From Paracoccaceae bacterium (GTDB lineage: Bacteria > Pseudomonadota > Alphaproteobacteria > Rhodobacterales > Rhodobacteraceae), in contig JAAXIY010000022.1 in NCBI GenBank assembly GCA_012270125.1, positions 2,585-41,627 of the forward strand: 39,043 nt of DNA, read 5' to 3'. The position numbers and the translations under genes were made by a program. Within the stretch, counting starts at the first letter, position 1, and every line of letters begins with the position of its first letter. This document shows, piece by piece, positions 1 to 39,043 of the stretch. The notes beneath the pieces are model-generated. The model saw only the letters and a program-made list of their open reading frames with translations, made no database searches and was not told the origin of the DNA.

Positions 1-813
1 GAAATAAGAATGCGCAAAACACATGGTCTTGGACTTTTGGCAATTCATAGGGGTGGAGAAACCTTAAGTTTAGTACAGACTGAGGAGCATGAAGCAACTG
101 ATATTGCCGAAGTTCCATTCAAAGCAGGTGATACTCTGGTTTCTTTCACCGCATGGGAAAATTTAGCAAGACTAGAACAATCTAGAGATTTTGTAGTCGT
201 GACTTCTGATTATCCAAAAGAAGAGTTGCGACCAAATAAAGTTGCATGGGCAATCTTGTTTTTTTGTATATCACTTTTTCTTATTTTGTTTACTGATTTA
301 AGATTATCTTTGGCGCTTTTAACAGGAGCATGTGGAATGATTGCTTCAAATGTTTTAAGGATTGATGAAGCATATGAGGCAGTAAGTTGGCCCACCGTAT
401 TTCTCTTGGCTAGTTTGATACCATTGGGGCAAGCTGTTCAAAATACTGGAACAGCTGAATGGATAGCTCAAAATATTCTTCTTTTATTGGACGGTTGGCC
501 AATTTGGGGCCTACAAGCAGCCCTAGCTGTCTTGGCGACTGCATTCACGCTGGTAATGTCAAACGTGGGAGCAACTGTTTTGCTTGTTCCATTGGCTGTT
601 TCGATAGCATTAGCGGCTGGGGCAAGTCCTGCTCTTTTTGCTCTAACGGTGGCTATTTCAACTTCAAATTCATTCTTGATACCCACGCACCAAGTCAATG
701 CTTTGATAATGGGACCAGGTGGATATAAAGTGACTGACTTCATAAGAAGTGGGGGAATAATGACAATACTGTTTTTAATAGTCTCCCTCAGTGTAATGAA
801 TATTTTGTTTTAA
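1..813 (+). CDS. SLC13/DASS-family transporter, C-terminal part (5' truncated by the window)
   Basis: The frame is open from the first base of the window (three sense codons precede the first ATG at 10), so this is probably the C-terminal portion of a longer gene. Residues up to about 70 are hydrophilic and look like a TrkA-C (RCK_C) regulatory domain. After that come several hydrophobic membrane segments. Near the end is the family signature around SNSFLIPTHQVNALIMGPGG, typical of Na+/dicarboxylate or sulfate symporters and their TrkA-C-containing bacterial relatives. The protein would sit in the inner membrane and import an anion such as sulfate or a dicarboxylate; the substrate cannot be read from the sequence. 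It ends 27 bp before the fusion gene downstream and may be co-transcribed with it. The family is fairly sure, the substrate is not. Confidence 0.85.
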   Translation, partial: EIRMRKTHGLGLLAIHRGGETLSLVQTEEHEATDIAEVPFKAGDTLVSFTAWENLARLEQSRDFVVVTSDYPKEELRPNKVAWAILFFCISLFLILFTDLRLSLALLTGACGMIASNVLRIDEAYEAVSWPTVFLLASLIPLGQAVQNTGTAEWIAQNILLLLDGWPIWGLQAALAVLATAFTLVMSNVGATVLLVPLAVSIALAAGASPALFALTVAISTSNSFLIPTHQVNALIMGPGGYKVTDFIRSGGIMTILFLIVSLSVMNILF

Positions 814-840
814 TCCTTTAAAACACTTTGTGGAGTTTCT

Positions 841-3800
841 ATGAATACTAGTCCTGAAGTGAGTTCAAAAGAATTTTGGGAAGGCGTTTTAAAATCCCAT
901 TGGGGTATTGATGCTAAGTTGAATTCGCTACCTGGCGAGCTTGATCAAAATTTTCTCGCCCAAGAAAAAAATGGTTCAAAGTATATTTTAAAGATTATGC
1001 GAACTGATTGCCCTGACTGGTTGATTAAGGCCCAGATTGAATCAATTGAAAAGATAAATACAAAGGATCCGTCGTTAAAAGCCCCGAAGATAGTCAAGTC
1101 CTTGCAAGGAGCCCCATTTATTATTCAAACTGATCAGGCCGGAAATGCTAGGTTGCTTTGGGTACAGGGTTATATCCCGGGCAAGTGTTACGCTGAAATT
1201 AAACAGAAAACGACGGATCTTTCATTTTCAATAGGTGTTACTTTAGGTGGCATTGGTAAAGCTTTGGCGGATTATCAAAATGAGAATCTAGTTCGAGAAT
1301 TTAAATGGTATTTGCCTGGGTCTCTTTGGATAGAAAAACACTTAGAAGTTATAGAAAATTCTGAACGGCATGGGATTATTTTAAAAATAGTTAAAGACTT
1401 TAAAGAGGTTCTTCCAAAACTGTCCAATCTGGCCTCACAAATAATTCATAACGATCCTAATGATTATAATATCTTAATATCAGGTGATAATTATCGACCC
1501 TTAAACGTTTCTGGAATAGTAGATTTTGGTGATATCTGTCAGGCACCACGAATTTGTGATTTAGCAATTGCCGCGGCCTATATTGTCTTGGATCACCCTG
1601 ATCCAGAAAAAATGCTGGCAGCATTGGTTTCAGGCTACAATTCAATTTACCCACTCTCCACCCAAGAGGTAGACATAATTTGGCGTCTTTTGAGGATGAG
1701 GCTAGCAGTAAGCGTTGTAAACTCAACATTGCTGGCGGCAGAGAGTCCAAGTGACGACTATATTACTATTTCACAGGCACCGGCTTGGAGATTTTTAGAG
1801 AAGTTAGACTTTAATGAAGGTTTAATAAGAGCAAGACTTCGAAGTGTTTGTGATATGCCAATAGTTGAGGGCGCTGATCGGGTATTAAATTGGATAAGCA
1901 AAGAGAAGGGTAAGTTTGCACCGCTTTTTGGTGTTTCTTTGAAAAATTTAGAAATGAAATCTTTATCAGCAGAAAAGATATCGGTTCCTGAAAATCCATT
2001 TGAATTAACCAGAGAAGAGGCAAAGGTTATTGGCACCGAAAATGATGAGACCGATACTATCTGGCTTGGATATTACAATGAGCCTCGACTAATCTACACA
2101 GCTCCAGCCTTTAAGAAGGGGCCTTGGAAAGCAAGTAATAGACGGACAGTTCATATTGCAATTGATGTTTTCGCTAATAAGGGCACTAAACTATATGCTC
2201 CAATGGAAGGTGAGGTCTTTACAGCGGAATATCGTGATAGCCCATTAGACTACGGTGGAGTTGTCATTTTAAAACATACTACTCCAGACAATGATGAATT
2301 TTTTACCTTATATGGACATTTGGACCCTCAGTTTTTGGACGCACTTCAAGTGGGTGATAAAATTGATAAAGGCCAAGAATTTTGCAAATTAGGTGGCCCA
2401 GATGTGAACGGTGGCTGGGCACCGCATGTTCATTTTCAAATTGCTATGACTACAGATGGCATGGAAGCTGACTGGCCAGGTGTGGCTGATCCTGATGATC
2501 TTGATTTTTGGAACTCTGTCTGTCCAAACCCTGCATCTATGCTAAATTTAGAAGAACACGACTGCGTATATAACTTTAACAAAAAAACTGAAGTCTTAAG
2601 CGCTCGAGAAAAATACTTTGGAGGAAATCTAAGTGTTTCGTATAACGATCCTATATTGATCTCCAGGGCGTGGAGGCATCATATTTTTGATGAATGGGGA
2701 AGACCTTACCTAGACGCTTATAATAATGTCCCCCATGTAGGCCATTCACATCCTCGCATCAATCTTGTTGCCTCAGATCAACTCAAAAAGGTTAATTCGA
2801 ACACGCGATACTTACATCCATTGCAAACTGAATTTGCCGAAAAAATACTATCTAAGTTACCAAGTGAATTTGAGGTGTGTTATTTTGTTAATTCTGGATC
2901 TGAAGCCAACGAGTTAGCACTGCGTTTGGCTCAGGCACATACTCACAAAACAGGAATTATAACTCCTGATGAAGGTTATTTTGGCAATACTACAGGAGCA
3001 TTAAGTATTTCTGCCTATAAATTCAAAAAGCCAAACGGAGTGGGGCAAGCTGACTGGGTTGAAATTATTGAAGTACCTGATGACTACAGAGGATCTTTTA
3101 AAAAAGATGATCCCGATAGGTCAATAAAATATGCTAATTTTGTTGATGGAGCAATTGAAAGTCTTAACTCAAAAGGTCATGGATTGTCTGGTTTCATCAT
3201 GGAAACATTTCCTTCTGTGGGAGGGCAAATTATTCCACCAGAAGGATATTTGGCGCAAGTTTACAGCAAGATAAGAAAGCATGGTGGCGTTTGTATTGCT
3301 GATGAAGTTCAAACAGGATTAGGTCGATTAGGTGACTATTACTTTGGCTTTGAATTCCAAAAAGTAATTCCTGATGTTGTTGTCCTTGGAAAGCCGCTTG
3401 GAAATGGTCATCCAATTGGGGCTGTGATAACAACCAAAACAATCGCACAAAGCTTTGATAATGGTATTGAATTCTTCTCAACTTTTGGTGGTTCAAACTT
3501 ATCCTGTAGAATTGGCAAAGAGGTTTTGGAAATTGTTGATGAAGAGAAACTTCAAAGTAATGCAAAAATAGTTGGTGATTTTTTGCTTGCCGGATTTCGA
3601 GAATTAAAAGAAAAGTTTGAATTTATTGGTGATGTTCGTGGGATGGGTCTGTTTATTGGGATAGAAATAATTGAAAATGATGGTGCAGAGTCTCCAGAAT
3701 TATGTGCGTATATTAAAAATAAAATGCGCGAAAATAGAGTTTTACTTGGAAGTGATGGTCCAAAGGACAACGTTATTAAAATAAGACCACCACTGACTAT

Positions 3801-3879
3801 TGACCTTGAAGATGCCCAGATGCTGCTCGAAACTTTCTCAGGGGTTTTAGACGGAACTCAAGACTGGCACTATGAGTAA
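841..3879 (+). CDS. Trifunctional fusion: APH-type kinase + M23 peptidase domain + class III aminotransferase/phospholyase
   Basis: A 1012-aa protein with three domains. Residues ~20-330 are an APH/choline-kinase-like fold with the catalytic loop HNDPNDYNIL (His203) and the metal motif DFGD. Residues ~395-560 are an M23-type domain with all expected zinc ligands (HIAID, His438 and Asp442; HVH, His529 and His531). Residues ~610-1012 are a fold-type I class III aminotransferase with NSGSEANELALR, IADEVQTGLGR and the PLP lysine Lys851 in LGKPLGNGHP. In animals, APH-type hydroxylysine kinase and AGXT2L-type PLP enzymes act in sequence, phosphorylating a hydroxyl and then eliminating phosphate and ammonia to leave an aldehyde. 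The fusion suggests the same chemistry on an amino alcohol, which is inference. The M23 role is unknown; no signal peptide is visible. The start is supported by GGAG five bases upstream. Sure of domains, unsure of substrate. Confidence 0.88.
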   Translation: MNTSPEVSSKEFWEGVLKSHWGIDAKLNSLPGELDQNFLAQEKNGSKYILKIMRTDCPDWLIKAQIESIEKINTKDPSLKAPKIVKSLQGAPFIIQTDQAGNARLLWVQGYIPGKCYAEIKQKTTDLSFSIGVTLGGIGKALADYQNENLVREFKWYLPGSLWIEKHLEVIENSERHGIILKIVKDFKEVLPKLSNLASQIIHNDPNDYNILISGDNYRPLNVSGIVDFGDICQAPRICDLAIAAAYIVLDHPDPEKMLAALVSGYNSIYPLSTQEVDIIWRLLRMRLAVSVVNSTLLAAESPSDDYITISQAPAWRFLEKLDFNEGLIRARLRSVCDMPIVEGADRVLNWISKEKGKFAPLFGVSLKNLEMKSLSAEKISVPENPFELTREEAKVIGTENDETDTIWLGYYNEPRLIYTAPAFKKGPWKASNRRTVHIAIDVFANKGTKLYAPMEGEVFTAEYRDSPLDYGGVVILKHTTPDNDEFFTLYGHLDPQFLDALQVGDKIDKGQEFCKLGGPDVNGGWAPHVHFQIAMTTDGMEADWPGVADPDDLDFWNSVCPNPASMLNLEEHDCVYNFNKKTEVLSAREKYFGGNLSVSYNDPILISRAWRHHIFDEWGRPYLDAYNNVPHVGHSHPRINLVASDQLKKVNSNTRYLHPLQTEFAEKILSKLPSEFEVCYFVNSGSEANELALRLAQAHTHKTGIITPDEGYFGNTTGALSISAYKFKKPNGVGQADWVEIIEVPDDYRGSFKKDDPDRSIKYANFVDGAIESLNSKGHGLSGFIMETFPSVGGQIIPPEGYLAQVYSKIRKHGGVCIADEVQTGLGRLGDYYFGFEFQKVIPDVVVLGKPLGNGHPIGAVITTKTIAQSFDNGIEFFSTFGGSNLSCRIGKEVLEIVDEEKLQSNAKIVGDFLLAGFRELKEKFEFIGDVRGMGLFIGIEIIENDGAESPELCAYIKNKMRENRVLLGSDGPKDNVIKIRPPLTIDLEDAQMLLETFSGVLDGTQDWHYE

Positions 3880-3892
3880 ACTACCTTCAAAA

Positions 3893-5083
3893 CTATCGAG
3901 CGCCTGAAATCGCTATTTCTGTAAGTTCTTCCATTTCCTCAACAGTTGTCGCTCGCGGATTTGTACCTGTTGCGCTATCTAGCATTGCCTTTTCTGCTAT
4001 TCTTCTTTTGCATTCTAAGGGAATACCTATTTCAGACAAGGAGCGTGGTATGCTGACATACTGAAGTTTTCGTTCAATCTCCTGGATAATTAAATCGGGA
4101 GAAGAACCATTTAAGCCCATAGCATTAGAAATTGAGGGCAACTTTTCTTGTACTGTAGGTAGATTAAACTTCATCACAGCAGGCAAGATAATTGCATTGG
4201 TCAAACCATGCTGAGTATTGAACTCGGCGCCGATCATATGTGATATTGAATGTACAAGGCCAAGCCCCTTTGTAAAAGCAACTCCTGCAAAGCAAGATCC
4301 GATCAACATACCGCCTCTTGCATGAACATTCTTTGGATCGTCAAACGCAATCTCCAACCAGTTAGAAATAAGTTTCAATGCCTCGAGGGCAGCCCCGTCG
4401 CACAATGGATTTAATGATGGAACTATATAAGCCTCTAAAGCATGTGTTAATGCATCAACGCCAGTCCAAGCTGTTAGATTTGTTGGCAAGTCAATTGTTA
4501 ACTCAGGGTCTAAAATAGCAAGTGCTGGGCGCATCCCTAAATGGGCTAGACAAAATTTCATTCCCTGTTTCGTATCAGTTATCATAGCAGTACTTTCGGT
4601 TTCTGCTCCCGTACCAGCGGTTGTTGGAACTGTTATAAAAGTTGGAAAACAGTTTTTTGAACCTATTTTTGGTGATGGCTTTCTATATTCAAAATCCCAA
4701 AGATTTGCGCCACTATTTACAGTCATGCCAATGGCTTTTGCTCCGTCCATGGCGCTTCCACCGCCTATAGCAATTATGCTATCATGTTTGCCAGAACGAT
4801 ATGTTTCGCATCCTGCCATGATTTCGTCATCTCTTGGGTTAGGAGAGACTCCGAAGAATAATTTGCTTGGAATTGAGGCTTTCTGAAGAAGTGTTATTAG
4901 CCGATTAATAAAGGGAAGGTTTTTACTTCCTTCGTCTGTTATTATTAATGGGTTTGATATTTGAAATTGCTCACAAAACAGCCCTATTTCACTCAATCTG
5001 CCGGGCCCATAAGCAATCGGTATCGGAAACTCCCAGTCGATATTCTGATCAAGAAAGTTTTCATTTTTTGATGCTACTAACAT
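3893..5083 (-). CDS. Iron-containing alcohol dehydrogenase
   Basis: A 396-aa group III (Fe-dependent) alcohol dehydrogenase, the usual length for the family. The NAD(P)-binding motif GGGSAMDGAKAIG lies at residues 106-118. The four metal ligands are present with the same spacing as in FucO: Asp209, His213, His277 and His291. The enzyme interconverts an alcohol and an aldehyde or ketone in the cytoplasm; the substrate is not evident. The ATG start is preceded by GAGGGGAG. It is convergent with the fusion gene (13 bp apart) and lies 28 bp downstream of the MaoC gene on the same strand, so those two probably form an operon. It could use an aldehyde made by the neighbouring fusion enzyme, but this is only suggested by proximity. 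Confidence 0.93.
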   Translation of the reverse strand: MLVASKNENFLDQNIDWEFPIPIAYGPGRLSEIGLFCEQFQISNPLIITDEGSKNLPFINRLITLLQKASIPSKLFFGVSPNPRDDEIMAGCETYRSGKHDSIIAIGGGSAMDGAKAIGMTVNSGANLWDFEYRKPSPKIGSKNCFPTFITVPTTAGTGAETESTAMITDTKQGMKFCLAHLGMRPALAILDPELTIDLPTNLTAWTGVDALTHALEAYIVPSLNPLCDGAALEALKLISNWLEIAFDDPKNVHARGGMLIGSCFAGVAFTKGLGLVHSISHMIGAEFNTQHGLTNAIILPAVMKFNLPTVQEKLPSISNAMGLNGSSPDLIIQEIERKLQYVSIPRSLSEIGIPLECKRRIAEKAMLDSATGTNPRATTVEEMEELTEIAISGAR

Positions 5084-5111
5084 TAGGCTCCCCTCAAGAA
5101 AAAAATATCAC

Positions 5112-5588
5112 CTATAATTTTATTAGATAACGCTGAATTCCTTTTAGTACTAACTGTTTATTTTGATTATATATCTCAATATCTAGTCCCATAATTCCCG
5201 TAGAGTTGTTTGGCGACAATTCATTTATTTCGAAAATTGGGTAAATAGTATCTCCGCAATAGACTGGTTTTAAAAATTTGCATGATTGTTCCACAAAGCC
5301 AATTAAGTTCTTCCCTAGAATGTGGGCCAAAGGGGACGCACCAATAGCTGCCTGAATGAGCGTCATAAAACCATGGGCCAATAAATCTGGATGACCAACT
5401 TCAGCTAGATAATTCCTGTCATAGTGAATTGGATGATTATCTCCGCTTGCTGCTTGAAAGGCTGCAAAAATCCCTTCAGTCATCGTTCTGGACGGAGCAA
5501 AGAACTTTTCTCCTAATTCGAAATCTTTAAAACTCTGTTGTGGCAGTATCGAGTGTTTTGAGGGTTCAAATTCATTTTTTTTAGCCAA
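5112..5588 (-). CDS. MaoC-like hot-dog dehydratase/hydratase
   Basis: A 158-aa single hot-dog protein of the MaoC/(R)-specific enoyl-CoA hydratase family. Residues ~35-75 carry the hydratase motif, with SGDNHPIHYD supplying the catalytic Asp/His pair, followed by LLAHGFMTLIQAA. Members hydrate or dehydrate acyl-CoA thioesters in the cytoplasm. The start is a TTG: GGAGG lies five bases upstream and no in-frame ATG is available nearby. It is the first gene of a two-gene minus-strand unit with the iron alcohol dehydrogenase. A perfect 9-bp inverted repeat lies about 50 bp upstream and could be its operator. The exact acyl-CoA substrate is unknown. Confidence 0.88.
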   Translation of the reverse strand: MAKKNEFEPSKHSILPQQSFKDFELGEKFFAPSRTMTEGIFAAFQAASGDNHPIHYDRNYLAEVGHPDLLAHGFMTLIQAAIGASPLAHILGKNLIGFVEQSCKFLKPVYCGDTIYPIFEINELSPNNSTGIMGLDIEIYNQNKQLVLKGIQRYLIKL

Positions 5589-5640
5589 CTAATCCTCCAG
5601 AGAAAAACTTTTTGGCGCGAATAAATAATTCTAAGCATAC

Positions 5641-5670
5641 ACTATAATTGACAAAACTGTAAATTATAGT
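5641..5670. promoter_or_regulatory. Perfect 9-bp inverted repeat, candidate operator
   Basis: ACTATAATT at 5641-5649 is repeated in reverse complement as AATTATAGT at 5662-5670, with a 12-bp spacer. It lies 53 bp upstream of the TTG start of the MaoC-like gene on the minus strand. The size and symmetry fit a dimeric regulator site. The AT-rich composition makes chance possible, and no regulator gene is adjacent. Confidence 0.4.
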
Positions 5671-5682
5671 TTACGAATTTAA

Positions 5683-5794
5683 ATGTGGTGTTTGCTTCGG
5701 CTAAAGGCTCGCACCACATGCCTCAAGGTATGGGCTGTCGTGGGCTCATTCTTTGACTCCCCAGAGCATCTGCGTGCGCCAACAGGCGCAGATG
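5683..5794. ncRNA. Structured GC-rich intergenic segment, candidate non-coding RNA (strand unresolved)
   Basis: This stretch is clearly richer in G+C than its flanks and holds three consecutive hairpins: ATGTGGTG (5683-5690) with CACCACAT (5712-5719); TGGG-c-TCA (5741-5748) with TGA (5754-5756) and CCCA (5760-5763); and CATC plus TGCGCC (5767-5780) closing on GGCGCA plus GATG (5785-5794) over an AACA loop. No reading frame of note covers it. I do not recognise a known family: the 4.5S, tmRNA and common riboswitch signatures are absent. On the minus strand the first hairpin would be followed by TTTAAATT, so a minus transcript is slightly favoured. Together with the inverted repeat it fills the 295-bp gap between the MaoC and cytochrome b561 genes. 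Confidence 0.4.
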
Positions 5795-5883
5795 TTCATC
5801 TAAGGGAGTTTAGTACTTTCAGTATTTAATTACTCAGAGTTTTTGACGATAAAAAGTGTTCACTTAAAAGATATGGGATAAGA

Positions 5884-6357
5884 ATGGAAAAGTACTCCAA
5901 ACTCCAGGTATTTTTACACTGGGCAACTTTCATTTTAGTACTGTTTCAATTTTTATCGCCAAGTGGGATAGGAGAGGTGTTCAAACTTCGGTTAGAAAAT
6001 AAAGACTTTGAAGTAGGCGCCTTAGTCTCACTTCATATGGCAGTAGGAACTTTAATAATCTTGTTTATTTTTTCGCGAGTTTGGATGCGGCTTTCTGGTT
6101 TAGAACCACAGTACCAAAGCAATGGACAAAGAAGCCTAAAAATTTTGGCAAGGATAGTTCAGTTTAGCATGTATGGGGTATTACTTTTACTGCCAATTAC
6201 GGGTGGCATTGCATGGTTTCAACTGTCAATAGATGCTCGTAATATTCATGAATTTCTACGCCCAGTTTTACTTGTTCTTGTGTTGATACATGTTCTAGCT
6301 TCGCTATTTCACCATTTTGTTCAAAAGAACAGTATTTTTAAGCGGATGTGGTTTTAA
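5884..6357 (+). CDS. Cytochrome b561 family protein
   Basis: A 157-aa four-helix membrane protein of the bacterial cytochrome b561 (CybB/YceJ-like) family. Membrane segments lie near residues 8-28, 45-70, 95-115 and 125-148. Candidate haem-ligating histidines are in LHWATF near the N-terminus, SLHMAVG in helix 2, and IHVLASLFHH in helix 4. Such proteins pass electrons within the inner membrane, commonly from quinol or to superoxide. The length is a little short of the usual ~175 aa, but all helices are there. It stands alone on the plus strand and is convergent with htpG (48 bp apart). The physiological partner is unknown. Confidence 0.88.
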   Translation: MEKYSKLQVFLHWATFILVLFQFLSPSGIGEVFKLRLENKDFEVGALVSLHMAVGTLIILFIFSRVWMRLSGLEPQYQSNGQRSLKILARIVQFSMYGVLLLLPITGGIAWFQLSIDARNIHEFLRPVLLVLVLIHVLASLFHHFVQKNSIFKRMWF

Positions 6358-6405
6358 ATTGCATGAAGGCTTGAAAAATTACCAAAAAATTAATAGCGAG
6401 TTTCT

Positions 6406-8247
6406 TTAATCACTCAAACTCACTGTTATTAAATCTTCTGAAAATTTTTGAGCATCCGAAGGCATTTCTCCATCTAAAATTCTGGCTTGTTCAAAAAGGA
6501 CTCTGCTCAGTGCTTTTTGTACTTCAATAGATTTTTTTGGTAATTTTTTAATCAACTCATGACCTGTGTTGATTTCAAGAACTTTTTTAGTCCCTTCATA
6601 ATCTGGATTTTGCGCTTTAAGGATTCTTTCTAGATTGAAATCCAAACCGCCATCACCAGCTACTAGTCGAACTGGACTATCTACTAAGCTTGACGACTCA
6701 ACAACATCAGCAACCAATTCCTCCAAATGCGATTTAATCAGCTCAATTGTTCCTTTGGCTGCTTTTGACTTTTTATTTTTTTGAGTTTCTTTTGGTCCAA
6801 CTTCAGACAAATCATATTTATCTCTTGAAATTGATACAAATTTCTTTTCGTCAAATTGCGCCATTTGTGACATCCAAAAAGCATCTATAGGATCCGTCAT
6901 GAGCAAGACATCGACTTCCTTAGATTTGAAACCTTCCAAATGGGGACTTGATTGTGCTTGTTTTAGGGTGTCTGCAGTAAGATAATAGATTGCATCTTGT
7001 CCTTCTGACATATTGTCTAAATAATCTTGCATTGTGATGAGCTTATTTTCTTTGTTTGAGAACACTCGTATAATCTCAATGATTTTGTCTCTATTTTCAT
7101 AATCTTCGTAGAGACCTTCCTTGATTACTTTTCCAAATTGCGACCAGAAAGCATCATATTCTATCTCGTCTTTTTTGAGTTTTTTCTTCAGTTCAGATAA
7201 AACTCTTTTTGTAATAGACTTTGCAATTTTCTTTAAGACAGGGCTATTTTGAACAAGCTCTCGGCTCACATTTAGATCGAGGCTAGTAGTGTCTAAAATT
7301 CCTTGAACAAATCGCAGCCATGTTGGGATTAATCCATCAATATCTTTGCTTATGAACACCCTATTTATGTATAGACTAAGGCGCGTCTTTCGCTCAGGCT
7401 CATAAAGGTCAAATGGCGCTGTTTTTGGAATAAAAAGTAAGTTAGTAAAATCGATCGCACCTTCAGTTTTATTGTGTATATGCAAATATGGATCATCAAA
7501 CGCGCCAAAATTGCTTTTGTAAAATTCTGAATATTCTTCATTTTTAATTGAACTGCTAGAACGTGTCCAAAGCGCTTGCGCGCTATTTGCTTGCTCTGCT
7601 TCGTTATCATTATCTTTAACGTTAATGGGAACTGTAATGTGGTCAGAATACTTTTTAACTAAACTTTTTATTTTAAATGAATCCAGATAATCCTTAGCAT
7701 CTTTTCGTAAGAATAATTTTATAGAGGTTCCGATATCCTCCAGTTGCTCGCTTTCCGAAATATCAAATCCATTTTGCCCGTCACTTTCCCAGACGAATGT
7801 ATTTTTAGTACCAGCTTTTTTTGAAGTAACAACAACTTTGTCAGCTACCATAAATGCTGAATAAAACCCTACTCCAAATTGACCAATAAGTGTTTTTGCG
7901 GCGTCTTTAGTGTTATCATCGGCTGATAATTCTTCCAGAAAAGAAGATGTTCCAGATTTAGCAATTGTGCCAAGAGTTTCAGCTAGCTCATCCTTATCCA
8001 ATCCGATTCCAGTATCTGTGATATCGATCGTCTTTTTCTTTTTATCTATATCAATTCGAATGCTGTCTTCTGATGTATTTAAAACGGCAGGATCTGTCTG
8101 ACCTAAAAATTTTCTTTTATGAATGGCGTCAGATGCGTTTGATAAAAGTTCTCTTAAAAATATATCACGATCTGAATAAAGCGAATTAATAACAATATTT
8201 AAAATTTTTCCTGTATCGGCTTCGAAACCCTGCGAATATTTGCTCAT
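6406..8247 (-). CDS. htpG: Molecular chaperone HtpG (bacterial Hsp90)
   Basis: An ATP-dependent homodimeric cytosolic chaperone. The N-terminal GHKL ATPase domain is clear: NSLYSDRDIFLRELLSNASDA near residue 20, DTGIGL, and the lid sequence IGQFGVGFYSAFMVADKV. The middle domain has RVFISKDIDGLIPTWLRFV and LNVSRELVQ, and the C-terminal dimerisation domain follows. I start the gene at the ATG at 8247, because GGAGGA sits directly upstream; a TTG four codons earlier would start inside that ribosome-binding site. This gives 613 aa, within the family range. It is a single-gene unit, with a possible heat-shock promoter upstream. Confidence 0.97.
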   Translation of the reverse strand: MSKYSQGFEADTGKILNIVINSLYSDRDIFLRELLSNASDAIHKRKFLGQTDPAVLNTSEDSIRIDIDKKKKTIDITDTGIGLDKDELAETLGTIAKSGTSSFLEELSADDNTKDAAKTLIGQFGVGFYSAFMVADKVVVTSKKAGTKNTFVWESDGQNGFDISESEQLEDIGTSIKLFLRKDAKDYLDSFKIKSLVKKYSDHITVPINVKDNDNEAEQANSAQALWTRSSSSIKNEEYSEFYKSNFGAFDDPYLHIHNKTEGAIDFTNLLFIPKTAPFDLYEPERKTRLSLYINRVFISKDIDGLIPTWLRFVQGILDTTSLDLNVSRELVQNSPVLKKIAKSITKRVLSELKKKLKKDEIEYDAFWSQFGKVIKEGLYEDYENRDKIIEIIRVFSNKENKLITMQDYLDNMSEGQDAIYYLTADTLKQAQSSPHLEGFKSKEVDVLLMTDPIDAFWMSQMAQFDEKKFVSISRDKYDLSEVGPKETQKNKKSKAAKGTIELIKSHLEELVADVVESSSLVDSPVRLVAGDGGLDFNLERILKAQNPDYEGTKKVLEINTGHELIKKLPKKSIEVQKALSRVLFEQARILDGEMPSDAQKFSEDLITVSLSD

Positions 8248-8273
8248 TACTTCCTCCAAAATCCGACACTGAT

Positions 8274-8299
8274 TTAATACCTTAAATTAAAAATTCAAG
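8274..8299 (-). promoter_or_regulatory. Possible RpoH-type promoter of htpG
   Basis: Reading the minus strand, CTTGAA (8299-8294) is followed after 14 bp by TATTAA (8279-8274), about 27 bp from the htpG start. The -35 half matches the heat-shock sigma consensus. The -10 half is a weak match to the usual C-rich element, so this is tentative. The rest of the 204-bp gap up to the LysE gene is AT-rich with nothing else clear. Confidence 0.3.
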
Positions 8300-8451
8300 C
8301 ACTTACTCTTTATATTTATTTTTGCAGTTGTTGTGCACACCTATAAGTATTACTGGTTTGTTACTGATTGAAATGATTTGGTTTGTTTAAATTTCTGTTA
8401 GCGACCTGAAGCTTGGATATACTAAATTTTAAAGTTTAAGATTTTGACCGC

Positions 8452-9042
8452 ATGCTAACCTTCGCAATTACAGTATTTTTATTAATCGTCACTCCGGGGC
8501 CTGGAGTGTTGAGCACTGCCGGATTTGGTGCTGCATATGGTTACAAAAAGTCATTACGCTATGTTTTTGGCTTATTTCTTGGAACAAATTTAGTCTTTCT
8601 TGCTGTTGCTACGGGTTTAATTGCAATATTACTTTCAATACCTTCCTTAAGAATCTTTTTGTTAATTTTATCAACCTTCTATTTGTTTTATTTGGCTTCC
8701 AAAATTGCACTAGCAGGTTCAAATATTGCATTTATTAAAGCCAAATCACCGCCTGGCATCATATCTGGCGTTCTGCTTCAAGCCATCAACCCAAAAGCAT
8801 ATGTTGTTAATACAACTCTTGTGTCGGGTTTTGCGTTTTACCAATCAAGTTTTGCTATAGAGTTAGTCATTAAGTTTTTTATAATGAATTCAATTTGGAT
8901 ACCTTTACACTTACTTTGGTTATATGTTGGTACAGTTTTGCATGAGCTAAATTTATCAATTAAAAATCAAAGAATTATTAACTTGATGATGTCATTATCG
9001 ATGGTTTTGGTTGTTGTTATTTCTATCTTATATTCATTTTAG
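8452..9042 (+). CDS. LysE/RhtB family exporter (first of a tandem pair)
   Basis: A 196-aa inner-membrane protein with the LysE/RhtB hallmark TPGPGVL near residue 15, followed by GAAYGYKKSLRYVFGLFLG and about six hydrophobic segments. Family members export amino acids such as lysine, threonine or homoserine lactone; the substrate here cannot be told. No strong ribosome-binding site is visible at this ATG, but the length and the N-terminal helix fit the family. It stops three bases before a second LysE-type gene, and the pair probably begins an operon running to the VOC gene at 10866. Confidence 0.87.
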   Translation: MLTFAITVFLLIVTPGPGVLSTAGFGAAYGYKKSLRYVFGLFLGTNLVFLAVATGLIAILLSIPSLRIFLLILSTFYLFYLASKIALAGSNIAFIKAKSPPGIISGVLLQAINPKAYVVNTTLVSGFAFYQSSFAIELVIKFFIMNSIWIPLHLLWLYVGTVLHELNLSIKNQRIINLMMSLSMVLVVVISILYSF

Positions 9043-9045
9043 ACT

Positions 9046-9684
9046 ATGGCTTTAGTTGATTGGTATATACTCTCTATGGTCTGTTTAGCTGGTGCGGCAT
9101 CTCCAGGGCCTAGTTGGATTTTGTTGGTCAACTCTGTTGTAAAAGATGGGCGCAAGGCAGGTATTGCATTTGGGATTGCTCATGGATTGGGCATATTTGT
9201 CTATGCTGCATTAGTTGCCTTTGGATTAATGATTTTAATTTCAATTGCCCCATGGGTTTCTCTAGTTTTAGAATTTATTGGCTTGTTGTTTTTACTTTGG
9301 TTGGCAAGATCGATGATCAAAAATAGTTTTGAGATAGACTCCGTAAATGATGTTGGGTCGGATTGGATGTCGAGACAGCTGTTAGAGCATGCGCGTAATG
9401 GATTTCTTATTGTTTTTCTAAATCCAAAAGTGGCAGTTTTCTTTATAGCTATTTTCAGCCAGTTTTTAATTTCTGCCTCAAGTCTGCAAGGTAAGATGAT
9501 CATGGTTATTACCGCGACACTGATAGATGCGGGTTGGTATATATTTTTGGCATTACTGTTGACAGTGCCGAAGTTTAAAATTCATTTACAACTGAACGCA
9601 GAGAAAATTGGATTTTTTTTAGGTTTTCTTCTTCTTATTGTTAGTTTTGTTTTAGCTGTTAATATAATAAGAACATTTTTTTAG
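9046..9684 (+). CDS. LysE/RhtB family exporter (second of the pair)
   Basis: A 212-aa paralogue of the preceding exporter. It has the equivalent motif ASPGPSWILLVNSVVKDGRKAG near residue 15, then about six membrane segments, and FLNPKVAVFFIAIFSQF, which corresponds to the conserved NPK motif in the middle of RhtB proteins. Only three bases separate it from the gene upstream, so the two are translated from one mRNA. Overall identity with its neighbour looks low, so the pair may transport different solutes or form a two-subunit exporter. The next gene begins 24 bp downstream. Confidence 0.88.
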   Translation: MALVDWYILSMVCLAGAASPGPSWILLVNSVVKDGRKAGIAFGIAHGLGIFVYAALVAFGLMILISIAPWVSLVLEFIGLLFLLWLARSMIKNSFEIDSVNDVGSDWMSRQLLEHARNGFLIVFLNPKVAVFFIAIFSQFLISASSLQGKMIMVITATLIDAGWYIFLALLLTVPKFKIHLQLNAEKIGFFLGFLLLIVSFVLAVNIIRTFF

Positions 9685-9708
9685 GTTATCAGGCAGGAGC
9701 GCTTTCAA

Positions 9709-10233
9709 GTGAACAAGGCAGAAAAAATTGATCAGCTAACACCATACCAATTAGAGTTTCCTAAGGAAGCTTTACCAGAAATATTTGTTAAAGATGCTTT
9801 AACAAGTGATGAGCGTATGTGGGTGCCTCAATCAGAAAATGTATGGTTTCGACCCTTATGTTTAAACCGCTCACAGGGATATTGGGTAACACTTCTCAAG
9901 GTCAAGAAGGCGGGTGTCTTGTCGCGTCACAGACATCCTCAAGGTGTTCATGGTTTTGTCATTAAGGGGCGCTGGGAATACCTTGAACATGATTGGGTGG
10001 CAGAGGAAGGTTCTTACATTTACGAACCTCCAGGCGAAACGCACACACTAATTGTGCCCGAAGGTGTAGATGAAATGATAACCTTTTTCCAGGTTAACGG
10101 GATGATGTGCTATGTTGACCCATTTGGTGAAGTTCAAGGGTACGACGATGTTTTTACAAAAATTGATCTTTGCAAAAAGCATTTCAAAGCCGTTGGCCTA
10201 GGCGAGGATTTTGTTGATCAGTTCATAAGGTAA
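9709..10233 (+). CDS. Cupin protein of the 2,4'-dihydroxyacetophenone dioxygenase family
   Basis: A 174-aa single-domain cupin. Metal-binding motifs are visible: HRHPQGVHGFVIKGRWEYLEHDW (cupin 1, His residues near 82-90) and YEPPGETHTLIVPEG (cupin 2). This arrangement resembles the iron dioxygenase that cleaves 2,4'-dihydroxyacetophenone, and the related uncharacterised cupins usually annotated with that name. The start is GTG at 9709, with AGGAG nine bases upstream. It sits in an operon with two amino-acid-type exporters, a zinc-ribbon protein and a VOC protein, so the true substrate may be an amino-acid-derived or aromatic ketone. The family is good, the substrate open. Confidence 0.82.
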   Translation: MNKAEKIDQLTPYQLEFPKEALPEIFVKDALTSDERMWVPQSENVWFRPLCLNRSQGYWVTLLKVKKAGVLSRHRHPQGVHGFVIKGRWEYLEHDWVAEEGSYIYEPPGETHTLIVPEGVDEMITFFQVNGMMCYVDPFGEVQGYDDVFTKIDLCKKHFKAVGLGEDFVDQFIR

Positions 10234-10240
10234 CTTTGTA

Positions 10241-10429
10241 ATGGATAATCTTTTAAATCCTATGAATGAGTTCATTCAAAGATGCCCTAGGTGCTCCGCA
10301 CCCTTAAAAACTATTGTTGTTCACGGCCATGAAGCCTGTAGTACATGCAAATCGAATATTATGGAATGCTGTACTGGAGACACCTGTAACACTGATTATA
10401 ATTTAGCAGTTGGTTATGAAAGAACCTAG
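10241..10429 (+). CDS. Small zinc-ribbon protein, function unknown
   Basis: A 62-aa protein starting with ATG seven bases after the cupin gene; translational coupling is likely. It has two CxxC knuckles (Cys15/Cys18 in CPRC and Cys33/Cys36 in CSTC) with His28 and His30 between them, which is a zinc-ribbon-like arrangement. A further Cys43-Cys44 pair and Cys49 lie near the C-terminus. I do not recognise a named family. Its position between a metal-dependent cupin and a VOC protein suggests an accessory role in the same pathway, perhaps metal handling or a regulatory subunit, but this is only context. That it is a gene is supported by the tight spacing and the cysteine pattern. Confidence 0.65.
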   Translation: MDNLLNPMNEFIQRCPRCSAPLKTIVVHGHEACSTCKSNIMECCTGDTCNTDYNLAVGYERT

Positions 10430-10449
10430 AAAGTTGATTGTATTTTTTA

Positions 10450-10866
10450 ATGAAACTTGAATTTCACCATATTAACTTTGTATCAAATGATGTCAGTAAA
10501 ATGCACGATTTTTATACCAAGGTTTTGCGGCTAGAAAATATACCAATAGAAAACTTTCCACGACCCAAGGAAACAGAAAGTACTGGTTACAGTGGTGAAA
10601 TACAATTTGCCACAGACGGTTCTATGCAAATGCATTTGGCAGAAAAAAATTTAGACGTTGCCGCTAAGCATAAAATGCAAATAAATCCAGTTGAGAAAGG
10701 CCACATTGCTTTCAGAACTGATAATCTGGATGAATTTTTAAAAATTCTTAAAGAACACGGTATTCCGTTTTCTGACTATGGAACAGCCTTTGCCAAAGAA
10801 TGGCATCAAGTTTTTTTTCATGATCCTGAAGGAAATGTAGTGGAAGTTCACCAAAAGGTTGATTGA
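10450..10866 (+). CDS. Glyoxalase/VOC superfamily protein
   Basis: A small vicinal-oxygen-chelate protein of 138 aa from the ATG at 10450; an upstream TTG at 10438 gives four extra residues and is less likely. The N-terminal strand MKLEFHHINFVSNDVSKMHDFYTKVL carries the first metal histidine. GHIAFRTDNLDEFLKIL begins the second half, and FFHDPEGNVVEVHQ provides the terminal glutamate and His. The fold serves glyoxalases, extradiol dioxygenases and antibiotic-resistance proteins, so the reaction cannot be assigned. It is the last gene of the plus-strand unit and is convergent with the flavoprotein gene six bases away. Confidence 0.82.
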   Translation: MKLEFHHINFVSNDVSKMHDFYTKVLRLENIPIENFPRPKETESTGYSGEIQFATDGSMQMHLAEKNLDVAAKHKMQINPVEKGHIAFRTDNLDEFLKILKEHGIPFSDYGTAFAKEWHQVFFHDPEGNVVEVHQKVD

Positions 10867-10872
10867 AACTAT

Positions 10873-11430
10873 CTAAGGTGCAAGCCAGGTTCCAGACCAA
10901 TTATCTTTTTTAGCAAACAGGGCTCGAGTGTGGCGAACGCCCAAGTGAACTAAATCCATTTCGTCTATTTTCAAAAAAATAACACAAAATCTATCAAAAT
11001 TGGCTGGTTTTTCATAAATAAATGGGGCTGATATAGGTGTCCCAGGGATTGGCTCTGTTCCATAAGAAATTCTGGATCCTTTTGGAACTTTATTCCATTT
11101 TTCTTTAACTGTTTCCCCAGTTTCTATTTCTGAAATTGCTTTTATCCGAATTTGTAACTTGAGTTTTGGAAACCAGATATGAATGCCAACATTTGGATTT
11201 GATTTTAGCTCTTTAACTTTTGCACTTTTAAGATCTGTGTGCACTTCAAGAGATGCAGATTTTTGGTCCGCTTGTCTCAAAACCACCGTTCTTAATTCGG
11301 GCATTCCTTGTAGTCCAATGGTTCCAAAAGTAGGATGGCGCGCTGGCGACTTATGATCAACGGTTCCTCGAAGAATTAAGGTCCAAGCATAATCGTGCAT
11401 GACTGTAAGATCGTTAAATTCATCTACCAT
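10873..11430 (-). CDS. Pyridoxamine 5'-phosphate oxidase-like FMN-binding protein
   Basis: A 185-aa split-barrel flavin-binding protein. The N-terminal half has ARHPTFGTIGLQGMPELRTVVLR, followed by KVKELKSNPNVGIHIWFPKLKLQIRIKG-like strands, the pattern of the PNPOx-related family. It then has EKWNKVPKGSRISYG. True PdxH is longer and has a conserved C-terminal RL.P motif that I do not see, so this is a PNPOx-like protein of unknown substrate rather than PdxH. It lies seven bases downstream of the ABC1-kinase gene on the same strand and is probably co-transcribed with it. Confidence 0.82.
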   Translation of the reverse strand: MVDEFNDLTVMHDYAWTLILRGTVDHKSPARHPTFGTIGLQGMPELRTVVLRQADQKSASLEVHTDLKSAKVKELKSNPNVGIHIWFPKLKLQIRIKAISEIETGETVKEKWNKVPKGSRISYGTEPIPGTPISAPFIYEKPANFDRFCVIFLKIDEMDLVHLGVRHTRALFAKKDNWSGTWLAP

Positions 11431-11437
11431 TGCGATT

Positions 11438-12781
11438 TCACTTATTTTGAATTGTTAAGCTATATTTTTCTAAGATTTTCAGTATTGGGACTTTTGCTTC
11501 TATTGATTTGAAAAATAAAAGAAACCCTAAAATTTTGCGTTGTATAAAAACGAAATCAGCACTGAGAAGAGTCTGGGGAATGATTTTTTGAAATTCTTTA
11601 AGCTGTTCTAATTCTATGAGTTCAAATATTTTAGAACTTGCAAAATCAAAATTATCATTTCTTGCCAATTCATCGATTGCGGTATCGATCAACTGATTAA
11701 TTAAGTTGTTTGTCGCCATATCCATTTCATCTGGCAGAAATCCTTTTTGAAAGAGAAAGTTTTTTATTTTTTTCCTATCTAAGGTCAATCCAACATCCAG
11801 CAAATCTGCATACAAGTTTTTTGTTTCGGAAGTTACATTTGTACATGAGCCGAAATCTAGCAATACAATTTCAAAGCCTTCCGATTTGAGCAAAAAATTT
11901 GCAAGGTTTGGATCTGTTTGAACAAATTGAAAAATAAAAATTTCATCTAATAATAGCTGAATTAAAACTTCAACTAATCTATTTCGGTCCGACTTTGATA
12001 AAGAATTTTCAAAAGAAAACTCCGAACCCTCTTCATATGACATTGATAAGATTTGATCTGTAGAATATTCGCTAACGACTGTTGGAACCTTTAAATGTTC
12101 ATAGTCCTTGAAAAAATTACTATATTTTTTAATGTTCTCTGCCTCTACGGTGTATTCACTCTCCGCAAGTAACTGTTCTTCACAGATTTCAAAATAATAG
12201 TCCGCATTGAAGCCTTTAGGCAAAAGGCTTGATCTATTAAGCAAAAACCGCAGAGTTCGCATGTCATTTTTAATTGTCTCGCGAATATTTGGAAATTGGA
12301 TCTTAATTGCCAACTCTGGCCCGTTTTTTAATTTAGCTCTGTGAACTTGACCTATAGATGCTGCGGCAAAAGGGTGTACCTGAAAACTTTCAAAATTTTT
12401 CAACCAGCCCTTACCCCAATTTTTATCTAGGATTTTTTTGATTTGATTTGGTGGCATTGAGTAACCGGAGGATCTTAATTGTCCCACAATTTTTGAAATT
12501 TCAGGAGTAAAAATTATTTGACTATCTATGGAAACGAGTTGTCCAAACTTCATAGCGGCGCCTCGCAGTTGTTTTAGAGTTTCCACAGTCGAAAAAATGT
12601 TTTTTTTAGATAGGAGCGATTTATTAAAATCCGCAGTTTTGCCTCTAAATATATCTGAAATCATATCTCCAGATGTTTGAAGCCCAATACGAACCAACAA
12701 GTTCGTAGTTTTTAGATTTCTTTCAAACAAAGAACTAGGCATTCGCTTTGGAATAGTTGATTTTTGGGTACTGCTATCCAT
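11438..12781 (-). CDS. ABC1/UbiB (ADCK-like) atypical kinase
   Basis: A 447-aa protein-kinase-like protein of the ABC1/UbiB/COQ8 family from the ATG at 12781; a TTG at 12799 would add six residues. Family-defining features are visible in order: the KxGQ motif in AMKFGQLVS near residue 85, the alanine-rich loop and ion-pair lysine region FAAASIGQVHRAKLKNGPELAIKIQ, the catalytic loop QTDPNLANFLL, and the metal-binding LDFGSC. Such proteins support ubiquinone biosynthesis as ATPases or kinases. The presence of this copy beside a PNPOx-like gene, outside any ubi cluster, suggests a paralogue rather than the main UbiB, but that is inference. Confidence 0.88.
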   Translation of the reverse strand: MDSSTQKSTIPKRMPSSLFERNLKTTNLLVRIGLQTSGDMISDIFRGKTADFNKSLLSKKNIFSTVETLKQLRGAAMKFGQLVSIDSQIIFTPEISKIVGQLRSSGYSMPPNQIKKILDKNWGKGWLKNFESFQVHPFAAASIGQVHRAKLKNGPELAIKIQFPNIRETIKNDMRTLRFLLNRSSLLPKGFNADYYFEICEEQLLAESEYTVEAENIKKYSNFFKDYEHLKVPTVVSEYSTDQILSMSYEEGSEFSFENSLSKSDRNRLVEVLIQLLLDEIFIFQFVQTDPNLANFLLKSEGFEIVLLDFGSCTNVTSETKNLYADLLDVGLTLDRKKIKNFLFQKGFLPDEMDMATNNLINQLIDTAIDELARNDNFDFASSKIFELIELEQLKEFQKIIPQTLLSADFVFIQRKILGFLLFFKSIEAKVPILKILEKYSLTIQNK

Positions 12782-12881
12782 AGTTCGTTTTGTTGCCAAT
12801 AATACAATGATGACGCGATTTGCAGTTTAAATCTAGGTCGGAACGTAACGAACTCAAATTTTTGAAACAAGTCATCAAAAA

Positions 12882-12910
12882 ACAAAAAAACCTTCCTCAT
12901 TGGAAGGCTT
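12882..12910 (-). terminator. Intrinsic terminator of the small RNA
   Basis: The minus strand reads a CCTTCC stem (12907-12902), a five-base loop, GGAAGG (12896-12891), then seven T residues. It points away from any annotated protein gene, so it must end a minus-strand transcript that begins upstream of 12910, which supports the small RNA. Confidence 0.85.
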
Positions 12911-12980
12911 TCTTGCACAGATTGGGGGGAGGATCCTATCTGTATGTTTGGTTTGCGAAGGGAGGATCGAAAACCTTAAA
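12882..12980 (-). ncRNA. CCTCCC tandem-hairpin small RNA (cuckoo-like), 5' end approximate
   Basis: On the minus strand, two consecutive hairpins display the same anti-Shine-Dalgarno loop. The first has stem GGTTT-t-CGA / TCG-c-AAACC (12975-12950) and the 8-nt loop TCCTCCCT. The second has the perfect stem ACAGAT/ATCTGT (12943-12917) and a loop containing GATCCTCCCCCC. They are followed at once by an intrinsic terminator at 12910-12882. This is the architecture of the alphaproteobacterial cuckoo-type sRNAs, such as the CcsR RNAs of Rhodobacter, which occur in tandem with CCUCC-rich loops. In those, a DUF1127 gene often precedes the RNAs; I see none here. The upstream part of the transcript and its promoter (somewhere in 12980-13060) are not defined. 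Confidence 0.7.
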
Positions 12981-13295
12981 AAACACTTAGAGCACGCTGC
13001 ACTGCAGAACCACTATAACTTTGGCATAGTCGTTATGCATACACTGCATACCTGCTGTTTATCCCATGTTTTATTGACTTTTTTGTGTCTAGATTGAAGG
13101 CAAGGTATGTTTGATTGCTTTACCTTATTTATAAATTTGAGTGAATTTGGATTAAAATTAAGCAGGTTTAATCTTTCTGATTAAAATTTATGCGTTTCAT
13201 TATTCGCAGGCAGTCGTATTATCAAAGTGTTAATAAGGTCTTGTAAGTATTTTTTGTTAAGCTAAATCTTGCAGTACAAAAGGGAGATTTTACTC
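12981..13295. other. Non-coding gap before the TRAP operon
   Basis: No convincing protein gene is seen here on either strand. The left part must contain the promoter of the minus-strand small RNA; the repeated TATGC words around 13023-13054 could belong to it. The right part must contain the dctPQM promoter. It includes an inverted repeat TTTAATC (13167-13173) / GATTAAA (13179-13185) and a second copy of GATTAAAATT at 13150. The AGGGAG at 13281-13286 is the ribosome-binding site of the TRAP binding protein. Confidence 0.5.
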
Positions 13296-14306
13296 ATGAA
13301 AAGTAATTTGGGAAAATTTGTCGCCTTAGCACTTGGCTTGGGTCTGGCAACTGAAACATTCGCAGAAGAGTGGAATGTATCAACTTGGGGAAAGCGCCGC
13401 GCTTTCACTGAGCATATCGAAAAGTTAGCTGAGCTGGTATCAGCTAAGACAAATGGCGAGTTTACAATGAATGTAAGCTATGGTGGTTTGTCGAAAAACC
13501 GGGAAAATTTGGATGGTATTTCCATTGGTGCTTTTGAAATGGCACAATTTTGTGCCGGATATCACCGTGATAAGAACAGAGCAATTACTGTACTTGAACT
13601 ACCTTTTCTTGGTGTTGAAACTTTAGAACAAGAAGTGGCTGTTAGTCACGCCGTATATGACCATCCTGCCGTGATAGATGAAATGGCTCAATGGAATGCA
13701 AAAATCGTTATGACATCGCCGATGCCTCAGTATAACCTTGTTGGTACAGGCGAGCCCAGAGACACGTTAGCGGATTTCGATGGGATGCGTGTTCGTGCAA
13801 CAGGTGGTTTGGGTGCAGCCTTTAAAGCCGTGGGCGGTGTTCCGACATCTGTTACAGCAACAGAGGCTTACCAAGCTATGGAAAGTGGTGTTGTTGATAC
13901 AGTTGCATTTGCCCAGCATGCGCACTTGTCTTTTGGCACAATTAACCAAGCCGATTGGTGGACAGCCAACCTAAACCCAGGAACTGTAAACTGTCCAGTC
14001 GTTGTGAACATAGACGCATATGAAGGACTATCTGCTGCACACAAAGAAGCATTTGATAGCTCAATCGATGAGGCTATAGCGCATTATTTGGATAACTATG
14101 GCGAATTACTCCAAAAGTGGGATAGTATTCTTGTTGAAAAGAATGTGAAAAAAGTCATGATTGATCCTGCAGTTATTGAAGATTTTAAAGCTGCAGCAGC
14201 TGTCCCAGCTAGAGAAGCATGGATAGCTGATATGTCTGCTCAGGGTCTACCTGCACAAGACTTGTATGACTTGGTTCAAACAACATTAGCGGCTGCTAAG
14301 AAGTAA
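13296..14306 (+). CDS. dctP: TRAP transporter solute-binding protein (DctP family)
   Basis: A 336-aa periplasmic binding protein. The ATG at 13296 is chosen because AGGGAG lies ten bases upstream and it gives a clean signal peptide, MKSNLGKFVALALGLGLATETFA, with likely cleavage before EEWNV; the TTG at 13269 would add nine charged residues ahead of it. The mature protein shows the DctP pattern, including DFDGMRVRATGGLGAAFKAVGGVPTSVTATEAYQAMESGVVD, where the conserved Arg in RVRA usually holds the substrate carboxylate. An organic acid is therefore expected; its identity is not evident. It is the first gene of a dctPQM operon, and a strong hairpin follows the stop codon. Confidence 0.93.
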   Translation: MKSNLGKFVALALGLGLATETFAEEWNVSTWGKRRAFTEHIEKLAELVSAKTNGEFTMNVSYGGLSKNRENLDGISIGAFEMAQFCAGYHRDKNRAITVLELPFLGVETLEQEVAVSHAVYDHPAVIDEMAQWNAKIVMTSPMPQYNLVGTGEPRDTLADFDGMRVRATGGLGAAFKAVGGVPTSVTATEAYQAMESGVVDTVAFAQHAHLSFGTINQADWWTANLNPGTVNCPVVVNIDAYEGLSAAHKEAFDSSIDEAIAHYLDNYGELLQKWDSILVEKNVKKVMIDPAVIEDFKAAAAVPAREAWIADMSAQGLPAQDLYDLVQTTLAAAKK

Positions 14307-14314
14307 TATTTTTT

Positions 14315-14337
14315 GGGGGGCAATTTGCCCCCTTTTA
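14315..14337 (+). terminator. GC-rich hairpin between dctP and dctQ
   Basis: GGGGGGC and GCCCCC flank an AATTT loop and are followed by TTTT. It lies nine bases after the dctP stop and 49 before the dctQ start. It can act as a partial terminator and protect the 3' end of the dctP message, so that more binding protein than permease is made. Confidence 0.7.
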
Positions 14338-14385
14338 CTTTAGATAATATCTAATTTTGCCTCATATTCAGAAGATGAGTATAAC

Positions 14386-15015
14386 ATGGCTGGAAACGCA
14401 TCAGTTTTAAAAGATAGCTCCATCCTTAGTCGTTTGGATCAAAATCTATTGAAGATTGAAAAAGCCTTTGCTTTAATTTCAGGATTAGCAATATTTTCGC
14501 TGATGGTCTTAGCTGTTCGTTCTGTTGGTGGGCGAGAGTTTTTTGAAGAGCCGCTGAGCGGATACGTTGATTGGATTATGCAATTAATGCCTCTTATTGC
14601 TATTTTAGCTGTTAGTTTTGCTATGCGGGATGGCACTCACATTAGGATGGATTTATTTGTAGCCCGATTATCAGGACGAGCACTTTGGGCATTTGAGTTC
14701 ATCACCACAAGCATTGTTTTGATCCTAATGATACTATTAGTCTGGGGTAGTTGGTCGCATTTCGATCGCGCATTTGACTGGAATGCCCCATTATTCAGTC
14801 GTGATAGCACAATTGATATTGGACTCCCAATTTGGCCGGCCAAAATATTGGTTCCCATTGGTTTTTCAGTATTGTGCGTAAGGCTTCTATTACAGAGTTA
14901 CGGATATGCCCGTGCTATGATTTTAGGACTCGCAAACCCCGTCGGTGTTCCACTAGTTCAAGATGCCGCAGCTCAAGCAGCTGCGGAAGCTGATAACTTA
15001 ATAAACAAAGGCTAA
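14386..15015 (+). CDS. dctQ: TRAP transporter small permease (DctQ)
   Basis: A 209-aa inner-membrane subunit with four hydrophobic segments near residues 25-50, 60-85, 100-125 and 150-175. The conserved small-permease region WIMQLMPLIAILAVSFAMRDGTHIRMDLF is clear. Extra hydrophilic tails at both ends, with an alanine-rich C-terminus, make it longer than minimal DctQ proteins (~160 aa), which is common in the mannitol/chloroaromatic-type TRAP group. It pairs with the large subunit downstream, nine bases away, to form the Na+-driven permease served by the binding protein. Confidence 0.9.
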   Translation: MAGNASVLKDSSILSRLDQNLLKIEKAFALISGLAIFSLMVLAVRSVGGREFFEEPLSGYVDWIMQLMPLIAILAVSFAMRDGTHIRMDLFVARLSGRALWAFEFITTSIVLILMILLVWGSWSHFDRAFDWNAPLFSRDSTIDIGLPIWPAKILVPIGFSVLCVRLLLQSYGYARAMILGLANPVGVPLVQDAAAQAAAEADNLINKG

Positions 15016-15023
15016 TTTTTTAT

Positions 15024-16424
15024 ATGGATCAGATAGAAATTGGTCTTTGGGTTACCGCTGGATTACTTGTGATGGTTATCATGGGCATGCGAGTTGCATT
15101 TGCGGCTGCTCTGGCCGGTGTGGTAGGGCTAGTTTTGATCTTTTGGGCTAAAAAAGATTTTGATCCTGAAAAATTTGGTTGGGCTTTAACTGTTGCCGTA
15201 AAACAAGCAGGGCAAGTACCACATTCTAAGGTTGCCAGTCACGAATTAAGTTTAATTCCGACATTCATTTTGATTGGATACCTAGCTTATTATGCTGGTT
15301 TAACGCGGTCTTTATTTGAAGCGGCTAAACGTTGGATTGCTTGGCTTCCAGGAGGGTTGGCTGTATCTACTATTTTCGCCACCGCTGGATTTGCAGCTGT
15401 CTCAGGAGCTTCAGTTGCTACAGCTGCAGTATTTGCCAGAATAGCTATCCCTGAAATGCTTAAAATTGGCTATCGCAAAGAATTTGCAGCGGGTGTGGTC
15501 GCTGCAGGGGGCACTTTAGCTTCGCTGATCCCACCATCTGCTATTTTAGTCATTTATGCAATTATCGTTGAGCAAAATGTTGGTAAACTCCTCTTGGCTG
15601 GATTTATTCCTGGAGCTTTTTCAGCTCTTATTTACGGTATTTTAATTGTCAGTATCGCATTAATCTTTAAGTCGGTCGGACCGCCGGTTCGAGGGTTTAC
15701 ATTGAAGCAAAAGCTTGAAAGCCTGCCTGGCGCGCTTCCAATTGTAGCTGTTATCGTTATTATAATCTGTTTTGTGTATAATCCATTCGGTGAAGACGCT
15801 TGGGGTACGCCTACAGAGGGGGGGGCTATAGGTGCTTTTATAGTCTTTTGCATGGCTCTATGGAAAAAAATGCGATGGGTTGAATTTAAAGAGGCCCTTA
15901 TAGAGACAGCAAAACTTACAGTTATGATTTTTACCATTATATGGGGAGTTTTGATCTACGTCAGGTTCCTTGGCTTTGCAGATCTTCCTGGTGCGTTTTC
16001 AGATTGGATAACATCTTTAAATGCTTCACCGATGATTATTTTGATTTGTATTTTACTAGCATATGCAGTTCTAGGGATGTTTATGGATGCCATTGGGATG
16101 TTACTTTTGACACTTCCTGTTGTTTATCCAGCAGTTATGGCCCTCAATGGAGGAGAAGATGTGCTAGCATCCGAAAGTGCTTTTGGCATGTCTGGGGAAA
16201 TGTGTGCAATTTGGTTTGGTATTTTAGTTGTGAAGATGGCTGAATTTTGTTTAATCACACCTCCGATAGGTCTAAATTGCTTTGTTGTTGCTGGTGTAAG
16301 AGACGACATTACAGTTCAAGATGTTTTTAGAGGTGTAACACCATTTTTTATCGCGGATGCTTTTACTATAGCTGGATTGGTTGCTTTCCCAGGTATTGTT
16401 CTCTGGTTGCCATCATTGGCATAG
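15024..16424 (+). CDS. dctM: TRAP transporter large permease (DctM)
   Basis: A 466-aa protein with about twelve to thirteen membrane helices, a little longer than the common 425-430 aa. It shows the DctM repeats: ATAGFAAVSGASVATAAVFARIAIPEMLKIGYRKEFAAG with VAAGGTLASLIPPSAILVIYAII in the first half, and GMFMDAIGMLLLTLPVVYP with CLITPPIGLNCFVVAG in the second. These are the substrate- and Na+-binding helical hairpins of the family. It closes the dctPQM operon. The substrate is unknown. Confidence 0.94.
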   Translation: MDQIEIGLWVTAGLLVMVIMGMRVAFAAALAGVVGLVLIFWAKKDFDPEKFGWALTVAVKQAGQVPHSKVASHELSLIPTFILIGYLAYYAGLTRSLFEAAKRWIAWLPGGLAVSTIFATAGFAAVSGASVATAAVFARIAIPEMLKIGYRKEFAAGVVAAGGTLASLIPPSAILVIYAIIVEQNVGKLLLAGFIPGAFSALIYGILIVSIALIFKSVGPPVRGFTLKQKLESLPGALPIVAVIVIIICFVYNPFGEDAWGTPTEGGAIGAFIVFCMALWKKMRWVEFKEALIETAKLTVMIFTIIWGVLIYVRFLGFADLPGAFSDWITSLNASPMIILICILLAYAVLGMFMDAIGMLLLTLPVVYPAVMALNGGEDVLASESAFGMSGEMCAIWFGILVVKMAEFCLITPPIGLNCFVVAGVRDDITVQDVFRGVTPFFIADAFTIAGLVAFPGIVLWLPSLA

Positions 16425-16554
16425 GACTAATTCTCTAAGCATTTTGATAAATTTAAATATTGCGTTCCCTTATACTCAGACAATTCTAGTGAATTAGGTT
16501 GTTTAAATTTGATTTTGGGAATACTTGGAAGAAACAATAGGTGAAAATTAAGAC

Positions 16555-17433
16555 ATGTCGCAGACGGATGATTATTTAATCCCAGAAATTTGGACTTGGG
16601 ATGAAGAAAGTGGTGGAACCTTTGGTTCGATAAATAGACCACTTGCCGGTGCTACTTTCGAAAAAGAGTTACCGATTGGTAAGCATCCATTGCAATTATA
16701 TTCTCAAGGAACACCAAATGGCGTGAAAGTTACAATTCTGTTAGAGGAGTTGCTAGCGGCGGGATACGGTGATGCTGAATATGATGCTTGGTTAATAAAC
16801 ATCGGAAAAGGAGAACAGTTTTCAACTGGCTTTGTTGAAGCTAACCCAAACTCAAAAATACCGGCTTTGATAGACTATTCTACAAAACCGCCGCAGCGAA
16901 TATTTGAGAGTGGTGCTATTCTCCTCTATCTAGCCACAAAATTCAGTTCTTTCTTACCAAATTCATCCTCAGAGTATACAGAAATGATGTCTTGGTTGTT
17001 CTGGCAAATGGGAAGTGCACCATATCTAGGTGGTGGGTTTGGACACTTTTTTGTATATGCTCCAAATAAATTTAAGTATCCGATTAATAGGTATTCTATG
17101 GAAGTTAAGCGTCAGTTGAGTGTTCTAGATAACAGGCTTGAAGAAAATGAATTTATTTCTGGTTCGACCTATTCTATTGCGGATATGGCTATATGGCCTT
17201 GGTATGGTCGCTTAGCCTTAGGAAGACAATATGGAGAAAAAGCGGGGAAATTCTTAAACGTCTCCGAGTATACCAATGTTATAAGGTGGGCAACTCAACT
17301 AGATCAGCGGGAAGCGGTGAAGAGAGGAGAAAAGGTAAACCGCACGTCTGGGGATCCATCGGGTCAATTAAGAGAAAGACACTCAAAAGAAGACTTTGAT
17401 TTATATACTCAAGACAAAATTTCTCAGAGTTAA
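16555..17433 (+). CDS. yghU: YghU-type glutathione S-transferase (disulfide-bond reductase)
   Basis: A 292-aa member of the Nu-class GST family represented by E. coli YghU (288 aa). Diagnostic sequences are present: LPIGKHPLQLYSQGTPNGVK near residue 45, with TPNG as the glutathione-contacting turn, GKGEQFSTGFVEANPNSKIPAL, and ESGAILLYLA, followed by the helical C-terminal domain with SIADMAIWPWYGRL. The enzyme reduces disulfides or peroxides using two glutathione molecules in the cytoplasm. It is a single plus-strand gene, convergent with pckA 21 bp away, with its own 130-bp upstream region. Confidence 0.92.
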   Translation: MSQTDDYLIPEIWTWDEESGGTFGSINRPLAGATFEKELPIGKHPLQLYSQGTPNGVKVTILLEELLAAGYGDAEYDAWLINIGKGEQFSTGFVEANPNSKIPALIDYSTKPPQRIFESGAILLYLATKFSSFLPNSSSEYTEMMSWLFWQMGSAPYLGGGFGHFFVYAPNKFKYPINRYSMEVKRQLSVLDNRLEENEFISGSTYSIADMAIWPWYGRLALGRQYGEKAGKFLNVSEYTNVIRWATQLDQREAVKRGEKVNRTSGDPSGQLRERHSKEDFDLYTQDKISQS

Positions 17434-17454
17434 TTTTATCTATTTGATATTATT

Positions 17455-19059
17455 TTAAATTATTAACGCACTTTTCACGTCGCTATCCACGTTAGGCAGA
17501 TGTTGTTCGAAATTTTCCATAAAAAGGTTTACTAGTTTTGAAGCAGCTTCATCATAAGCATTTTTGTCTGCCCAAGTGTCCTTAGGGTTTAGATAACTAG
17601 GATCTACGCCAGGAACTGCTTTGGGCACCGCAAATCCAAAATTAGGGTCCTTCATAAATTCAGCTTGATCCAATGAGCCATTAATCGCCGCACTCAGAAG
17701 CGCTCGGGTAACGTTAATAGGCATGCGTGAGCCTACCCCATAGGCGCCCCCAGTCCAACCAGTATTAACTAACCAACAAGTTGTCCCACCCTTGGCAATT
17801 TTGTCTCCTAACAATTTCCCGTAGACTTCAGGTGGCCGCGGCAAAAAAGGTGCGCCGAAACAGGTAGAAAAAGTAGGCTCGGGTTCTTTAATGCCACGCT
17901 CAGTGCCTGCCGCCTTTGAGGTAAATCCAGACAAGAAATGATACATGGCCTGTGCAGGCGTTAACTTGGCAAGAGGAGGCATGACTCCAAAAGCATCACA
18001 CGTTAACAAAATCATATGATTGGGTTGAGAAGATCTACCTGATGCGCTCGAGTTGGGAATATAGTGCATGGGATAAGCGGCACGCATATTCGCTGTAAGA
18101 CTGTCGTCATCAAAATCTAATTCTTTAGTTTTGTTATTGTAAACCATATTTTCAATGACTGTTGAAAACATCGAGGTTGTGTTGAATATTTCAGGTTCTT
18201 TTGTAGCGGAAAGATTAATAGTTTTAGCGTAACATCCGCCCTCAAAATTAAATATACCGTCATCAGACCAACCATGTTCATCATCTCCAATAAGAATTCG
18301 GTTAGGATCAGATGATAGAGTAGTTTTGCCAGTACCTGAAAGGCCGAAGAAAATAGCAGTTTGGTCTGGATTTTCTTTCGAAACGTTTGCGGAACAGTGC
18401 ATTGGCATTACACCAACTTGTGGAAGTAAATAATTCAAAACAGTGAATACGGCTTTCTTATTCTCTCCTGCGTACTCGGTGCCTCCAATTAAGATTAATT
18501 TTCTTTCAAAATTAATTGCTATAACCGTCTCACTTCTACATCCGTGTCTATTTGGATCGGCAGAAAAGCTAGGAATATTTATAATTGAAAAATCGTTAGT
18601 ATATCTTTCAAGTTCACTATTTTCAGGCCGTATTAATAAATGCCGTATGAAAAGGTTGTGCCACGAATACTCCGTTATCACTCGAACACCAATTCTGTAT
18701 TTTGGATCAGCACCTCCATAAAGGTCCTGAACGAACAAGTCTTTTCCTTGAATGTGGTTGAGCATATCTTGGTGCAATATATCAAACTTTTCAGCTGACA
18801 TTTTAGCGTTTCGTTCCCACCAAACAGATTGTGCAGTTTCTTCTGAGACCACAATATGCTTATCCTTCGGCGACCGCCCTGTGAATTTTCCCGTTTCAAC
18901 AAGAAAGGTTCCACCGATACCAAGTTCACCCTCTCCGCGAGCGAGTGCATGTGTGATAAGATCTGGTTCTTGAAGATTATAGTAGGCTTTGTTGAAACCA
19001 GAGATACCTTGGTTCGCTAAAGTCAAATTTGGATTAAAAGTGCCGTGGTTTATGTTCAT
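17455..19059 (-). CDS. pckA: Phosphoenolpyruvate carboxykinase (ATP)
   Basis: A 534-aa enzyme that converts oxaloacetate and ATP to PEP, CO2 and ADP, the entry to gluconeogenesis. The P-loop [15 protein letters not shown] lies near residue 240, followed by [25 protein letters not shown], which holds the metal-binding aspartates. The active-site segment [12 protein letters not shown] is near residue 57 and [15 protein letters not shown] is in the C-terminal part. The length is normal for alphaproteobacterial PckA. It is monocistronic. Two identical 13-bp elements lie about 75-110 bp upstream and suggest control by a LacI-family carbon regulator. Confidence 0.97.
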
Positions 19060-19132
19060 CAGAACAACCTTTTTAAAATGCTATACTCTTGGATAGATCA
19101 AAAAAAAATCAAGTTAAATGGCTCTTATGAGG

Positions 19133-19167
19133 TGTTAGCGCAAACTTATTCAATTGTTAGCGCAAAC
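19133..19167. promoter_or_regulatory. Two direct repeats upstream of pckA, candidate LacI-family operators
   Basis: TGTTAGCGCAAAC occurs at 19133-19145 and again at 19155-19167, exactly 22 bp apart, or two helical turns. Each copy is a near-palindrome centred on GCGC, the style of LacI-family sites. In Rhodobacter, the LacI-family regulator CceR is known to control gluconeogenic genes, so a CceR-like protein is a reasonable guess. The rest of the 259-bp gap to the PhyH gene has no supported gene. Confidence 0.6.
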
Positions 19168-19318
19168 CATAAAAAAGTATCGGGCATTAATAGGAACATC
19201 ATCAATTCTTTTTCTAAAACAGACAAAAAATTTCGATAAAATTTTGTGATAACGACTCTGAAAGAATCAATTTACTTTGATTTTAAAATTTTCATGCTGA
19301 CCCCATTAGCCCTCAAAT

Positions 19319-20152
19319 TTAAAGCAGTAATTTCTTTTTCAACTCATTATCAAGGCGACAGAGTTCAAATTCTTCTTCGAGCAATCTTCCAGTTGGGGGG
19401 GGCACTACTTTAAAATGTCCAAAGTCACTATGACCGCTAACCTGCGTCACCATCGGACGATCGCCGGTTTCTTGTTTCATTGTTGCCGATATATATCTTA
19501 TTGCTGAGCCAATTCTTCTATCCTCTGTCTTATTAGGACCCGAACTATGAAACAACAATCCATGATGAAAAGAGGCTTGGCCCGGATCAAGCTCAGCATG
19601 AACAGCTTTGTTTTCGTCGACTTCGACAGAAATTTCCTGTCCACGGGAAAGCATATTATTTTCATCAAAAGTATCATTATGTGGAACAATTTTATCTTTG
19701 TGGCTTCCAGGGATAAATTTCATGCAACCAGCTTCTTTACGAGCGGATGAAACAGCCAACCAACACGTAACTTCTTTAATGTCATTCAGTTGCCAGTAAG
19801 TCAGGTCTTGGTGCCAAGATACGATTTTTGTGGAATCAGCCTCTTTTATGAATAATGCCGCACTCCATACTAAGATATTTTCTCCTAAAATTTCCTGTGC
19901 CGCGGTGACTAGAGTCCTGTTTCGGGTAGCGGCATCAAAAGAAGGAAGCAATCTGTTAGGATAAGCTTTTAAAAGCGCAAGCCGATCTGTGTCACCGTGC
20001 AATTCTCTTTCAGCAGCTTCGTAATCTTGGCGTAATTCTTTTGCTTCCGTCTCCGATATCGCACTTACTGGAGAAAAAAACCCTTGCTGGGCATAGATTT
20101 CACCTAATTGAGGCATTGTTTCTGATAGCTTTTTTTTTAACTGTGTTGTCAA
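19319..20152 (-). CDS. Phytanoyl-CoA dioxygenase (PhyH) family oxygenase
   Basis: A 277-aa Fe(II)/2-oxoglutarate-dependent oxygenase. The facial triad is visible: HQD in VSWHQDLTYWQL near residue 118-120, and the distal His in HHGLLFHSSGPN near residues 195-201, followed by the oxoglutarate-binding arginine in RRIGSAIRYI. The start is a TTG with AGGAG nine bases upstream. It is the last gene of the six-gene sugar operon, 37 bp after the fuconate dehydratase gene. Relatives hydroxylate or demethylate small molecules; here the substrate may be a modified (for example O-methylated) sugar or its acid, which is inference from context. Confidence 0.85.
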   Translation of the reverse strand: MTTQLKKKLSETMPQLGEIYAQQGFFSPVSAISETEAKELRQDYEAAERELHGDTDRLALLKAYPNRLLPSFDAATRNRTLVTAAQEILGENILVWSAALFIKEADSTKIVSWHQDLTYWQLNDIKEVTCWLAVSSARKEAGCMKFIPGSHKDKIVPHNDTFDENNMLSRGQEISVEVDENKAVHAELDPGQASFHHGLLFHSSGPNKTEDRRIGSAIRYISATMKQETGDRPMVTQVSGHSDFGHFKVVPPPTGRLLEEEFELCRLDNELKKKLLL

Positions 20153-20189
20153 ATTTTTTTCTCCTATTTTAAAAGCATCCCAGTATAGT

Positions 20190-21464
20190 TTAGTCAGAGT
20201 AAAGATAGTTAGTTAAAGTTTCATTTTTCATTTCAATAGAAAAGCCTGGATTTAGAGGGGCTGAGTATTTGCCTGCTTTTACCTTGCAAGGGTTCAAAAA
20301 ATGCTCATGTAAATGGTCAACGTATTCTATCCGCTTGCTGTTTTTTTCGCAGGAAATGAGTAAATAATCTATCATTGCAATATGCTGAACATATTCGCAT
20401 AAGCCGACGCCACCAGCGTGTGGCCACACTGGCTTGTCATATTTGTGAGCTAAAAGCAGTACGCTAAGAATTTCATTTAAACCGCCTATTCTACAGCTAT
20501 CGATTTGGACGATATCTAAAGCATTATCCTGAATGAATTGTTTAAAAATTATTCTGTTTTGACACATTTCCCCAGTCGCTACTTTAATTGGTTGGATTGC
20601 GTCTTTTATTTTTTTGTGACCAGCGATATCATCAGGACTTGTCGGCTCTTCTATAAAGAAAGGGTCAGCAAACTCTAATTCCTTGATCCATTCTATTGCC
20701 TCATCAACCTCCCAAACTTGGTTAGCATCGATCATAATTCTTACGTCTGTACCAAGTGCTTTTCTTGCTATCTTTAATCTTCTTATGTCGTCATTTAAAT
20801 CTTTTCCGACTTTGAACTTCAAATGAGAGAAACCAGATTTTTTAGCTTTCACGCACAGTTCATATAGCTTTTCATCTGAGTACCCTAGCCAACCGGCTGA
20901 CGTGTTATAACAGGGGTATCCTTCATCCATTAATATACTTAGTCTATTTTTCTTGTCTGCGGAGGAGTTTTCCAAAATTTCCAATGCCTCTTCCGGTTTT
21001 AAGGCATCTGTTAGATACCTAAAATCGATGAGCCTAACTATTTCTTTTGGGGACATATCATAAACAAGTTGCCAAACAGGCTTCTTTTCATATTTACCCC
21101 ACAAATCCCAAACTGCATTCACAACTGCTCCTGTAGCAAGGTGAAGAATTCCTTTATCTGGTCCCACCCATCTTAATTGACTATCGCCAGTTAAATGCCG
21201 CCAGAAGCGTCCCATGTCATGTGTGATCCATGACAGATCTAATCCCAAAATTAGGGGCTCTAAAGCTTTAAATGCAGATATGCATAATTCATTTCCACGC
21301 CCAATTGTAAAGGTAAGCCCATGCCCTTCGAGTCCTGCATCTGTCACTAAAATTATATAAGCGGCTGAATAATCTGGGTCTGGGTTCATTGCGTCGGAAC
21401 CATCAAGATAATCTGAGGTGGGAAATCTCAAATCAAAAGTTTTTATGCCAGTGATTTTAATCAT
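20190..21464 (-). CDS. L-fuconate dehydratase-like enolase-superfamily enzyme
   Basis: A 424-aa mandelate-racemase-subgroup enzyme whose whole length matches L-fuconate dehydratase, which converts L-fuconate to 2-keto-3-deoxy-L-fuconate. Recognisable parts: RFPTSDYLDGSDAMNPDPDY at the N-terminus, which is typical of this enzyme; the KFKVGK lysine motif near residue 216; metal ligands in IDANQVWE (~residue 243), EEPTSPDD (~270) and ATGEMCQNR (~295); and the catalytic His in WPHAGGVGLCEYVQH (~346). It lies within a six-gene operon, ten bases after the Gfo/Idh/MocA gene. Related aldonates with the same stereochemistry may also be used. Confidence 0.92.
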   Translation of the reverse strand: MIKITGIKTFDLRFPTSDYLDGSDAMNPDPDYSAAYIILVTDAGLEGHGLTFTIGRGNELCISAFKALEPLILGLDLSWITHDMGRFWRHLTGDSQLRWVGPDKGILHLATGAVVNAVWDLWGKYEKKPVWQLVYDMSPKEIVRLIDFRYLTDALKPEEALEILENSSADKKNRLSILMDEGYPCYNTSAGWLGYSDEKLYELCVKAKKSGFSHLKFKVGKDLNDDIRRLKIARKALGTDVRIMIDANQVWEVDEAIEWIKELEFADPFFIEEPTSPDDIAGHKKIKDAIQPIKVATGEMCQNRIIFKQFIQDNALDIVQIDSCRIGGLNEILSVLLLAHKYDKPVWPHAGGVGLCEYVQHIAMIDYLLISCEKNSKRIEYVDHLHEHFLNPCKVKAGKYSAPLNPGFSIEMKNETLTNYLYSD

Positions 21465-21474
21465 AGTCAGCCTT

Positions 21475-22542
21475 CTAAAATTTGATAGAATTTATTGAGG
21501 TTGGAATTTTGGTAGCAGGCTTAGCGCTGCTTTCATAAGCAGTTTCAACAAGAGCCATAGTATGCCAAGCATCTTCAACTGATGAAATTAAAGTTTTTTC
21601 CTCCCCTGTTACTTCCCTTTGAAATTGTCGCATGCGATATCCAAAGCTATCAATAAACCAACTTCCCTCTAACTCAATTTCTTCCCAACCATTCCCAAGA
21701 TTTACTGCGAGTTTATCTGGTTCACCTTTTGGGTAATTTAAATTAACACCAAGATGTAAGTAGGCTGCACCTTTAGTCCCACACACTCTTAATTCGCAAG
21801 CTTGGTATTTGCGTCCATAATTGTGATTATGATTTATTGATACAGCACATCTCAAATCCTCACCATAATCAAGAATGGCTGCTGTCCGTGTATTAGATAT
21901 TTTAGATGCCGGATGACCCATTGTTTTGGCGTGAACGCCGTGTGGATTTCCCACAAGAAATCTTATGGCATCAAAGTAATGAATTGAGTGTAACAAAATT
22001 TCTACCCTTGGCAGATCTTCTAGAAACTTCCAGAGGTTCCATGGGGTATCCAAGGCTGCCCACATATCAATATCTACAATTTCACCAATTAACCCCTTGT
22101 TAATTATATCCTTCAGAGCAATCATCATTGGAGCAAATCTTAGTTGAAAGTTTACGCATGCGTTTAATGACTTTTTACGACATAAGGTCAAAATATTGGA
22201 AGCTTCGCTTAAATTACTACCCATTGGTTTTTGTAAAATTACAGCAGAATTCTCTGGAATTAATTCTAAAACTTTGTGATGAGCCGATGGTGGAATGGCT
22301 AGATCAAAAATACAATTTTGAATAGCTGCAGCTTCGGCTGGGTCTTTGAATACACTAATATTAAATTTTTGACCCAAAGCCTTTGCTTTTTCATAATCTA
22401 GGTCATACAGGCCTATAACTGGTAGATTATTTTGTTCATACGCCGGTAGATGAGCATCTGAAACTATTGAGCCTGCTCCAAATATTACTATTGGCACTGG
22501 TTGTGTAGGCATTGGCCAACTTTGCTGATAGTTGTTTGGCAC
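21475..22542 (-). CDS. Gfo/Idh/MocA family oxidoreductase
   Basis: A 355-aa NAD(P)-dependent sugar dehydrogenase-like protein. The N-terminal Rossmann motif is VIFGAGSIVSDAHLPAY near residue 20, and the EKP-type motif appears as LQKPMGSNLSEA near residue 105, so Lys is present although the usual Glu is replaced by Gln. The C-terminal domain has the beta-sheet scaffold typical of the family. The start is GTG. It probably oxidises or epimerises a sugar, sugar acid or lactone of the same pathway; the substrate cannot be set from sequence. It lies 25 bp after the kinase gene and ten before the fuconate dehydratase gene. Confidence 0.88.
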   Translation of the reverse strand: MPNNYQQSWPMPTQPVPIVIFGAGSIVSDAHLPAYEQNNLPVIGLYDLDYEKAKALGQKFNISVFKDPAEAAAIQNCIFDLAIPPSAHHKVLELIPENSAVILQKPMGSNLSEASNILTLCRKKSLNACVNFQLRFAPMMIALKDIINKGLIGEIVDIDMWAALDTPWNLWKFLEDLPRVEILLHSIHYFDAIRFLVGNPHGVHAKTMGHPASKISNTRTAAILDYGEDLRCAVSINHNHNYGRKYQACELRVCGTKGAAYLHLGVNLNYPKGEPDKLAVNLGNGWEEIELEGSWFIDSFGYRMRQFQREVTGEEKTLISSVEDAWHTMALVETAYESSAKPATKIPTSINSIKF

Positions 22543-22567
22543 TTTTATTTAACCTTTCAATTGACCT

Positions 22568-23476
22568 TCACATTCCTAAAACTTTTTCCACTTCTTGTCT
22601 GCTTGGCATTGAAGGTGCGGTGCCAGCCCGAGTTACCGAAATTGATGCAGTAGCACATCCAAATTCTACAGCTTTTGCTGGAGATTTACCTTCTGACAAT
22701 GCAACAGCCAAACCTCCATTAAATGCATCACCAGCTCCAGTTGTTTCGACTACATTTCCCACTTTAAATGCTGGTACAAGGCCGTGGCCATGCAAATAAG
22801 CGCCTTGTTCACCCATCGTTATGACCGGTGTTTTGACCCCTAAATCAAATAAGAATTTTGCAGCAGTTTCTGCCTCTTTCTCATTTCTTACGGGTAAACC
22901 TGTCAGTGCTTCTGTTTCAGTTTCGTTAGGGGTTATAAAATCGCAAAGGCCAAATACTTCTTTTGGAAGATTGGCTGCTGGTGCAGGATTTAAAATAGTA
23001 ATTTTGTTATTTTTCTTTGCTACTTTCAAGCCCTCTAGAGCAACGTCAATAGGTTGTTCTAATTGAGTAAGGAAAACATCCGTAGATGATATTATTTCCG
23101 AATTATCCTGAATATCTTTCACAGAGATTTCCGAAGCTGCCCCCGGAGCAATGATTATTGCATTATCGCCGGTTGCATCATCAATAAAAATAAAAGCAGC
23201 CCCGGTGTAACTATTTTCACTGTATTTAATAGCTCCTTTTACATTTGCATTTTCCCATGTTTGCATTGCCATGCTTCCAAAATCATCATTGGCTAGTCGA
23301 GTGATTATTGTTACGTCAGCACCCAAATTCCCAGCGGCCACAGCTTGGTTAGAACCTTTACCACCGGGACCTAAAGCAAAAGAGTTCCCTAAAATTGTCT
23401 CTCCCATCTTGGGCATCCGTGCGGCTCGGTATGCTGTATCAGCAACAAATACACCCAATATAACGATTTTTCCCAT
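22568..23476 (-). CDS. rbsK: Ribokinase-like PfkB sugar kinase (first copy)
   Basis: A 302-aa PfkB-family kinase. The first signature is in FALGPGGKGSNQAVAAGNLGADV near residues 32-54, and the second, with the catalytic base, is in VVETTGAGDAFNGGLAVAL near residues 245-263 (Asp in GAGD). Length and sequence are close to ribokinase, which phosphorylates the 5-hydroxyl of ribose. It starts four bases after the RbsD/FucU gene, the usual partner of ribokinase. The surrounding fuconate dehydratase and fuconolactonase genes make another pentose or deoxyhexose substrate possible. The gene symbol is by family resemblance only. Confidence 0.85.
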   Translation of the reverse strand: MGKIVILGVFVADTAYRAARMPKMGETILGNSFALGPGGKGSNQAVAAGNLGADVTIITRLANDDFGSMAMQTWENANVKGAIKYSENSYTGAAFIFIDDATGDNAIIIAPGAASEISVKDIQDNSEIISSTDVFLTQLEQPIDVALEGLKVAKKNNKITILNPAPAANLPKEVFGLCDFITPNETETEALTGLPVRNEKEAETAAKFLFDLGVKTPVITMGEQGAYLHGHGLVPAFKVGNVVETTGAGDAFNGGLAVALSEGKSPAKAVEFGCATASISVTRAGTAPSMPSRQEVEKVLGM

Positions 23477-23480
23477 GCTA

Positions 23481-23930
23481 TTATTCCTCGTCAGGCCCTA
23501 TTACGCCTTTTCGAAATGCAAAACAGCCATAAAACCTCCGCTCACCAGTTTGAATGACTGCATAAGCTTGCTTGGCCCTATCGTAAAAAGAAAATCTCTC
23601 AATCGGCAACATTGGGTTCGGACCGCCCATTGCCGATACTTGGCTCTGTACTTCCTCCATAACTGGTAAAATTGTTTCAGGTTCGTCAACGACTTCCATT
23701 CTGGCAGCTGCGTCGTTAACAAATGTGTCAATGGGCATTACAGATAATACAGCTTGCACCACATCAGCTGCTGGGGCGTCAATTCTCAAAAGTCTCCCAT
23801 AAACTGTCTGTCTTGCTACACTATCTGATGGAAAATTTGTATCTGCAATGATGAGATCATCCCCGTGTCCCATTGCTCTCAATACATGTAAGACGTCAGC
23901 ATTCAGTAAAGGATTTATACCTTTTAACAT
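23481..23930 (-). CDS. fucU: RbsD/FucU family sugar mutarotase
   Basis: A 149-aa protein of the RbsD/FucU family, which speeds the interconversion of sugar anomers or pyranose/furanose forms in the cytoplasm. The N-terminus MLKGINPLLNADVLHVLRAMGHGDDLIIADTNFPS matches FucU, including the catalytic histidine in GHGD (residue 22) and the aspartate of ADTNFP. The C-terminal FYDRAKQAYAVIQTGERRFYGCFAFRKGV carries the conserved tyrosine. FucU-type length and residues, with the fuconate enzymes around it, suggest L-fucose or a related sugar. It lies 29 bp after the ABC ATPase gene; the start is preceded by GGGGGAAAG. Confidence 0.88.
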   Translation of the reverse strand: MLKGINPLLNADVLHVLRAMGHGDDLIIADTNFPSDSVARQTVYGRLLRIDAPAADVVQAVLSVMPIDTFVNDAAARMEVVDEPETILPVMEEVQSQVSAMGGPNPMLPIERFSFYDRAKQAYAVIQTGERRFYGCFAFRKGVIGPDEE

Positions 23931-23959
23931 TTCTTTCCCCCTAATATTAATTCATCAAG

Positions 23960-25030
23960 TTAATCATCATTTAATCTTTTGGATGATTTTGCATCAAATA
24001 CATGCAAAAAGTTTTTATCTGCGAAGAGATTTATTTGCTCTCCAATACTAAAGTTGCTTCTCTCACGGACAACAGAAATTAACTCTTGTTCCCCACTCCG
24101 GACAATTAGGTGCGTTTCTGAGCCTGTTGGTTCGACCACAGAGACCGTGGCAGCAATTCCTTTTTTTCCGGGAATTAATTGTTCAGGGCGGATACCCAGT
24201 ATAATATCTTGTCCCACAGTTAAGTTTTTAGCTTTGGGTAAAGAAAACTGTCCACCATATATTTCTGCGACGAAATTTTTGCCTGATTTTTTTACCGTGC
24301 CTTGTAATAAGTTCATGGCGGGAGACCCAATGAAACCGGCAACAAAAATGTTATTTGGTCGATCGTAAAGCTCTAAAGGTGAGCCAATTTGTTCGATAAA
24401 TCCATTTTGCATAACAACAATTTTATCGGCCATTGTCATAGCTTCAATTTGATCATGGGTAACATAAAGAGTGGTGGATTTTAACCGTTGATGAAGCTCT
24501 CTGATTTCTGCCCGCATTTGCACACGGAGTTTGGCATCAAGGTTTGATAGGGGCTCATCAAAAAGAAATACTTGAGGGTCTCTAACAATAGCTCGACCCA
24601 TAGCTACCCTTTGTCTTTGCCCTCCAGAAAGAGCTCTAGGGTATCTTTTTAAGTAGGGGGTTAGCCCTAAAACTTCAGCTGCTGTGCTAATTTTATCTTT
24701 AATTACATTTTTTTCGAGCTTTCTCATTTTAAGAGAGAAAGCCATATTTGCTTCGACAGTTTTGTGAGGGTACAGGGCATAATTCTGAAAAACCATTGCA
24801 ATATCTCGCTCAGATGGAGGTAAATTGTTTACAATTTTACCTCCGATACTAATCTCTCCAGCTGTAATGCTTTCTAGCCCCGCAACCATTCTTAGAAGAG
24901 TAGATTTTCCACAGCCTGATGGCCCGACTAAAACTACAAATTCTCCATCGTTAACTTTTACACTAAGATCATGAATTACTTCGGTTGAGCCATAAACTTT
25001 TCTGACGTTAGCGATGCTTACTTCAGCCAT
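23960..25030 (-). CDS. Sugar ABC transporter ATP-binding protein (UgpC/MalK type)
   Basis: A 356-aa ATPase of the CUT1 carbohydrate importers. Walker A is GPSGCGKSTLL near residue 37, the signature LSGGQRQRVAMGRAIVRDPQ near residue 133, Walker B VFLFDEPLSNLDAKLR, and the switch His in LYVTHDQIEAMTMADKI. The C-terminal third is the TOBE/regulatory domain. It is the first gene of the minus-strand operon and lies back to back with the binding-protein and permease operon, sharing a 227-bp control region. It energises import of the sugar handled by the enzymes in this island. Confidence 0.95.
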   Translation of the reverse strand: MAEVSIANVRKVYGSTEVIHDLSVKVNDGEFVVLVGPSGCGKSTLLRMVAGLESITAGEISIGGKIVNNLPPSERDIAMVFQNYALYPHKTVEANMAFSLKMRKLEKNVIKDKISTAAEVLGLTPYLKRYPRALSGGQRQRVAMGRAIVRDPQVFLFDEPLSNLDAKLRVQMRAEIRELHQRLKSTTLYVTHDQIEAMTMADKIVVMQNGFIEQIGSPLELYDRPNNIFVAGFIGSPAMNLLQGTVKKSGKNFVAEIYGGQFSLPKAKNLTVGQDIILGIRPEQLIPGKKGIAATVSVVEPTGSETHLIVRSGEQELISVVRERSNFSIGEQINLFADKNFLHVFDAKSSKRLNDD

Positions 25031-25098
25031 CTTAATTTTCCTGACACATGATTTTTAAAAAAGCTTAGCTGATAGAATGACGGCTGTCTACTTCTGTT

Positions 25099-25114
25099 CA
25101 TGCTAACATGTTAG
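25099..25114. promoter_or_regulatory. Candidate GntR operator in the divergent ABC-transporter control region
   Basis: CATGCTAACATGT (25099-25111) overlaps the perfect palindrome CTAACATGTTAG (25103-25114). The same 13 bases occur in the opposite orientation just upstream of the GntR gene at 29741-29753. It sits between the divergent ATPase and binding-protein genes, about 70 bp from the first and 145 bp from the second, where a repressor could control both directions. Confidence 0.65.
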
Positions 25115-25257
25115 TGACTTGACAGAATTAAGTTTCACTGGAATGATTTCATTAAGGGCCACTTTGTTGAGCAGAATTTACGTGGGGAAGTGTGGGCTCT
25201 GTAAATTAAGAATTGAGCGTTTAAGCTTTAAAATCAACAAGTAACGGGAGGAAAATC

Positions 25258-26892
25258 GTGAAAGTAGAACTTTACAATCAATATGTCCGATCACAAATGA
25301 ATCGGCGTAGTGTTTTAAAAGGAGCAGCAAGTGTAGGTGCACTTGCAGCAATGGGTGGTGCTGCTCCAGCCCTAGCTGGAAGTCACAGTGGCGTACGCGC
25401 GGAAATTATGAAAATACCCGGCGTTGGTATGGGCTCTCCAGGTGATCCAGAGTGGCAAAAGGTCGGTGAGTTATGCATGGGCCCAGTTAAAGAGCGTGTG
25501 GCTGAAGGCGAATTTAAAGGCGTAGAGCTGACCTTCATGGGTTTGAATAATCAGAACTTACACAACTTTTTATTCCGTGGGTTTTTGAAGCCTTGGGAAG
25601 CTTACACTGGTGCTAAAATTAACTGGATTGACCTAGCTCAAGCTGATTATAACCCGAGACTTCAGCAGTCTATTGCGACAAAAACTGTTGATTTTGATAT
25701 CATTGAAATGGGGGCTCCATTCGAAGGTGATACTGCGGGCCAAGGCCTTCTTAATGAAATGCCTGACTGGGTGAAAGATCAAATAGAGTATGATGATTTG
25801 GTTGGATACCTTCAACCTCCAGTTGGAACTTGGGATGGTAAGGCCTATCGAATTAATATCGATGGAGATTGTCATACATTTTGCTATCGAACTGATTATT
25901 TTGGCCCAGGTTCAATTAGTGGTCGCGATAATCCACCAAAAACTTGGCAAGAAGTTAACCAAATCTCTAAGGACTTAGTTGGTAAAACTGATCCATTGAC
26001 TGGACTTCCAGCTCATGGGTTTTTAGATCCGCTAAAAGGCTGGGGTGGCTTTGGAATGTACTTTTTGACTGATAGGGCTGGTCCTTATGTTAAGCATCCT
26101 GACGATCCTGCCTTTCTATTTGATATCGATACTATGAAGCCAAGGATTAACAATCCGGGATGGGTTCAAGCGATTCAAGATGTTATGGACTTGATTGCAA
26201 TTGAAGGAGCGTATCCTGCTGATCAAATAAATGCAGACCCTGGTACAACAGGCTTTCAGCAGTTTTTAGCAGGCACTGGGTCTATGCTGACATGGTGGGG
26301 TGATATCGGGTCTAACGCGAGAACCTCTGATACGTCTGTTATAGGTGATGTGGTCGGCTTTAGTGCTATACCGGGCTCTGATCGCGTTTATAACCACAAT
26401 AAAGGTGCTTGGGAGAATACATACAATGAAGCTCCCAATAACGCGTATCTTGGTTGGGGCGTTTACGTAACAAACCGCGTAGAGGGCGATGCCAAGAAAA
26501 GAAAGGCCGCATGGTCGGCAGCAGCTCATATTGGAGGAAAAGATATTTCTCTTTGGACTTCTGCTTATCCTTCGGGTTTCCAGCCATACAGAAATTCTCA
26601 CTTTAACTACGATGAGTGGGAAGCAGCTGGTTATGACCGCGCTTTTGTGGAAGACTATTTAGGATCAAACCTTGATACATATAATCATCCAAACTCGCTT
26701 AATGAACCGCGTATACCTGGCATCTTTCAGTATTATTCTGTAGCTGAAGATGAATTGGCCAAAGGCTTTGCTGGTCAATACGGCTCAGCCCAGGAAACGG
26801 CTGACGCCATCGCCGTTGCGTGGGAAAAGATTACTGACCAAATTGGACGAGATAGTCAGATCAAACTATACAAAGCTTCCATGGGACTTTAA
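25258..26892 (+). CDS. Sugar ABC transporter substrate-binding protein with Tat-type signal
   Basis: A 544-aa family 1 extracellular solute-binding protein. The start is GTG with GGGAGG nine bases upstream. The N-terminal region MNRRSVLKGAASVGALAAMG has an RRxxLK motif and a short hydrophobic stretch ending in PALAGSH, which indicates export by the Tat pathway and predicts a folded or cofactor-dependent protein at export. It is about 100 residues longer than typical CUT1 binding proteins. The mature part contains WWGDIGSNART and QFLAGTGSML, typical of the family. It is the first gene of a transporter operon; a strong hairpin follows the stop codon. The ligand is probably the sugar or oligosaccharide degraded by this island. 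Confidence 0.9.
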   Translation: MKVELYNQYVRSQMNRRSVLKGAASVGALAAMGGAAPALAGSHSGVRAEIMKIPGVGMGSPGDPEWQKVGELCMGPVKERVAEGEFKGVELTFMGLNNQNLHNFLFRGFLKPWEAYTGAKINWIDLAQADYNPRLQQSIATKTVDFDIIEMGAPFEGDTAGQGLLNEMPDWVKDQIEYDDLVGYLQPPVGTWDGKAYRINIDGDCHTFCYRTDYFGPGSISGRDNPPKTWQEVNQISKDLVGKTDPLTGLPAHGFLDPLKGWGGFGMYFLTDRAGPYVKHPDDPAFLFDIDTMKPRINNPGWVQAIQDVMDLIAIEGAYPADQINADPGTTGFQQFLAGTGSMLTWWGDIGSNARTSDTSVIGDVVGFSAIPGSDRVYNHNKGAWENTYNEAPNNAYLGWGVYVTNRVEGDAKKRKAAWSAAAHIGGKDISLWTSAYPSGFQPYRNSHFNYDEWEAAGYDRAFVEDYLGSNLDTYNHPNSLNEPRIPGIFQYYSVAEDELAKGFAGQYGSAQETADAIAVAWEKITDQIGRDSQIKLYKASMGL

Positions 26893-26910
26893 TAGTCAGA
26901 GTGGATATTG

Positions 26911-26931
26911 GGCCGGCGAAATTTGCCGGCC
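26911..26931 (+). terminator. GC-rich hairpin after the binding-protein gene
   Basis: GGCCGGC and GCCGGCC form a perfect 7-bp stem over a GAAATTT loop, 18 bases after the stop. No T-run follows, so it is more likely an mRNA-stabilising or attenuating element than a full terminator, favouring excess binding protein over permease. Confidence 0.6.
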
Positions 26932-26972
26932 TAACGAAAATCACATAAGAATAAAATTAGGTTCGCATAACT

Positions 26973-28082
26973 GTGAGTAGTACTGAAACCGATTATCTTC
27001 ATATAGTAACGCAAGACAGAATTTCGCCCCGGCGACGTGATCTTGGTCGAGTGATGATCTGGGGTTCTGCAGCCATATTATTTGTATTGATTGTGATCCA
27101 AAGCCTTGACCAGTTTAGCTCTCTGGACTTTGGCTTTACGACATGGAGACCAACTCTCTATGCCTACTTTTTTTGGGCAACGTGTCTTTGCTGGGCTCAA
27201 GTGATCCTTCATGGAGAACAAGGCAAGCGGCGCCTTTTTATATTGCCAGCAGTTCTTTTTGTTATTTCAATGGTAATCTTTCCACTTATTTTTGCTTTAG
27301 GGATAGCCTTTTCAAGTTGGAATTTATCGTCTCCTGATGGCCGCCAATTCAATGGTTTCGATAATGCCAGGGAGATGTGGACTGATCCATTTTATTGGAA
27401 TGCATTAAAAAACATGGTTTGGTATATTTTGGCCATAATACCAGAATATATTATTGCATTTTGTCTCGCTGTCTTGCTTAACGCCCAAATAAAAGCGAGA
27501 AAGTTTTTCAGAGTGGCGTTTTTAATGCCTTTAATGTTGTCTCCTGTAGCAGTCAGCTGGATGATTGGTAAATCGATGTTGGAAATAAGGTTTGGTCCTA
27601 TTTCTCGTTTGGCTCGAACGTTGGGATGGGACAATCCTTCTTTTTTTGGGTCTGACGAAATAGCACGATTTATGATTATGGTAATGGACGCATGGACATT
27701 CATTCCATTTATGATGATCATGATTTTAGCTGGCTTACAGGCTATTCCAAAAGAACTTCATGAGGCAGCTGAAGTGGATGGCGCGCCACCATGGAAAAAG
27801 TTTTGGGAAATTACTTTCCCTTTGATGTTGCCAGTATCAATTACAGCCATTCTGATACGAATTATTTTCAAATTAAAGCTAGCTGATATTATAATAAATG
27901 TAACTTCAGGCGGCCCTGGTGGAGCGACGGATAGTGTTACTAGCTTTATTTACAGAGAATATAGAGATCGAAGTAACGTAGGTTATGGCACATTCTTAGC
28001 CATAGTCTATCTAGTATTAATCGTAATTTTTATGACGTTTCTGATTAAAATGGCGGAACGTTGGTCGAAGCCAAGGTATTAA
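26973..28082 (+). CDS. Sugar ABC transporter permease (MalF/UgpA type)
   Basis: A 369-aa inner-membrane permease. The N-terminal part has hydrophobic segments near residues 27-45, 65-80 and 90-115, with the last including the typical FPLIFALGIAFSSW. The core domain has the EAA loop EAAEVDGAPPWKKFWEITFP near residue 265, the contact site for the ATPase. The start is GTG. It is longer than a minimal MalF-type permease by two extra N-terminal membrane segments. It ends one base before the partner permease gene, so the two are translationally linked. Confidence 0.93.
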   Translation: MSSTETDYLHIVTQDRISPRRRDLGRVMIWGSAAILFVLIVIQSLDQFSSLDFGFTTWRPTLYAYFFWATCLCWAQVILHGEQGKRRLFILPAVLFVISMVIFPLIFALGIAFSSWNLSSPDGRQFNGFDNAREMWTDPFYWNALKNMVWYILAIIPEYIIAFCLAVLLNAQIKARKFFRVAFLMPLMLSPVAVSWMIGKSMLEIRFGPISRLARTLGWDNPSFFGSDEIARFMIMVMDAWTFIPFMMIMILAGLQAIPKELHEAAEVDGAPPWKKFWEITFPLMLPVSITAILIRIIFKLKLADIIINVTSGGPGGATDSVTSFIYREYRDRSNVGYGTFLAIVYLVLIVIFMTFLIKMAERWSKPRY

Positions 28083-28083
28083 A

Positions 28084-29001
28084 ATGTCTAAGCAAATCTT
28101 CTTCGATAGTAAAAACGACCTCTCATTCAAACCTAAACGATTTTTAGGAAAAACAGTTATTTATCTTATACTTATATTTTGGGCCATCATTTGTTTATTT
28201 CCTATTTATTGGACTGTCACAACAACCTTTAAAGCTGCTCCCGATGTGATGAAGGGTAACTTGGTGCCTTGGTGGGATTTTAAACCTAAGTGGCTTGGAC
28301 TTAAGTCTTTGGGATTGTCACCAGATAGAATATTTGTTGAGAGTACAGTCAGAGAAGAGTTTTTAAAGCGGTTTTGGAACTCTATGTTCGCAGCTGTTGG
28401 TTCATCAACCTTGGCTGTTCTTTTAGGAAGTTGTACGGCCTATGGTTTAAGCCGATTTAAATATCGATTTGGTTTTATGCGTAACTCAGATATTTCATTT
28501 TTCTTCTTATCTCAACTCATTCTTCCGCCAGTTGTTTTAGCATTACCATTTTTGGTCTTATACAAGGAATTGGCATTATTAGACACAAGAGTTGGGCTTA
28601 TTGCTCTTTATACACTAACGGTTCTGCCTATTGTAATTTGGATAATGAAAGACCAATTCAGCTCAATTCCTACTGAATTGGAGGAGGCGGCTCTTGTTGA
28701 TGGTTTGTCAATTTGGGGAGCGTTTTTAACGATAATAATGCCGATTGCTCTTCCAGGTATGGTCGCGGCTTTTATCATATCCCTGGTATTAACTTGGAAC
28801 GAGTATTTTTTTGCTGCACTTTTAACGTCATCTCATGCAAAAACATTACCCGTTATGGTTGCGAGCCAGACAGGTTCACAGGGTATTTCCTGGTGGTCAA
28901 TGGCCGCCCTATCATTAGCAGCTATTCTACCACTAATTATAATAGCTATCATTCTTGAACGCTATATCATCAAAGGAATGGCTGCTGGTGCGGTAAAATA
29001 A
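28084..29001 (+). CDS. Sugar ABC transporter permease (MalG/UgpE type)
   Basis: A 305-aa inner-membrane permease with six predicted helices. The first helix is YLILIFWAIICLFPIYWTVTTTFK, the standard N-terminus of MalG-type subunits. The EAA loop is EEAALVDGLSIWGAFLTIIMP near residue 200, and the C-terminus has ILERYIIKGMAAGAVK, the family ending. It is the second half of the permease dimer with the preceding gene and closes the operon, convergent with the GntR gene six bases away. Confidence 0.94.
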   Translation: MSKQIFFDSKNDLSFKPKRFLGKTVIYLILIFWAIICLFPIYWTVTTTFKAAPDVMKGNLVPWWDFKPKWLGLKSLGLSPDRIFVESTVREEFLKRFWNSMFAAVGSSTLAVLLGSCTAYGLSRFKYRFGFMRNSDISFFFLSQLILPPVVLALPFLVLYKELALLDTRVGLIALYTLTVLPIVIWIMKDQFSSIPTELEEAALVDGLSIWGAFLTIIMPIALPGMVAAFIISLVLTWNEYFFAALLTSSHAKTLPVMVASQTGSQGISWWSMAALSLAAILPLIIIAIILERYIIKGMAAGAVK

Positions 29002-29007
29002 ATTTTT

Positions 29008-29712
29008 CTACTTCAATAGGAAATATTCTGGATGATCTTTCTCCAAGGGTGCAACATAAGTCATTAACTTCCCTAGATGCTCTCTCAATACACGCTCTGA
29101 AAGATTTACATCTTTTTTTTCTAATGCTGTGAAGATTTTTTGATGCTCAACAAAAGTTGCATCAACCCTTCCAGGCACTGGCAACAGCAAGCGTCTTACT
29201 CGATTTACATTCATCCATGCGGTATCTGATAAACGGGACAATTTTTTGAAACCTGTTGCATCCAATATAATGGAGTGGAATTGACTATCGAGGTTATAAA
29301 AACCTTGTATGTCTTTATCATCTATATAGGCTTTTTGTAATCTCAGATTACGACGAAGTTCGACTAAATTTTGATCTGTTATTGAATTCGCCAATTCTTT
29401 TATTGCTGCAACTTCTAAAGCTTCCCGAATGAAGGCCCCTTCTTTTAATTCGTCAATCGAAAACCGAGCAACATAAGTGCCAGCTTGTGGAACCACCTCA
29501 ACCAAGCCATCTTGCACCAACAAAGCAATGGCTTCTGTTAAAGGTGTTCTGGATATACCAAAGGTTTTACAAAGTTCACTTTTTTTAAGCAATTGACCAG
29601 GTTCAAAATCGAGCTCAATGATAGCTTTTTGCAAAGCCACGTATGCTTTATGTTTCAATGAAGCAGGCTCTATTTTGTCAAAATTTAAATTTGGTTTGCG
29701 CGGATTAATCAT
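29008..29712 (-). CDS. GntR family transcriptional regulator (FCD type)
   Basis: A 234-aa regulator. Residues ~18-80 are the winged helix-turn-helix: KAYVALQKAIIELDFEPGQLL, then SELCKTFGISRTPLTEAIALLVQDGLVEVVPQAGTYVARFS. Residues ~88-220 are an all-helical FCD ligand-binding domain (FIREALEVAAI, then DSQFHSIILDATG and EHQKIFTALEKKD) with candidate metal-binding Asp/His residues. Such regulators usually sense sugar acids or other pathway intermediates. A 13-bp element upstream of this gene also occurs in the ABC-transporter promoter region, so it probably represses itself and the transporter/catabolic operons. It is downstream of the FGGY operon but has its own 133-bp upstream region. Confidence 0.92.
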   Translation of the reverse strand: MINPRKPNLNFDKIEPASLKHKAYVALQKAIIELDFEPGQLLKKSELCKTFGISRTPLTEAIALLVQDGLVEVVPQAGTYVARFSIDELKEGAFIREALEVAAIKELANSITDQNLVELRRNLRLQKAYIDDKDIQGFYNLDSQFHSIILDATGFKKLSRLSDTAWMNVNRVRRLLLPVPGRVDATFVEHQKIFTALEKKDVNLSERVLREHLGKLMTYVAPLEKDHPEYFLLK

Positions 29713-29740
29713 TCATCAATAGTCATTTGCGACATCTCTG

Positions 29741-29753
29741 ACATGTTAGCATG
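29741..29753. promoter_or_regulatory. Candidate GntR auto-operator
   Basis: ACATGTTAGCATG is the exact reverse complement of the 13-bp element at 25099-25111. It lies 29-41 bp upstream of the GntR start codon, a position suited to autoregulation. A shorter related word, TGCTAACA, occurs again near 29801-29808. Confidence 0.65.
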
Positions 29754-29845
29754 CCAATACTTAATTCGCAAACCTTCCAACTTGGTAAATTAATCACAAT
29801 TGCTAACACAGGGAAAATGGATGCCAGAAAACCCTTTAAAGTAAT

Positions 29846-31330
29846 CTAAATCTTTTTCATCAAGTGTTTACTTACTTCATACAGCGACTTAAAAATCTCA
29901 TAATTACGATCGTGAACTTCATAGACTTCAGCAATTATTTTTTTCTTAGTAGGGTTCCAGTTTTCAATCATTTCTCGCTTAACAAAACCCATTGAAAAGG
30001 CAGCTAAAAAGGCATTTCCATAACTAGCACCTATAGTATTTTCACGTACAATCTGATCGATACCCGTTATATCAGAAGTAGATTGGAGCCACAGATCGTT
30101 TTTAGTGCCGCCACCAACTGCATATAGATTATTGGTTTGTGTGCCAGCATCCTCAAATGTTTCAATAACATGGCGCGTCCCGTGAGCAATTCCTTCTATC
30201 AGACTTCGATAAACATCCCCGCGTACATGATCTAGCCTCAAACCAAAAATCGTTCCTTTGGCATTGGGGTCATGTATTGGCGTTCGCTCGCCCGAGAAAT
30301 AAGGAAGAAATACTATCCCATTTGCACCTGGTTGTGATGTATTTGCTTCTTTAGTCAATTCAGCAAAGCTAGAATTTAAATCTAATTCTTTTCCAAATTG
30401 TTCTCTAAACCAATGCGTTAGTGTTCCACTTGTAGCTAAACCGGCCATAGATGCATGCTCACCTTCGAATAGCCAAGGGGCATACCAGAGCCGCGGATCA
30501 CTATTTTGTTCACGTGTGAGTGAAATCATAAAAATAGTTGACCCATACATACACATTGTATCACCTTCATTGGTGAGACCAATAGATACAGCCTCGGCTG
30601 CGGCGTCTATTGTTCCAGTTGTAACAGGTATACCTTTTGGCAGCCCTGTTTCAGACGCTGCCTTTTCTGTTATCGTGCCAGCGAGTTCTGTGGACCATTT
30701 GAGGGTAGGTAAATAGTCAATTGAAATAATATCTTTTGTAAGCTCATCACTCCAGTTTTGAGTATGGATATTATAAAGAGGTGAAAAATTAGCGGCAGTG
30801 TAGTGATCAATTACAAAATTTTCCGTGAGTTTATGTACTATGAAACTTGTTGACGTCAAAATTTTTGCTGTTTGCTTGAAAATTTCGGGTTTGTTTCTTT
30901 TCAGCCAAAGTATTTTGGGTCCAACAGATTGAGAAGTTAATGAGTTGCCACACATTTCCAAAATTTTATCTTCACCAATATTACTGTTTAATATGTCAAT
31001 TTCTTCGTGAGATCTCGTATCTACTCCGTATAAGACGCCATTCATAAGTGGGTTACCATTCTGATCGACAGGTAGCATGCAGGGTCCTATTGCGCTGCAA
31101 GCGACACACTGAATATCCTCCGCATTAACTCCACTAGTTTTTATAATATTGTTAGTTACCTCACAAAAATCTCCCCACCAGTCTTCATTAGGCCGGTGCT
31201 CCGCCCAGCCGGGTTGTGGGACCAACATTTTATGAGATTTATGAGCCTGGGCCTCCACTTTGCCCAACTCATTTACTAGAACTCCTTTTGTTTCAAACGT
31301 ACCAATATCGACACCAACTGTATATTTCAT
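29846..31330 (-). CDS. FGGY family carbohydrate kinase
   Basis: A 494-aa sugar kinase of the xylulokinase/gluconokinase type. The N-terminal phosphate motif VGVDIGTFETKGVLV is at residues 5-19, and CSAIGPCMLPVDQNGNPL with GVDTRS follows near residue 100. The central GTIDAAAEAVSIG is near residue 240, and the C-terminal ADP-binding VGGGTKNDLWLQSTSDITG is near residue 405. It phosphorylates a ketose or polyol with ATP; the exact sugar is not evident. It is the last gene of the BtpA-M42-FGGY operon, nine bases after the peptidase gene. It could act on an L-ketose made by the TIM-barrel isomerase of the same island. Confidence 0.92.
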   Translation of the reverse strand: MKYTVGVDIGTFETKGVLVNELGKVEAQAHKSHKMLVPQPGWAEHRPNEDWWGDFCEVTNNIIKTSGVNAEDIQCVACSAIGPCMLPVDQNGNPLMNGVLYGVDTRSHEEIDILNSNIGEDKILEMCGNSLTSQSVGPKILWLKRNKPEIFKQTAKILTSTSFIVHKLTENFVIDHYTAANFSPLYNIHTQNWSDELTKDIISIDYLPTLKWSTELAGTITEKAASETGLPKGIPVTTGTIDAAAEAVSIGLTNEGDTMCMYGSTIFMISLTREQNSDPRLWYAPWLFEGEHASMAGLATSGTLTHWFREQFGKELDLNSSFAELTKEANTSQPGANGIVFLPYFSGERTPIHDPNAKGTIFGLRLDHVRGDVYRSLIEGIAHGTRHVIETFEDAGTQTNNLYAVGGGTKNDLWLQSTSDITGIDQIVRENTIGASYGNAFLAAFSMGFVKREMIENWNPTKKKIIAEVYEVHDRNYEIFKSLYEVSKHLMKKI

Positions 31331-31338
31331 ATTTGTGC

Positions 31339-32424
31339 CTAATCTCGAATTAAATTGATATCTTTTGGAATAGAGTTGAGGGCAGATGCCAGAAGTTTGG
31401 TTAACCCAACAAGATCTTTTAAATCACACATTTCTTGGGCGGTATGACTATACCTTATCGGAAACCCAACATCTATTGATGCTACGCCGTTTTCTACTAG
31501 TTGGACATAAGAAAGGTCAGTTAGAGCTCCAATGTGAGCACTTTTCTGTAGGTTAATATTCTCTTTTGAAGCCGCCTGCTCAAAGTGTTTAACTAGGACT
31601 GGATGAGGAATAACACCATTTAATGTGCCTCTTCCATGAAAGGAAAACATACTTATTCCTGGGCCTTCACCAAGTTTGATTTCTCCAAAATCTTGCATAT
31701 CTGGTGTGTCGCTTGCCAGTAATAAATCAATCTGAATCGCAATCTCAGGTTTTATTTTTTGGGCTACAGGAAGTGCTCCTCTTAGATTGAATTCCTCCTG
31801 TACCGTAAACACTATATTTATCTCGGGACCGGCGGCTCTTGAATTTATTTGTCTTGCGACTTCCAAAAGAACTGCACAGCCAGCTCTGTCATCAACACTC
31901 GTCCCTATAATTTTTTCATCGCCTATAACTTCAGCGGATGGTTTGTATACAATTGGGCTTCCTATATCTATTCCATTAGTACGGACTTCACTTGCTGTGC
32001 GCAGTCCTAAATCTATGTAAAGGTCCCTATAGCTTGGCACTTTATATTTTTCATCAGGTTGCGTTGCATGATGGCTTTTTGTCCCGATTATTCCTGACAG
32101 TTCTTTACCGTTTTTTGTGATTACTGAAATATTTTGTCCTAGAAGAATTTTTTCTGGAACACCACCTACACGTTCAAATCTCAAATATCCATCATCTTCA
32201 ATTTTACGAACTACTAAGCCTAACTGATCCATATGCGTGAAAAGCATTACTCGGGGGCTTGTTCCGGGAAAGGTGATTGTTAAATTACCCAATTTATCGA
32301 AAGTTGGTGTCAAACCAATTTTTTTGACCGCCTCTTTTATATAATCTCTGACCTTATCTTCGTGACCAGAAAGCCCCGGTATTTTCATTAAATTGAGCGT
32401 ATCGTCTCGCAATCTTTCAATCAT
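31339..32424 (-). CDS. M42 family metallopeptidase (SgcX/FrvX-like)
   Basis: A 361-aa dinuclear zinc aminopeptidase-fold protein. Metal and catalytic residues of the M42 family are present: His in FTHMDQLG near residue 63, Asp in GTSVDDRAGC near residue 175, Glu-Glu in VQEEFNLRGA near residue 210, Asp in QIDLLLASDTPD, and His in IRYSHTAQEM near residue 325. Characterised members are tetrahedral aminopeptidases, but several relatives (SgcX, FrvX) sit in sugar-utilisation operons and were once called endoglucanases. The start overlaps the BtpA stop by four bases (ATGA), so the two are tightly coupled. The real substrate is unknown. Confidence 0.9.
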   Translation of the reverse strand: MIERLRDDTLNLMKIPGLSGHEDKVRDYIKEAVKKIGLTPTFDKLGNLTITFPGTSPRVMLFTHMDQLGLVVRKIEDDGYLRFERVGGVPEKILLGQNISVITKNGKELSGIIGTKSHHATQPDEKYKVPSYRDLYIDLGLRTASEVRTNGIDIGSPIVYKPSAEVIGDEKIIGTSVDDRAGCAVLLEVARQINSRAAGPEINIVFTVQEEFNLRGALPVAQKIKPEIAIQIDLLLASDTPDMQDFGEIKLGEGPGISMFSFHGRGTLNGVIPHPVLVKHFEQAASKENINLQKSAHIGALTDLSYVQLVENGVASIDVGFPIRYSHTAQEMCDLKDLVGLTKLLASALNSIPKDINLIRD

Positions 32425-33236
32425 AGCTGAGACCTTATTTTTTTTACGCGGTTCATAAAATCTTGTGCGCGATCTGGGTCAACGGACTGCCATGTATCGC
32501 CTGAATATTTTAATGCGGACCCAACAATACAACCATCAGCAATTTTGAAAATTTCTTCTACAGTTTCGTGTTTTACGCCAGTGTTGGCTAAAACTGGTAA
32601 ATTGGGTACATTGTTTTTTACTGTTTTGAGGTCTGAAATATCTGCAGCTTCGCCAGTAATTTGACCGCTGACCAAAATAGCATCTGGTATTGATGAAAAA
32701 GCAACACTTTTTGCCCGGTCAGCTAAAGATCGTTGATCAAGAGAGTAGGCAAACTCTGCGGATACGTTGAAAAGCATTAGCATATCTTCTCTATTTAAGC
32801 GATCTCTGTAGCGCATGGCTTTTCCAGCATCTGCAGTCCAATTCCCCATATCGGATGCATAAGAGCCAGAAAAGATTTCTCGAACAAAAGTTGCGCCAGT
32901 AGCTGCGCCAAGTGCGACGGTGGCCATGGGATCCCAGAGCATATTCACGCCAAAAGGAACAGTTATCTCAGATCTTAATTGCCCAATAATATAGGCAGCA
33001 GCCGAAGTAGATGCTGTGTCTACTGTCAATTCATAAGGTCTATCGTTTTCATTTCCAAACATAACCGCATCAACATTTGCATTTTGAAGTGCGTGGAGAT
33101 CTGACCTGGCGCTTTCTATCAAGCCATTAATACCGGTTTTTGTATCGTACAAGGGTGAGCCAGGTAATGCACCCAAGTGTACCATTGCAATAACAGGTTT
33201 TCTGGTCGTAAAAACTTTATTGAAACGATTTTTCAA
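32421..33236 (-). CDS. BtpA/SgcQ family TIM-barrel protein
   Basis: A 271-aa protein of the BtpA family. Diagnostic stretches are VIAMVHLGALPGSPLY near residue 15, DAVMFGNENDRPY near residue 57, PFGVNMLWDPMATVALG, and GCIVGSALK near the C-terminus, which resembles a phosphate-binding loop of TIM-barrel enzymes. The cyanobacterial founder was linked to photosystem I assembly, while the E. coli relative SgcQ is in a sugar operon; no reaction is established as far as I know. The start is a TTG with GGGAGGA eight bases upstream. It is the first gene of the BtpA-M42-FGGY operon, which points to a sugar-related role here. Confidence 0.9.
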   Translation of the reverse strand: MKNRFNKVFTTRKPVIAMVHLGALPGSPLYDTKTGINGLIESARSDLHALQNANVDAVMFGNENDRPYELTVDTASTSAAAYIIGQLRSEITVPFGVNMLWDPMATVALGAATGATFVREIFSGSYASDMGNWTADAGKAMRYRDRLNREDMLMLFNVSAEFAYSLDQRSLADRAKSVAFSSIPDAILVSGQITGEAADISDLKTVKNNVPNLPVLANTGVKHETVEEIFKIADGCIVGSALKYSGDTWQSVDPDRAQDFMNRVKKIRSQL

Positions 33237-33336
33237 TAGACAATCCTCCCTTGAGGCATGTTATGCTTTCCAGATCTAAACTACCAAGCAAATTTTTGTA
33301 AATTATTAATTAATGTCAAAGCAAAAGGACAGGATA

Positions 33337-34365
33337 ATGCTTAAGCGCCGTATTTTTCAAAAGGGTAAAACCAAAGATTTATCATTAACTGAAATAGGTT
33401 TTGGCACAGCACCCCTTGGCAATCTATATAAAGCAATTTCTGATAGTGCTGCCTCTTCTACTCTTGAAGCAGCATGGGACTTAGGTGTTAGGTATTATGA
33501 TACAGCCCCTTTATATGGGCTTGGTTTGAGTGAAACTCGTTTGAATCGCTTTCTCAGAACTAAGCCGAGGAACGAGTATGTGCTTTCTACTAAAGTTGGT
33601 CGACTTATGGAGCCGTGCAGTGAAGCTGAACGTACCGGTCATGGTAAGTGGTTTGACGTGCCTTTACGTCGAGAGGTGTATGACTACAGTTATGATGGTG
33701 TAATGAAATCAATTGAGTTTTCATATGAACGGCTTGGCGTAAATAAAATAGATATAGCCTATGTTCATGATTTATGTATTTTTACGCATGGATCAAAACA
33801 AGCTTCTGATGAAAGAATACGTCAATTTTTTGATGATGGAGGCTACAAAGCAATGATCAGCCTAAGAGAACAAGGTGTTATCGAAGCAATTGGCGGTGGA
33901 ATAAATGAATGGGAGGTTTGCGAAAATCTTGCCCAAAAAGGCGACTTCGATATATTTCTTTTGGCAGGTCGGTATACTTTGCTCGAGCAGGATGCTTTAG
34001 ATAGTTTTCTCCCATTGTGTCAAAAGCGGGGAATAAAAATTGTAACGGGCGGTCCTTATAACTCGGGGATATTAGCTTCGGGCGCAGTCGAGGGGGCATT
34101 TTATAATTATGATCCAGCGCCTGAAAAAATAATGAGTAAAGTGAGATTAATTGAGCAGGTTTGTAAAGCACACAATATATCTCTAAAAGCGGCAGCTCTG
34201 CAGTTTCCATTGCTTCATCCAACTCATTTGAGTGTTATACCTGGAGCTCAAACAAAAACTGAACTGGAAGAAAACATCAAAGTATATTCAGAAGTAATTT
34301 CAAACTCTCTTTGGTCAGACTTAAAGTCAGAAGGTTTGCTTAGATCTGATGCCCCAGTTGGTTGA
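33337..34365 (+). CDS. Aldo/keto reductase, L-fucose (D-threo-aldose) 1-dehydrogenase-like
   Basis: A 342-aa NAD(P)-dependent aldo/keto reductase from the ATG at 33337, which has AAGGACAGG just upstream; an ATG at 33313 adds eight residues. The catalytic tetrad is visible: Asp and Tyr in YYDTAPLYG, Lys in LSTKVGRL, and His in AYVHDL. The sequence ITGGPYNSGILA-like around residue 240 and PGAQTKTELEEN near residue 305 match the cofactor-binding end. KVGRLMEP and the overall length are typical of the D-threo-aldose/L-fucose dehydrogenase branch, which makes the 1,5-lactone. It is divergent from the BtpA operon and would do the first step of the oxidative fucose route. Confidence 0.88.
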   Translation: MLKRRIFQKGKTKDLSLTEIGFGTAPLGNLYKAISDSAASSTLEAAWDLGVRYYDTAPLYGLGLSETRLNRFLRTKPRNEYVLSTKVGRLMEPCSEAERTGHGKWFDVPLRREVYDYSYDGVMKSIEFSYERLGVNKIDIAYVHDLCIFTHGSKQASDERIRQFFDDGGYKAMISLREQGVIEAIGGGINEWEVCENLAQKGDFDIFLLAGRYTLLEQDALDSFLPLCQKRGIKIVTGGPYNSGILASGAVEGAFYNYDPAPEKIMSKVRLIEQVCKAHNISLKAAALQFPLLHPTHLSVIPGAQTKTELEENIKVYSEVISNSLWSDLKSEGLLRSDAPVG

Positions 34366-34385
34366 ATGAACAGTCATTAATAATT

Positions 34386-35258
34386 TTATAAATTGTTTTC
34401 CATAAAATCGATTACTGCTCTTTGAGTAATGCCTGCTCTCTCTTCTTCGGCTTTGGAAATAAAAAGAGCAGCTGCAGCTTGAGCATATACTAGGGCATTT
34501 TCCATAGTGTCACCAATCAGATATCTTGCAGCTAGTGCACCGATAAACATATCACCTGCTCCGTGCGAAGAAATAGAATTAACGCTAAAAGCGGGAATTT
34601 TTCTTATTTTTCCGTTAGGTTTAATTAACTCTAAACCCTCATGTCCCAGTGTTTTTATTATAGTTAAATTCTTATGAGTTTTGTTGCTATTAATAAAATT
34701 ATAAAACTCAGCTTCGACCCGATTAACGATACAAATATCAACCAACGAGAAGAATGCACTATTAATTTTTTTTGCTGGCGCTGCATTAAGCCAAACTTTG
34801 CATCCGGCAGCTTTAGCTTTTTTTGCAATTTCTAAATTTACTGTCTCACTAATTTCATTTTGCAATAATAATACCCCAGTATTTTCAGGTATTTTGATTA
34901 ATGTTTCATCAATATTGGTGTTCTCTCCCGATACAACAGCAGCACCATACTCACCAGATGCTTCAACTATTGCCACACTCATACCACTTGCTCCTGGCCC
35001 AACCTGTAAAGCACTAAAATTGACCGAAGATCCTTCCAACTGTTTAGTTAAAAGGTCGGCGAAGCTATCAGATCCCACTCGTCCCGCAAAGAATGTCGAT
35101 GCACCATTTCGGTCTGCAGCTATTGCTTGATTGCCCCCTTTGCCTCCAAAAACATACTTTACAGCACTTCCGATAATTGTTTCATCTTTTTTTGGAATTC
35201 TTGGACTTTTTACCACAACATCTAAGTGAAGAGATCCAACCACAAATAAATTTTTCAT
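34386..35258 (-). CDS. Ribokinase-like PfkB sugar kinase (second copy)
   Basis: A 290-aa PfkB-family kinase with KYVFGGKGGNQAIAADRNGA near residue 35 and the catalytic SSHGAGDMFIGALAARYL near residue 240. It is clearly diverged from the copy at 22568-23476, so it probably has another substrate. The start codon overlaps the stop of the TIM-barrel gene by four bases. That tight pairing suggests it phosphorylates the product of the isomerase or epimerase. It is the second gene of a two-gene minus-strand unit. Confidence 0.87.
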   Translation of the reverse strand: MKNLFVVGSLHLDVVVKSPRIPKKDETIIGSAVKYVFGGKGGNQAIAADRNGASTFFAGRVGSDSFADLLTKQLEGSSVNFSALQVGPGASGMSVAIVEASGEYGAAVVSGENTNIDETLIKIPENTGVLLLQNEISETVNLEIAKKAKAAGCKVWLNAAPAKKINSAFFSLVDICIVNRVEAEFYNFINSNKTHKNLTIIKTLGHEGLELIKPNGKIRKIPAFSVNSISSHGAGDMFIGALAARYLIGDTMENALVYAQAAAALFISKAEEERAGITQRAVIDFMENNL

Positions 35259-36232
35259 TTGAACAGACTACTTCGAATTACTTTCTGTGCTAAGATTGGA
35301 TTTTGTGTTTCTCTAGCTTTTTTAATTGCATCTGACTTATGCAATTCTTTAGCAATATTAATCAATTTTTTGGTAATAGCTATATTTTCCTTACTTTCTT
35401 CAATGGGGTCCAAGCCTGAATGGTCAGGAAAAGTATCAAAATATATTGCACCCTTATAATTACATTCAAAAAGAGTAACTAAAAGTTCCAGAGTCTGAAT
35501 TGGGTGAACTGAGCCAACCATTAGCCCATTGTCCCATTTCCCATATCCGTCATTTAAATGAACACCTAAAAGTTTTGATTTTTTATTTATTAAACTGGCG
35601 GCAAAAGCAGGCATTTCATCTGCATATAAAACGTGGGCAAAATCGAGCGTAACACCAGTATTAGGTCTATTTATTTCTCCAAGTGCGAGCAGTGTCGTGG
35701 AAACATCCGGCATAAGTGAAAACGCTCTTGGTTCATTTGGTTTATATTCTATGGAAAGGTTAATTGAACGATTATGGTCAGCAAGCTCCTGCATAGCTGC
35801 AATTGTATGGTCCCACATTTGTGAAAAATCTGCTTGGAAGGAATAATCTAGACCATCTTGACCCATCCAAAGTGTCATAGTTTCACAGCCTAATGATGCA
35901 GCACAATCAATTCCACGTTTTGTTTCGTCTAGGGCTAATTCCCGAACGGCTTTTTCTGGATTTGTAAAAGCGCCCAATTTAAATTTGGGAGATGTATAAT
36001 ATCGCATAGCCAATCCATTAATTTTGATACTGGATTCATTTGAGAAACGTTTAAGTGTTTTTATTTCGAGATTAGATAAGTGATCAGGAAAATTGAGATC
36101 TGCGCAAGTCAGCCCTGCTTTATTGGCTCGTCTTAATAGCGCCAAGGTTAAATGACCGGTTTCTTCGATCTCAGTTTTTTTGAGCCCCAATTTAAACGAA
36201 TTGAGGCGAGCACCAAATTCAGTATTTTCCAC
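35255..36232 (-). CDS. TIM-barrel sugar isomerase/epimerase (xylose-isomerase-like)
   Basis: A 325-aa protein of the AP-endonuclease-2/xylose-isomerase-like barrel family. Likely metal ligands are Glu in NLSIEYKPNEPRAF near residue 163, Asp-His-type residues in GVTLDFAHVLYAD near residue 195, His-Asn-Asp in LGVHLNDGYGKWDN near residue 225, and Asp in IYFDTFPDHSGLDP near residue 265. GSVHPIQTLELL and the general pattern resemble L-rhamnose-isomerase-like (RhaI) proteins. It would interconvert an aldose and ketose or epimerise a ketose. The start is GTG. A divergent 114-bp region separates it from the amidohydrolase gene. Confidence 0.85.
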   Translation of the reverse strand: MENTEFGARLNSFKLGLKKTEIEETGHLTLALLRRANKAGLTCADLNFPDHLSNLEIKTLKRFSNESSIKINGLAMRYYTSPKFKLGAFTNPEKAVRELALDETKRGIDCAASLGCETMTLWMGQDGLDYSFQADFSQMWDHTIAAMQELADHNRSINLSIEYKPNEPRAFSLMPDVSTTLLALGEINRPNTGVTLDFAHVLYADEMPAFAASLINKKSKLLGVHLNDGYGKWDNGLMVGSVHPIQTLELLVTLFECNYKGAIYFDTFPDHSGLDPIEESKENIAITKKLINIAKELHKSDAIKKARETQNPILAQKVIRSSLFK

Positions 36233-36252
36233 CTTTAAACCTTTAGTCTAAG

Positions 36253-36345
36253 ATTTACACTTATTTAAAAAATTATATCAAAATTAACTAGCCCAGTGTA
36301 AATTTATTTTAAGACTTAAATCGTTAACAACAGAAATGTGTAAAT
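36253..36345. promoter_or_regulatory. Repeated GTGTAAAT elements in a divergent promoter region
   Basis: ATTTACACT (36253-36261) and AGTGTAAAT (36295-36303) form a perfect 9-bp inverted repeat 33 bp apart, and GTGTAAAT recurs at 36338-36345, one base before the amidohydrolase ATG. The region lies between the divergent isomerase and amidohydrolase genes. The elements could bind a regulator controlling both, but the AT-rich context lowers confidence. Confidence 0.4.
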
Positions 36346-36346
36346 T

Positions 36347-37192
36347 ATGCTTTTCGATACTCATCTCCATCTCATTTATCCTAACAAAATTGCATATCCT
36401 TGGCTGAGTGAGGTTCCCGCTTTAAACAGTGCACACAGTTATGAAGATTATGAAATTCAAGCCAACAGATTGGGAATAGAGGCATGCTTTCATATGGAAG
36501 TAGATGTTTTGGAAAACGACATAAAAAATGAAACGGCATTGTTAGAGGATTTATCTAGTCAACCTAATAGTAAGATAAAGGGAATAATCTCAGCCTCTAG
36601 ACCAGAGCATCATGAATTTAATGAATTTTTAATGTGGGCATCGCAAACCTCCCTAATTAAAGGCTTTAGGAGAGTTCTTCATGTTGTTCCTGATGATGTC
36701 AGTCAAAATTCTCTTTTTAGAGAGAATATCAAACTTTTGAGTAATTATGACTTTACGTTCGACATATGTGCTCGAGCTGATCAATTACCTATTGTTATTG
36801 AATTGATAGATTCTTGTCCAAATGTACAATTTATTTTAGATCATTGCGGAGTGCCTGACATAAAAAATGGTTTTTATTCACCCTGGGCCGAACAAATGAA
36901 AGACGTTGCAAAGCGTCCTAATGTAATTGCTAAAATTTCAGGAGTTATAGCTTACGGTGATGCTGATAGCTGGGCTCTCTCAGATATTAAACCATATTTT
37001 GATCATACTGTTGATGTTTTTGGAGTCGATAGGATCATATGGGGAAGTGATAGCCCTGTCTGTAACCTGGGTGGAGGTTTGGCAACTTGGGTTGCCTTAA
37101 CACATAATCTGACTGCTGAGTGGTCAAAATATGAAAGAAACTGTTTTTATAATGAAAATGCTAAAAAGCTTTGGACGATAGAGGGTATTTAA
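36347..37192 (+). CDS. L-fuconolactonase-like amidohydrolase
   Basis: A 281-aa metal-dependent hydrolase of the amidohydrolase-2 (COG3618-type) family that includes L-fucono-1,5-lactonase and L-rhamnono-lactonase. The N-terminal metal motif is DTHLHL (His6, His8). It continues with KGFRRVLHVVPDD near residue 105, FILDHCGVP near residue 165 with the metal His, and IIWGSDSPVCN near residue 230 with the catalytic Asp. It would open the lactone made by the aldo/keto reductase to give the aldonate used by the fuconate dehydratase. It is followed five bases later by a second lactonase-type gene in the same operon. Confidence 0.88.
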   Translation: MLFDTHLHLIYPNKIAYPWLSEVPALNSAHSYEDYEIQANRLGIEACFHMEVDVLENDIKNETALLEDLSSQPNSKIKGIISASRPEHHEFNEFLMWASQTSLIKGFRRVLHVVPDDVSQNSLFRENIKLLSNYDFTFDICARADQLPIVIELIDSCPNVQFILDHCGVPDIKNGFYSPWAEQMKDVAKRPNVIAKISGVIAYGDADSWALSDIKPYFDHTVDVFGVDRIIWGSDSPVCNLGGGLATWVALTHNLTAEWSKYERNCFYNENAKKLWTIEGI

Positions 37193-37197
37193 GTCCT

Positions 37198-38130
37198 ATG
37201 GAGAAATTTTTTGGTGAAATAGACGGGTGTGGTTTTGAAACATTAGATAAAGAATTTGAAAGCTGTTTAACAGGTCATGGTCGAGTAGAAAGGCTTTGGA
37301 CAGGTGCCCGTTGGGTTGAAGGGCCCGTATGGTTTCCAGCTGGTAGATTTCTTTTATTTTCTGACATACCTAACAACAGAATACTTAGATGGGATGAAAC
37401 AAATGGCAGTGTTTCTGAATTTAGAAACCCTTCTAACTTCTCAAACGGGAATACGAGAGATCTTCAAGGAAGATTAATAACCTGTGAGCATCTATCAAGA
37501 ACAGTCACCCGCACCGAGCATTCAGGGGATGTAACAACAATCGCTAGTCACTATAACAGTAAGAAATTAAATTCTCCAAATGATGTGGTTGTGAAAAGTG
37601 ATGGTTCTATTTGGTTCACGGACCCTGATTATGGTATAATGAGCGATTATGAGGGCCGCGCATCACCATCAGAGCAATCTTCTTGCAATGTCTACAGAAT
37701 TGATCAAGAAACAGGAACTTTAGGTTTAATAACCGATAAACTAATTAAGCCCAATGGCCTTTGCTTTAACAAAAGTGAAACCAAACTTTATGTTTCTGAT
37801 ACTGGTGGTTCACATGTTGAGGGGGGTCCTCGAAATATTTACAGTCTTGATCTTAATAGGAAACAAATTCCATCTCAAACTCCAGAGTTCTTTGCGGAGT
37901 GTTCAAATGGTCTTTTTGATGGTTTTAGAATTGATAATGAAGATAGAATTTGGTCTTCAGCGGCTGATGGTGTGCACTGTTATAATTCAAAAGGTAGTCT
38001 TATAGGGAAAATAAAAATACCTGAGATGGTATCCAACGTATGTTTCGGAGGTGCCAGACTAAACCGACTATTTATTACTGGAACGACTTCTCTTTACTCC
38101 TGCTATCTGGCTGTTAATGGAATTAAGTAA
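37198..38130 (+). CDS. SMP-30/gluconolactonase family lactonase
   Basis: A 310-aa six-bladed beta-propeller lactonase. I start it at the ATG at 37198, five bases after the preceding stop; the longer frame from a TTG at 37171 would overlap it. Metal-site residues of the family are visible: Glu in VEGPVWFPAGRFLLFSDI near residue 40, Asn in LNSPNDVVV near residue 128, Asn in KPNGLCF near residue 185, and Asp in FDGFRIDNEDRIW near residue 242. It hydrolyses an aldonolactone in a metal-dependent way. Two unrelated lactonases in one operon suggest either two different lactones or 1,4- and 1,5-forms of the same one. Confidence 0.9.
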   Translation: MEKFFGEIDGCGFETLDKEFESCLTGHGRVERLWTGARWVEGPVWFPAGRFLLFSDIPNNRILRWDETNGSVSEFRNPSNFSNGNTRDLQGRLITCEHLSRTVTRTEHSGDVTTIASHYNSKKLNSPNDVVVKSDGSIWFTDPDYGIMSDYEGRASPSEQSSCNVYRIDQETGTLGLITDKLIKPNGLCFNKSETKLYVSDTGGSHVEGGPRNIYSLDLNRKQIPSQTPEFFAECSNGLFDGFRIDNEDRIWSSAADGVHCYNSKGSLIGKIKIPEMVSNVCFGGARLNRLFITGTTSLYSCYLAVNGIK

Positions 38131-38157
38131 CGAAGGGTTCCCCTCGATAATTTTTTG
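38131..38157 (+). terminator. Possible terminator after the SMP-30 gene
   Basis: An imperfect hairpin formed by CGAAGGG and CCCTCG starts right after the stop and is followed by ATAATTTTTT. It has one mismatch and a short loop, so it is only moderately convincing. Confidence 0.4.
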
Positions 38158-38163
38158 AGTTGT

Positions 38164-38610
38164 TTAGTGGCAGGCTTTCCCAAGCGCTTTAAGACGCCAA
38201 TAGTTATAAGGAAGCGGTGTTATAAACCCTGCGAACAGCATAAAAGGAAGAACCCATAATTTTATTACTGCGCCACCAGTTAAAAGTACGTCAGTTATAT
38301 TCATGGCTAATTCCATGGAAACCATTGAAATTAGAGACATTCCAATTGCAGTTTTAAAGGCTTGTCGAAGTTCCATTTGCTTACTCAAAATGAAAGTCTC
38401 GAGTATGATTGATGTAATAATCCCATTTACTATTGCTAGAGACATAATTAGCCATACTGGCCAATCTATTCCCATTAATTGAAAATATAGTATGGTTCCG
38501 ATATCACCAATTGCGCAGCCTAAAAGGCACCATCCAGTATTTTTGGACGAGCGAATCCAAGTGTGCTTACATTTCCAGTTAATTTTTAGTTCGCTAGCTA
38601 AGTATGCCAC
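38164..38610 (-). CDS. DUF4396 family membrane protein
   Basis: A 148-aa inner-membrane protein that I assign to DUF4396. It has four hydrophobic segments, near residues 27-47, 50-72, 85-105 and 118-135. Residues 15-33, HKHTW-like CKHTWIRSSKNTGWCLLGC, contain three cysteines and a histidine ahead of and inside the first helix, which could bind a metal. The start is a GTG with GAGG upstream. No activity is known to me. It is transcribed divergently from a CueR-like regulator, and its promoter has the 19-bp spacer that MerR activators act on, so it is probably induced by copper or a similar metal. Confidence 0.8.
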   Translation of the reverse strand: MAYLASELKINWKCKHTWIRSSKNTGWCLLGCAIGDIGTILYFQLMGIDWPVWLIMSLAIVNGIITSIILETFILSKQMELRQAFKTAIGMSLISMVSMELAMNITDVLLTGGAVIKLWVLPFMLFAGFITPLPYNYWRLKALGKACH

Positions 38611-38629
38611 GTTGACCTCATTTTTATTC

Positions 38630-38660
38630 TGTATAAACTCTCCAGTGAGTGGAGAGTAAA
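38630..38660 (-). promoter_or_regulatory. MerR-type promoter and operator for the DUF4396 gene
   Basis: On the minus strand a -35 element TTTACT (38660-38655) and a -10 element TATACA (38635-38630) are separated by 19 bp, too long for unaided sigma-70 and diagnostic of MerR-activated promoters. The spacer holds the perfect inverted repeat ACTCTCC (38637-38643) / GGAGAGT (38651-38657) with a 7-bp centre, as in CueR/HmrR operators. Confidence 0.85.
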
Positions 38661-38669
38661 GGGGTTATT

Positions 38670-39043
38670 TTGAATATAGGTAAGGCAGCAAAATTATCAA
38701 ATTTAACAGTGAAAACCGTTCGTTATTATGCTGATATTGGACTGGTTAGCCCAGTAAAAAATAGTAAAACTGGGTATAGAGATTTTTCAGAGGATGATGT
38801 GGCTCGTCTGCAATTTGTTTCAAAAGCAAGGAAGTTTAACTTTACTATTCAAGAATGCGAAGAGTTACTTTCTTTGTATTCAGATAAGGATAGATCAAGT
38901 AGAGAAGTTAAATCCCTTACCCTGGAAAAAATTTCCGAAATAGATGCTAAATTATTTGAACTCAAAGAACTTAGGCAACAACTCAGCTTCTTGGCAAATA
39001 ACTGCCAGGGGAATGATCGGCCTGATTGTCCAATTTTAGATGC
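38670..39043 (+). CDS. CueR/HmrR-like MerR family regulator (3' end cut by the window)
   Basis: Starting at a TTG at 38670, the frame reads MNIGKAAKLSNLTVKTVRYY, the MerR winged-helix start, then ADIGLVSPVKNSKTGYRDF and a long dimerisation helix with LKELRQQLSFLA. Near the window end is NCQGNDRPDCPILD, the metal-binding loop of copper-sensing CueR/HmrR proteins with its two cysteines and the CPI motif, so Cu(I) is the likely signal. The remaining C-terminus lies outside the window. It is divergent from the DUF4396 gene and shares its operator, so it probably activates that gene and controls itself. Confidence 0.9.
   Translation, partial: MNIGKAAKLSNLTVKTVRYYADIGLVSPVKNSKTGYRDFSEDDVARLQFVSKARKFNFTIQECEELLSLYSDKDRSSREVKSLTLEKISEIDAKLFELKELRQQLSFLANNCQGNDRPDCPILD

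Follow-up and report, generated by a model that had tools for sequence, protein, structure and literature searches.

A probable stand-alone, diverged anti-Shine-Dalgarno RNA of the cuckoo/ar14 kind in a small-genome lineage of Rhodobacteraceae

Introduction

Small RNAs of the cuckoo and ar14 kind carry anti-Shine-Dalgarno motifs in the loops of adjacent hairpins. The loop motif CCUCCUCCC is reported for SmelA075 and SmelA099 and is carried by every cuckoo hairpin, and cuckoo arrays of two, three, and four hairpins are named (PMC3927594). CcsR-like RNAs often accompany short DUF1127 proteins (PMC10253847), and NfeR1 uses three anti-Shine-Dalgarno motifs to silence transporter binding protein mRNAs and ntrB (PMC10746234, PMC8844928).

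RNAs and DUF1127 genes of this sort have also been placed under a LysR-type regulator, VtlR or LsrB. LsrB of S. meliloti is reported to activate NfeR1 at a TGCA-N6-GCAT site located at -72 to -57 (PMC10746234). Brucella VtlR, for which the box CAATGCAGCCATGCA is given, switches on three DUF1127 genes together with an sRNA (PMC12595884), and Agrobacterium VtlR is described as activating sRNAs and the gene of a small hypothetical protein (PMC7486931). A 2025 paper states that trxB is the neighbor of lsrB, and calls LsrB unique to Rhizobiales (PMC11975290).

The RNA described below lies in a genome of 2.16 Mb in 85 contigs (G000), and 15 other genomes of the same genus are in the collection. The window is the whole stretch of DNA that was analyzed, 39,043 nucleotides (39 kb) in length.

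Position and Predicted Structure of the RNA

The RNA element occupies positions 12975–12882 of the minus strand and is composed of two hairpins with CCUCCC loops, followed by a strong terminator. It sits in a gap between a UbiB-like kinase gene on one side and a divergent dctP TRAP operon on the other. The features of the locus are as follows.

11438–12799, minus strand: UbiB/ABC1-like kinase gene, the downstream neighbor of the RNA
12882–12916, minus strand: Rho-independent terminator, a 15-pair stem and then a T-run
12917–12943, minus strand: hairpin 2, loop AGGAUCCUCCCCCCA, CCTCCC at 12932–12927
12950–12975, minus strand: hairpin 1, loop UCCUCCCU, CCTCCC at 12965–12960
13008–13033, minus strand: conserved block CGA.TATG..AAGTTAT.GTGGTT, a probable core promoter or activator contact region
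13034–13050, minus strand: dyad TATGC-N7-GCATA, TATGCAGTGTATGCATA, a probable operator, with TGCA-N6-GCAT at 13048–13035
13305–14306, plus strand: dctP (TRAP solute-binding protein), the divergent neighbor and a possible target, with AAAAGGGAGA upstream, complementary to part of loop 1

The transcript would be approximately 97–125 nt long, read from the minus strand. The promoter region fits in two ways, either with TATAGT as the -10 element and a start near 13005, or with a start near hairpin 1. The 108-nt strand that contains the RNA folds at -35.8 kcal/mol, compared with a shuffled mean of -18.35 (z = -5.74; 0 of 200 shuffles equal it). The window has nine CCTCCC sites, counting both strands, and the best flanking stems are those of the two sites in the RNA, with scores of 17 and 18 in an in-house scoring devised by the analyst; the next stem scores 12, and the other six score 4–9. 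Both loops contain CCUCCC only, the full cuckoo motif CCUCCUCCC being absent, and the loop of the terminator lacks a motif of this kind. At the curated (gathering) cut-offs, Rfam gives no match in the 39-kb window, and a search of plasmids gave no match.

The initial annotation had described two adjacent hairpins with a common CCTCCC loop and a terminator, no DUF1127 gene ahead of them, and a TRAP operon as the neighbor. The hairpins and terminator are confirmed by the fold, the stem ranking, and the conservation described below, and both statements about the surroundings are correct: the TRAP operon is divergent with dctP first, and the other neighbor is the kinase gene.

Conservation in the Genus and a Sister RNA

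A DNA search finds a window-type RNA at the same place in 6 of the 15 other genomes of the genus (G001, G002, G004, G005, G008, and G014). The kinase gene lies downstream of the RNA and the start of dctP upstream in five of these six (G001, G002, G004, G005, and G008). In G014, the contig starts 200 bp ahead of the RNA, which is kept without the kinase gene beside it; by reading, the gene next to it is a homologue of window positions 10873–11430. The named Rhodobacteraceae records AG-359-N23, AH-326-L19, and AG-390-A18, which we take to be marine single-cell genomes, carry the window-type RNA on contigs corresponding to those of G001, G008, and G014. A 23-base match to the RNA in genome G099 was rejected, because an open frame on the other strand covers it.

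A covariance model of all seven copies recovers those seven at E < 1e-16, as expected from its construction. In the seven realigned copies, 96.3% of the pair cells are standard, and 7 of 27 pairs have changed on both sides, compared with a shuffled mean of 2.0 (0 of 500 shuffles reach seven); structures slid along the same alignment have 0–4 such pairs. The compensatory changes in relatives that the initial annotation had named as a check are therefore present. They fall on 4 of 8 pairs in hairpin 1, 1 of 7 in hairpin 2, and 2 of 12 in the terminator, so that hairpin 1 holds most of the covariation; hairpin 2 is nearly invariant over the seven genomes, and all cells of the 12 modeled terminator pairs are standard in 7/7. 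In G004, CCTCCC is gone from hairpin 1 and kept in hairpin 2.

All 16 genomes of the genus were also scanned for two closely spaced TCCTCC, and matches, mostly isolated, occur in each. A second recurrent RNA, referred to here as the sister RNA, emerges in six further genomes (G003, G007, G009, G011, G012, and G013), and a DNA search with it recovers the same six. The sister RNA is likewise built of two CCUCC hairpins and a terminator, with CCUCCC in the first hairpin and often CCUCCUCCC in the second; the full motif is present in hairpin 2 of some copies, for example, that of G007. Over its six sequences, 3 of 36 predicted pairs have changed on both sides, and the covariation term is slightly unfavorable (+0.75). 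By reading, it lies between SDR-like and thiamine-diphosphate-enzyme-like genes in the three loci listed (G007, G011, and G003). One RNA type or the other occurs in 13 of the 16 genomes, and the two were never found together. Neither type was found in G006, G010, and G015, which are 86, 90, and 59% complete, respectively; a candidate from the TCCTCC scan in G015 was rejected when its locus was read.

Relation to ar14 and Cuckoo RNAs

The consensus of the Rfam family ar14 (RF02344; gathering cut-off of 58.8 bits) consists of two CCUCC hairpins and a terminator hairpin, and the window RNA has the same layout. For the G008 orthologue of the window RNA, the ar14 model gives 36.8 bits (E = 2.2e-5), and for the six sister RNAs, all of which it matches, 23.8–37.3 bits (E = 1.3e-5 to 0.022), every score in the genus lying under the cut-off. 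It does not match the window copy, even at E up to 5; at this locus, one copy of seven is matched (that of G008), and the window copy and the other five are not. In a five-locus test, the G007 locus was unmatched at E = 0.01. The model search envisaged in the initial annotation yields matches below the cut-off for the one orthologue and the six sisters, and none for the window copy itself.

Over 111 relatives, 55 match ar14 at E ≤ 0.05 and 10 exceed the cut-off, and 14 control genomes give no match. Loci above the cut-off include those of Nitratireductor (L126, 59.8 bits) and Aureimonas (L190, 77 bits), and loci below it include a DUF1127-linked array in another genus of Rhodobacteraceae (L034, 54.2 bits) and that of Chelativorans (L149, 38.1 bits). 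Weak matches to other Rfam models (Phe_leader, STnc230, RNAI, and others; E of about 0.1 to 5) were set aside as terminator resemblance or chance. A home-built covariance model, R1, gives 11 matches at E ≤ 0.01 over 295 genomes of the family, the window's own included. In the ten loci of other genera that were read (L038 and L040 (short) lie outside that reading), only L034 is a CCUCC RNA, the rest being terminator-like. A pattern scan of named genomes returned at least 118 stretches; among the matches listed, 17 were picked by organism name, comprising nine multi-hairpin CCUCC RNAs, three from this genus, and five negatives.

Some of these loci have features of their own. In Nitratireductor (L126, L130, L145, L146, L193, and L201), the last CCUCC hairpin, with the loop CCUCCCCCC, is followed by a T-run and resembles a terminator itself, and in L126 an Rfam tRNA gene lies just downstream. 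In three Rhodobacteraceae loci (L251, L259, and L261), the CCUCC arrays are very long, 1 kb holding more than 20 copies of TCCTCC.

Cuckoo RNAs are defined by two to four adjacent hairpins of variable stem, each with CCUCCUCCC, and CcsR RNAs of the CIN1 kind by a place directly downstream of a DUF1127 gene. The window RNA has two such hairpins, a number that the 2015 cuckoo paper reportedly gives as the lower bound for the family; its loops contain only CCUCCC, and no DUF1127 gene precedes it. Because the ar14 scores fall below the cut-off and the loops read CCUCCC and not CCUCCUCCC, the window RNA is not filed here as an ar14 or cuckoo member. Judging from sequence likeness, we take it to be homologous to ar14 by way of the G008 orthologue, below the curated threshold; it is built like an ar14/cuckoo RNA and probably works like one too. 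The initial annotation had proposed a cuckoo/CcsR-like, stand-alone CCUCC RNA in a small-genome lineage of Rhodobacteraceae, and this is favored by the ar14 matches to the orthologue and the sisters and by the DUF1127 linkage of the relatives. Its description of the RNA as reduced to two units holds for the loop motif and not for the number of hairpins, which is also two in the ar14 consensus.

Separation from the DUF1127 Gene

The ar14 loci of other Rhodobacteraceae genera were compared at the best-scoring place in each genome. The set consists of 29 of 30 loci, all of family f1; L265, which belongs to another family and has no CCTCC cluster, was excluded. With a home-made DUF1127 profile from 14 sequences, a same-strand DUF1127 frame is found in the 700 nt preceding the first CCUCC cluster in 28 of the 29. 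The exception is L250 (in G063). At 60 bits, its ar14 RNA exceeds the cut-off; the profile found no DUF1127 frame ahead of it, and both of the conserved boxes described below lie immediately before it, at -86 and -46 from the first CCUCC cluster. L250 is a precedent for a stand-alone ar14 RNA.

In the window genome, one DUF1127 gene was found, on contig 72 (24.7–24.9 bits; cut-off of 23.3), and no CCUCC hairpins occur there. In the genus as a whole, ten DUF1127 genes were found, in 8 of the 16 genomes, two of the ten below the Pfam cut-off; in the 700 nt downstream, nine have no TCCTCC and one has a single one. Genome G006 has three DUF1127 genes (contigs 1, 4, and 14), one below the Pfam cut-off, and no CCUCC RNA of the window or sister type was found in it. 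The stand-alone form suggested by the initial annotation is correct in that no DUF1127 gene adjoins the RNA, but the partner is not lost, as a DUF1127 gene is found elsewhere behind a matching dyad.

The Upstream Dyad and Its Candidate Regulator

The dyad of the window-type RNA, a probable operator judging from its form, retains TGC-N7-GCA in 7/7 genomes and the exact TGCA-N6-GCAT in 6/7, and TGCAAAAATAGCAT lies upstream of all six sister RNAs. TATGCN7GCATA occurs in four places in the window genome: at the RNA, approximately 60 bp ahead of the first start codon of the DUF1127 gene, and at two further places, one within a murC-like gene and one ahead of an efp-like gene. The chance of such a dyad within 100 bp upstream of DUF1127 is approximately 1 in 7,000, given three other sites, one gene, and an assumed even placement. 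Of the ten DUF1127 genes of the genus, four have TGC-N7-GCA intact, and the other six have the half-site GCATAGCGGC. A TGCA-N6-GCAT-type dyad upstream of each half, RNA and DUF1127 gene, suggests a common switch of the LsrB/VtlR type. The efp-like site, at G000:C33:12705–12721 (L290), precedes by approximately 100 bp a gene read as encoding elongation factor P.

Similar sites are widespread at the ar14 loci of other genera. TGCA-N6-GCAT or ATGC-N6-TGCA occurs in the 900 nt preceding the first CCUCC cluster in 27 of the 29 loci, compared with 0.62 sites expected from composition in all 29 together. In 18 loci, the sites form a pair 37–42 bp apart, and with the looser TGC-N7-GCA, 26/29 do. The first box reads roughly [T/C]ATGC-N6-TGCAT[A/G]GC[A/G]GCATTG, the right-hand portion of which closely resembles the VtlR box CAATGCAGCCATGCA in reverse complement. 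With at least 12 of 15 matches, the VtlR box is found at 28/29 of these loci; the same level is reached by 14 of 290 shuffled controls and by 1 of 145 controls with a scrambled probe. In the present genus, it scores 8–10 of 15 at the seven window-type RNA promoters, equal to the chance (shuffle) level, 10–12 of 15 at three of the ten DUF1127 promoters, and 10–11 of 15 at two of the six sister promoters. The ar14 loci of other Rhodobacteraceae (L241–L270) share another conserved box approximately 40 bp after the VtlR-like one, reading roughly ATTGTGCA-N2-TGCAGCA.

A matrix was built from 26 boxes of the other genera, the three of the 29 loci that lack a 37–42 bp TGC-N7-GCA pair being excluded. 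Within the stretch taken for each locus, its best match lies directly upstream of DUF1127 in 10/10 loci of the genus (two of them low-scoring) and upstream of the RNA in 6/6 other window-type loci and 6/6 sister loci. The RNA's own dyad scores 7.4 on its strand and 10.0 on the other, compared with top scores of 11.1, 8.9, and 8.5 in 400 kb of random sequence. The VtlR-box and matrix results together make the DUF1127 side of the shared-dyad claim stronger than the RNA side. In the window, a site at 10681–10656 of the minus strand, inside a glyoxalase-like gene (10438–10866), scores 16.5, above the RNA's dyad, and is probably due to chance.

The window genome has seven LysR genes, one of which, at G000:C16:14637–15584 (L292, L298), is an LsrB orthologue. 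Four other Rhodobacteraceae genomes each encode one protein with 72–75% identity to its product. In four Rhizobiales genomes, a single protein per genome has 41–46% identity to it, and the LysR protein ranking second has 31–32%. The product is the best of the seven for all four Rhizobiales proteins (243–264 bits versus 69–73), and against the trxB-adjacent LsrB proteins of Nitratireductor (two genomes) and Chelativorans, it scores 243–249 bits, with the next at 69–71. A frame with a thioredoxin reductase motif adjoins the orthologous gene in three of the four Rhizobiales genomes; no such frame was seen beside the gene in Aureimonas or in the window genome. LSQSA[VI]SRQ and LFHRHARGL are common to the LsrB-type proteins compared. 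The orthologue is present in the five Rhodobacteraceae genera tested, namely this genus and those of G018, G021, G028, and G033 (loci L301–L308), in contrast with the Rhizobiales-only description in the 2025 paper (PMC11975290).

These observations can be read as the splitting of a DUF1127–cuckoo operon, in which the gene of a putative RNA-binding protein precedes its sRNAs, into two transcription units that are still joined by copies of the same LsrB/VtlR-type operator. In that case, what is conserved in both Rhodobacterales and Rhizobiales would be not an operon but an LsrB regulon comprising a DUF1127 protein and an anti-Shine-Dalgarno RNA. This reading is given about even odds; no report of a split DUF1127–cuckoo operon, or of its LsrB control in Rhodobacteraceae, was found in the open-access literature searched.

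A cuckoo-type anti-Shine-Dalgarno RNA could instead be regulated independently, its dyad being an unrelated operator and no LsrB switch being common with DUF1127. The lack of the VtlR 15-mer from the RNA's dyad, its modest matrix score, and the occurrence of TGCA-N6-GCAT twice in the 39-kb window are consistent with that reading, but the retention of the dyad at all seven loci (the exact form at six) and of TGCAAAAATAGCAT upstream of every sister RNA argues for a maintained operator of the same form. The spacing points the same way: the distance from the start of the dyad is 73 nt to hairpin 1 and 83 nt to CCTCCC in the window copy, and 80–90 nt to CCTCCC in the sisters, as compared with -72 to -57 for the LsrB site of NfeR1. 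Independent regulation is judged rather unlikely.

Possible Targets and Proposed Mechanism

By analogy with NfeR1, the loops of the RNA should pair with GGGAGG-like sites. When the loops alone are paired with the 36 genes of the window, the strongest pairing, at -20.2 kcal/mol, is with AAGGGAGGAUUG of a BtpA-family gene; the gene of an extracellular solute-binding protein ranks third and dctP sixth. When the whole RNA is used instead, dctP takes third place among the 36. The Shine-Dalgarno complementarity of the RNA is unspecific among the window genes. The sequence AAAAGGGAGA upstream of dctP is kept in 6/6 genomes read, which ordinary ribosome binding would explain equally. On the basis of this complementarity, dctP is possibly one candidate target.

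The complementarity of the dctP ribosome-binding site to part of loop 1, together with the conserved place beside dctP in the six genomes readable on that side, would also suit a local cis element, such as a leader, an attenuator, or a processed fragment of the dctP operon or the kinase gene. However, the RNA lies on the strand opposite dctP, has a conserved upstream block of its own, and ends in its own terminator ahead of the kinase gene; G014 retains the RNA with no kinase gene adjoining, and the sister RNA lies between unrelated genes, all of which makes a cis element improbable. That C-rich loops and a terminator met by chance in an intergenic region, with no functional RNA, would suit the missing Rfam match of the window copy at curated cut-offs, but is contradicted by the fold, the covariation, and the conservation in seven genomes, and is thus extremely improbable.

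The RNA is real and conserved, and it probably stands alone. We read it as an anti-Shine-Dalgarno RNA of the cuckoo/ar14 type that has diverged and is no longer attached to DUF1127. It may act in trans as a diverged relative of the ar14/cuckoo (NfeR1, CcsR) RNAs, with its CCUCCC loops pairing with purine-rich Shine-Dalgarno sequences (AAGGGAG, GGGAGG) of several mRNAs. Such pairing would block ribosome binding and silence these mRNAs, and the terminator hairpin would end the RNA and protect it. We infer the order of events as follows: an ancestral DUF1127–RNA operon would have split in the genus, placing the DUF1127 gene elsewhere and leaving the RNA alone, by dctP in one set of genomes and between SDR-like and thiamine-diphosphate-enzyme-like genes in another. 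One LsrB/VtlR-type LysR regulator would still switch both halves by binding TGCA-N6-GCAT-type dyads. The whole account, combining a diverged ar14/cuckoo-type anti-Shine-Dalgarno RNA, a split operon, and retained LsrB co-regulation, is considered fairly likely.

Comparison with Known Systems

What is new here is a diverged anti-Shine-Dalgarno RNA that Rfam misses in the window genome, in a lineage known here from draft genomes alone. The VtlR-like box, with at most three mismatches at 28 of the 29 loci, points to a candidate regulator of cuckoo-type RNAs beyond Rhizobiales. If both parts are under LsrB control, broad translational silencing would be tied to redox sensing, and it would follow from the split that the DUF1127 protein and the RNA may have to be regulated jointly but not transcribed jointly.

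The window RNA resembles ar14/NfeR1 of S. meliloti in its two CCUCC-loop hairpins and terminator, its free-standing position, and the TGCA-N6-GCAT dyad upstream, and the NfeR1 length of 115 nt is similar (PMC8844928). It differs from ar14/NfeR1 in having CCUCCC loops instead of CCUCCUCCC, a terminator loop without the motif, and no match to the model. The cuckoo RNAs CcsR1–4 of Rhodobacter sphaeroides, encoded with the DUF1127 protein CcaF1 at the CIN1 locus, share with it adjacent hairpins of variable stem and the same kind of anti-Shine-Dalgarno loop; both hosts are Rhodobacteraceae, and a DUF1127 gene is present in the window genome too. In contrast to CcsR1–4, the window RNA is not beside DUF1127 and has two hairpins only. 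CcsR is described as lying behind an RpoHI/RpoHII promoter (PMC10253847), unlike the window RNA. The regulon of VtlR/LsrB in Rhizobiales offers the closest parallel in regulation, with one LysR regulator reported to act over DUF1127 genes, sRNAs, and NfeR1 (PMC12595884, PMC7486931, PMC10746234). The present case differs from that regulon in that the dyad of the RNA is unlike the VtlR 15-mer, and would extend the same arrangement, by inference, to Rhodobacteraceae.
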